NCBI GenBank assembly: GCA_029062985.1
Contig: JAIDPA010000013.1
Span: forward strand, 1 to 37,702
Direction: 5' to 3'
DNA length: 37,702 bases
Origin: Muribaculaceae bacterium
Lineage (GTDB): Bacteria; Bacteroidota; Bacteroidia; Bacteroidales; Muribaculaceae
Below the pieces are notes generated by a model. The model saw only the letters and a program-made list of their open reading frames with translations. It made no database searches and had not been told where the DNA came from. Shown one piece after another: positions 1 to 37,702 of the stretch; the first letter of the stretch is position 1, and every line of letters starts with the position of its first letter. Position numbers and translations under genes: made by a program.

Positions 1-47
1 TGTTGTTTGTTTTTAGGTTTCTCTTTTAGGCTTTTGGTTTTAGTGAA

Positions 48-159
48 TAGGCTGTAGGGATTAGGTGTTAGGCAATAGGCTGTAGGCATTAGGTGTTAGG
101 CATTAGGCTGTAGGCATTAGGTGGGAGGCATTAGGCGGGAGGGGTTAGGATCGAGGTTG
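48..159 (+). repeat. Heptamer tandem array A (16 units of 7 bp)
   Basis: Sixteen consecutive 7-base units run in exact register with no indel. They are variants of TAGGCAT, TAGGCTG and TAGGTGT, drifting to GAGGNNN at the right end. A higher-order 28-base period is visible: the four-unit block TAGGCTG-TAGGCAT-TAGGTGT-TAGGCAT recurs at 48, 76 and 104 with few changes. The flanks (1-47 and 160-240) are G/T-rich and look like more decayed copies. Whatever gene lies to the left is outside the window. The same unit family recurs at six other places here. Confidence 0.9.
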
Positions 160-244
160 GGGATTGGGTTATTGGTCAGGAATAAATTCTCTGGCTGGTG
201 GCAGGATATAGAGTGGGGAGGAGGGGGTGGGTGTATTTTTGCCG

Positions 245-274
245 GCGAGATTTAATTTGAGCGAGATTTAATTT
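245..274 (+). repeat. Direct repeat upstream of the GH108 gene
   Basis: The 14-base string GCGAGATTTAATTT occurs twice, at 245-258 and 261-274, a 16-base period ending 15 bases before the ATG at 290. It lies in the likely leader or promoter region. I see no clear TAnnTTTG box here, so its role is unknown. Confidence 0.75.
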
Positions 275-289
275 AATAAAGTATCAGTT

Positions 290-895
290 ATGGCAAAACA
301 TGAAATCATGATTCCGTTTATCTGTCATTTTGCGGCAGGTGTGTTTGGTAAGGGTGGGGGAGATCTGACGCTTAGCTATGAGGAGGTGTTCGAGAAGGCT
401 CGTATCAGAGGCTGGAGCGATGATCCGGACGATAGGGGCGGGGCTACTATGGTGGATGTGACGCTTTCTACTTATAAGACTTTTCGTCTCCGCAAAGGTC
501 TGCCTCTTCCTGATAAGGATGATTTACGAAAGATTACTTTCGAGGAGTGGGTGGATATTTTGAAGACAATGTTCTGGAATCGCTGTGGCGGCGACAAAAT
601 AGTGTCGCAGGGAATTGCCAATCTAATCACTGACTGGGTCTGGGCAAGCGGATTCTCTGTATTGAAAAGAGTGCAAAGAATTTTAGGCGTGGTGCCGGAT
701 GGGAAAGTGGGCTTGAACACACTGGCTGCAATAAATTCTTTTTCTTCTGCGTATCTGTTTGAAATCATAAAGAGGGAGAGAGAAAAGTATTACAGGGGTT
801 GCCCGGGAGCATGGAAATATCTGAAAGGATGGCTCAGGCGTCTTCATTCGATACAGCCGGACGGTTCGTTTCTGATAAATGGAGTTAGGATATAA
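290..895 (+). CDS. GH108-family muramidase homologue (glycosyl hydrolase 108 plus peptidoglycan-binding domain 3)
   Basis: 201 aa. The family cleaves the glycan strand of peptidoglycan and is common in phages and Bacteroidetes. The N-terminal half carries the hallmark DPDDRGGATM (about residues 45-54) followed by VTLSTYKTFR. The C-terminal half has NLITDWVWASG and QRILGVVPDGKVGLNTLAAIN, typical of the PG_binding_3 part. Known members have an EGGY or EGGF motif just before the DPxDxGG block, and its Glu is catalytic. Here the aligned stretch reads ARIRGWSDDPDD, with Ile39 at or near the Glu position, so activity is doubtful. E31, E32 and E35 lie nearby. There is no signal peptide, so export would need a phage-type or other route. 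It stands alone between a repeat array and a bidirectional terminator. The family call is fairly sure; activity is not. Confidence 0.8.
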   Translation: MAKHEIMIPFICHFAAGVFGKGGGDLTLSYEEVFEKARIRGWSDDPDDRGGATMVDVTLSTYKTFRLRKGLPLPDKDDLRKITFEEWVDILKTMFWNRCGGDKIVSQGIANLITDWVWASGFSVLKRVQRILGVVPDGKVGLNTLAAINSFSSAYLFEIIKREREKYYRGCPGAWKYLKGWLRRLHSIQPDGSFLINGVRI

Positions 896-901
896 AAATA
901 A

Positions 902-925
902 AGGTCTGACTCAAGAGTCAGACCT
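902..925. terminator. Bidirectional hairpin terminator
   Basis: A perfect 11-bp inverted repeat (AGGTCTGACTC / GAGTCAGACCT) with a 2-base centre. Toward the minus strand it is followed by TTTATTTTTA, fitting termination of tRNA-Pro. Toward the plus strand it is followed by TGATAAAAAC, a weaker tail for the GH108 gene that ends at 895. It sits exactly between the two convergent genes. Confidence 0.85.
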
Positions 926-937
926 GATAAAAACTTG

Positions 938-1012
938 TCGGGGTGAAAGGATTCGAACCTTCGACCCCCTGCTCCCAAAGCAGGTGCGCTAACCGGACTG
1001 CGCTACGCCCCG
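938..1012 (-). tRNA. tRNA-Pro (anticodon UGG)
   Basis: A 75-base cloverleaf on the minus strand. It has acceptor CGGGGCG, a D-arm beginning GCGC, anticodon stem CCTGC/GCAGG with loop TTTGGGA (anticodon TGG), a T-arm with GGTTCGAAT, and discriminator A. CCA is not encoded. The acceptor stem has one mismatch, C6 opposite A67; the other six pairs are canonical. A good promoter lies 24 bases upstream and a hairpin terminator just downstream. Confidence 0.96.
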
Positions 1013-1035
1013 AAAGGTTTTTGTGTTTGCGAGTG

Positions 1036-1065
1036 CAAAGTTAATAATAATTTTTTAGAAAACAA
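1036..1065 (-). promoter_or_regulatory. Bacteroidetes-type promoter of tRNA-Pro
   Basis: On the minus strand the -7 box TAACTTTG occupies 1043-1036. A -33 TTG occupies 1065-1063, with a 19-base spacer, matching the Bacteroidetes housekeeping consensus. The -7 box ends 24 bases from the tRNA 5' end. No hairpin is visible between recQ and this promoter, so recQ transcripts may also read through the tRNA. Confidence 0.8.
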
Positions 1066-1083
1066 GAATAAAATGACAAAATT

Positions 1084-3198
1084 TTATTCCTGTTTTCTTT
1101 TTTGACGTATAACTGCCTGGGCGAAAGTTATTTCCGAGGGTGGTATGAGATGCTTCTCTTTGAGAATCTTATAAGCATTCTCTCCCTCTTTATCCATTAT
1201 TTCCTCCACTTTGTCGATAGTCGCCTGAGGAATAATTCCTGAGGGGTTCTGGATTTTTCCTTCATCAATAAGTTCGGCAAGATGATTGAGTATAGTTCCA
1301 ACCTGCAGACTCTTGATGGCAGCAATCTCTTCCGGAGATTTGCCGGCGTTGAAGAGATAGAGGGTTTCGTATTTGCTGTATCCGATAGGTGTCGAAGGTT
1401 TTATCCCTTGAAACTTCCTTATTGCAGACACAAATTTCTGTCCGTATTTGATCAGCTTAAGCTCACCGACTCCGGTAACCTTAGAGAAAGACTCGACATC
1501 GCCGGGGAGTTTCTCTACCATATCTGCCAGAGTAGCGTCGCTGAAAATACGGAATGCAGGAATCTCTTCCTTTTGAGCAATATCAAGGCGCAGTTTCTTG
1601 AGAATCTCGGTAAGTTCTTCCTCCTTTGTAAGATAGCGAGGCTCCTCAACGATATTTTTCTTACGTGAAGAGGTAGTATATTGAAATTCAGTGTGCGTTG
1701 CCAGTTCGATACGCTCCAGCCCTTTCACCACCTTCATGCCGTAAGGAGTAGGGCGCAGATGGAAGTTATCCTCATAAGCCACTTCAAACAAACCGAGCTG
1801 AATCATCTGAAGAATGTAGCTATGCCATTGCCGCGAACCGAGGTCGCGTCCTGCTCCGTAAGTCTTAATCTGATGATACCGTTTCTGGATTATTGTGCTG
1901 TTGTTAAGACCGCGTAAAATATCGATTACGGTGTTGATTCCTTCCGCACAATTTATGCGTATGACGGCGCTCAGAGCTTTCTGGGCAAGAATGGTGCCGT
2001 CAAACTTGGCACGAGGAGAACGGCAGTTGTCGCAGTTTCCGCAGTCGCAATTGCTTTCTTCGCTGAAATAACTCAGGAGGATGCGGCGGCGGCAGATGGT
2101 TGCCTCGGCATAGCGCTGCATGAAATCAAGTTTCTCGTTATTGACTTCCCGCTGCCCGCTTTCATCCACAAAACTGCGCCGCGTGATGATATCACCGAAA
2201 TTATAGAACATTATCGCCTTTGCGGGCATTCCGTCTCTGCCTGCCCTTCCAATTTCCTGATAATAGCTCTCGATATTGCCCGGGATATTGTTATGGACAA
2301 CCCACCGGATATTACTTTTGTCAATACCCATTCCGAAGGCTATAGTAGCACAGACCACCTGCGCCTCCCCATTGACAAACATCCTTTGTGCATGCTCACG
2401 TTCCGAAGGATGCATTCCGGCATGATAGCATACTGAGCGATAGCCCATTTCAGAAAGCGCCTTATGCATATCCTCGGTTTTCTTTCTGCTCAGGCAATAT
2501 ACAATTCCCGAATCAAGAGGATTAGAATCAATGAGCTGAGCAATTACACGCAACCTCCCTTTCTTCCCGGGGTCGTTGACGACCTGAAGCGAAATATTAG
2601 GGCGATCGAAAGATCCGATCCAGCAGAAAGGGTCTTTAAGTCCGAGAGATTCTGAAATGTCAAGCCGGGTGAGCCGGTCGGCGGTTGCCGTCAGCGCCAT
2701 CACCGGCACATCCTGAAACTTTGTCTTGACCGCAGCCAACTCCTTATATACAGGACGGAAATCATGCCCCCACTGAGATATGCAGTGAGCCTCATCTATC
2801 GCGATGAGACTCACCTTTACTGAAGCGGCAATCCTGTCGATGTCAAGCATCAGGCGCTCCGGAGAGATGTAGATAATCTTTACGCTTCCATCGGCAGCTG
2901 CCCTGAGAGCAACCTGATTATCGAATTCCGACTGATTGGAATGGAGCGCCATAGCAGGGACTCCGTTTGCCTGAAGCGACTGCACCTGATCATTCATCAG
3001 AGCAATCAGGGGAGAGACTACGATGGCAGTGCCGGGGAGTGCTAAAGCCGGAATCTGATAGCATAAGGATTTTCCGCCCCCTGTCGGCATAAGCACGAGA
3101 GTATCCTTCCCGGCAATGATATTATTGATTATTTCTTCCTGTCCGGGGCGGAAGGAAGAGTAGCCGTAATATTTCTTTAATATCTGCAGCGGCTGCAT
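1084..3198 (-). CDS. recQ: ATP-dependent DNA helicase RecQ
   Basis: 704 aa. A superfamily 2, 3'-to-5' DNA helicase acting in recombination and fork repair. The helicase core has PTGGGKSLCYQIP (Walker A, about residues 38-50), DEAH at 135-138 followed by CISQWGHDFRP (the RecQ aromatic loop region), and a second RecA lobe with ATIAFGMGIDK and QEIGRAGRDG. A zinc-binding RQC segment follows (C369, C386, C389, C392), then winged helix, an HRDC domain near 530-600, and a C-terminal helical region with a possible HTH. Full length for the longer RecQ class. It is the last gene of the operon, 8 bases after the ATP-grasp gene. A RecQ downstream of sugar and lipid genes is an unexpected pairing. Confidence 0.97.
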   Translation of the reverse strand: MQPLQILKKYYGYSSFRPGQEEIINNIIAGKDTLVLMPTGGGKSLCYQIPALALPGTAIVVSPLIALMNDQVQSLQANGVPAMALHSNQSEFDNQVALRAAADGSVKIIYISPERLMLDIDRIAASVKVSLIAIDEAHCISQWGHDFRPVYKELAAVKTKFQDVPVMALTATADRLTRLDISESLGLKDPFCWIGSFDRPNISLQVVNDPGKKGRLRVIAQLIDSNPLDSGIVYCLSRKKTEDMHKALSEMGYRSVCYHAGMHPSEREHAQRMFVNGEAQVVCATIAFGMGIDKSNIRWVVHNNIPGNIESYYQEIGRAGRDGMPAKAIMFYNFGDIITRRSFVDESGQREVNNEKLDFMQRYAEATICRRRILLSYFSEESNCDCGNCDNCRSPRAKFDGTILAQKALSAVIRINCAEGINTVIDILRGLNNSTIIQKRYHQIKTYGAGRDLGSRQWHSYILQMIQLGLFEVAYEDNFHLRPTPYGMKVVKGLERIELATHTEFQYTTSSRKKNIVEEPRYLTKEEELTEILKKLRLDIAQKEEIPAFRIFSDATLADMVEKLPGDVESFSKVTGVGELKLIKYGQKFVSAIRKFQGIKPSTPIGYSKYETLYLFNAGKSPEEIAAIKSLQVGTILNHLAELIDEGKIQNPSGIIPQATIDKVEEIMDKEGENAYKILKEKHLIPPSEITFAQAVIRQKRKQE

Positions 3199-3206
3199 GA
3201 AGGAGA

Positions 3207-4157
3207 TTACTTGTTGTAGAAAATAGCCTCCTTGAAATATCGAGCCATAAGTGTGCCCGACGCCCAGTCAGTGCAAGGAGTGATGTCTATTCCGAGAGCT
3301 TCCTTTATGATATAGTCAGTGATAGGAGCGCCGGCATATATAGAGCAGATAACGCCCCCGGCAAGACGGGGATTCACTTCCATAAGGAGGTAGCGGTCGG
3401 CATCAAGATCGTGAATGAACTGGAGATTCACAGGACCCCTAAGAGAAAACTTCTCAATCACCTCACGGCTCAGTTTCTCAAGAATCTCGTTATGGCATGT
3501 GCGGGTGCGGTTGGATTCACCGCCCATTATTTCAAGACGTTCGCGAGGCACAGTCACCATAATCTCATTTTTGGAATTAATATAGCAGTCGACTGTATAT
3601 TCCTTTCCGTTCTCAATATATTCCTGCACGAGATAGTTCTTGAGGTCGTTGAGATGCATTAGGTCTTCCATATTTGTGAAGATCTGTATTCCTCTTGAAG
3701 ATCCACCTTTACGAGGTTTGGCAATAGCAGGCATCTTAGCCGACAGAACGGAATACGTTCGCGGGATAGGCAATCCGGCTTCCTTGAAGACAGCGGCTGC
3801 CTCAGCCTTGTCAAAGAGCTGGGCAGCGATGCCGAAATCAGTGACAGGCACAAACACGTCAGGCATCTTATCCCGGCATATAGAGGCAATCTCGATAGCA
3901 CCATTGACGAAAGGAAGAATGATGTCGATGTCATACTCTCTGACAACGCGCATGATATCGGCAACCACATCGGGATCAGACCAAGGCAAACCCTTCACCA
4001 CCTTCCCTACGAGAGAGATAGGCGCTTCAGAGATAAGCTCATAGCTGACAATCTCCACTTTGCAGCCGATACGTTCGCCGCTGCGCTTCAGGAGGTCGGC
4101 AAGCGACACTCTTCTGCCGCCACCGAGGAAAAGGATGGTGATTTTCTCTTTCTTCAT
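3207..4157 (-). CDS. ATP-grasp ligase (carbamoyl-phosphate-synthase-large-chain-like)
   Basis: 316 aa. An N-terminal pre-ATP-grasp Rossmann-like half starts with ITILFLGGGRR and includes DIDIILPFVNGAIE. The ATP-grasp half carries AKPRKGGSSRGIQIF (nucleotide-binding loop, about 148-162), the hinge-like VQEYIENGKEYTVDCY and the metal-binding LLMEVNPRLAGG. Such proteins couple a carboxylate to an amine or other nucleophile through an acyl phosphate. The substrate cannot be read from sequence. Its ATG overlaps the TGA of the LegB-like gene (ATGA), so the two are translationally coupled. That suggests it acts on the product of the dehydratase branch, or on an amino acid attached to a sugar. It is much shorter than real CarB. 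Fold assignment is firm, function open. Confidence 0.85.
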   Translation of the reverse strand: MKKEKITILFLGGGRRVSLADLLKRSGERIGCKVEIVSYELISEAPISLVGKVVKGLPWSDPDVVADIMRVVREYDIDIILPFVNGAIEIASICRDKMPDVFVPVTDFGIAAQLFDKAEAAAVFKEAGLPIPRTYSVLSAKMPAIAKPRKGGSSRGIQIFTNMEDLMHLNDLKNYLVQEYIENGKEYTVDCYINSKNEIMVTVPRERLEIMGGESNRTRTCHNEILEKLSREVIEKFSLRGPVNLQFIHDLDADRYLLMEVNPRLAGGVICSIYAGAPITDYIIKEALGIDITPCTDWASGTLMARYFKEAIFYNK

Positions 4158-5131
4158 CTATTATAGATTTCTGGTTTGTATTTTTTTAGATTCTCATTGC
4201 TGCAGACCCAGTCGATAGTGCGCTTTAAGCCCTCTTCGAGCGATACCTGAGGACGCCAGTCGGTCAGACGTGTGATTTTCTCATTCGAGCCGAGCAGCCT
4301 GAACACCTCACTACCTGCGGGACGGAGCCTTTCGGGATCGACCACCCATCTGACGTCAGCATTCATCAGTGAAGCTATGGTCTTTAGGGTTGTCTCCATG
4401 CTGACTTCTTTCTGTGTGGCAATATTTATCTCTTCACCTACTGTGTCAGGAGATTTGGCAATAGCTATGAACCCACGGCAGGTGTCTTCCACAAAATTAA
4501 AATCGCGAGTCGGAGAAAGATCGCCAACTTTAATTTCTCTGATTCCGGATGCTATCTGAGTTATAATTGAAGGGATGATTGCACGCGCACTCTGACGCGG
4601 TCCGTAGGTGTTGAACGGACGCACCACCGTTACGTTAAGACCGAAAGCATTATGAAAACTGAGTGCAATAGCGTCTGCTCCGATTTTTGATGCAGAATAC
4701 GGACTCTGCGGCTGTTTGGGGTGATGTTCGTCAATCGGAACGTATTTTGCCGTGCCGTAGACTTCCGATGTAGAAGTTACAAGCAGGCGGTCAACCCCTG
4801 CATCTCTGGCAGCCTGACAGATATTGAGAGTGCCCTTCACGTTTGTATCAACGTAGCTGTCAGGGGCTATATAACTATAGGGAATAGCGATGAGGGCTGC
4901 TAAATGAAAAACGGTGTCGGCGCCTTCGACGAGCTTACGGCAGAAATTAGGGTCGCGCACATCGCCTGTGACAATTTTGAGGCGAGGATGAGATAGCCCT
5001 TCCAGCCAACCCCAGTTATTGAAAGAATTATACTGGGCAAGCGCCGTCACGTTGCAGCCCTCTTTGAGAAGAGCTTCAGTGAGATGACTTCCGATAAAAC
5101 CATCAGCGCCGGTGACTACTACATTCTTCAT
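4154..5131 (-). CDS. LegB-like NAD-dependent nucleotide-sugar 4,6-dehydratase/epimerase
   Basis: 325 aa. An extended short-chain dehydrogenase with NAD-binding GADGFIGSH (8-16), TSEVYG near 121-126 and catalytic Tyr145-x3-Lys149 (YSASK). The segments YNSFNNWGWLE (34-44) and RPFNTYGPRQSARAIIP are characteristic of the LegB group. That group makes 4-keto-6-deoxy nucleotide sugars on the way to legionaminic acid and related bacillosamine-type sugars. No aminotransferase, NeuB-like synthase or CMP-transferase is nearby, so the end product is unclear. It lies 7 bases after the GlsB-like gene and overlaps the ATP-grasp gene by 4 bases. Subfamily assignment is by recognised motifs; the substrate is inference. 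Confidence 0.85.
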   Translation of the reverse strand: MKNVVVTGADGFIGSHLTEALLKEGCNVTALAQYNSFNNWGWLEGLSHPRLKIVTGDVRDPNFCRKLVEGADTVFHLAALIAIPYSYIAPDSYVDTNVKGTLNICQAARDAGVDRLLVTSTSEVYGTAKYVPIDEHHPKQPQSPYSASKIGADAIALSFHNAFGLNVTVVRPFNTYGPRQSARAIIPSIITQIASGIREIKVGDLSPTRDFNFVEDTCRGFIAIAKSPDTVGEEINIATQKEVSMETTLKTIASLMNADVRWVVDPERLRPAGSEVFRLLGSNEKITRLTDWRPQVSLEEGLKRTIDWVCSNENLKKYKPEIYNR

Positions 5132-5138
5132 GATGAGA

Positions 5139-6092
5139 TTATTTTATTGAAATCCCGGGCACGATGCCGGTCTCTATGAATGTCTGTATATGACGGCGTT
5201 TTTTCTCCTCGAATATTTCAGAAATCTTGAAGAAAATGCCGGTCTCCTCCACATTTCCGAATTCATGATTCACAGCCGTGCCAAACACTTTCATTGTGGA
5301 AGACAGCGACATGTATGCATTGACGAGGGGAGGGATATTCTGTCCGTGAGAGCGGATTGCATGATTTAGAATCTTGTAGTCTTCGCGGAACGAACCTCCG
5401 GTGAAGAGTTGCTGAATCTCCGGACTTTTTGCATTGCTGTTCAGTTCTTCGATAGGCCATACCATCCGGCTCTCATCATGGAAATATTTATGCATGAATC
5501 CAAGAAGCATGTCGCGGCATTCGCTGCCATAAGCGGGATACATGGTCACTTTCCCGAAAAGATACTCTATCTGAGGATATATGACTGTCAGCGCTCCGAG
5601 TCCGTCCCAAAGATTATCAAGCACGTAAAGCGCCTTAGGATTTGACCGGGTGCTCTGATAGTTTACGGCAACGAAAGATCTGCCGAGTTCGAGGGTCTTG
5701 GGCAAGATATTCTCCAGAAATTCTTGAGAGAATCCGAACATGTGGGAGGTAGCAATATTGGGGACACCGTTTTTTATCTCAATATCCTCACCAAGAATAA
5801 ACCGATAGCCGCCGACTATTTCGCAAGCATGCGGATCCCACACGATTAATTGTCGGCATGGTGATGACATTGTGTCAAATTCATCGATATCGCAAGACGT
5901 ACCTGTCCCTCCGCCGGCATCGCGAAATGCAATTTCACGCAACCGTCCGATTTCTCGCATTGTATTGGGGGCGGTATGTGCGTCTACCACGTAGAGCACG
6001 TTGTCGCCTTTGTTGGCATGGCGCAGAAGGCGATCCTGGGTAAGTTCTCCCATTATAAGCTCTCTGTCAACCGGGTCAATTATCTTCTCCAT
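5139..6092 (-). CDS. glsB: GNAT-family acyltransferase, GlsB-like (glycine-lipid N-acyltransferase)
   Basis: 317 aa. It resembles the Bacteroides GlsB proteins, often mis-annotated as hemolysin, which N-acylate glycine as the first step toward glycine and serine-glycine lipids. Visible hallmarks are MREIGRLREIAFRDAGGGTG, the acidic DIDEFD, QLIVWDP, ELGRSFVAVNYQ and LWDGLGAL. The partner O-acyltransferase GlsA, next to glsB in Bacteroides thetaiotaomicron, is not adjacent here; a LegB-like gene follows 7 bases downstream instead. It is first in the operon, behind a clear promoter at 6130-6160. The family call is strong; the exact acyl acceptor is inferred from the homologue. Confidence 0.78.
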   Translation of the reverse strand: MEKIIDPVDRELIMGELTQDRLLRHANKGDNVLYVVDAHTAPNTMREIGRLREIAFRDAGGGTGTSCDIDEFDTMSSPCRQLIVWDPHACEIVGGYRFILGEDIEIKNGVPNIATSHMFGFSQEFLENILPKTLELGRSFVAVNYQSTRSNPKALYVLDNLWDGLGALTVIYPQIEYLFGKVTMYPAYGSECRDMLLGFMHKYFHDESRMVWPIEELNSNAKSPEIQQLFTGGSFREDYKILNHAIRSHGQNIPPLVNAYMSLSSTMKVFGTAVNHEFGNVEETGIFFKISEIFEEKKRRHIQTFIETGIVPGISIK

Positions 6093-6112
6093 TTACTATA
6101 ATAAAACTCCCT

Positions 6113-6125
6113 GAATTCCGGAATT
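6113..6125. repeat. Short palindrome in the leader of the GlsB operon
   Basis: AATTCCGGAATT is a perfect 12-base palindrome lying between the -7 box (6130-6137) and the start codon at 6092. It sits around or just after the expected transcription start. It could be an operator, or chance in AT-rich DNA. Confidence 0.4.
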
Positions 6126-6129
6126 TTTG

Positions 6130-6160
6130 CAAATTTAGTAAAAAAACGTCAGTACACAAA
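6130..6160 (-). promoter_or_regulatory. Promoter of the glsB-legB-ATP-grasp-recQ operon
   Basis: Minus strand: -33 TTTG at 6160-6157, 19-base spacer, -7 TAAATTTG at 6137-6130. This is an excellent match to the Bacteroidetes consensus. The T-rich tail of the upstream terminator (6164-6205) runs directly into the -33 element, so terminator and promoter form one compact block. Confidence 0.85.
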
Positions 6161-6163
6161 ATA

Positions 6164-6205
6164 AAAGGACTCCGCCACACTCGCAGGAGAGTGGCGGAAT
6201 CCTTT
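6164..6205 (-). terminator. Strong hairpin terminator after the gate-domain gene
   Basis: A 15-base inverted repeat (AAAGGACTCCGCCAC / GTGGCGGAATCCTTT, one mismatch) with a 12-base loop. On the minus strand it is followed by TTTTATTTTG. It would end the porin/gate-protein transcript, 158 bases past its stop codon. The AT-rich stretch 6206-6241 between repeats and hairpin is built of AAATTGAAAATTT-like quasi-palindromes. Confidence 0.88.
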
Positions 6206-6245
6206 AAAATTGAAAATTTAAAATTGAAATTTGAAAATTATGACA

Positions 6246-6364
6246 TAGGCTCGAGGTTTGAGGTGCGGGGATTTGTCTGCGCGTGGGGAAGTTGGGGACA
6301 ACATCCCTCTCCAGTGTGCCTCCCGGCTCCTGCCTAATGCCTTGAGCCTAATGCCTACAGCCTT
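6246..6364. repeat. Heptamer array C, two opposed blocks
   Basis: Minus-strand block at 6364-6316: seven 7-base units (AAGGCTG, TAGGCAT, TAGGCTC, AAGGCAT, TAGGCAG, GAGCCGG, GAGGCAC). The first unit overlaps the TAA stop of the gene ending at 6363. A second block of about four units in the opposite orientation is at 6246-6273 (TAGGCTC, GAGGTTT, GAGGTGC, GGGGATT). Together they form an inverted pair in the 3' region of the gate-domain gene. Confidence 0.85.
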
Positions 6365-7547
6365 AAAACAGGAATGTCACCAAAACATAGAAGATATGGG
6401 CGCAGATTGCAGCGACGACTCCTCCTATTGTATGGGCAAGAATAGCTTTGGAGGTGAGTTCTCTGTAACCCAGAGAATCAAGCATGGCTGTGTGAGTGGA
6501 GAGATAGCCGCTCCAGCACATACCTATAGCCGTAAAGACAGCTATTGCATTCCCGTCAATCCATCCCTGGCTGACAAAATTAGGCACAAGACCGAGAGCA
6601 GCTCCTACAGCGCCGAGGGCAGTGATAGGGAACGCAATCAGGTGAGGATCGGAAAAACCGAAAAGAAACTCAAATACGGGTCCTATCTTCTGAGCTGCGA
6701 GAGGGAGAAATTCCACCCCTTCATAGGCACCCCCGGTGAAAGTTCCGTCGGCAGCGGGTCCGAATGTGAGAAGCATTACAAATGTGGAGATTATGAGCAC
6801 GCCGGGTATGATTGCCAATCCTATCTCGACACCCCCTTTGCCACCGTCAAGGATCGCATTGAGCACCCGGGCAAAAGTTGATTTCCCGACATTGCTATCC
6901 TCTTTTTCCTCATGATGCTCTTCGACTGCTGCATCTTCTGTCAGGAATTTTGGAAAAGCCTTCACGACAAATCTCTGCATCAGTCGGGTTGAGACTATAC
7001 AGCCGCAGAATGCGCCTAAGAAACCGATAAACGGTTCCCATGTGTAGCCCTGACCCACCATAAAGACTAAAACAAGGAGTCCCATTCCGAATGCCGTGCC
7101 GAAATTGGTGAGTGAGATAAGCTGAAATTTTTTGAAATAGCTTCCGAAACGCTTGTCATGGGCAAGGGTAATTATGGCAGGGTTATCGCTCAGGAAAGTC
7201 ATTACGGCTCCCAGAGAGGCAACTCCGGGAAGATTGAACAAGGGTTTCATGAGCGGGCGCAGTAGCTTCTCGAGAAGGCTGACCACGCCAAATTCAACGA
7301 AAATCTGTCCGAGCGCACCTGTCAGCACACATATAGCCATAAGATAGAGCACCGTGTTCAGCAGCAGATCATGGGCAGTCTTCATCATTGTATTGAGGAG
7401 ATTTGCCATTCCCATCACTCTACCCAGACCGTAGAAAATGGCAAACACTATAGCCAGACAGATGACGCCGGAATATTTCTTCAGAAGAGAAGCTTTCGAC
7501 GAGGAAGTTTGAGCAGTTGGCATTTCTTGTAAAGATTGAGATTCCAT
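6363..7547 (-). CDS. Nucleoside-recognition (gate) domain inner-membrane protein, CD0519/CD1768-like
   Basis: 394 aa polytopic membrane protein. A hydrophilic N-terminus of about 25 residues is followed by hydrophobic segments around 28-48, 60-85, 105-125 and 150-170, then a charged cytoplasmic-looking loop rich in Glu/His (about 205-220), then further helices. GVASLGAVMTFLSDNPAIITLAHD and GFSDPHLIAFPITALGAVGAALG fit the gate domain of the nucleoside-recognition superfamily (PF07670), shared with SpmA/SpmB and nucleoside transporters. The substrate is unknown. It lies 61 bases downstream of a porin on the same strand, so it probably shares its mRNA and may form an outer/inner membrane uptake pair. 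Its stop TAA opens a heptamer array, followed by a strong terminator. Confidence 0.75.
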   Translation of the reverse strand: MESQSLQEMPTAQTSSSKASLLKKYSGVICLAIVFAIFYGLGRVMGMANLLNTMMKTAHDLLLNTVLYLMAICVLTGALGQIFVEFGVVSLLEKLLRPLMKPLFNLPGVASLGAVMTFLSDNPAIITLAHDKRFGSYFKKFQLISLTNFGTAFGMGLLVLVFMVGQGYTWEPFIGFLGAFCGCIVSTRLMQRFVVKAFPKFLTEDAAVEEHHEEKEDSNVGKSTFARVLNAILDGGKGGVEIGLAIIPGVLIISTFVMLLTFGPAADGTFTGGAYEGVEFLPLAAQKIGPVFEFLFGFSDPHLIAFPITALGAVGAALGLVPNFVSQGWIDGNAIAVFTAIGMCWSGYLSTHTAMLDSLGYRELTSKAILAHTIGGVVAAICAHIFYVLVTFLF

Positions 7548-7608
7548 AAGTTAAGGATTTAAGGATGCGACATTATTGCGTCGTTATGAGGGATTTAACT
7601 GTGTATCT

Positions 7609-8664
7609 TTAGTGTTTCCTTTTTATATTGAGGAGATTCATATCCCAGGTGATTCCGACATTGCCCAGAAAAGTCTTACTCTGCATCACGTCGGCTGAAT
7701 TGGCATTCTTACCCCATGAATAGTAAGCCGTCGCATGCAGACGCAGGGAAGTCCGGTTTTTCAGAAGGGGATAGAACTCCACTCCGCCCCCAGCCATTGT
7801 GAGTTCGGTGCCGTTCAGGACAGTCATGTCGGCATCAGTGCCGCTATGATTGACGTCGTAAGTCATTTTGGCGTGGATTCTCCATCGGCTGTCGGGAGCA
7901 AATGAGACCTCACCGATAGCCGAGCAATCTTTAAATAAGAAAGCCTGATGTCCGGCTGCGCGGTTCATGAAATCGGCTTCAATTCTCCATTTTCCGAAAT
8001 CAAACCTATTGCCTAAGCTGATATAATTGATGTAATGTCCCTTGGAATACTCAAAAAGGTTGGCTGACCATATTGGCTTATAGAAAGAATGCGACCCGTT
8101 CCAGCGTATGCTATAGCCGTAAAGATTTCTGTTCTGACGTGTAAAGAACGGACTCTGGGTCGCTTGGAGACTCAGTTGGTCGGTTGCTTTAATCTGATAT
8201 CCTGCTGTGGCTCCTAACTGATAGCAGGGAATGTTGTTCCAGAATACAGAGGTGCCGTATAAGTCCATAGGCGCACGGTCGTATTCCCATCCTCCAATGG
8301 CAACTATCTCTTTTCCTGCCTCGAAATTCCAGTTTCCAGTCGCATAGTTGACGTAAAGCCAGTCAGTAGCGTCGAAGAAAGGCTGGTCGGAATGCAGTTT
8401 ATTGAGTCGCTGGCGCCAGGAGTAAGTTAGCCCCGGGATAATTTCTCCATCTGCTCTAAGCATGAGATATTTTCCTTCAAAACCGGTATTACTGTCGTCG
8501 GTATGTCCGAAAGGGCGATTAATCTGCCAGTCAATCCGGGCAGAAACGTTCAGGCGAAGCAGACCTGTAGAATTGCAGTCGGTTTCTTCTGCAAAGATGG
8601 GAGAGTATGAGATGCCGGCAATTGCAACAGCTGATAGGAACCGGCAAAATGCTCTGCGTTTCAT
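7609..8664 (-). CDS. Outer-membrane porin, Porin_O_P-like
   Basis: 351 aa with an N-terminal signal peptide (FLSAVAIAGISYSPIFAEE, cleavage near residue 25). The rest alternates polar and aromatic residues as in a beta-barrel: LRLNVSARIDWQIN, LMLRADGEIIPGLTYSWRQRLN, WLYVNYATGNWNFEAGKE and a final aromatic-rich strand LGNVGITWDMNLL. This is typical of the phosphate-selective porin O/P-like family common in Bacteroidetes. Phosphate specificity is not implied. It is first in a two-gene unit with the gate-domain membrane protein and has a consensus promoter at 8731-8760. The exact substrate cannot be told. Confidence 0.75.
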   Translation of the reverse strand: MKRRAFCRFLSAVAIAGISYSPIFAEETDCNSTGLLRLNVSARIDWQINRPFGHTDDSNTGFEGKYLMLRADGEIIPGLTYSWRQRLNKLHSDQPFFDATDWLYVNYATGNWNFEAGKEIVAIGGWEYDRAPMDLYGTSVFWNNIPCYQLGATAGYQIKATDQLSLQATQSPFFTRQNRNLYGYSIRWNGSHSFYKPIWSANLFEYSKGHYINYISLGNRFDFGKWRIEADFMNRAAGHQAFLFKDCSAIGEVSFAPDSRWRIHAKMTYDVNHSGTDADMTVLNGTELTMAGGGVEFYPLLKNRTSLRLHATAYYSWGKNANSADVMQSKTFLGNVGITWDMNLLNIKRKH

Positions 8665-8730
8665 GGTTGTAGAGGTTGTTTGGTAGAATCGTGGTTAAAA
8701 AATGCAAGCGAAAACTCTGTTTTGCATGCG

Positions 8731-8760
8731 CAAAGTTAGTAATAAATTTTTACCGGACAA
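8731..8760 (-). promoter_or_regulatory. Promoter of the porin operon
   Basis: Minus strand: -33 TTG at 8760-8758 (GTTG), 19-base spacer, -7 TAACTTTG at 8738-8731. A near-perfect Bacteroidetes promoter, leaving a leader of about 60 bases before the ATG at 8664. Confidence 0.85.
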
Positions 8761-8843
8761 CTTCTCAATAAATAAAATTCAAATAAAAATGATGTCTTCA
8801 ATATAAACTAAACGGTTTAATTTGGCGTCTATAATAATATGAG

Positions 8844-8892
8844 GAGGCTTTAGGCATTAGGCTTTAGGCATTAGGCTGGAGGCTTTAGGCTT
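8844..8892 (+). repeat. Heptamer array B between divergent genes
   Basis: Seven 7-base units in register: GAGGCTT, TAGGCAT, TAGGCTT, TAGGCAT, TAGGCTG, GAGGCTT, TAGGCTT. It lies 46 bases upstream of the DUF1573 gene at 8939, in the divergent region shared with the porin promoter. Unlike most other copies it is not at a gene 3' end. The rest of 8665-8938 holds the porin promoter, the small palindrome TAAACGGTTTA at 8811-8821, and AT-rich DNA. Confidence 0.9.
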
Positions 8893-8938
8893 TCACTTAA
8901 TTAAATTAGATATTTATACGAAAAATATAATTTGCGAT

Positions 8939-9355
8939 ATGAAAAGCAATCAAAGATTTAAAGGCATCATGCAGCTTACGGGCATTTTGTTTATGCTCGC
9001 CGTTGCGTTGCCGATGTTTGCAGGAGGCAATAAGCCTCATGTAAAGGTGGAGAATCCTACCCATGATTTCGGAATGGTGAAAGAAGATGGAGGACCGATT
9101 TCATGTGAATTTACTCTCGTCAACGAAGGGGAAGGAAATCTTGTCGTTATAGATGCCAAGGCTGATTGCGGCTGCACACGCCCCTCTTTCCCAAAGGCGC
9201 CCATCGCTCCGGGGAAAAGCGGAAAAGTAAAGGTCACGTATAATCCTTTAGGACGTCCCGGCAGTTTCGATAAGGTGGTCACGCTGCGCACTAATGGTTC
9301 GCCTTCCAAGGTTCGTCTCAAAATCAGAGGGACTGTCACTCCGAAAGGTAAATAA
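8939..9355 (+). CDS. DUF1573 domain secreted protein (single domain)
   Basis: 138 aa. The signal peptide is MQLTGILFMLAVALPMFAGG, preceded by a charged start. One DUF1573 domain follows, an Ig-like ASPM/SPD-2/Hydin-type beta-sandwich. Hallmarks are NPTHDFGMVKEDGGPISCEFTLVN, the Cys motif DCGCTRPSFP and the closing VTYNPLGRPGSFDKVVTL. The domain is very common in Bacteroidetes periplasmic or cell-surface proteins; its molecular role is not established. It is followed 27 bases later by a larger paralogue, probably in the same transcript. Confidence 0.88.
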   Translation: MKSNQRFKGIMQLTGILFMLAVALPMFAGGNKPHVKVENPTHDFGMVKEDGGPISCEFTLVNEGEGNLVVIDAKADCGCTRPSFPKAPIAPGKSGKVKVTYNPLGRPGSFDKVVTLRTNGSPSKVRLKIRGTVTPKGK

Positions 9356-9382
9356 AACACCTTACCCATAAAGCTCGAAAAT

Positions 9383-10468
9383 ATGAACCGTAGAATTTTA
9401 ATTCTTATTGCCGCTACTTTGTGGTCAGCTTTCCTATTCAATGTCCGGTCGCAGGTCAGATGGCTTGCTACCGAATACGACTACGGCACATTCCGAGAGG
9501 CAGCCGGTCCGCAAAAGGGGTCGGTACAGTTTATAAACGAGAGTAAGGAGCCGACATTCATAAACAGCGTGCGCCCGAGTTGCGGATGCACGGCGGCAGC
9601 TTATACAGAAAGCATGATTCAGCCCGGCGACACTGCCACAGTCAGTTTCATATATAATCCTTACGGACGGCCGGGACGTTTTGACAAGACTGTGAAGGTA
9701 TTTCTGGGAAAGGAAAATGAGATGAAGGTGATACGCATCCGCGGCACGGTCATAGGTCAACCGGAGACGCTCAAGACCACCTATCCTTACACAGCCGGTC
9801 CGCTTCGTATAGAGAAGTTGACAGTGCCCGTAGGGGAGATAGTAAAGGGGGGCTCGCGTCATCTTTTCCTGAACATATATAATCAGAGCGAAGATACAAT
9901 CCGCCCCAAATGGATAAACTCCGGACGGGCGTTGGAAATAGAGATGACACCATCCGCACTTGCTCCCGGAGACATCGGGACACTCGGGTTTTATTTACGC
10001 ACTCCACTGGAAAAAGAGATGGGTCCGGTGGAATATCCGGTCACTCTCATAGCCGACTCCTCAGATCCTCATTCAGAGCAGAAGGAGATTAAAGTAACAG
10101 CTGTAATCACACCCAATCCGAAAGAATCACTCATCACTTCCGGTTCGGAAGTCGCTCATCTTTATGTTCGTCCCGAATTTGTTGATTTGGGAGAAGTCAC
10201 AGGTGACGAGCTGCGGAAATTCCGTTTTCAGCTTGTGAACGACGGGAGTTCATCTTTGAAAATAGAACGTATATATTGTCTGGACGATGCTGTAAAGCTA
10301 AAAAAGACCGCAGCGAAGATAAAGCCGGGAAAAAATATTACGGTAGAGGGAGAATTGCGCCCCGGACGACTCAATGAGGGTCCGTTCAGGATTAATATAG
10401 AGATTATGAGTTCTGACCCTCTGAATCCCGTAAAGACGGTGAGAGTGGTGGGAATGAACACTAAATAA
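9383..10468 (+). CDS. DUF1573 domain secreted protein (multi-domain)
   Basis: 361 aa with signal peptide RRILILIAATLWSAFLFNVRSQ. The first domain (about 25-125) is a canonical DUF1573, with TEYDYGTFREAAGPQKGSVQFIN, PSCGCTAAAY and IYNPYGRPGRFDKTVKV, closely matching the preceding gene. Two further Ig-like regions follow (about 130-245 and 260-360), the last with FVDLGEVTGDELRKFRFQLVN but without the CGC motif. The two genes look like a tandem duplication with extension. Probable cell-envelope protein of unknown function. Confidence 0.85.
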   Translation: MNRRILILIAATLWSAFLFNVRSQVRWLATEYDYGTFREAAGPQKGSVQFINESKEPTFINSVRPSCGCTAAAYTESMIQPGDTATVSFIYNPYGRPGRFDKTVKVFLGKENEMKVIRIRGTVIGQPETLKTTYPYTAGPLRIEKLTVPVGEIVKGGSRHLFLNIYNQSEDTIRPKWINSGRALEIEMTPSALAPGDIGTLGFYLRTPLEKEMGPVEYPVTLIADSSDPHSEQKEIKVTAVITPNPKESLITSGSEVAHLYVRPEFVDLGEVTGDELRKFRFQLVNDGSSSLKIERIYCLDDAVKLKKTAAKIKPGKNITVEGELRPGRLNEGPFRINIEIMSSDPLNPVKTVRVVGMNTK

Positions 10469-10594
10469 GAAGTTATTGAAAAGTTATCTACAACTTAATA
10501 TTGTAAATATAAGAAATTTATAGAAGTTATTGACAATTTTGAAAAGAAGTTGTTGACAACTATCCGCAAAACTGCAAAAAATCTAAACAGTATC
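10469..10594. promoter_or_regulatory. AT-rich direct-repeat cluster with DnaA-box-like motifs before meaB
   Basis: This 126-base gap holds three copies of GAAGTTRTTGAMAA, at 10469, 10523 and 10546. It also holds TTATCTACA at 10484-10492 (one change from the DnaA box TTATCCACA). The reverse complements of the three repeats contain TTGTCAACA, TTGTCAATA and TTTTCAATA, all DnaA-box-like. Gene direction flips nearby: everything from 1084 to 8664 is minus and from 8939 to 14822 is plus. It could be a DnaA-binding regulatory cluster, an origin-like element, or the leader of meaB. Confidence 0.4.
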
Positions 10595-11698
10595 ATGGAA
10601 CATCCCGAGAATGATTCAGCCTACAAAGGGCTTCAGGTAAACACCGGAGTAGGCTCTCAACCGATAGTAAACCCTTACAGGAAAGCGCGTCGCGCACGTC
10701 CTCAGCTAAGTGTCAACGACTATGTTGAAGGCATCTTGAAAGGAGACGTAAGTGTCCTTGGCAGGGCAGTGACCCTTGTGGAAAGCACAGCCGAAGCCCA
10801 TCAGGCGATAGCCCAGGAGGTAATAGAAAAGTGTCTTCCTTATTCAGGGAAGTCAAGAAGAATAGGCATTACGGGCGTTCCCGGTGCCGGCAAGTCAACG
10901 TCGATAGATGTCTTCGGGCTGCATGTGCTCAGGCAGGGGGGACGTCTGGCAGTTCTGGCAATCGACCCGAGCAGCGAGCGCACTCATGGCAGTATCCTCG
11001 GCGACAAGACCAGAATGGAAAAACTGTCGCAGGAAAAGGATGCGTTCATTCGTCCCTCCCCATCCGCCGGCTCTTTAGGCGGAGTCGCAAGAAAGACGAG
11101 AGAGACAATCGTGCTTTGTGAGGCAGCCGGCTATGACAATATTTTTGTTGAGACGGTAGGTGTCGGACAAAGTGAGACAGCCGTTCATTCAATGGTGGAT
11201 TTCTTCCTACTGATTCAGCTTGCCGGGACGGGAGACGAACTGCAAGGGATAAAACGAGGAATCATGGAGATGGCAGACGGCATCGTCATCAACAAATGTG
11301 ACGGAGACAACGTTGAAAGAGCAAAGCTGGCAGCCTCTCAGTTCAGGAATGCCTTATTCCTTTTCCCTCCGACACCAAGCAAATGGAAACCGGAGGTAAT
11401 TACGTATAGCGGCTATTACGAACTTGGCATAGATCTTGTCTGGGACATGATTGACCGCTATTTTGACTACGTGAAACAGACAGGCTATTTTGAGCGTAAG
11501 CGCAACGAACAGGCAAAGTATTGGATGATAGAGACAATCGACGAGCAGCTGCGGAGTCATTTCTATAATACGCCGGAAGTGAAAGCCCTTTTGGAACAGA
11601 AAGAGATGAGGGTGCTCAACAACGAACAGTCATCGTTCACAGCAGCCAAAGATGTGCTTGACTGCTACTTCAGGGTGCTTCGCGAAGAAATGAAATGA
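10595..11698 (+). CDS. meaB: Methylmalonyl-CoA mutase-associated GTPase MeaB
   Basis: 367 aa. A G3E-family P-loop GTPase that gates cobalamin loading and protects methylmalonyl-CoA mutase, in the succinate-propionate pathway used by Bacteroidales. P-loop GVPGAGKS at 94-101; IDPSSERTHGSILGDKTRM, ETVGVGQSE (switch region) and INKCDGD (NKxD base recognition) are all intact. A C-terminal dimerisation arm follows. I start at ATG 10595 (MEHPEN). An in-frame TTG at 10550 would add 15 residues from the AT-rich repeat region and is unlikely. The mutase genes mutA/mutB are not in the window. Confidence 0.96.
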   Translation: MEHPENDSAYKGLQVNTGVGSQPIVNPYRKARRARPQLSVNDYVEGILKGDVSVLGRAVTLVESTAEAHQAIAQEVIEKCLPYSGKSRRIGITGVPGAGKSTSIDVFGLHVLRQGGRLAVLAIDPSSERTHGSILGDKTRMEKLSQEKDAFIRPSPSAGSLGGVARKTRETIVLCEAAGYDNIFVETVGVGQSETAVHSMVDFFLLIQLAGTGDELQGIKRGIMEMADGIVINKCDGDNVERAKLAASQFRNALFLFPPTPSKWKPEVITYSGYYELGIDLVWDMIDRYFDYVKQTGYFERKRNEQAKYWMIETIDEQLRSHFYNTPEVKALLEQKEMRVLNNEQSSFTAAKDVLDCYFRVLREEMK

Positions 11699-11796
11699 AT
11701 AATTGACAGATAGCCGGCTGATTTCTCGTAAAATTTTGTTAACTTTACGCCCGATTTCCATACGGGTGAAAACTAAAACCCAATGGGATACAGATT

Positions 11797-13614
11797 ATGG
11801 CAAACAGATTAGTCGAGACAATCACCAACCAGGCGCGGCGTTACGGCGACCGCGAAGCCTACCGTTTTTGCTGGCGTAAGGACGGAGAATGGCAGTCGAC
11901 CTCCTGGAGCGACTTCAGCCGGCAGGTAGAGGTGGCAGGAAAAGCCTTAGCTCGCCTCGGGCTTCTGGAGAAAGATACAATTGCAATATGTTCTCCCAAC
12001 ACCCCGCAGATTCTCATCACCGAACTTGGCGCTTTTCGTAACCGTCTTTCGGCAATTCCGTTATATTCAAGCTCCTCCCAGGATCAATATGACTTCATAG
12101 TAGAGAATGGGGGAGCTAAGGTTCTCTTCGTGGGAGATTCTCATCAGTATCCTCTTGCGTACAACTACTGGAAAAAGAATCCTGATAAAGTCACCAGAAT
12201 AGTAATTTTCAAGGATGCGGGTCTGTCGCTGTTTGATGACGACACAATCTCAATCTTCTGGGATGATTTTGTTCGTCTGGGTATGGAGGCTGACGAGGAG
12301 ATTGCCAAGGAGGTGGAGGCTCGCAGTGAAAGAGCGCTTCCGGAGGATATGGCAACCTTGATTTATACATCCGGCACGACCGGAGAACCCAAGGGAGTCG
12401 CGATTACCCACTCCAACTATGACGCTGCCATAGAAGCCCATATAAAACTTCTCACACAGATCAATGACTCCGATCTTTCAATGGCTTTCCTTCCAATGAG
12501 CCATATTCTTGAGAAGGCATGGACATTTTTCTGTCTGACCAAGGGAATTGCGGTAGCCATCAATTATGACCCGAGGGTGATTCAGGATACAATCCATGAA
12601 GTTCATCCCAACATAATGTGCTGTGTGCCGCGTTTCTGGGAAAAAGTCTATGCCGGCGTAAAGGAGAAAATAGCAGGGATGTCGAAGATGCAGCGTGCAA
12701 TGGTGCGGAGAGCCCTTAACTGCGGTAAGAAAAGAAACCTTGACTATGTAAGGCGTGGCAGGAAAGTGCCATGGCTCGTGGAAAAGGAATATCAATTCTG
12801 GAATCAGCGCATTTTCAATAAGCTGAAACATGCCATAGGGATTCCGAATCCGAATTTCTTCCCGACTGCAGGCGCTCCTCTCAGCGACCGTATCGTGGAG
12901 TTTATGCGTTCAGTCGGAATAGATATCATTATCGGATACGGACTCAGCGAAACCACTGCCACTGTAAGTTTCTATCCTCCGGTTGATTATGAAATCGGCA
13001 CGGTAGGAATTCCTCTGCCCGGGCTTGATGTGAAGATTGACACCAACGGGGAAATCCTTGTGAAGGGTCCGACAGTCACACCGGGTTACTACCGGAATCC
13101 GAAAGCTAATGAGGAGGCATTCACCTCCGACGGCTTTTTCCGCACCGGTGACGCCGGCTATTTCAATCGTCAGGGAGCGCTTGTGCTCACAGAGAGGGTG
13201 AAAGACCTGTTTAAGACTTCCAATGGTAAATATATTGCTCCTCAGATGCTTGAAAGCCGTCTGGCAGAGAATAAATATATCGACGAAGTGGCAGTCATTG
13301 GCGACCAGCGTAAGTTTGTGACAGCTCTTGTCGTGCCGAATCTCTCGCAATTGCGCAGATGGGCTGAAGAGAAAGGAATCGACTATTCAGACACAGATTC
13401 TTTTGTCTCCAATCCGGAAGTCGTGAAGTTTGTGATGAGTCAGATTGACTCAGTGCAGGCAGATGTGGCAGCTTATGAGAAGATTAAACGCATAACGTTA
13501 TTGCCTAATCATTTTTCTATAATGCATGGGGAAGTGACCAACACAATGAAAGTGCGTCGTCCGGTAGTGGCAAAGAGATATGCCAAGGAAATAGAGGCAA
13601 TGTATGCTTACTAA
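11797..13614 (+). CDS. Long-chain-fatty-acid-CoA ligase (AMP-forming)
   Basis: 605 aa. Activates fatty acids to acyl-AMP and then acyl-CoA. Domains: AMP-binding N-terminal part with LIYTSGTTGEPKGVAITH near 187-205 (A3/P-loop-like motif), DLSMAFLPMSHILEK, the GYGLSETTA motif near 384-392 (A5), DGFFRTGDAGYFN (A7) and ERVKDLFKTSNGKYIAPQ (A8 hinge). A shortened C-terminal domain ends in TNTMKVRRP, with a lysine in the A10-like region. It resembles the FadD15/acsbg-like long-chain group found singly in Bacteroidetes. A weak -7-like TAACTTTA is present at 11740-11747. prfB follows after 89 bases that contain a structured region. Confidence 0.93.
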   Translation: MANRLVETITNQARRYGDREAYRFCWRKDGEWQSTSWSDFSRQVEVAGKALARLGLLEKDTIAICSPNTPQILITELGAFRNRLSAIPLYSSSSQDQYDFIVENGGAKVLFVGDSHQYPLAYNYWKKNPDKVTRIVIFKDAGLSLFDDDTISIFWDDFVRLGMEADEEIAKEVEARSERALPEDMATLIYTSGTTGEPKGVAITHSNYDAAIEAHIKLLTQINDSDLSMAFLPMSHILEKAWTFFCLTKGIAVAINYDPRVIQDTIHEVHPNIMCCVPRFWEKVYAGVKEKIAGMSKMQRAMVRRALNCGKKRNLDYVRRGRKVPWLVEKEYQFWNQRIFNKLKHAIGIPNPNFFPTAGAPLSDRIVEFMRSVGIDIIIGYGLSETTATVSFYPPVDYEIGTVGIPLPGLDVKIDTNGEILVKGPTVTPGYYRNPKANEEAFTSDGFFRTGDAGYFNRQGALVLTERVKDLFKTSNGKYIAPQMLESRLAENKYIDEVAVIGDQRKFVTALVVPNLSQLRRWAEEKGIDYSDTDSFVSNPEVVKFVMSQIDSVQADVAAYEKIKRITLLPNHFSIMHGEVTNTMKVRRPVVAKRYAKEIEAMYAY

Positions 13615-13683
13615 ATCAACTTTCGCAAGCTCAAGTTGATGGTTATTAGGTTAACAACCTTAAGTTGCGCCTGCGAAACTTAA
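13615..13683 (+). promoter_or_regulatory. Structured leader between the acyl-CoA ligase and prfB
   Basis: Two local hairpins can form. H1 is ATCAACTT (13615-13622) with AAGTTGAT (13633-13640). H2 is TTAAGTTGCG (13660-13669) with CGAAACTTAA (13674-13683), 10 positions with one mismatch. An alternative long-range pairing joins AACTTTCGCA (13618-13627) to TGCGAAACTT (13672-13681), 9 of 10, and would break both. No U-run follows, so a plain terminator is less likely. No TAnnTTTG promoter is seen before prfB at 13704. A regulatory leader or RNA switch is a guess; the complementarity itself is visible. Confidence 0.5.
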
Positions 13684-13703
13684 ATTATCAAATTATTTCA
13701 TTA

Positions 13704-14822
13704 ATGATAACACAGGAACAACTCAAGGAGGCAGCCGAAAGAACGGAAGCCCTGAAGAAATATCTTGACATAGACAATAAAAAGATAGAAGTGGAGGAGG
13801 AAGAACTCCGCACTCATGTGGCAGATTTCTGGGAGGATAGAGAAAAAGCAGAAGCTCAGATGCGTAAGATAAAGGGATTGCATTTCTGGATTGATTCTTA
13901 CACAGAGCTGGAGAAGCAGCTTGAGGAACTGCAGCTTGCCTTTGACTTCGTGAAGGAGGAACTTGTCACCGAGGAGGAGGTTGATGCTCAGTATGCCAAG
14001 GTCATAGAGAATGTGGAGAAGCTCGAACTCCGTAATATGCTTCGTCGTGAGGAGGATAAGTTGGGAGTAGTGCTGAAGATTAATTCCGGAGCCGGAGGCA
14101 CGGAGAGTCAGGACTGGGCTCAGATGCTCATGCGTCTGTATCTCCGTTATGCAGAAAAGCACGGTTATAAGACCTCCATTGCACAGCTTCTCGAAGGGGA
14201 TGACGCCGGAATCAAATCCGTAACAATCAATATTGAGGGAGATTATGCCTACGGTTTCCTTAAAAGTGAGAACGGAGTTCACCGTCTTGTGCGCGTAAGT
14301 CCATATAATGCACAGGGAAAACGTATGACGTCTTTTGCCTCGGTTTTCGTGACTCCTTTGGTCGATGACACCATTGAAATCAATGTTGAGACCGCAAGAG
14401 TCTCTTGGGATACGTTCCGTTCGGGAGGCGCAGGAGGTCAGAACGTGAACAAGGTAGAATCCGGTGTCCGTCTGCGCTATCAGTATAAGGATCCCTATAC
14501 AGGAGAAGAGGAGGAGATATTGATAGAAAACACAGAGACCCGCGACCAGCCTAAAAATAAAGAAAACGCCATGCGCCAGCTGAAATCAATTCTATATGAG
14601 AAGGAGCTTCAGCACCGTATGGAGGAGCAGGCAAAAATTGAGGCAGGAAAGAAAAAGATAGAGTGGGGCAGCCAGATACGCAGTTATGTCTTTGATGACC
14701 GCCGCGTGAAGGACCACCGCACCAATTACCAGACCTCTGACGTCAATGGCGTTATGGATGGTGGTATCGATGCCTTCATAAAGGCTTATCTCATGGAATT
14801 TGCCGAGACAGCGGAAGGGTGA
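13704..14822 (+). CDS. prfB: Peptide chain release factor 2 (RF2), no programmed frameshift
   Basis: 372 aa. Recognises UGA and UAA and triggers peptide release. Catalytic GGQ at 244-246 in RSGGAGGQNVNKVES. The stop-recognition tripeptide region reads SPY (199-201) where the Escherichia coli protein has SPF. I start at ATG 13704 (MITQEQL); the 13 upstream in-frame residues are leader sequence. The place where many bacteria carry the +1 autoregulatory frameshift (TATCTTTGAC) reads TATCTTGAC at 13761-13769, so the gene is continuous. It is followed directly by an octamer repeat and a hairpin shared with convergent fbp. Confidence 0.97.
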   Translation: MITQEQLKEAAERTEALKKYLDIDNKKIEVEEEELRTHVADFWEDREKAEAQMRKIKGLHFWIDSYTELEKQLEELQLAFDFVKEELVTEEEVDAQYAKVIENVEKLELRNMLRREEDKLGVVLKINSGAGGTESQDWAQMLMRLYLRYAEKHGYKTSIAQLLEGDDAGIKSVTINIEGDYAYGFLKSENGVHRLVRVSPYNAQGKRMTSFASVFVTPLVDDTIEINVETARVSWDTFRSGGAGGQNVNKVESGVRLRYQYKDPYTGEEEEILIENTETRDQPKNKENAMRQLKSILYEKELQHRMEEQAKIEAGKKKIEWGSQIRSYVFDDRRVKDHRTNYQTSDVNGVMDGGIDAFIKAYLMEFAETAEG

Positions 14823-14854
14823 GATTGGGGGATTAGGTGATTGGGTGATTGGGG
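14823..14854 (+). repeat. Octamer tandem array H (4 units of 8 bp)
   Basis: Four 8-base units in register, GATTGGGG, GATTAGGT, GATTGGGT and GATTGGGG, begin directly after the TGA stop of prfB. The unit differs from the 7- and 9-base families but occupies the same kind of position at a gene 3' end. Array A decays into similar GGGATTGGG-type sequence at its right side. Confidence 0.8.
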
Positions 14855-14867
14855 GAGCATTATCAGG

Positions 14868-14897
14868 GGAAGTAATAAGAAATTTCTTATTACTTCC
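14868..14897. terminator. Bidirectional hairpin between prfB and fbp
   Basis: A perfect 30-base palindrome, GGAAGTAATAAGAAA with its complement. Toward plus it is followed by TCTCTTTTATT. The right arm contains the fbp stop codon (14892-14890) and the last lysine codon of fbp, so the convergent gene ends inside the hairpin. Confidence 0.85.
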
Positions 14898-16878
14898 TCT
14901 CTTTTATTAATCCACGCCTATAGGCATAGAGAAGTTCGCGCAGCTCTTCGATTTGTCCGGTCAGCTCTTTTCCGCGGTCTGTGTCCCTGACTCTCACACG
15001 CTGTGTGTTCAGCTCAACGAGTCGGTTGACGGATATAATATCAGTGCCGTTTTTCACTGCCTCGTCAGCAGACGTGAAAGGTTCGTGCTGCACGAGTTCA
15101 AACCCGCGGCTATGGTAGACAAGCGTATATCCGGCAATACCCGTCGTGTCATGATAGGCTTTTGAAAAACCGCCGTCAATCACCATAAGTTTTCCATCAG
15201 CTTTGACGGGATTTTCACCTTTCCCTACTTTGACAGGCACATGTCCGTTGATTATGTGTCGGTGTTCCCCCTCAACTCCGAATTCATCAAGAATCATATC
15301 GCATACCTCCGGCTTTTCACGCAGATGATAATAATGACCTTTCTCTTCGTTATGGGTAGCTTTATCCTCAATCAGGTATCTTTCAAAAGTAGCCATCTTA
15401 GCCTTATCAAAAAGAGGAGAGTCAGGACCACACCATGCATAGGTATAGAAATCAATAGCATTCCTTCTCACATCCTGAGAGGCATCGCTGTTGACAGCGG
15501 TACGGAGAAGCATTTCCGTCTGTCTCAGCAGTTCGGCTCCCTTGTAGGTGTTTCCGTTCAGTGCAACCTCCTTCAACGACCCGTCGGCATTCAGAGGAAT
15601 CGAGGCATGGAAAAGAAGATTGGAATTGCATACGTTGAAAAGACTACCGTGGGAATAGAAAAGACCGACATGGCGCTTCAGCTTATCGCTGACAGAAAAA
15701 GAGTGAATGAGCTTCTCCATAAGCAACTTCTCTTCGCGGGTCAGTCTGTAGGGATCAGAAGCATCAATTGTAGGGAAATTTTTATCCTTAAGGGGGAAAG
15801 TTTTCCCATGAATCTCTATTGTGCCCTTATCGAAATCGATATGATGAAGGAGGCGGCGGTCGTCCATCTTCCATTCAGGATGACGCTGGAACATCTGTCC
15901 CTCAAGTTTAAACTGAATCACACTTATTGCCTTATGCATTTTTGCAATCAGCTGCCTGTTTTTGTCGGAAAGAGGTTCTTCATCGACGTTGGCTTTAGGC
16001 ATGAAGACAGTGCAGGGATCGTCGGCGTATGCATCCATTGCAAAGGTGGCGAGAGGCACGAGATTAATGCCGTAACCATCCTCGAGCGTAACCATATTGC
16101 AATATCTGAGAGATATGCGTAAGACATTGGCTATGCAGCATTCATTTCCGCAGGCAGCTCCCATCCACAGCACATCGTGATTGCCCCACTGGATATCGAA
16201 GTTGCGGTAGGTCAGGAGCGTATCCATCACCGTGTGAGCGCCGTCGCCACGGTCATAAATATCGCCTAAAAGATGCAGCTGGTCAATACTCAGTTTTTGA
16301 ATGACATGAGAAATGGCGCGGATGAAATCTTCAGCCTGTCCTGTGGATATTATAGTTTCGATTATACGGTTGTAATAGGGTTGCTTGTTTTCCTCTGAGG
16401 GAGATTCATGGAGGAGTTCCTCAATTATGTAAGAAAATTCCTTAGGAAGATTTTTCCTTACTTTTGAGCGGGTATATTTAGATGACACTTCCTGGAGCAC
16501 CCGTATAAGCTGATACAGGGTTACCTTATAGAAATTGTCAATGTCATGTTCGGTCTGCTTCACGAGCGCCAGTTTACGGGAAGGATAATATATGAGGGCG
16601 CAAAGTTGCCTGATATCATCTTCGCGCATGGAATTGCCGAAAATTTCATTGACCTTCCTCTTAATATTTCCGGATGCGTTTTTAAGGATATGTCTGAACG
16701 CTTCCGCTTCGCCATGCACGTCTGCAATGAAATGCTCTGTTCCCTTCGGGAGATTGAGAATGGCTTCGAGATTGATTATTTCAGTGGCAGCAGCAGAAAT
16801 ATTGCCGAAATTCTGTGATAATAATTCCAACAGCCGGCGGTCAGATTCTATTTTTTCCGGAGTAAGGTTTGCAGACAT
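14890..16878 (-). CDS. fbp: Fructose-1,6-bisphosphatase, class III
   Basis: 662 aa, the usual size of the class III (PF06874) enzyme. Hydrolyses fructose 1,6-bisphosphate to fructose 6-phosphate in gluconeogenesis. It belongs to the calcineurin-like metallophosphatase fold: FIADVHGE (50-57), LLGDIYDRGDGAH near 203-215, QWGNHDVLWMGAA near 231-243, and later GHVPVKVGKGE plus VIDGGFSKAYHDTTGIAGYTL. All metal-binding motifs look intact. Convergent with prfB across a shared hairpin. A -7-like TATCTTTG lies upstream at 16919-16912. Certain. Confidence 0.97.
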   Translation of the reverse strand: MSANLTPEKIESDRRLLELLSQNFGNISAAATEIINLEAILNLPKGTEHFIADVHGEAEAFRHILKNASGNIKRKVNEIFGNSMREDDIRQLCALIYYPSRKLALVKQTEHDIDNFYKVTLYQLIRVLQEVSSKYTRSKVRKNLPKEFSYIIEELLHESPSEENKQPYYNRIIETIISTGQAEDFIRAISHVIQKLSIDQLHLLGDIYDRGDGAHTVMDTLLTYRNFDIQWGNHDVLWMGAACGNECCIANVLRISLRYCNMVTLEDGYGINLVPLATFAMDAYADDPCTVFMPKANVDEEPLSDKNRQLIAKMHKAISVIQFKLEGQMFQRHPEWKMDDRRLLHHIDFDKGTIEIHGKTFPLKDKNFPTIDASDPYRLTREEKLLMEKLIHSFSVSDKLKRHVGLFYSHGSLFNVCNSNLLFHASIPLNADGSLKEVALNGNTYKGAELLRQTEMLLRTAVNSDASQDVRRNAIDFYTYAWCGPDSPLFDKAKMATFERYLIEDKATHNEEKGHYYHLREKPEVCDMILDEFGVEGEHRHIINGHVPVKVGKGENPVKADGKLMVIDGGFSKAYHDTTGIAGYTLVYHSRGFELVQHEPFTSADEAVKNGTDIISVNRLVELNTQRVRVRDTDRGKELTGQIEELRELLYAYRRGLIKERK

Positions 16879-16911
16879 GATTCAAGAGGGAAGATTTGAC
16901 TTCCGCATTGG

Positions 16912-16940
16912 CAAAGATAATAATAAACCCTAAAAACAAA
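16912..16940 (-). promoter_or_regulatory. Probable fbp promoter
   Basis: The minus-strand -7 box TATCTTTG at 16919-16912 fits TAnnTTTG. The best -33 candidate, TTTG at 16940-16937, has a 17-base spacer, shorter than usual. The distance to the ATG at 16878 is about 33 bases. Confidence 0.55.
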
Positions 16941-17001
16941 AAGAATAATCAACATAAAACCGCCGGGGAGTGTTAATAAAAAAGTATAAACCATAGATTT
17001 T

Positions 17002-17808
17002 ATGAAAAAAGTTGTGATAATAGGCGCTTCTACAGGGATAGGTTATGCCGTGGCAGAGGCATTGGCATCCCGTGGAATAAAAGTCGGAGTCGCTGCGAGG
17101 CGCACGGATTCACTTAAGGCTTTAAAGGAGAAATATCCGGGGTTTGTAGAATATATGTCGATAGATGTAACGTCTGCTGACGCTCCTGATAAGATTCTGT
17201 CTCTTATAGCCCTCCTTGGAGGGATGGATATATATTTCCATGTGGCAGGCATACTTGACGAAAACCTCTATCTTGATCCTGAGCGTGAGGTAAGGACGGT
17301 CAATACCAATGCCTCCGGATTTGCCGCTTCTTTATCCACAGCTTACCGCTATTTCCGTAATAGCAGAAGAAAGGGACAGATAGCGGCAGTAACTTCTGTG
17401 GCAGGCACAAAGGGAATCGGCAGACTGGCGGCTTACTCTGCAAGCAAGAGCTTTTGTCAGCAGTATATGGTGGCTCTCGAACAGCTTGCTAATGCTGAAG
17501 AGGCTGACATAACTTTCACAGATATTCGACCCGGTTGGATAAAGACTCCGCTTGTCGATTCTGAACGTGTCTATCCTATGGAGATGACTGTCGACTATGT
17601 TTTGCCGCAAATCATCAAGGCGATAGTAAGGAAAAAGAGGGTAGCGGTCATTGATTGGCGATGGAATTTGCTCGTTGGCGCCTGGCGTCTTCTTCCGGAT
17701 GCCCTATGGGTAAGAATGAAAATGAGTATTTCCACTCCTGAGCCTCCTCTCCCGACAGTCAGCCAACAGATTGAGGAAGCCCGGAAATGGAGAGCGCAGC
17801 ACGTCTGA
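17002..17808 (+). CDS. Short-chain dehydrogenase/reductase
   Basis: 268 aa. Classical SDR: cofactor loop GASTGIG (8-14), Asp55-Val, HVAG at 80-83 (in place of NNAG), catalytic Ser132 and Tyr145-x3-Lys149 (YSASK), then RPGWIKTPL. The basic residues after beta-2 (AARRTD) suggest NADP(H). The substrate cannot be predicted. The C-terminal WRWNLLVGAWRLLPDALW may be a membrane-associating helix, as in DltE-like or sterol/acyl SDRs. Convergent with the lipoprotein gene, 7 bases apart, no hairpin visible between them. Confidence 0.88.
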   Translation: MKKVVIIGASTGIGYAVAEALASRGIKVGVAARRTDSLKALKEKYPGFVEYMSIDVTSADAPDKILSLIALLGGMDIYFHVAGILDENLYLDPEREVRTVNTNASGFAASLSTAYRYFRNSRRKGQIAAVTSVAGTKGIGRLAAYSASKSFCQQYMVALEQLANAEEADITFTDIRPGWIKTPLVDSERVYPMEMTVDYVLPQIIKAIVRKKRVAVIDWRWNLLVGAWRLLPDALWVRMKMSISTPEPPLPTVSQQIEEARKWRAQHV

Positions 17809-17815
17809 TTGCCTT

Positions 17816-18283
17816 TTAGAATTTTCTGAGTTCAACGACAGTTTCCCCGTCGCGGATCACCATCTTTTCTTTTGAAAGAGATTCGATGGTGAACGTGGCA
17901 GGATTGCTGTTTATGCCATATTGCCTGAGCATGACTTCAGCCGTTTCATTTCCTATGGCGTAAGGAAAGTCGAGGGAAAGCGTATTTCCCTCATATCTCA
18001 TGTTGCCTGTCATCCATCCCCCCCCTGTGGGATAAGAAAGCTGGCAGACATGCATATAGAAGCTGATATATAGCTTTTGGGTTATTATCTCCTCGGCAGG
18101 TTCCGGCGTAACCTTGACAATATTCCACATTCCGTCAAGATCACCGTTCATCGGAGCTTTCTGACATCCCGGAGCAAAGAAGGACAGCAGCGGGAAAAAT
18201 ATGAGAAGAGCCACCCACTTTGGGAAGACGTTTTGACGCAGATTCGATTGCTGGGAAACAGAATCGTTTGTATGTAGTTTCAT
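17816..18283 (-). CDS. Small lipoprotein, lipocalin-like domain
   Basis: 155 aa. A hydrophobic segment, WVALLIFFPLLSFFAPGC, ends in a lipobox-like FAPGC near residue 40. This predicts lipid attachment at that Cys, followed by about 115 residues of beta-rich sequence starting MNGDLDGMWNIVKV. The DGMWxV opening and the scattered strands resemble the lipocalin-like or DUF4847-type lipoproteins of Bacteroidales; I cannot be more exact. The stretch before the hydrophobic segment is long (about 20 residues), so a later start is possible. A nonamer array lies 58 bases upstream of its start, toward the Wzi gene. Confidence 0.6.
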   Translation of the reverse strand: MKLHTNDSVSQQSNLRQNVFPKWVALLIFFPLLSFFAPGCQKAPMNGDLDGMWNIVKVTPEPAEEIITQKLYISFYMHVCQLSYPTGGGWMTGNMRYEGNTLSLDFPYAIGNETAEVMLRQYGINSNPATFTIESLSKEKMVIRDGETVVELRKF

Positions 18284-18340
18284 TTCAATATTTGTTTAAA
18301 TCATGATTATTTGCTTGAGGCTGTCTGCTCGATTGAGGTC

Positions 18341-18385
18341 TGAGAGCATTGAGAGCACTGAGAGCATTGAGAGCACAGAGAGCAC
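18341..18385 (+). repeat. Nonamer tandem array D9 (5 units of 9 bp)
   Basis: TGAGAGCAT and TGAGAGCAC alternate for four units, then AGAGAGCAC, then a degenerate TGAGTCTCAG. Read on the minus strand it follows heptamer array D7, the same 7-mer then 9-mer order seen after nnr at 37394-37548. Confidence 0.88.
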
Positions 18386-18400
18386 TGAGTCTCAGACCTC

Positions 18401-18435
18401 GAGCCTTGAGCCTCGCGCCTAATGCCTACAGCCTA
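18401..18435 (-). repeat. Heptamer array D7 at the stop codon of the Wzi gene
   Basis: On the minus strand the units are TAGGCTG, TAGGCAT, TAGGCGC, GAGGCTC, AAGGCTC. The TAG of the first unit is the stop codon of the Wzi gene, whose last codon (CGT) completes a partial preceding unit. Confidence 0.88.
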
Positions 18436-19920
18436 ACGCCTCTTCAAGGAAAAATCTCCTGTTTTGCCGATTGAAAGGAGCACTCCGAAGCTCTTCCCGA
18501 GAAGCTTACCGGTGTCGCCGGCAACGCCGACCTTTCCAAACCAACCCCGGAATTTATTAGGAGTCCATGTGACCTCCAAGAGCCCGTTGAAATTATTAAG
18601 CACATCCGGAGCCTGATAATCATAAGAACCCCAGCTACGTGTGAAAGACAGCAACAGACGATAATTCAGTTCATCGGTGGGATTCCCTTCCAGTCCGAAA
18701 TGATGCCCGATAATACGGTTGTTGAGAAAGTGAAGCATCCCGTTTGTATTGAATACAGGAGAAATTACGAGAGGATTGCCGATGCCCATGCCCCAATGCT
18801 GCCAGCAGTTGTAGAGATAATGGTTGTAGTAATCGTCTCTTCCGCTGACTTGTTCAGGCACTTCAGGTGTGGCATTCCACAAGACTCCTCCTGTCTGATC
18901 TTTGGTGTGAAGAAACTCGTAGACGAAATTTGAAACGAATCTGTTTTCCGGCAATTGCACTTCAATTCCGTAGAGACCATCCTTCCATCCATATTCGAAG
19001 GTCATCTGCGACTCATCCTCAAAGAAATGTTCGTAATAAGCGCGAATACTCCAGTCAGCTTTTGGTCGCCAGGCTAAAGCAATGTTGTATGCTCCCATCA
19101 TGTTTCCCTCCACGCTCCGGTTATCCTCCCCGGCGAAAGTTGAATGTGAGTATTTGGGAAAGAAAGCCTTGAGCCATTCCTTGATGCCATGGCTCATGTG
19201 ATACCACTCACCATCAACGAAAGCCTTTCCGCCGAATTGAGTAGCCATTTCAATGCCAAGTTCTCCCCGGAGAGGAAACTTGTCAGTATTTCCTCCTCTC
19301 AGCCATAGCCCCTTGCTATGATAGAGCACATTCTCGGTGCGGTTTCCTTCAATGCCGGCTTTTGATTTCTGCCATTTCGAGTCGGTAAACATTCCGTAAG
19401 CAAAATATCCTTTTACCGAAAACCAACCCTTACAGCCCCAAACATCTGCATAATCAAAAATGCCGAGACGCAATTGCGGCACGGGCAGGGCATTTCCGGA
19501 ATAAAGCAAATCTCCGGAGGAAAGCCTGTGATTGGTGAATTCACCCCATATTTCCTTACTCCCCAATAACCCCTGAAGAGAACGGTATTTTATTTCGCCG
19601 TAGAGCTGATGGATATAGAAAGGGGACTGAGCGTTCCATGCTCCGACAAGATCAACTCCGGCTCCCCACGTGAACCTGTTCTCCTCATTGAGGTCTTTAA
19701 ACAAAGCGCCTCTGACGAAACCGTTATTTTTTTCCGGGGAACCAAGTCCCTGCAGATTATTGACGAGCCAGAAAGGGGTATGGCTTCCCCCCGAAAAAGT
19801 AGCCCTGACTTCCCCTTCATAACGAAGAGAATCCGGCTGTTCAGCCCCGGCAACTATTGGCAGAAGAAATGAGGCAATACCTAATATTGCTCCTGATTTT
19901 ATTTTTATAAATCTATTCAA
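18433..19920 (-). CDS. wzi: Capsule assembly protein, Wzi family (outer membrane)
   Basis: 495 aa. Signal peptide IKSGAILGIASFLLPIVAGAEQ, then a beta-barrel with the Wzi family (PF14052) signatures GSHTPFWLVNNLQGLGS, FYIHQLYGEIKYR, GGNTDKFPLRGELGIEMATQFGG and SGRDDYYNHYLYNCWQHWGMGIGNP. Wzi proteins hold capsular or exopolysaccharide at the outer membrane. It is divergent from the initiating transferase at 20052 and marks the left edge of the polysaccharide locus. Its stop TAG lies inside a heptamer array. A -7-like TACCTTTG is at 19956-19949. Confidence 0.9.
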   Translation of the reverse strand: MNRFIKIKSGAILGIASFLLPIVAGAEQPDSLRYEGEVRATFSGGSHTPFWLVNNLQGLGSPEKNNGFVRGALFKDLNEENRFTWGAGVDLVGAWNAQSPFYIHQLYGEIKYRSLQGLLGSKEIWGEFTNHRLSSGDLLYSGNALPVPQLRLGIFDYADVWGCKGWFSVKGYFAYGMFTDSKWQKSKAGIEGNRTENVLYHSKGLWLRGGNTDKFPLRGELGIEMATQFGGKAFVDGEWYHMSHGIKEWLKAFFPKYSHSTFAGEDNRSVEGNMMGAYNIALAWRPKADWSIRAYYEHFFEDESQMTFEYGWKDGLYGIEVQLPENRFVSNFVYEFLHTKDQTGGVLWNATPEVPEQVSGRDDYYNHYLYNCWQHWGMGIGNPLVISPVFNTNGMLHFLNNRIIGHHFGLEGNPTDELNYRLLLSFTRSWGSYDYQAPDVLNNFNGLLEVTWTPNKFRGWFGKVGVAGDTGKLLGKSFGVLLSIGKTGDFSLKRR

Positions 19921-19948
19921 GTGTCAAGTTATTTAGTGAATGATAATG

Positions 19949-19956
19949 CAAAGGTA
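19949..19956 (-). promoter_or_regulatory. Likely -7 box of the Wzi gene
   Basis: TACCTTTG on the minus strand, 29 bases before the ATG at 19920. It matches TAnnTTTG but no good -33 TTG is found at the usual spacing. Confidence 0.55.
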
Positions 19957-19987
19957 GCAATTAATTTTGATGAAACTCCGGGGAATG

Positions 19988-20020
19988 TTGCAATGATGTC
20001 TGAAAAAATCACTAACTTTG
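19988..20020 (+). promoter_or_regulatory. Likely promoter of the initiating transferase gene
   Basis: -33 TTG at 19988-19990 and -7 TAACTTTG at 20013-20020 with a 22-base spacer, slightly long. The start codon follows at 20052. It is divergent from the Wzi -7 box. Confidence 0.65.
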
Positions 20021-20051
20021 CAAAGAATGCCAAACAATACTAAAAATATAT

Positions 20052-21179
20052 ATGATAAATTGGATCGCCAACGATATAGTTACCTTTATAATTGCGCTCG
20101 GTCTAACGGGAATCATAATTCCCCAGATATTACTTATAGCTTTCAGAAAGAAGCTTTTCGATGATATAGATGAACGAAAGATACACAAAGGGGTGGTTCC
20201 GCGTCTGGGAGGCATAGCGTTTTTACCCTCAATTCTCTTTTCCTTAACAGTTGTCGTAGGCTGGGATTTACGTTTGGGAGGACTTGACGCATGGAGTCAG
20301 TTCAGCTCATCGATCGTTCCTATGTATTTTATGATTGGCGCGACGTTATTAATGTTTCTTGTCGGGATTGCCGATGATCTTGTAGGGGTAAGGTATGTCG
20401 CCAAGTTCATTGTGCAGATTCTCTCTGCCATATTAATAGTGATGTCAGGCTTGTTTGTGGACAACCTTTACGGTTTCCTTTGGTTGAATAGCCTCCCTTC
20501 ATGGTTTGGAGCATTAGTTACTGCTTTTGCTGTCGTATATGTGGTGAATTCAGTCAACCTCATAGACGGTATAGATGGGCTTGCATCCGGATTAAGCACG
20601 GTAGCTTTAGTGTTTTATGCCGTGACTTTTTATTTGGGAGGCGATTATGTATATTCAATGCTTGCGTGTGCATCGGCTGGCACTCTTTTCCCTTTCTTTT
20701 ATTATAATGTGTTCGGGAACGCCGTGAAAAGGAAAAAGATATTTATGGGCGATACGGGAGCCTTAACGACAGGCATGATTCTCGTTTTCTGTGCGATTGC
20801 AGTGCTTCATATAGATAACCGCACTTTTCCTTCTGAATATAATCCTTTTGTCTTGGCAATTTCTCCCCTTATAATACCCTGTTTCGATGTTGTGAGGGTT
20901 TATTTCCATAGAGTCCGCGCTCATAGGAATCCGTTTTTACCCGATAAATGTCATATCCATCATAAACTGTTGGCTTTAGGACTTAATCAGAGAGCTGCTC
21001 TGTGCGTGATTCTGTTATGGGCATTGGGATTTATAGTAATCAATGTGTCTTTGTCAAGCCTCATCAATCCGACGTTATTGATATTGGGTGATATCGTAAT
21101 CTGGACAATAGCCAATGTAATATTGTCACGCTCCATACGGGCAAGAGAGAAAAGGCTCAATGTTCATCTTTTCGACTAA
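20052..21179 (+). CDS. Undecaprenyl-phosphate sugar-1-phosphate transferase, WecA/MraY family
   Basis: 375 aa, multi-spanning. Transfers an N-acetylhexosamine 1-phosphate (GlcNAc-type in WecA) to undecaprenyl phosphate and so starts the lipid-linked repeat unit. Motifs: DDIDERKIHKGVVPRLGG (37-54), GIADDLVGVRY (Mg-binding aspartates), NSVNLIDGIDGLASGLS, GDTGALTTG, and the cytosolic HIHH (PDKCHIHHKLLALG), which marks the WecA side of the family. About ten hydrophobic segments. It is transcribed alone up to a hairpin terminator at 21205, ahead of the export genes. Confidence 0.92.
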   Translation: MINWIANDIVTFIIALGLTGIIIPQILLIAFRKKLFDDIDERKIHKGVVPRLGGIAFLPSILFSLTVVVGWDLRLGGLDAWSQFSSSIVPMYFMIGATLLMFLVGIADDLVGVRYVAKFIVQILSAILIVMSGLFVDNLYGFLWLNSLPSWFGALVTAFAVVYVVNSVNLIDGIDGLASGLSTVALVFYAVTFYLGGDYVYSMLACASAGTLFPFFYYNVFGNAVKRKKIFMGDTGALTTGMILVFCAIAVLHIDNRTFPSEYNPFVLAISPLIIPCFDVVRVYFHRVRAHRNPFLPDKCHIHHKLLALGLNQRAALCVILLWALGFIVINVSLSSLINPTLLILGDIVIWTIANVILSRSIRAREKRLNVHLFD

Positions 21180-21204
21180 GGAGCAAGCATGACAACCGGA
21201 TAGA

Positions 21205-21246
21205 GTGCTGTTGAAGATTTCGACTTTCAGCAGCGCTTACTTTTTT
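21205..21246 (+). terminator. Hairpin terminator after the initiating transferase
   Basis: A 12-bp stem (GTGCTGTTGAAG with TTTCAGCAGCGC, including G-U pairs) and an 8-base loop, followed by TTAC and six T. It separates the initiating transferase from the wza-wzc unit. Confidence 0.75.
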
Positions 21247-21348
21247 ATTTCACACTTATAATAGAATTATAGTTTTTAACGTTTCTTTAGAGAATGTCAT
21301 TAAAAAGAATATTATTGTATTGTTCTGCTTTGACATCCTCCTAAAACA

Positions 21349-22155
21349 ATGATTAACCTGATAACTGAAATGATAGGAAAAAACCATCTGAAACTTATTC
21401 TTTCTGTGGCGGTTATTGCTCTGACCGTTGCGATGACAGGATGTAAGACTCCCAAGAATGTAGCATATTTTCAGGACGTTACTGAGAATGTCTATCCTTC
21501 TCTCCCTCCTAATCAAATAAAAATAGAACCTAACGACAGGCTGTCAATAGTGGTAAAGACCAGCGATGTCAGATTATCTCAGCTCTTCAATAAAACTCTT
21601 CCTTCTGATCGTCTGGGCGAGGGTTACTCAGATTATATAGTTACGCCCGAGGGAATGATAGATTTCCCAATTTTAGGACCACTGAAGGTGGCAGGAATGA
21701 ACCGAAGCGAACTTGCAGGATTTATTAAGGGGGAACTCATAGGAAAGGGATATGCAAAGGATCCGGTTGTTACTGTTGACATCATCAATTTAGGTTTTTC
21801 TGTATTAGGAGAGGTGAATAATGCCGGCTATTATGGTTTGATAAAGGATGAAATGAATGTCCTCGAAGCGTTAGCAAATGCAGGGGATCTGACCATACAG
21901 GGACAGCGAGAAAACGTAAAGGTTATCAGGAGGGAGAATGACGGCATTCATACCTATTCTTTAGATCTGACCAATCTTTCAGAACTTCATAAATCTCCGG
22001 GATTTTATGTGAAACAGGGAGATGTTATATACGTAGAACCTAATGGGCAGAGAAAACGAGAGACTACTACAAATGGAAATGCAGTCATGAATGTTTCTTT
22101 CTGGGTATCAGTGGCATCTCTTCTCACCACCGTTATTGTGTTAATTAAGAAATAA
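21349..22155 (+). CDS. wza: Polysaccharide export lipoprotein, Wza-like
   Basis: 268 aa. A lipoprotein signal ends in VAMTGCKT (Cys about residue 33). A polysaccharide-export domain follows (KIEPNDRLSIVVKTSD ... YIVTPEGMIDFPILGPLKVAGM) and a SLBB-like domain (VLGEVNNAGYYGLIKDEMNVLEALANAG). The hydrophobic C-terminal segment VSFWVSVASLLTTVIVLIKK resembles the Wza membrane helix. It forms the periplasmic/outer-membrane channel with Wzc. A start at ATG 21370 (MIGKNHLK) would give a more usual signal peptide. wzc begins 13 bases after the stop. Confidence 0.92.
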   Translation: MINLITEMIGKNHLKLILSVAVIALTVAMTGCKTPKNVAYFQDVTENVYPSLPPNQIKIEPNDRLSIVVKTSDVRLSQLFNKTLPSDRLGEGYSDYIVTPEGMIDFPILGPLKVAGMNRSELAGFIKGELIGKGYAKDPVVTVDIINLGFSVLGEVNNAGYYGLIKDEMNVLEALANAGDLTIQGQRENVKVIRRENDGIHTYSLDLTNLSELHKSPGFYVKQGDVIYVEPNGQRKRETTTNGNAVMNVSFWVSVASLLTTVIVLIKK

Positions 22156-22168
22156 AAGTCAATAAGAG

Positions 22169-24586
22169 ATGAATACATCGGATAAAAATTCCACAGAGAT
22201 AACGGAAAGAGATGACTTTTCAATTCAGGAATTTTTCCAACTTTGTTTGTCAAAATGGAAATGGTTTTTGTTGTCGTTTATATTTTTTGTAGGAGTCGGA
22301 ATCCTATATATTCTTCGACAACAACCTGTATATGAAAGAGAGGAACAAATCCTTATTAAAGATCAGGATAATGAGGGAGGAATGGGTTCTCTCCCAAGTT
22401 CATTTTCTGCGATGGGATTATTGTCGGGGAATACAAATGTCAATAACGAATTGATAGCTATTACATCTCCGGCTGTGATGTATGAAGTGGTTGATCGTCT
22501 TGGTCTTGATGTAGATTACACATGGAAAAAACTGCCACATGGAATCACTCTTTATGGCACCACTCTTCCTTTTGAATTTGACTTTAAGAATATCGGTATA
22601 GATGAGAATGCCTCTGTAAGGGTAACCTTAAAAAAGGATGGGTCAATAGAACTGTCCAAATTCGAAAAGATTACTTTTGAAGGAAAAGAAAAGTTTGAAA
22701 AAGAGGTCAGTGTAAATAAGGGCACACAGATTGTAAATACTCCGTTAGGTCAAATTCAGATCAAAAGGCACAGCGATTTTGATTTTGAAAAGATTTTCAA
22801 TGATAATGATGAAGTAACTATTAGCGTTTACAAGACTGCGCGTCAGGATGCCGTCGAACACTACAGCGAAAAATTGATTGGAGATTTGACAGATGAGGAT
22901 GCTGATGTCATTGACCTTTCCATAAAGGATGTCAATGTTGAAAGAGCAGTTGACATTCTGAATACTATTCTATTGGTATATAATGAAAATTGGGTAGCTG
23001 ACAAAAATAAGGTGGCAGTGGCTACTTCGCGTTTTATTAATGAACGTCTTCAAGTAATACAGCAGGAATTAGGTGACGTAGATCAAGCAATTGCTAAATA
23101 TCAGGCATCGACAAGAACTATTAGTCTGGATGAAAGTGCCAAACTTTCTATGAGAAAAGAATCAGATTACGAACAACAGATTGTTAAGGATGCCAATAAA
23201 TTAAGCATTGCTGAATATATGCGTGACTATATTCATGATGCAAGGGGCAAGTTTGTTCTTCTTCCCGTGAATATGGGCGCCGGGAGTCCGGAGGTTGAAA
23301 CGCAGATAGCTGAATATAATGATTTGCTTTTAAAACGAAATAGCTTGATAGCTAATTCATCTGAACAGAATCCTTTGGTAGATGACTATAATACAAGACT
23401 TCAGGCTTTGCATTCCGCAATCCTGAAAGGCATTGACACGAATATACGCTCTTTGAAAGAGCAGCTGTCAAGTTCACGATTCGAGAGAGCAAAGGAAGAA
23501 GGGAGGATGGAGAATACTCCGGCAAAGGTGCTTCCATTATTGTCAGAAAAACGTCAGCAGGCGGTAAAGGAAGCATTATATCTTTTTCTGCTTGAGAAGC
23601 GTGAAGAAAATGAGCTCAGTCAGAAATTCACGGCAGATAATCTTCGAGTATTAACACCCCCGATGGGCTCCCTTAGACCGGTGGCTCCAAAAAAGAAATT
23701 AATTATTTTGATAGCCGCAATTTTGGGTTTAGGAATCCCGGGAGCGCTGCTGTATTTTTCTGAAGTTCTTAATACGAAGATACGAGGGAAGAAGGATCTG
23801 GAAGCAGTTAAGATGCCGTTTGCCGGAGAGATACCTCATGTCGGCAAAAAGCGCAAGTTAAAGCTTGACGCTAAGGGTCGGATTATTGGAAGAAAAGAAG
23901 AAAAGGCTCCGCTTGCTGTAGTAGAGGAAGGAAAGCGTGATGTTGTCAATGAAGCCTTCAGGGTTATCCGAAGCAATATCGACTTTATGTCGGGCAAGGA
24001 CAACCGCTGCAAAGTTATTCTGATCACGTCATTTAATCCGGGAAGCGGTAAATCCTTTATTTCTTATAATCTTGCTTTGAGTTTTGCTATAAAGGGAAAA
24101 CGAGTCCTCCTGATTGACTGTGATCTTCGCCATGGTTCATCCTCAATGTACGTAGGGATGCCCAAGACAGGCTTATCCGACTATCTGACTGAACATGTCG
24201 ACAATTGGAAAAGCCTTGTCAAGACTGTACCATCCCGTCCTGATCTGTCAATAATGCCAATCGGAAAGATGCCGCCTAATCCTGCAGAATTGCTCGAAAA
24301 CGGGCTTCTTGATCAGTTGGTGGATGAGGCAAAAAAAGACTATGACTACATTATTCTTGATTGCCCGCCTGTAAATATTGTTGTAGACACTAATATTGTC
24401 GGGCAGCTCGCTGACAGGACCCTCTTCGTAGTTCGCGCCGGTCTGCTTGACAGGTCAGCGCTAAAAGAACTTAACGAGCTCTACGAGGATAAGAAATTTA
24501 AGAATATGAGTCTTATCCTTAATGGCACGGAGGCTATACATAGTCGTTACTATACTTACGGAAACTATCAGCATCTCAGTGATTAA
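22169..24586 (+). CDS. wzc: Polysaccharide co-polymerase and BY-kinase, Wzc-like
   Basis: 805 aa. Inner-membrane regulator of chain length and export. Wzz domain with a first membrane helix (WKWFLLSFIFFVGVGILYIL, about 28-47), a long periplasmic coiled region, and a second helix (LIILIAAILGLGIPGALLYF, about 513-532). A cytoplasmic tyrosine kinase follows, with Walker A TSFNPGSGKS near 620, Walker A' VLLIDCDLRHGS near 647 and Walker B YIILDCPP near 728. A C-terminal tyrosine cluster (Y794, Y795, Y797, Y800) provides autophosphorylation sites. Followed by its cognate CpsB-type phosphatase. Confidence 0.96.
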   Translation: MNTSDKNSTEITERDDFSIQEFFQLCLSKWKWFLLSFIFFVGVGILYILRQQPVYEREEQILIKDQDNEGGMGSLPSSFSAMGLLSGNTNVNNELIAITSPAVMYEVVDRLGLDVDYTWKKLPHGITLYGTTLPFEFDFKNIGIDENASVRVTLKKDGSIELSKFEKITFEGKEKFEKEVSVNKGTQIVNTPLGQIQIKRHSDFDFEKIFNDNDEVTISVYKTARQDAVEHYSEKLIGDLTDEDADVIDLSIKDVNVERAVDILNTILLVYNENWVADKNKVAVATSRFINERLQVIQQELGDVDQAIAKYQASTRTISLDESAKLSMRKESDYEQQIVKDANKLSIAEYMRDYIHDARGKFVLLPVNMGAGSPEVETQIAEYNDLLLKRNSLIANSSEQNPLVDDYNTRLQALHSAILKGIDTNIRSLKEQLSSSRFERAKEEGRMENTPAKVLPLLSEKRQQAVKEALYLFLLEKREENELSQKFTADNLRVLTPPMGSLRPVAPKKKLIILIAAILGLGIPGALLYFSEVLNTKIRGKKDLEAVKMPFAGEIPHVGKKRKLKLDAKGRIIGRKEEKAPLAVVEEGKRDVVNEAFRVIRSNIDFMSGKDNRCKVILITSFNPGSGKSFISYNLALSFAIKGKRVLLIDCDLRHGSSSMYVGMPKTGLSDYLTEHVDNWKSLVKTVPSRPDLSIMPIGKMPPNPAELLENGLLDQLVDEAKKDYDYIILDCPPVNIVVDTNIVGQLADRTLFVVRAGLLDRSALKELNELYEDKKFKNMSLILNGTEAIHSRYYTYGNYQHLSD

Positions 24587-24622
24587 GTAAGTTAAGATAT
24601 TAAAATCTTAAATTTTATTCTT

Positions 24623-25312
24623 GTGTGGCTTTTTAAAAAGAAAATCTCACTAAAAGATTCAGGACTCCTCCAGGGGCTGACTGACTATCATTCTCATATT
24701 CTCCCCGGAGTCGACGATGGAGTAAAAACCATGGAGGAATCATTAACAATTCTTCAGGCTTTTGAGGAATTGGGAGTAAAGAAGGTCTGGCTTACTCCTC
24801 ATATAATGGAAGATTATCCGAACAAGACCGAAGATTTGCGTCGACGTTTTGCGGAATTCCGGAAAGAATGGAAGGGAAAAGTTGATTTAGGATTAGCTGC
24901 CGAACACATGCTTGACTCTCTATTCGAGCAAAGATTAGAGGCTAATGATCTTCTGCCGATAGGCGATGAAGGGAATCATCTGTTGATTGAGACCTCTTAT
25001 TATACCCCCCCTTATGGTATGGATGATATGATAGAGGCTATTTTCAGCAAGGGCTATTTCCCTATTCTTGCGCATCCTGAACGTTACCGCTATATGGAAG
25101 AGAAGGATTACAGGAATTTGAAGGATAGAGGGGTAAAGCTCCAGCTGAATTATCTATCCTTGGTAGGGGGATATGGAGAACAGGCAAAGAAAAAGGCAGA
25201 ATGGCTTCTATCTCAGAAAATGATTAATTTTTGGGGAAGTGATATTCATCGTTTTTCACATATAAAAGATAGTCTGGATCTTAAGACTTCCGTAAAAAAC
25301 CTTCAGCTATAA
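24623..25312 (+). CDS. CpsB-type PHP-domain tyrosine-protein phosphatase
   Basis: 229 aa. A manganese-dependent PHP-fold phosphatase that dephosphorylates the Wzc tyrosine cluster. Metal-binding motifs: DYHSHILPGVDDG (21-33), TPHIMEDYP, AAEHMLD, LAHPERYRYM and WGSDIHRFSH, all intact. The start appears to be GTG at 24623 (GTG TGG CTT TTT). No ATG exists before the catalytic HSH, so a non-ATG start is required. It sits between wzc and the polymerase, as in many Bacteroidetes exopolysaccharide loci. Confidence 0.92.
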   Translation: MWLFKKKISLKDSGLLQGLTDYHSHILPGVDDGVKTMEESLTILQAFEELGVKKVWLTPHIMEDYPNKTEDLRRRFAEFRKEWKGKVDLGLAAEHMLDSLFEQRLEANDLLPIGDEGNHLLIETSYYTPPYGMDDMIEAIFSKGYFPILAHPERYRYMEEKDYRNLKDRGVKLQLNYLSLVGGYGEQAKKKAEWLLSQKMINFWGSDIHRFSHIKDSLDLKTSVKNLQL

Positions 25313-25329
25313 ATATTGTATTTTCTATT

Positions 25330-26541
25330 ATGAAATTTCCACCCATAAGCACTATAATCACAAATCCTTTCATGATAAATGGATTTGTGTGGTTATTGGT
25401 CTTGCTTGTTTATCAAATGGGTTGGAGCAAACTATGCGCACCTCTTTCGTCAGGTCTTACATTTTTTCTGATTTTGACTATCATCATATCTTTTATCATA
25501 GGGTTATTTTCAGTCAGAAGGAATGTAGTAAAATTTTTACCTCTTGACCATATCTCATTGAAGAAGATGAGTTTTTTAATGGGTTTTTTTTATGCCCTCT
25601 TCATAGCAGAATCAATCGCAGGTGGAGGTGTGCCATTATTAGGATATATAACAGGAAGTATCTTAATTACTTATAAAGAATTTGGGTTGCCCGTTGTTCA
25701 TGTGATCCTTGTAAACGGTCTGTCATGTCTGATTCTATATTTATTTTATGCTTATCGTTCTTATGAGAAAGGAAGAGTAAGGAAGCGCTTAATGATATTG
25801 ATGGCAATAGGATTTTTGCCATTTATTGCAATGTTCAATAGGGGTGCGATAATATCAATATTATTAGGGATGTTCTTAATCAGTATTTTATCAGCAAAGC
25901 ATACTCTCCTTACAATAGGCAAGATTTTAGTTGGTTTTCTGATTATATTTTTTGCTTTCGGCTTTTTAGGAAATCTCAGATCGGGAGAAAAGTTAAGCAA
26001 CTTTATAATGAAAGGGGGAAAAGCGACCAAAGAATTTTATGATTCTCCTTTTCCGGATGAATTCTTCTGGGCATATCTTTATATGGCGACCCCATTGGCA
26101 AATGTCCAGAACACAATTGATAAAGTGAATAAAACAACAGGAGACTCCGAGGATCTTGAAAATATGATTCTATATGAGTTTACTCCTGAAATGATTACCA
26201 AACAGATTAAGGGGGATCAGGATAAAGACAAGACATACAAGCATCATAGATCCTTGTTGAAAGTGAGTTGGTTAAATGCAACCTCGGTCTACGGACGTGT
26301 TTATAAATATTTAGGCTGGACAGGTATGTGGCTTATGTTTGCATTCACACTTTTATTTATATATATAAATTTTCGGATAATTCCTAAGACCAGCAAATGG
26401 TTCATACCTGCCCTAATAACGCTTGACGAGATAGTGATAATGAATCTCTTCGATAATATGTTTATATTTATGGGGATGATTCCGCAATTATTTATTTTTG
26501 TGTCTATCTATTTCTTATCCAAGGTTATGTTTAGAAAATGA
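25330..26541 (+). CDS. O-antigen/oligosaccharide repeat-unit polymerase, Wzy-like
   Basis: 403 aa, about ten to twelve hydrophobic segments and a large hydrophilic loop near 220-330 (GNLRSGEKLS ... YEFTPEMITKQIKGDQDKDKTYKHH). This layout is typical of Wzy polymerases that join lipid-linked repeat units in the periplasm. Family members share little sequence, so the call rests on topology, the RGAIISILLGMFL-type segment, and position right after wza-wzc-cpsB. It is visibly AT-richer than the flanking housekeeping genes, as often seen for polymerases. A second polymerase candidate (EpsG) lies at 29787. Confidence 0.8.
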   Translation: MKFPPISTIITNPFMINGFVWLLVLLVYQMGWSKLCAPLSSGLTFFLILTIIISFIIGLFSVRRNVVKFLPLDHISLKKMSFLMGFFYALFIAESIAGGGVPLLGYITGSILITYKEFGLPVVHVILVNGLSCLILYLFYAYRSYEKGRVRKRLMILMAIGFLPFIAMFNRGAIISILLGMFLISILSAKHTLLTIGKILVGFLIIFFAFGFLGNLRSGEKLSNFIMKGGKATKEFYDSPFPDEFFWAYLYMATPLANVQNTIDKVNKTTGDSEDLENMILYEFTPEMITKQIKGDQDKDKTYKHHRSLLKVSWLNATSVYGRVYKYLGWTGMWLMFAFTLLFIYINFRIIPKTSKWFIPALITLDEIVIMNLFDNMFIFMGMIPQLFIFVSIYFLSKVMFRK

Positions 26542-26552
26542 ACCTATACTGA

Positions 26553-26592
26553 TTAAAGAAATGATTCGCAATTTTGCGAATCATTTCTTTAA
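26553..26592. terminator. Bidirectional hairpin between Wzy and the convergent GT2
   Basis: A perfect 19-bp inverted repeat, TTAAAGAAATGATTCGCAA at 26553-26571 and its complement at 26574-26592, with a 2-base centre (TT). The right arm encodes, on the minus strand, the last three residues (LKK) and the stop of the GT2 gene. T-rich ends on both sides fit termination in both directions. Confidence 0.9.
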
Positions 26593-27390
26593 TTTATTAA
26601 TGCAATTACGATTTCTTCTGACTCTTCTTTTATCGAAAATCCATCCCCATTTATTGAAATACTTTATTATTGATTGGATATGCATATTTCTCATCTTTTT
26701 GTTTTTGTATGAGCCTTTTGCATATTCATGAAAGACTGAGACTCCGGGGTAGAAAATAGTGGTTGAGACTTCTCCAATTCTTCTGCAAAGGTCAACATCT
26801 TCTGCATAAAGAAAATATCTTTCGTCAAAACCTTTAGTTTGTCTTATTGTATCACACCTTAACATCATGAAGCAACCGGAAAGAATGGGCACTTCCATAA
26901 TTTTGTCATATCCTGTCCATTGCAATTCATAGTTACGGTTATGACTTGTCTGCCAACTTTTTATTGGAATAAATCGTCGTAGAATTAAGTCTCCGGGTGT
27001 TGGAACGAGTTTACACAGATATTGAATGGAACCATCAGGATAAAGAATATTAGGCATTATAAGACCACATTCAGGGTGTGCGTCCATATATTTTGCAAGT
27101 TCTGCAATAACCTTATCTTTCCAATATACATCATGATTTAAGACGACATGATATTTAGACCCTAACTCTAAAGCCTTACGTAGACCTACATTATGACCTG
27201 CCCCATAACCTCTATTTGCATTATGAAAATAATTAATTCTGTTTGAATCAGGAAGATATTTGTGAATATAATCCTTCTCAGAATGATCTATTATGAACAG
27301 TTTGTCAATTGATGAAGAAAGCACACAATTAATCAACCTGTTCAAGTCTTCAATTGAGGTGTTGTATGTGACTATTGACGCAGTTATCAT
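26581..27390 (-). CDS. Glycosyltransferase family 2 (rhamnosyltransferase-like)
   Basis: 269 aa. GT-A fold enzyme transferring a sugar from a nucleotide donor to the lipid-linked acceptor at the cytoplasmic face. N-terminal ITASIVTYNTS, then NANRGYGAGHNVGLRKAL (donor-binding loop), VVLNHDVYW (an NHD in place of the usual DxD-type motif), the GCFMMLRCD acceptor-loop motif and GFDERYFLYAEDVDLCRRI, all typical of the WbbL/rhamnosyltransferase group. Its ATG overlaps the stop of the upstream GT2 by 4 bases. Its 3' end lies in a terminator hairpin. The donor sugar cannot be predicted. Confidence 0.88.
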   Translation of the reverse strand: MITASIVTYNTSIEDLNRLINCVLSSSIDKLFIIDHSEKDYIHKYLPDSNRINYFHNANRGYGAGHNVGLRKALELGSKYHVVLNHDVYWKDKVIAELAKYMDAHPECGLIMPNILYPDGSIQYLCKLVPTPGDLILRRFIPIKSWQTSHNRNYELQWTGYDKIMEVPILSGCFMMLRCDTIRQTKGFDERYFLYAEDVDLCRRIGEVSTTIFYPGVSVFHEYAKGSYKNKKMRNMHIQSIIKYFNKWGWIFDKRRVRRNRNCINKLKK

Positions 27391-28103
27391 TTGTAACTTT
27401 GTTTGTAATCGAAAAGAAATAGATTGACAACCAGTAGAACCCTATAGTGAATCTTTTTAAAAAATGAAAGATGACTCACTGAAGATGCAGAGGAAATGTT
27501 TGACTCATGACGTCGGAATTTCGTGAGAGGAGTTTTGATGAATTTTGTTTTGCCTTTTAGTTCGGCGCGGAGCCCAATCCATTGGTCGTAATAATAGCTC
27601 TTAGACGAAGGAATAGGAAGAATTGAGTTGATCAATTCTTTACGGAAACACATACAACAGCCTGTGAAACCATTCCGAAAAATATTATGTAGCAGTCCTT
27701 CGCGAGCATTGATTGTAGAAAACAGAGAGTTATTTACAATCCTCAAATTTTCATCAGTAATGGAACAGTCATGCACGACACAGTCAGATGTACCGATTTC
27801 TTTCAGACATAATTTTATTTTATCAGCAGCCCATACATTGTCTTGATCTGATAAGAAAATTATATCTCCATTAGAATGACGTATCGCATTTTCAAAATTT
27901 GAATTTACGCCCCGGGTGTTTTCATTATTGAAAATCTTAATTCTGGAATCATTAAAGGAGGAAATAATATCTAATGTTGAGTCAGTAGAACTATCATCTG
28001 AAACGATTATCTCATCTTCAGGCTGTAGTTGAGATAAGATGGAAGTGAGCTGCTCCTTTATGAAACGCTCTCCATTATATGTAGCCATGCAGACAGATAT
28101 CAT
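27387..28103 (-). CDS. Glycosyltransferase family 2
   Basis: 238 aa. ISVCMATYNGERFIKEQLTSILSQ, DEIIVSDDSSTDST, NFENAIRHSNGDIIFLSDQDNVW (the DxD-like SDQD) and the acceptor-side TGCCMCFRKELI with YYYDQWIGL fit the WcaA-like GT2 group that often adds rhamnose or galactose in O-antigen synthesis. It is the first gene of a two-gene minus-strand unit. The C-terminal hydrophobic, basic segment (FFKKIHYRVLLVVNLFLF) may hold it to the membrane. AT-rich, like its partner. Confidence 0.88.
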   Translation of the reverse strand: MISVCMATYNGERFIKEQLTSILSQLQPEDEIIVSDDSSTDSTLDIISSFNDSRIKIFNNENTRGVNSNFENAIRHSNGDIIFLSDQDNVWAADKIKLCLKEIGTSDCVVHDCSITDENLRIVNNSLFSTINAREGLLHNIFRNGFTGCCMCFRKELINSILPIPSSKSYYYDQWIGLRAELKGKTKFIKTPLTKFRRHESNISSASSVSHLSFFKKIHYRVLLVVNLFLFDYKQSYK

Positions 28104-28552
28104 GAGTAATTTCAGCCTTTAATAAATCAATTATTCAGGATATGCAACTCATTTTGAATAATGGCAACAGTAAAAAACTATCACTCTGAGATACTCAGGT
28201 GACTGAAAAGTCATCAGAATCACAATCCTGAATAGGAAAATTATTTTGACATTAGGTCAAGACCAGCTATTTAAATTTTTAGAAAGCTGATCTTGATAGA
28301 TGAAAGAAATTGGTCTACTAAAGCAGTCTGCAGCCATCTGTTATTAGGGTCATCCTATGAAAAATTTTATTGGTTTAAACATAGGAAAACCATTCAATGA
28401 AATACAGATGCTTAAAGTATTCAATGTCCTTTTTATTAACGCTAATTAATGTTAATAATTGTATGAAATATTTCTTTTATCTAATCAAAAAGTTTTAGAA
28501 TAAGTGTTTAAACTTTACTGAACGCCTTCAACAGATAACCGTAGGGGTTAAA
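28104..28552. other. AT-rich intergenic region, no gene
   Basis: 449 bases without a convincing reading frame. It must hold the promoter of the two GT2 genes, but I find no good TAnnTTTG box. It has an imperfect inverted repeat (TCAAGACCAGCT at 28257-28268 with AGCTGATCTTGA at 28285-28296, one mismatch) and a small TGACT-GAAA-AGTCA hairpin near 28200. It may be decayed DNA left of the Rpn-family gene. Confidence 0.6.
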
Positions 28553-29452
28553 CTAATTTATATCAACACTAAATTTCCTTATTTCCTCTTCCGGCAATTT
28601 GAGGGCTGCCGCTATCGTTCCGACCGACATTCCTCCTTTCAAGAGCTGACTTATTATTTCGGCTCTACCTTCAGCTCTACCTTCAGCTCTACCTTCTTTG
28701 CGTCCTTCCTGCAGACCCTCTTCCCGGGCTGTGTCGAGCACATCATTCTGCACCATGATGTTGTCCATGTGTGCGTCATATTCTCGTCTCTCTTTGGGTG
28801 ACATCGACATGATCCTGAGCTTTTCCCTTACTTCCTGTAAGCCGGGAGTGCGTGTATCTTCCTTTATCTTGCCTGTCTTCAGATAGGTCATCCATTCATC
28901 GAGCGGTGTCTCCGGTATCTTGTCATAAACGTTTACCCTGACAAGATAGTATTCGGGAAAAACCTGACGCGGAAGGTGAGGCACAATGACCCCCTCTTCC
29001 TTAATATTCACAATCAGGTCGTTGCCCGTATGAATGCCTCTGAATCTTGTCTCTCCCTGGTAGACATAGTCATCCCCCTTTCCGAAATGGCAGTAGAGGA
29101 TGCTGATTGAATAGACTTTCTTGACCTGGTCATATTTATCTCCGATGTTGAAATGCTTGGTAATAACTGGACACTTACCAAAAAGGATCTTCTTATAATA
29201 TTGGAATTGACGAGTTAAATGAACCATTACGATTATAAGATGTCCTTTGCTGTTTTTAGCTTTTATATCAACGCGGTTAAACTTATCGCTTGCGTCTTCC
29301 TGATTGGATTCGCTTTCAAGAAGTTCCATAATCTTGACCTCTTCGCCGGTGAGCACGGTGATCAGTCCTTCAAGAATATCGAAGTTAGCCTTATCGCGTA
29401 GGATATGCTTTATTGCCCAATCAAAACGTATGTAGGTGTTATCCTGTTCCAT
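28553..29452 (-). CDS. Rpn-family PD-(D/E)XK nuclease/transposase-like protein, active site altered
   Basis: 299 aa. This family (PF12784-like; recombination-promoting nuclease/putative transposase) is abundant in Bacteroidales. Conserved parts are RFDWAIKHILRDKANFDILEGLI, LLESESNQEDASDKFNRVDI, KVYSISILYCHFGKGDDYVYQG and FRGIHTGNDL. In relatives the core reads like D...(E/K)LVIIEVQ, giving catalytic Asp and Glu-x-Gln. Here Asp62 is present, but the E-x-Q is replaced by M76-V-H78 in LIIVMVHLTRQ, so nuclease activity is unlikely. The C-terminal GRKEGRAEGRAEGRAE is a tetrapeptide repeat encoded by a 12-base DNA repeat. It sits alone between the two halves of the polysaccharide locus. Confidence 0.85.
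   Translation of the reverse strand: MEQDNTYIRFDWAIKHILRDKANFDILEGLITVLTGEEVKIMELLESESNQEDASDKFNRVDIKAKNSKGHLIIVMVHLTRQFQYYKKILFGKCPVITKHFNIGDKYDQVKKVYSISILYCHFGKGDDYVYQGETRFRGIHTGNDLIVNIKEEGVIVPHLPRQVFPEYYLVRVNVYDKIPETPLDEWMTYLKTGKIKEDTRTPGLQEVREKLRIMSMSPKERREYDAHMDNIMVQNDVLDTAREEGLQEGRKEGRAEGRAEGRAEIISQLLKGGMSVGTIAAALKLPEEEIRKFSVDIN
28661..28696 (-). repeat. 12-bp coding tandem repeat in the Rpn-family gene
   Basis: Three units of (A/G)GCTCTACCTTC on the plus strand (28661, 28673, 28685) plus a diverged fourth at 28697. They encode the repeated GRAE/GRKE tetrapeptides. Units are a multiple of three, so copy changes would keep the frame. Confidence 0.85.
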
Positions 29453-29453
29453 A

Positions 29454-29493
29454 TTGAATCATCTAAGAGAAAGTTGAATCATCTAAGAGAAAG
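29454..29493 (+). repeat. Perfect 20-bp tandem duplication before the Rpn-family gene
   Basis: TTGAATCATCTAAGAGAAAG occurs twice back-to-back (29454-29473 and 29474-29493), starting 2 bases upstream of the start codon at 29452 on the minus strand. The copies are identical, which suggests a recent duplication or a conserved leader element. Confidence 0.92.
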
Positions 29494-29558
29494 ATGTAGC
29501 CCTCATTTTCAACTTTCACCACAAATTTAATCAAAAATTCCGATAATTAATATACAAG

Positions 29559-29627
29559 GATGAAAATAAGATTCAAACCTTCGTGTCCCTGCTCCTAAAG
29601 CAGGGACGCGGTTTTACTAATTCCCCG
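29559..29627 (-). pseudogene. Decayed tRNA-Pro copy
   Basis: On the minus strand this stretch resembles the tRNA-Pro at 938-1012: CGGGG at the 5' end, the anticodon arm CCCTGC-TTTAGGA-GCAGGG, and the T-arm CGAAGGTTTGAATC. The D-arm is unrecognisable, the acceptor stem does not close, and the loop now reads TAG where the true gene has TGG. It is not a functional tRNA. Such fragments are often left by integration events at tRNA genes. It lies just upstream of the Rpn-family gene. Confidence 0.7.
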
Positions 29628-29649
29628 GCATATATTCCCAAATATGAAG

Positions 29650-29676
29650 TTTTTATTTACTGCCAATAAATAAAAA
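29650..29676 (-). terminator. AT-only hairpin downstream of the EpsG operon
   Basis: A perfect 10-bp inverted repeat, TTTTTATTTA (29650-29659) and TAAATAAAAA (29667-29676), with a 7-base loop. It is about 110 bases past the EpsG stop. A weak candidate for the end of the minus-strand transcript. The rest of 29494-29786 holds the tRNA-like remnant and repeat array E. Confidence 0.4.
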
Positions 29677-29742
29677 TTATCCACCCCCGACCTGACAATT
29701 GAGGTCATTCCTCTCTCAAAGTTTCTTTTGGCGTTGGAATAG

Positions 29743-29784
29743 TAGGCTCAAGGCACGAGGCTCAAGCCTAACGCCTAATGCCTA
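29743..29784. repeat. Heptamer array E, hairpin-forming, next to the EpsG stop
   Basis: On the minus strand, three units (TAGGCAT, TAGGCGT, TAGGCTT) are followed by three units in the opposite sense (GAGCCTC, GTGCCTT, GAGCCTA). The two halves can fold on themselves: AGGC with GCCT outside and AGGCT with AGCCT inside a TTGA-type loop. The array begins 2 bases after the TAA stop of the EpsG gene (29789-29787). It could serve as its terminator structure. Confidence 0.82.
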
Positions 29785-29786
29785 AC

Positions 29787-30881
29787 TTACTTCCAGATGC
29801 GGCGGAAGAGTGCTTCGCGTTCATGAATTGTGACCGGTTCGAAGATTGAAACGTAAGGATACCAAGTCGGGAAGAGTGAATAATAATAGATTGATTGCGT
29901 AAGGCATATCAAGCCGATGACAGTCAGTCGGAGAGGAACCTTCACATGGTAATTAACCAGGTAGTTTGCCAATGCCGCAGTGACAAAGAGTGTGGTATAA
30001 TTAGTAAACCGCTGAAAAATCACAGGTATTGCAAACGCTCCGCAACAGAAAATTATCTGAAGGAGGATTAAATGCCTGAACGGTGTCCGCAGGCGTGAAA
30101 AGTGATAAAGAATAAGAGTGAGCATGGCAGGAATTCCTGTCTTTATCATCTCGGATATTCGCCAGTTCATATTGACATTATCCACATCTTTCACGTAGGT
30201 GGAAATCTTTTCCGAGACCACGCCCAATGAAAGCATCTCGTTGAATTTTTCCACTAAAGGCGTGACTGCAAGTATGCCGACGCAGAAAATATAGAAGAAA
30301 ATATTAGGACGAAGATATTTTACGAAAGGAAGAAACCATATCAGGATAGCTGAATAATGAAAGGAAATTGAAAGCAAGGAGAAGAGATAATAACGAATCC
30401 ACCTCTTTTCCCGCATATTTCTGTAATTTACTAAAAATATGCCGATTGCCGCACTCTCCCGCATAATCTCCGTCGAGAAATAGAGCCACTGAAGAATCAG
30501 AAACAGAAATATCCCCATGAATACGTTCCGGCAATTCCTGTAGAGGAAGATAAATATGCAGCTATTTGTTATGGCTGACATTATTAATTGCACGGGCCAG
30601 AATTCCTTTGTAAAGAGGCGGCATAGGGAACAGACAAGGAGATAGCCGGGCTCGTGATGCTCCCTGAATATTTTTGTGGTGAAGAAATTATCGAGAGGAA
30701 CCGTATTCTTATAGGAGCTCATGTAACCCAATGTATCCATACCGACCCGGTAGCGAAGACCCATAAGCATGACAATATAGAGCAGGATAATCATTACGAA
30801 CATCCTGCGTGAAGCCGGTGAAAAACGTTGGTTCAGTCCCACGCCGACCACTGCCAATATGATTCCTGCAAGATACTCCAT
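29787..30881 (-). CDS. EpsG-family membrane protein (second polymerase candidate)
   Basis: 364 aa, around ten hydrophobic segments, with MGLRYRVGMDTLGYMSSYKN, EPGYLLVCSLCRLF and ISFHYSAILIWFLPFVKYL. The RxxxGxDxxxY motif and the SxHxSA segment are characteristic of the EpsG family (PF14897), thought to polymerise or modify exopolysaccharide. Its ATG follows the flippase stop codon directly with no gap. It is last in the minus-strand unit from 34463. With the Wzy-like protein at 25330 the locus has two polymerase-type genes. Confidence 0.85.
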   Translation of the reverse strand: MEYLAGIILAVVGVGLNQRFSPASRRMFVMIILLYIVMLMGLRYRVGMDTLGYMSSYKNTVPLDNFFTTKIFREHHEPGYLLVCSLCRLFTKEFWPVQLIMSAITNSCIFIFLYRNCRNVFMGIFLFLILQWLYFSTEIMRESAAIGIFLVNYRNMREKRWIRYYLFSLLSISFHYSAILIWFLPFVKYLRPNIFFYIFCVGILAVTPLVEKFNEMLSLGVVSEKISTYVKDVDNVNMNWRISEMIKTGIPAMLTLILYHFSRLRTPFRHLILLQIIFCCGAFAIPVIFQRFTNYTTLFVTAALANYLVNYHVKVPLRLTVIGLICLTQSIYYYSLFPTWYPYVSIFEPVTIHEREALFRRIWK

Positions 30882-32108
30882 TTATGGCATAAGATTTTCA
30901 TTGGCAGATCTGTCAAGTCTGGACGACACGACAAACGTCCATGTTAACGCGCCTGCCACCTGAGCAGCAACAATCCCCCACAGGAGTAAGTATGTGCTGA
31001 GAAATGAACCTGCTGTCAGAAACAGTATCAGCAAAATAGAAATGAGAGTATCAATATGGAGCACCTTCTTAGTGGTGCCTAACGCTTTCATTACGTTTCT
31101 GCAAAGCACCTGAAGACTTGCCGGCAGAATCGTCAGCGAAAGGATACGGAAAATAGGAATTGCACCCTCCCAGCTCTCTCCTAAGGCAATTTTTATTATG
31201 AACGGGGCAAAAAGAAGAATCAAGACTGTCAGCCCTCCCAAGCCGATAACAAGGTTGCGGAGCAATTTGTGATATAATTCCTTCACCTCCTCCATTCTTT
31301 CAAATTTAGCCATCATAGGGAAGATGCTCTGATTGAAGATTGACGCGAGAGAAGTCTGGCAGAAAGTAGTCAGACGATTGGTCTGGGTGAAATAACCGGT
31401 GAATTGCAGGGTAGAAATCTTGGCGATAATGTTTGCTGATATATTATTGGCTATAGTCATTACAAAATTTCCTCCCAAAAGCCCGATACCGAATCTGAAT
31501 TGATAGCGGAACGACTCTCTTGAGAATACAAAGGCAGGCATAAATCGGTTGTGCAGACTCATCAGCAGGACAATCAATGAGGCTACCACAATGGGCTGCC
31601 ACACCAGTGCCCAATAACCATAGCCTGATTTTGCAATGATTATTGCCGCTATGAGAGAAATGACTCCGCTGACTACATTGATGACAGCATAGCTCCTGAA
31701 TTGAAGATTACGCAGGATTATTATGAACTGAACCACTCTGAAAGCATGAATCACGACACACACGCTGATAAGGCGAATTACGTCTGTCAGTTCCGGGCGA
31801 TGATAAAAAGAAGAGAGATAAGGGGCAGAGATATAGAGAATTATATAAATCAAGAGGCTAACGGCGAGATTATACCAGAAGAGGGTCGAGTAGTCAGTCT
31901 TGTCGGCATCTTTCTTACGCAGCAGCGACCCTCCCATTTCCGAATCAACCATCATCTGAGAAATTGCAATAAATATGGTCACGATTCCGATGAGTCCGAA
32001 ATCATCCGGCGTAAGCATACGGGCGAGTATGACAGTCGATAGCATCGTGATGCCCGATTGCCCGAACTGGGAGATGACATTCCATATTACCGCTGTCCGA
32101 AACCGCAT
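30882..32108 (-). CDS. Lipid-linked oligosaccharide flippase, Wzx/WzxC-like
   Basis: 408 aa, about 10-12 membrane helices. Begins AVIWNVISQFGQSGITMLSTVILARMLTPDDFGLIGIV, the standard opening of the polysaccharide-synthesis (MATE-like) exporters of the WzxC/TuaB type. GGSLLRKKDADKTDYSTLFWYN and a central FRFGIGLLGGNFVMTIANN are also conserved. It moves undecaprenyl-linked repeat units across the inner membrane. It is somewhat shorter than WzxC-type members (about 480 aa) and ends in SANENLMP, directly abutting epsG. Confidence 0.88.
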   Translation of the reverse strand: MRFRTAVIWNVISQFGQSGITMLSTVILARMLTPDDFGLIGIVTIFIAISQMMVDSEMGGSLLRKKDADKTDYSTLFWYNLAVSLLIYIILYISAPYLSSFYHRPELTDVIRLISVCVVIHAFRVVQFIIILRNLQFRSYAVINVVSGVISLIAAIIIAKSGYGYWALVWQPIVVASLIVLLMSLHNRFMPAFVFSRESFRYQFRFGIGLLGGNFVMTIANNISANIIAKISTLQFTGYFTQTNRLTTFCQTSLASIFNQSIFPMMAKFERMEEVKELYHKLLRNLVIGLGGLTVLILLFAPFIIKIALGESWEGAIPIFRILSLTILPASLQVLCRNVMKALGTTKKVLHIDTLISILLILFLTAGSFLSTYLLLWGIVAAQVAGALTWTFVVSSRLDRSANENLMP

Positions 32109-32135
32109 AACATTTTAACGGAAACCCTTTCCCGT

Positions 32136-33023
32136 TTATTTTAGAGTGCGCCTCAAACCTCTGATTCCATCCCTTATTCCGCGTATGATATTCCGGGCAT
32201 AAACTTTACGTGGCGATATGAATACGGGATAATAAAATATCTTCAGTCCTAATTTGACAAGATTAATGAATTTCCATTTATTCTCCACGTAATCACGCCC
32301 TGACATAAGAATGACGTTGCGATAGAGGTAATAAATGCGGAAAGGTGAGGGCATAGCCACTTTCTTCCAGAGCAGCCTGCGGTCGCCTCCACCTATCTGA
32401 TGATTTAGTTCCGTAGTAAGGTCTATAAAATGGCGATAGTCTCCTTTTGCTTTTGCCCGCCAGCACCATTCATGGTCAACAAGGTCAATAAAGAGGTCTT
32501 CCTCCATGCAGCCTGTATCCTGAAATGTCTTTGTAGAAATCAGACTTCCCGAACTTATCAACTCCGCCACTTCGCAACAAAGCATTTCTTTCTCTCTGCC
32601 TCCCTTTTTCCCCTGATAGGCTTCCCCATTCTGACGATTTATCGGGCAGGCTCCTACTGCTCCGACCTTTATGTTCTTTTCTAAGAGCCGGTGTCGGCAG
32701 GCTTTCAGATTTTCGATTATTCCGGCAGGGGAGAGGCTGTCCTGATCAAGAAAATATATCAGATCTACCCCCTCTTCAGCAGCATACCTTATTCCGATAT
32801 TCTGAGCGGCAGCTATACCCAGATTCCTTTTTAAAGGGAAATAAGCATGTTTGCTCTCAAGGCAGTTCCATCCCGACAAATCCCCTTCCGGAGTATTGTC
32901 AATGATATAGACCTTACCCACCTGTGGAGTGATTGCCTTAAGATTCTTTTCCAGAAAATCAAGCTCCGGATGATATAAGACCATCACTGCCACAGTTTTC
33001 TCTCTTTCGTCTTCTTCCTCCAT
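32136..33023 (-). CDS. Glycosyltransferase family 2 (rhamnosyltransferase-type)
   Basis: 295 aa. VAVMVLYHPELDFLEKNLKAI, VYIIDNTPEG, LGIAAAQNIGIRYAAEEGVDLIYFLDQDS (DQD metal site), ISSGSLISTKTF and EEDLFIDLVDHEWCWRAKAKGD closely match the RfbF/RfbG rhamnosyltransferase type (TIGR01556-like). C-terminal RNVILMSGRDYV and a basic tail fit membrane association. 27 bases separate it from the flippase and 3 from the DUF6056 gene, one operon. The acidic start MEEEDERE may precede the true start, but no other good ATG is near. Confidence 0.88.
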   Translation of the reverse strand: MEEEDEREKTVAVMVLYHPELDFLEKNLKAITPQVGKVYIIDNTPEGDLSGWNCLESKHAYFPLKRNLGIAAAQNIGIRYAAEEGVDLIYFLDQDSLSPAGIIENLKACRHRLLEKNIKVGAVGACPINRQNGEAYQGKKGGREKEMLCCEVAELISSGSLISTKTFQDTGCMEEDLFIDLVDHEWCWRAKAKGDYRHFIDLTTELNHQIGGGDRRLLWKKVAMPSPFRIYYLYRNVILMSGRDYVENKWKFINLVKLGLKIFYYPVFISPRKVYARNIIRGIRDGIRGLRRTLK

Positions 33024-33026
33024 AAA

Positions 33027-34463
33027 TTATTTTCTTCTCCCTTTGCTGAAATTCTTTAATGCCGTGAAATTATCTTCAAAATATACTTCTTCTTTCTCAA
33101 CGGCAACTTTCCCTTTAATTCCGTTGACCTTACAGAAAGCATTGCTGAAATCGCCATCGGGATTTGTATCAAGTTCCTTGACAAACAATGATCTGGAAGT
33201 CAGTCCCAAGGGCTTAAAGATGACGGTATCGTTCCGTTGGGATGATTCTGCTGAATCTATTCTTGCTTGCTGGATACGGGCATAGGCGGCTGCCTTACCA
33301 GTCACGAGGTCAGTGATAGCTGTGGCTACGGGGCTATTTATTGAGTAAGCTCCTGTCATCAGAAAGCAGAATAGCGAAATGACAAGCATGATTTTTCCCT
33401 GCAATACATTAATCACGCCGTTAAGCCAATCACGGTGGTATCGTAGCACCAAGGTCAGACCATAAAAATAACTGACGATAAAAAAGAACAGCAGGGTGTT
33501 TGCAGTCCGGTCAATCACGACTGTCGAAAGTCCGAAGGTAGCCGGTATGTGGGAAAGGAAGAGTATGATTAAAAAACTGATGACAAACAATATCGGAGGA
33601 ATATTGAAGACTTTATGCTCACATATATATCTTCCGATCAGTGGGATGTAGAGAAGGCTGCCTATGAGCAGGATAGGGAGCCAAATGAAAAACCAGCTTA
33701 TTGTCTGGGCAAAGCTTACTGCCAAGGTCCAGAGATAAGGCGAAGTGCTGAGCTGATGCTGCAGGCGTATTCCGTTGCCGGGTGAGAATATGACAAAAAG
33801 GAGACCTGCAAGACCGATAAAAAAACTGATATTATTTCTGCGGGAAGGGTAAAAAAGGGCGATATAAGCTAATGTGCCTAAGAATGCTACTCCCAACACT
33901 TCGTTACCTCCGGGGATGAGGAGTGCGAGAAGATACCCGGCAAGTTTACAGAAAATATTTTTCCTTCCTAATAAACCTATATAGATAAGGAAAAGCAGAC
34001 TCGGGAAAGTGTATGCAGTATAAGCTGAAAACCAGTAGAACCCTTGTGATATGCTCGGGAATAAAGCTAAATAACACAGCATCATGATTGAAGCAAGGCA
34101 AATCCGGCGCAGAATGCTGAGTTTCCTGAAAGCGGTCGTTGTCATGATAAACCATGAAGCCGTAAAGAGGAATATTCCAATCAATGACCAATATTTAAAA
34201 TATGGCATACCTGCCCCCTGCATCGCCAGAGGATTAAGCGATGAAATAAAAGTGGCTAAGTATCTCCCGCTCCAGGACTGCCATGTTTCAAATGTAGCCT
34301 GAAACGGATTGGTATCTATATGAAGCAGAGAAAAGAAATAATCGTCATTTACGGGATAGACGTAGTTGGAGAGAAATAGAAAAGGGATAATAGATATAAG
34401 AGCAAGACACGTTGTCCAAATAGAAAATCGTTTTTCTGTCTGTGTCGGTTGAGTTCCTTTCAT
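33027..34463 (-). CDS. DUF6056-like multi-spanning membrane protein
   Basis: 478 aa. About ten hydrophobic segments. Near the N-terminus, on the periplasmic side, is YPVNDDYFFSLLH, with the paired acidic residues typical of GT-C-type enzymes. SWSGRYLATFISSL, GFYWFSAYTAYTFP and PGGNEVLG fit the DUF6056 family found in surface-polysaccharide loci of Bacteroidales. It may transfer a sugar from a lipid carrier to the nascent polymer (inference from fold and context). A soluble C-terminal domain of about 90 residues follows the last helix. First gene of the minus-strand unit; it may be reached by read-through from fba. Confidence 0.75.
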   Translation of the reverse strand: MKGTQPTQTEKRFSIWTTCLALISIIPFLFLSNYVYPVNDDYFFSLLHIDTNPFQATFETWQSWSGRYLATFISSLNPLAMQGAGMPYFKYWSLIGIFLFTASWFIMTTTAFRKLSILRRICLASIMMLCYLALFPSISQGFYWFSAYTAYTFPSLLFLIYIGLLGRKNIFCKLAGYLLALLIPGGNEVLGVAFLGTLAYIALFYPSRRNNISFFIGLAGLLFVIFSPGNGIRLQHQLSTSPYLWTLAVSFAQTISWFFIWLPILLIGSLLYIPLIGRYICEHKVFNIPPILFVISFLIILFLSHIPATFGLSTVVIDRTANTLLFFFIVSYFYGLTLVLRYHRDWLNGVINVLQGKIMLVISLFCFLMTGAYSINSPVATAITDLVTGKAAAYARIQQARIDSAESSQRNDTVIFKPLGLTSRSLFVKELDTNPDGDFSNAFCKVNGIKGKVAVEKEEVYFEDNFTALKNFSKGRRK

Positions 34464-34480
34464 GATTTAGACTTAATGAA

Positions 34481-34520
34481 TAAAAATGCCGGGATACTCC
34501 CTTAAAGAAGCACCCCGGCA
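34481..34520 (-). terminator. fba terminator
   Basis: Minus strand: TGCCGGG, a 20-base loop, CCCGGCA, then TTTTTA. It lies just after the fba stop (34546) and before the DUF6056 start at 34463. The long loop may make it leaky, and the downstream operon has no other clear promoter. Confidence 0.75.
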
Positions 34521-34545
34521 CGGGATATAATTTACCTAACAATTC

Positions 34546-35544
34546 TTATGCTTTACCGTCTGAGCCAAGAACGTTGATGATCTTGTGCTTGTAAAGTTTC
34601 TCCATTTCGTCGCGAGCCGGACCGAGATATTTGCGCGGGTCAAATTCAGCCGGTTTTTCAGCGAACACTTTACGGATAGCAGCAGTCATAGCGAGACGGC
34701 TGTCAGAGTCGATGTTGATCTTGCAGACGTCCATCTTGGCAGCCTTGCGGAGCTCTTCTTCAGGAATACCGATTGCGTCAGGAAGTTTACCGCCGTTTTC
34801 GTCGATAATCTTAACATATTCCTGAGGAACTGAAGATGAGCCGTGGAGCACGATTGGGAAGTCAGGAAGTTTAGCCTCAACTGCCTCGAGCACGTCGAAT
34901 GCCAATGGAGGCGGAACGAGAAGACCTGTCTTCGGGTCGCGTGTGCACTGTTCGGGAGTGAACTTGTAAGCACCGTGAGAAGTGCCGATAGAGATAGCGA
35001 GGCTATCGCAGCCTGTACGGTTTACGAAGTCAATAACCTCTTCAGGGTCTGTATAAGTGTGGTGGTCAGAGCTTACCTCGTCTTCAACGCCTGCAAGCAC
35101 ACCAAGCTCACCTTCTACAGTCACGTCATATTTGTGTGCGTAGTCAACTACTTTCTTAGTCAGCTCAACGTTCTCTTCGTAGGGGAGGTGGCTTCCGTCG
35201 ATCATTACAGAAGAGAAGCCGTTGTCGATACAATCCTTGCAGAGCTCGAAGCTGTCGCCATGGTCAAGGTGAAGCACGATCTGAGGATCTTCCCAGCCTA
35301 AGCTCTTAGCATATTCTACAGCACCCTGTGCCATATAGCGGAGAAGAATTGGGTTCGCATAATTGCGTGCCCCCTTTGAAACCTGGAGGATAACCGGTGA
35401 TTTAGTGTCGGCAGCTGCCTTGATGATTGCCTGGAGCTGCTCCATGTTGTTGAAGTTGAATGCGGGGATGGCATAGCCGCCATGCACTGCCTTTGCAAAC
35501 ATTTCTTTTGTGTTTACAAGGCCAAGTTTCTTGTAATCTACCAT
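34546..35544 (-). CDS. fba: Fructose-bisphosphate aldolase, class II
   Basis: 332 aa. Zinc-dependent aldolase of glycolysis and gluconeogenesis. IPAFNFNNMEQLQAI, the zinc/catalytic HLDHGDS (92-98), VMIDGSHLPYEEN, TVEGELGVLAGVEDEV, AISIGTSHGAYKF and VLHGSSSVPQEY are all present. I start at ATG 35544 (MVDYKKLG); a longer frame to 35709 would run through the promoter. The promoter at 35586-35616 fits a leader of about 35 bases. With fbp (14890) it is the second enzyme of the same metabolic node in this window. Confidence 0.97.
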   Translation of the reverse strand: MVDYKKLGLVNTKEMFAKAVHGGYAIPAFNFNNMEQLQAIIKAAADTKSPVILQVSKGARNYANPILLRYMAQGAVEYAKSLGWEDPQIVLHLDHGDSFELCKDCIDNGFSSVMIDGSHLPYEENVELTKKVVDYAHKYDVTVEGELGVLAGVEDEVSSDHHTYTDPEEVIDFVNRTGCDSLAISIGTSHGAYKFTPEQCTRDPKTGLLVPPPLAFDVLEAVEAKLPDFPIVLHGSSSVPQEYVKIIDENGGKLPDAIGIPEEELRKAAKMDVCKINIDSDSRLAMTAAIRKVFAEKPAEFDPRKYLGPARDEMEKLYKHKIINVLGSDGKA

Positions 35545-35585
35545 GTTTTGTCTAAATTTTTTTGCGTGCGTTGCACATTTTGTTG

Positions 35586-35616
35586 CAAAAATACAAAAAA
35601 ACATTTTCTCTGCAAA
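35586..35616 (-). promoter_or_regulatory. fba promoter
   Basis: Minus strand: -33 TTTG at 35616-35613, 19-base spacer, -7 TATTTTTG at 35593-35586. A very good Bacteroidetes match that also decides the start codon of fba. Confidence 0.85.
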
Positions 35617-35713
35617 GAGTATGGCAATTTTTTTTATTGCCTGTTCAAATTTCCCAAGCGAAATCTTCCCGGGTAAACCCCTCAAGCTAAATATCCTGAA
35701 ATAACTCATCCTT

Positions 35714-35755
35714 GCGTCTCGCGCCTTGAGCCTTGAGCCTTGAGCCTCATGCCTA
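35714..35755 (-). repeat. Heptamer array F between fba and nnr
   Basis: Six units on the minus strand: TAGGCAT, GAGGCTC, AAGGCTC, AAGGCTC, AAGGCGC, GAGACGC. It lies in the divergent region, upstream of both genes. 35545-35876 also contains the fba promoter and the nnr promoter. Confidence 0.85.
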
Positions 35756-35778
35756 AACCCTAATTTTATTCCGTTTTA

Positions 35779-35810
35779 TTTGCAAATCACGCCAATCTGA
35801 GTTAAATTTG
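35779..35810 (+). promoter_or_regulatory. nnr promoter
   Basis: -33 TTTG at 35779-35782, 20-base spacer, -7 TAAATTTG at 35803-35810. It overlaps an alternative upstream ATG at 35808, so that start cannot be used. Confidence 0.85.
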
Positions 35811-35876
35811 CATTCCTTTTCATCGTTCTTAGTTCGCCTGTGTGAAAATGGCTCCTATGATATATTTCTTCGTGTT

Positions 35877-37403
35877 ATGAAAATTTTTACGTCAAACGTT
35901 ATTCCGGAAATAGACAGCGCTACCTGCGAGGCTCAGAAAATTGACTCCATCGAGCTTATGGAGAGGGCAGCGGCGGCTCTAAGTGTCGAGATTATTTCAC
36001 GCTTCCTCCCTTCGCAGCGTATTGTGGTGATTGCCGGTCCGGGCAATAATGGCGGCGACGCTCTTGCCCTTGCAAGGATTCTGTTTGAGCAAGGCTATAA
36101 GAAAGTTGAGGTCTTTCTTTTCAATGTAGTCGGCAAGCTCAGCCATGATTGCGACGAGGAGAGAAAGAAGCTCATCACAATGGAGGGTATAGACTTTACT
36201 GAGGTCAAACACGATTTCCAGCCTCCTTACCTTGGTGAGAGTGATGTCGTGGTCGACGGTCTGTTCGGCTCAGGGCTAAGCCGACCCTTGCAGGGCGGTT
36301 TTGTAATGCTCGCAAGGCTAATCAACGAATCGAAAGCTTACGTCATATCAATTGATGTCCCTTCAGGTCTTTCCGGCGAATGGAATGAGAATGCCTTGAA
36401 GAGAGACATGATTCATGCCAATCTCACGCTTGCGTTTCAGTTTCCGCGACTTGCGTTTTTCTTCAGCGAAAATTCCGATATAATAGGGGAGTGGCAGCTG
36501 CTTGACATTGATCTTGACGAAAAGAAAATTAAGGATATTCCTTCAAATTATCTTTATGTCGAGGCTAAGAGCGTGCGTCCTTTCCTGAAGCCGAGAAATA
36601 AGTTTACCGGTAAGCGCGACTTCGGCTCTGCCCTTATTATAGCAGGAAGCACCGGCATGATGGGCGCGGCTGTAATGGCAGCCAGAGGGTGCCTGCGTTC
36701 CGGTGCCGGACTTGTAACCGTCCACAGTGCCCGCGGAGGATTGCAGATTCTTCAGACTGCTGTCCCGGAAGCTATGTTTGAGCCTGACCGTCAGGAGCAT
36801 TTCATTAAGGATATGACTGTCCATCATAGCCATCAGGCTATTGCCGTCGGTCCGGGTATCGGCACAAATGACGGCACAATCGATGCTCTCGAGTCTTTCC
36901 TTAAGAACTGTAAGGCGCCACTCGTGCTTGATGCAGATGCATTGAATTGTATTTCCCGACGCCCGCAACTCCTTTCCCTGATTCCCCCGGGCACAGTCAT
37001 CACTCCCCATATCGGCGAATTTGACCGTCTCTTCGGCGAGCATTTCAGTTCGGAGGCACGCCTGAAGAAAGCTATAGATATGGCTAAATACTATAATATA
37101 GTGATTGTGCTCAAAGGGCATTACACGACAACTATTGCTCCTACCGGTAAGGTATTCTTTAACTCAACGGGAAATCCCGGGATGGCTACTGCCGGCTCCG
37201 GCGATGTTCTGACGGGTGTGATTACAGCTTTTCTTGCCCAGGGACTACGTCCGTCAATGGCAGCTACCATCGGAGTATATGTGCATGGGCTTGCCGGAGA
37301 TTTCGCACTTGAAGAGAACGGTGAATATGGTATGATAGCTAATGATATCGCCCGTAATTGCGGCAAGGCAATCAAAGCGATAATCACCAGAGAGAGGCTT
37401 TAG
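35877..37403 (+). CDS. nnr: Bifunctional NAD(P)H-hydrate epimerase / ADP-dependent NAD(P)H-hydrate dehydratase
   Basis: 508 aa. Repairs hydrated NADH/NADPH. The N-terminal YjeF_N epimerase domain (about 1-215) has AGPGNNGGDALALAR (53-67), VDGLFGSGLSRPL and ISIDVPSGLSGE. The C-terminal ribokinase-like dehydratase domain (about 230-505) has ALIIAGSTGMMGAA, AVGPGIGTNDG, VLDADALNCI, VITPHIGEFDRLFG and GSGDVLTG. I start at ATG 35877, because the earlier in-frame ATG at 35808 is inside the promoter. Its last two codons (AGG CTT) and stop (TAG) are themselves part of a heptamer repeat array. Confidence 0.96.
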   Translation: MKIFTSNVIPEIDSATCEAQKIDSIELMERAAAALSVEIISRFLPSQRIVVIAGPGNNGGDALALARILFEQGYKKVEVFLFNVVGKLSHDCDEERKKLITMEGIDFTEVKHDFQPPYLGESDVVVDGLFGSGLSRPLQGGFVMLARLINESKAYVISIDVPSGLSGEWNENALKRDMIHANLTLAFQFPRLAFFFSENSDIIGEWQLLDIDLDEKKIKDIPSNYLYVEAKSVRPFLKPRNKFTGKRDFGSALIIAGSTGMMGAAVMAARGCLRSGAGLVTVHSARGGLQILQTAVPEAMFEPDRQEHFIKDMTVHHSHQAIAVGPGIGTNDGTIDALESFLKNCKAPLVLDADALNCISRRPQLLSLIPPGTVITPHIGEFDRLFGEHFSSEARLKKAIDMAKYYNIVIVLKGHYTTTIAPTGKVFFNSTGNPGMATAGSGDVLTGVITAFLAQGLRPSMAATIGVYVHGLAGDFALEENGEYGMIANDIARNCGKAIKAIITRERL

Positions 37404-37470
37404 GCGCGAGGCTCAAGGCTTTAGGCTCGAGGCTTTAGGCTTTAGGCTCAAGGCTTTAGGCTTTAGGCTC
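37394..37470 (+). repeat. Heptamer array G7 running out of the nnr stop codon
   Basis: Eleven 7-base units in register: GAGGCTT, TAGGCGC, GAGGCTC, AAGGCTT, TAGGCTC, GAGGCTT, TAGGCTT, TAGGCTC, AAGGCTT, TAGGCTT, TAGGCTC. The first two units encode the end of Nnr (RL, stop). Confidence 0.92.
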
Positions 37471-37476
37471 AAATAA

Positions 37477-37548
37477 CTCTCAGTTCTCAGAGTTCTCACA
37501 GTTCTCTGAATTCTCAGAGCTCTCGCAGTTCTCGCTGTTCTCTGAGAG
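37477..37548 (+). repeat. Nonamer tandem array G9 (8 units of 9 bp)
   Basis: Eight 9-base units in register: CTCTCAGTT, CTCAGAGTT, CTCACAGTT, CTCTGAATT, CTCAGAGCT, CTCGCAGTT, CTCGCTGTT, CTCTGAGAG. It starts 6 bases after array G7. CTCAGAG and CTCTGAG pieces allow internal pairing. Confidence 0.9.
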
Positions 37549-37584
37549 CTTTAACCCAAAAATATAAATTAAAAATTAAAAATA

Positions 37585-37702
37585 ATGGCTAAACACTCTA
37601 TATTGGCAGGATTGATGATTCTTGCGGCCTGTTGTCCCGCTTTTTCTCAACAGACAAAAATCCTTACTGCCGAAAAGCATAACGAATACGGCTTGATTTA
37701 TA
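37585..37702 (+). CDS. Secreted protein, partial (5' end only)
   Basis: Only 39 codons are in the window. The start ATG at 37585 follows an A/T-rich leader typical of this genome. The first 23 residues are a signal peptide (MAKHSILAGLMILAACCPAFSQQ), then TKILTAEKHNEYGLIY. The opening could fit a DUF4831-type Bacteroidales protein, but the evidence is too short to name it. Confidence 0.6.
   Translation, partial: MAKHSILAGLMILAACCPAFSQQTKILTAEKHNEYGLIY

What the first reader, a model, noticed from the sequence alone, without database searches (positions are those of the whole stretch)
37394..37470. Heptamer arrays that start at, or supply, stop codons
Seven loci carry tandem 7-base units of one family (48-159, 6246-6364, 8844-8892, 18401-18435, 29743-29784, 35714-35755, 37394-37470). 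At nnr and the Wzi gene the TAG stop is part of a unit; at 6363 and 29787 the array begins at or within 2 bases of the TAA. Because 7 is not a multiple of 3, TAG falls in all three frames within three units. The complementary strand gives TAA at unit junctions (CTA|A). The array is thus a stop signal in six frames. It may be a translational or transcriptional punctuation element, a Rho-related 3' end, or a selfish repeat that lands where extra sequence is harmless.
Basis: partly seen in the sequence, partly recalled or inferred. Interest (0 to 1): 0.75.

Follow-up and report, generated by a model that had tools for sequence, protein, structure and literature searches.

The report
Polar heptamer arrays at gene ends
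Short tandem DNA repeats of seven letters often sit right behind the ends of genes in this gut bacterium, nearly always with their G-rich strand on the coding side, and arrays of this kind do the same in many unrelated bacteria, whether or not their units hold stop codons.

Summary
The arrays are real: 28 three-unit matches in the window against 0 in shuffles, 453 four-unit matches in the genome against 0 in the reversed control. The placement claim holds: in four sampled genomes of the genus 27 of 51 flanking gene 3' ends lie within 10 nt of an array (random placement: mean 2.7, maximum 9), starts 2 of 41. It recurs in unrelated bacteria: near-stop arrays are mainly sense in 38 of 44 assemblies, anti in 4, tied in 2. 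The 'six-frame stop signal' fails: the focal array has stops in 2 of 3 sense frames, stop-bearing units are no commoner near stops, and stop-free CGGATT[AGT] arrays mostly sit the same way, 10 to 3. Rho is not required (Chamaesiphon 9 to 0). Arrays do not replace terminators and are not shared with relatives. Viral contigs dissent in part. The kind is known (Rehm et al. 2015, Xanthomonas and Nostoc G4 heptamers); new: neither GGG nor stops needed, wide spread. Mechanism unproven; transcription-coupled expansion favoured.

The parts
37395..37471 (+). focal AGGCNNN array, 11 cores, sense, overlaps the TAG stop of nnr (35808-37403)
   Evidence: no AGGC array seen in the 300 nt downstream of nnr in 27 other genomes of the genus (read by eye)
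18400..18441 (-). AGGCNNN array, 6 cores, sense, overlaps the TAG stop of the gene 18433-19920 (-)
   Evidence: absent in the G110 orthologous region
6315..6363 (-). AGGCNNN array, 6 exact cores, sense, shares the last A of the TAA stop of the gene 6363-7547 (-); a degenerate opposite-strand partner lies at about 6246-6264
   Evidence: absent in the G110 orthologous region
29744..29783 (.). inverted pair of AGGC arrays (29744-29764 + and 29763-29783 -); the minus arm follows the TAA stop of the EpsG-family gene 29787-30881 (-) directly
   Evidence: absent downstream of the G116 orthologue
8845..8893 (+). AGGCNNN array, 7 cores, in a divergent region upstream of the DUF1573 gene 8939-9355 (+)
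   Evidence: absent in the G110 orthologous region
35720..35754 (-). AGGCNNN array, 5 cores, divergent region between the aldolase gene (34546, -) and nnr (35808, +)
   Evidence: absent upstream of the G116 orthologue
70..139 (+). AGGCNNN array, 8 exact cores, at the contig edge, with degenerate units on both sides (48-159)
14823..14856 (+). octamer array (GATTGGGT/GATTAGGT type), same layout: G-rich on the sense strand, begins directly behind the TGA stop (14820-14822) of a release-factor gene
   Evidence: absent in G110
37477..37542 (+). nonamer array (CTCACAGTT type), C-rich on the sense strand, just beyond the focal array
18341..18389 (-). nonamer array (CTCTCAGTG type on the gene's strand), C-rich on the sense strand, just beyond the 18400-18441 array

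Best explanation
These are short intergenic satellites (heptamer simple-sequence arrays) that accumulate at gene 3' ends with a fixed polarity: the G-rich strand is the coding strand and the array begins within about 0-20 nt of the last coding base (in one case, of a tRNA gene's end). Shown here: position, strand rule, occurrence with different unit sequences, with stop-free units and without Rho, and absence of the arrays at the same places in relatives. The stop codon is read as a boundary and not as the function: an array can sit on the last codons only if it brings an in-frame stop, which would explain why 16 of 34 near-stop arrays overlap the stop codon. Inferred: the arrays arise and expand where RNA behind the gene is no longer covered by ribosomes; G-rich nontemplate DNA favours R-loops there, and the exposed G-rich strand slips at replication, so mainly G-sense arrays grow next to gene ends. 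C-rich (antisense) arrays farther out are tolerated, partly because they are the G-sense arrays of a convergent neighbour, and together with the first arm they can fold into long hairpins.
For: Stop proximity: 27 of 51 gene 3' ends within 10 nt, null mean 2.7 and maximum 9 of 400 placements. Strand: 32 to 2 near stops, 3 to 21 at 16-300 nt; other 7-9-mer families 16 to 6 and 4 to 29 (stretches of nine genomes). Wide set: 130 arrays in 116 stretches, none called coding, 58 sense to 7 anti near stops, 20 to 55 farther; within the same intergenic region 47 sense-at-stop against 16.2 expected, 6 anti against 16.0 (93 arrays); one vote per assembly 38 to 4 with 2 ties, and 31 to 1 for arrays wholly past the stop. 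No Rho needed. No stops needed. One array starts 10 nt behind a tRNA-Val gene, sense. Gene ends without arrays show GC skew between -0.12 and +0.04. Arrays absent at 6 of 6 comparable loci in relatives; in G005 the nnr gene ends in a different heptamer array (TTAAGGG) starting at its own TAA.
Against: No RNA, R-loop or mutation data were available; the R-loop step is inference. Antisense arrays between tandem genes (17 of 37 tandem arrays in the genus set, 22 of 50 in the wide set) are not explained by it. The G strand's 5' border tends to be the nearer one also where that border is a start codon (43 of 63), which hints at a rule that does not depend on transcription. In the viral-contig set stop-free AGGC units near stops were 1 sense to 6 anti, and 58 arrays were called coding. 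In one search three near-stop arrays were anti, two of them against reading frames that themselves contain arrays. A tendency of the 3' edge to be frayed is weak, and the internal gradient was an artefact.
Confidence: 0.45

Rival explanations
1. DNA-level polarity: arrays sit next to the gene border on the 5' side of the G strand whatever the gene's direction, because growth or deletion at the array is polar and stops at selected sequence (the stop codon on one side, leader or promoter on the other).
For: The 5' border is nearer for 131 of 161 arrays, start borders included (43 of 63; a few stretches counted twice), and in 51 against 10 assemblies. Degenerate cores are commoner beyond the 3' edge (units 2-4: 53 of 189 against 28 of 184). 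Rehm et al. 2015 (section 13 read) state the rule 'irrespective of the ORFs orientation'.
Against: Tight abutment is seen at stops only (median distance 1 and 5.5 nt at stops of the genus and wide sets against about 66 nt at starts). No internal age gradient with symmetric counting.
Confidence: 0.25
2. Functional transcript 3'-end element: the sense array and the downstream C-rich arm form a long hairpin around or before the terminator that stabilises mRNA or aids termination, comparable to REP/BIME elements (recalled).
For: Folding of stop-to-next-gene sequence: mean z -4.7, 21 of 32 with z < -2 (60 shuffles each; both genes of a convergent pair counted); most two-armed elements reach -6 to -14. 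All 14 close opposite-strand pairs are convergent.
Against: Many one-armed elements fold little or no better than shuffles; arms of a pair share unit order hardly more than unrelated arms (13.6 against 12.2); terminator-like hairpins are equally frequent without arrays (10 of 27 against 167 of 441); arrays are not shared between related species.
Confidence: 0.2
3. Translational punctuation: arrays are selected because they carry stop codons in many frames.
For: 16 of 34 near-stop arrays overlap the stop codon. In the viral-contig set stop-bearing units sit sense at stops 21 to 2, stop-free ones 1 to 6.
Against: The sense strand has stops in all three frames in 14 of 33 near-stop arrays; the antisense strand would do better (18 of 33). 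Stop-bearing units are not enriched near stops (0.51 against 0.58). The CGGATTA family puts its stop-free strand sense at stops. By direct reading the Xanthomonas unit GGGAATC has no stop on either strand and is reported with the same placement.
Confidence: 0.05
4. Rho-related signal or avoidance of Rho loading at C-rich sense arrays behind stops.
For: C-rich sense arrays are depleted right after stops (6 against 16.0 expected) and would resemble rut sites (recalled).
Against: Same rule without Rho: Chamaesiphon 9 sense to 0 anti; no PF07497 match in G127 and G128, while the 7 other genomes of that call match (drafts of untold completeness, but cyanobacteria are known to lack Rho, recalled).
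Confidence: 0.05

Closest known systems
GGGAATC / GGGGA(C/T)T G-rich heptamer repeats of Xanthomonas and Nostoc (Rehm et al. 2015, PMC4692102; abstract, first of three parts of Results, sections 13 and 14 and Discussion read)
   Different: Here the unit has only GG doublets, so the GGG tracts behind their G4 reading are missing; the unit often carries stops; 8- and 9-mers of other sequence follow the same strand rule; found in many phyla; 0 of 6 loci shared with relatives (their Xcc/Xac: 83% shared).
TAACTGA direct repeats of Beggiatoaceae, Cyanobacteria and Bacteroidetes (MacGregor 2015, PMC4679880; abstract and section 10 read)
   Same: Intergenic heptamer direct repeats, patchy across phyla, including some Bacteroidetes.
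   Different: TAACTGA sits mainly just upstream of start codons in BOGUAY; here arrays sit at gene 3' ends. Different unit.
Cyanobacterial STRR heptanucleotide repeats (recalled; not read)
   Same: Heptanucleotide intergenic tandem repeats.
   Different: Placement relative to stops and strand not known to me; not tested.
Prokaryotic satellites (Subirana and Messeguer 2019, PMC6749651; abstract read) and tandem repeats of Borg elements (PMC9879509; search listing only)
   Same: Tandem repeats in prokaryotes; those of Borgs are called rapidly evolving.
   Different: Not described, in what I saw, as heptamer families with a strand rule at gene ends.

Membership tests
G-rich intergenic heptamer repeats (Rehm et al. 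kind) | tandem heptamer units, heterogeneous within an array | tested here: met
G-rich intergenic heptamer repeats (Rehm et al. kind) | over-represented in non-coding DNA | tested here: met
   3 loci inside genes, 46 intergenic with both flanks, 12 at contig edges; 0 of 130 called coding in the wide set; but 58 called coding in viral contigs
G-rich intergenic heptamer repeats (Rehm et al. kind) | near stop on coding strand, nearer to the 5' neighbour | tested here: met
G-rich intergenic heptamer repeats (Rehm et al. kind) | convergent inverted pairs | tested here: met
   14 of 14 close opposite-strand pairs are convergent
G-quadruplex-forming repeats | four runs of at least three G | tested here: not met
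   core AGGC has GG only; a weak two-tier G4 cannot be excluded here
intrinsic terminators | GC-rich hairpin followed by a T run, made by the array itself | tested here: not met
   terminator-like hairpins in 10 of 27 array intergenic regions against 167 of 441 without arrays; in array regions their apex lies 47-179 nt from the stop, control median 47
TAACTGA repeats | unit TAACTGA, mainly just upstream of start codons | tested here: not met
   unit AGGCNNN; starts within 10 nt 2 of 41 against 2.9 expected
Rho-dependent termination sites | function requires Rho | tested here: not met
   placement rule holds in genome G127, which has no Rho match
mobile or selfish element | transposition, target duplication or encoded enzyme | not tested
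   no element-encoded gene or target duplication was looked for

The most novel reading that the evidence does not exclude
Gene 3' ends across bacteria obey a general strand law for tandem repeats: any G-rich heptamer-class array, whatever its sequence, is born and kept with its G strand on the coding side directly behind the gene. This would be the footprint of a so far unrecognised transcription-coupled repeat-expansion process in bacteria (R-loops in ribosome-free RNA), a counterpart of R-loop-linked repeat expansion in eukaryotes.
Probability: 0.3. Interest if true: 0.75.

Novelty: new variant of a known kind. Interest (0 to 1): 0.5.

Why it matters
The strand and position rule was published for two G4-type heptamers and left without an explanation. 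Showing that it needs neither GGG tracts, nor stop codons, nor Rho, and that it recurs in unrelated bacteria, removes the easy explanations and turns 'why heptamers behind genes' into a testable question about transcription, translation and repeat expansion.

Tried and rejected
Six-frame stop signal: rejected as function (speaks partly for it). Rho: rejected as general cause. Array as terminator: rejected. Copying of one arm into the other by template switching (quasipalindrome correction): arms share unit order hardly more than controls, 13.6 against 12.2, with 2 of 14 pairs at or beyond the 5% tail. Background composition: gene ends without arrays show no G excess. Chimeric genome bin as cause of clustering by contig: not settled; arrays sit in 14 of 61 stretches of G000 (8 stretches are wholly masked as N), none below 41% GC. 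Internal age gradient vanished once the last unit's spacer was left out. TTAGGC as a specially favoured unit: arrays of six NTT cores in 0 of 295 other genomes of the phylum, while the reversed control occurs in 2, so other units are at least as common. Simple longest-ORF calling (wide sets) makes errors in GC-rich DNA: six of 20 arrays were flagged coding, several of them through ORFs made of the array itself, and at L501 the called antisense ORF hides what reads as the end of a sense gene directly before the array.

Full report
What is there. The window (contig 35 of a 2.97 Mb draft genome in 323 contigs) carries seven loci of AGGCNNN heptamers. Three-unit matches number 28 against 0 in 100 shuffles; genome-wide, four-unit matches number 453 against 0 for the reversed pattern. 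A lag scan of 21 stretches (259 kb: the window, contigs 1-10 and ten stretches chosen because one search listed arrays there) finds 35 period-7 segments, 6 at period 8, 5 at 9 and 4 at 12, besides multiples of these, and none in one shuffle of each stretch. Spacers are not random: TCA, ATT, TTT, TCG, GTT, TGT and GCG make up 205 of 251. Of 111 genomes of the genus, 7 have five-unit arrays: G000 313 matches, G110 206, G060 48, G116 33, G021 10, G084 4, G063 1. Other families occur beside them: octamers (GATTGGGT), nonamers (CTCACAGTT, TTATAAGAT), CAATTTT and AATTAGG heptamers.

Relation to genes. With a simple codon-score gene caller on stretches of four genomes (G000 61 stretches; G110 24; G116 6 and G060 3, most of these nine chosen for their arrays), 46 array loci lie between two genes, 3 inside genes and 12 at contig edges. 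Within 10 nt of the array lie 27 of 51 flanking stop codons (400 random placements: mean 2.7, maximum 9) but only 2 of 41 start codons (mean 2.9). The distances to stops are bimodal, up to 13 or from 85 nt. Strand (stretches of nine genomes): of the near-stop arrays (15 nt or less) 32 have AGGC on the coding strand and 2 do not; at 16-300 nt it is 3 to 21 (Fisher 1e-10). Other 7-9-mer families give 16 to 6 near and 4 to 29 far by G excess, while gene ends without arrays have GC skew between -0.12 and +0.04. In the window, four of seven loci are stop-anchored and all four are sense. Among 34 near-stop junctions, leaving out one at a contig edge, 16 arrays overlap the stop codon.

Absence in relatives. 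Downstream of nnr, none of 27 orthologous loci in other genomes of the genus shows an AGGC array in the 300 nt read; in G110 and G116 the protein ends at the same residue. In G005 the same gene ends in another heptamer array (TTAAGGG) starting at its own stop codon. At the five other comparable window loci the relative examined, G110 or G116, has no array; the locus at the contig edge was not compared.

Outside the genus. Of 130 arrays none was called coding; near stops (20 nt or less) 58 sense and 7 anti, farther 20 and 55. Placed at random inside the same intergenic regions, the 93 arrays with both flanks would give 16.2 sense-at-stop; 47 are seen, and 6 anti against 16.0. One vote per assembly, two assemblies of the genus left out: 38 sense, 4 anti, 2 ties among 44 with near-stop arrays; arrays lying wholly past the stop 31 to 1; the border at the 5' side of the G strand is the nearer one in 51 assemblies against 10.

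What it is not. Not a stop signal: only 14 of 33 near-stop arrays have stops in all three sense frames and the opposite strand would have more (18); stop-bearing units are not enriched near stops (0.51 against 0.58); the CGGATT[AGT] family of two other genomes of the phylum, whose G strand has no stop in any frame in 20 of 20 arrays, sits G-sense at stops 10 to 3 (six of the 20 arrays were flagged coding and left out), although in the 17 arrays of G267 the other strand has stops in all three frames. One of these arrays starts 10 nt behind a tRNA-Val gene, sense, where nothing is translated. Not Rho: Chamaesiphon polymorphus has no Rho RNA-binding domain match and shows 9 sense to 0 anti near stops, 1 to 10 far (22 arrays in 20 stretches taken around listed matches). 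Not the terminator: 10 of 27 against 167 of 441. Two-armed elements do fold strongly (mean z -4.7 over all 32 elements folded), and all 14 close opposite-strand pairs are convergent, but their arms are in general not copies of each other.

Against my reading. Start-border arrays also tend to lie nearer the 5' border (43 of 63), which a purely transcriptional cause does not predict. Antisense arrays between tandem genes remain unexplained.

Known or new. Rehm et al. 2015 (PMC4692102) report for GGGAATC and GGGGA(C/T)T repeats that intergenic arrays lie nearer the 5' neighbouring ORF irrespective of ORF orientation, within 50 bp of the stop on the coding strand, with many convergent pairs in Xanthomonas, and leave the function open. 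The present arrays meet these features but lack GGG. The one search of the held library that named Muribaculaceae, with 'tandem repeats' and 'intergenic', found no paper. I therefore file the arrays as a new variant of that kind, and propose, as inference, transcription-coupled expansion of G-rich repeats in ribosome-free RNA behind genes.

Noticed in passing
window 14823-14856: An octamer array (GATTGGGT type) begins directly behind the TGA stop of a peptide-chain release factor gene (13665-14822); absent in relative G110.
   Followed up: partly
window 18341-18389 and 37477-37542: Nonamer arrays (CTCTCAGT/CTCACAGTT type) lie just beyond two of the heptamer arrays; similar nonamers occur in G110 (L089 5888-5927, L097 8303-8364).
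   Followed up: partly
window 6203-6239 and 37559-37583; L044 478-514: AAAATTG/CAATTTT heptamers; arrays of other families within 15 nt before start codons are C-rich on the sense strand 18 to 0.
   Followed up: partly
L043 13144-13285: A tandem array that changes from a nonamer (CCTTAAAGA, CCCTAAATA) to an octamer (CCCTAAAT) without a break.
   Followed up: no
G000 contigs 1-60: Arrays are concentrated in 14 of 61 stretches (8 of the 61 wholly masked); stretches below 41% GC have none. Accessory DNA or bin heterogeneity could be the cause.
   Followed up: no
L166 11601-11874: G103 carries a different octamer repeat system (ACAAAAGG type) with a longer higher-order repeat.
   Followed up: no
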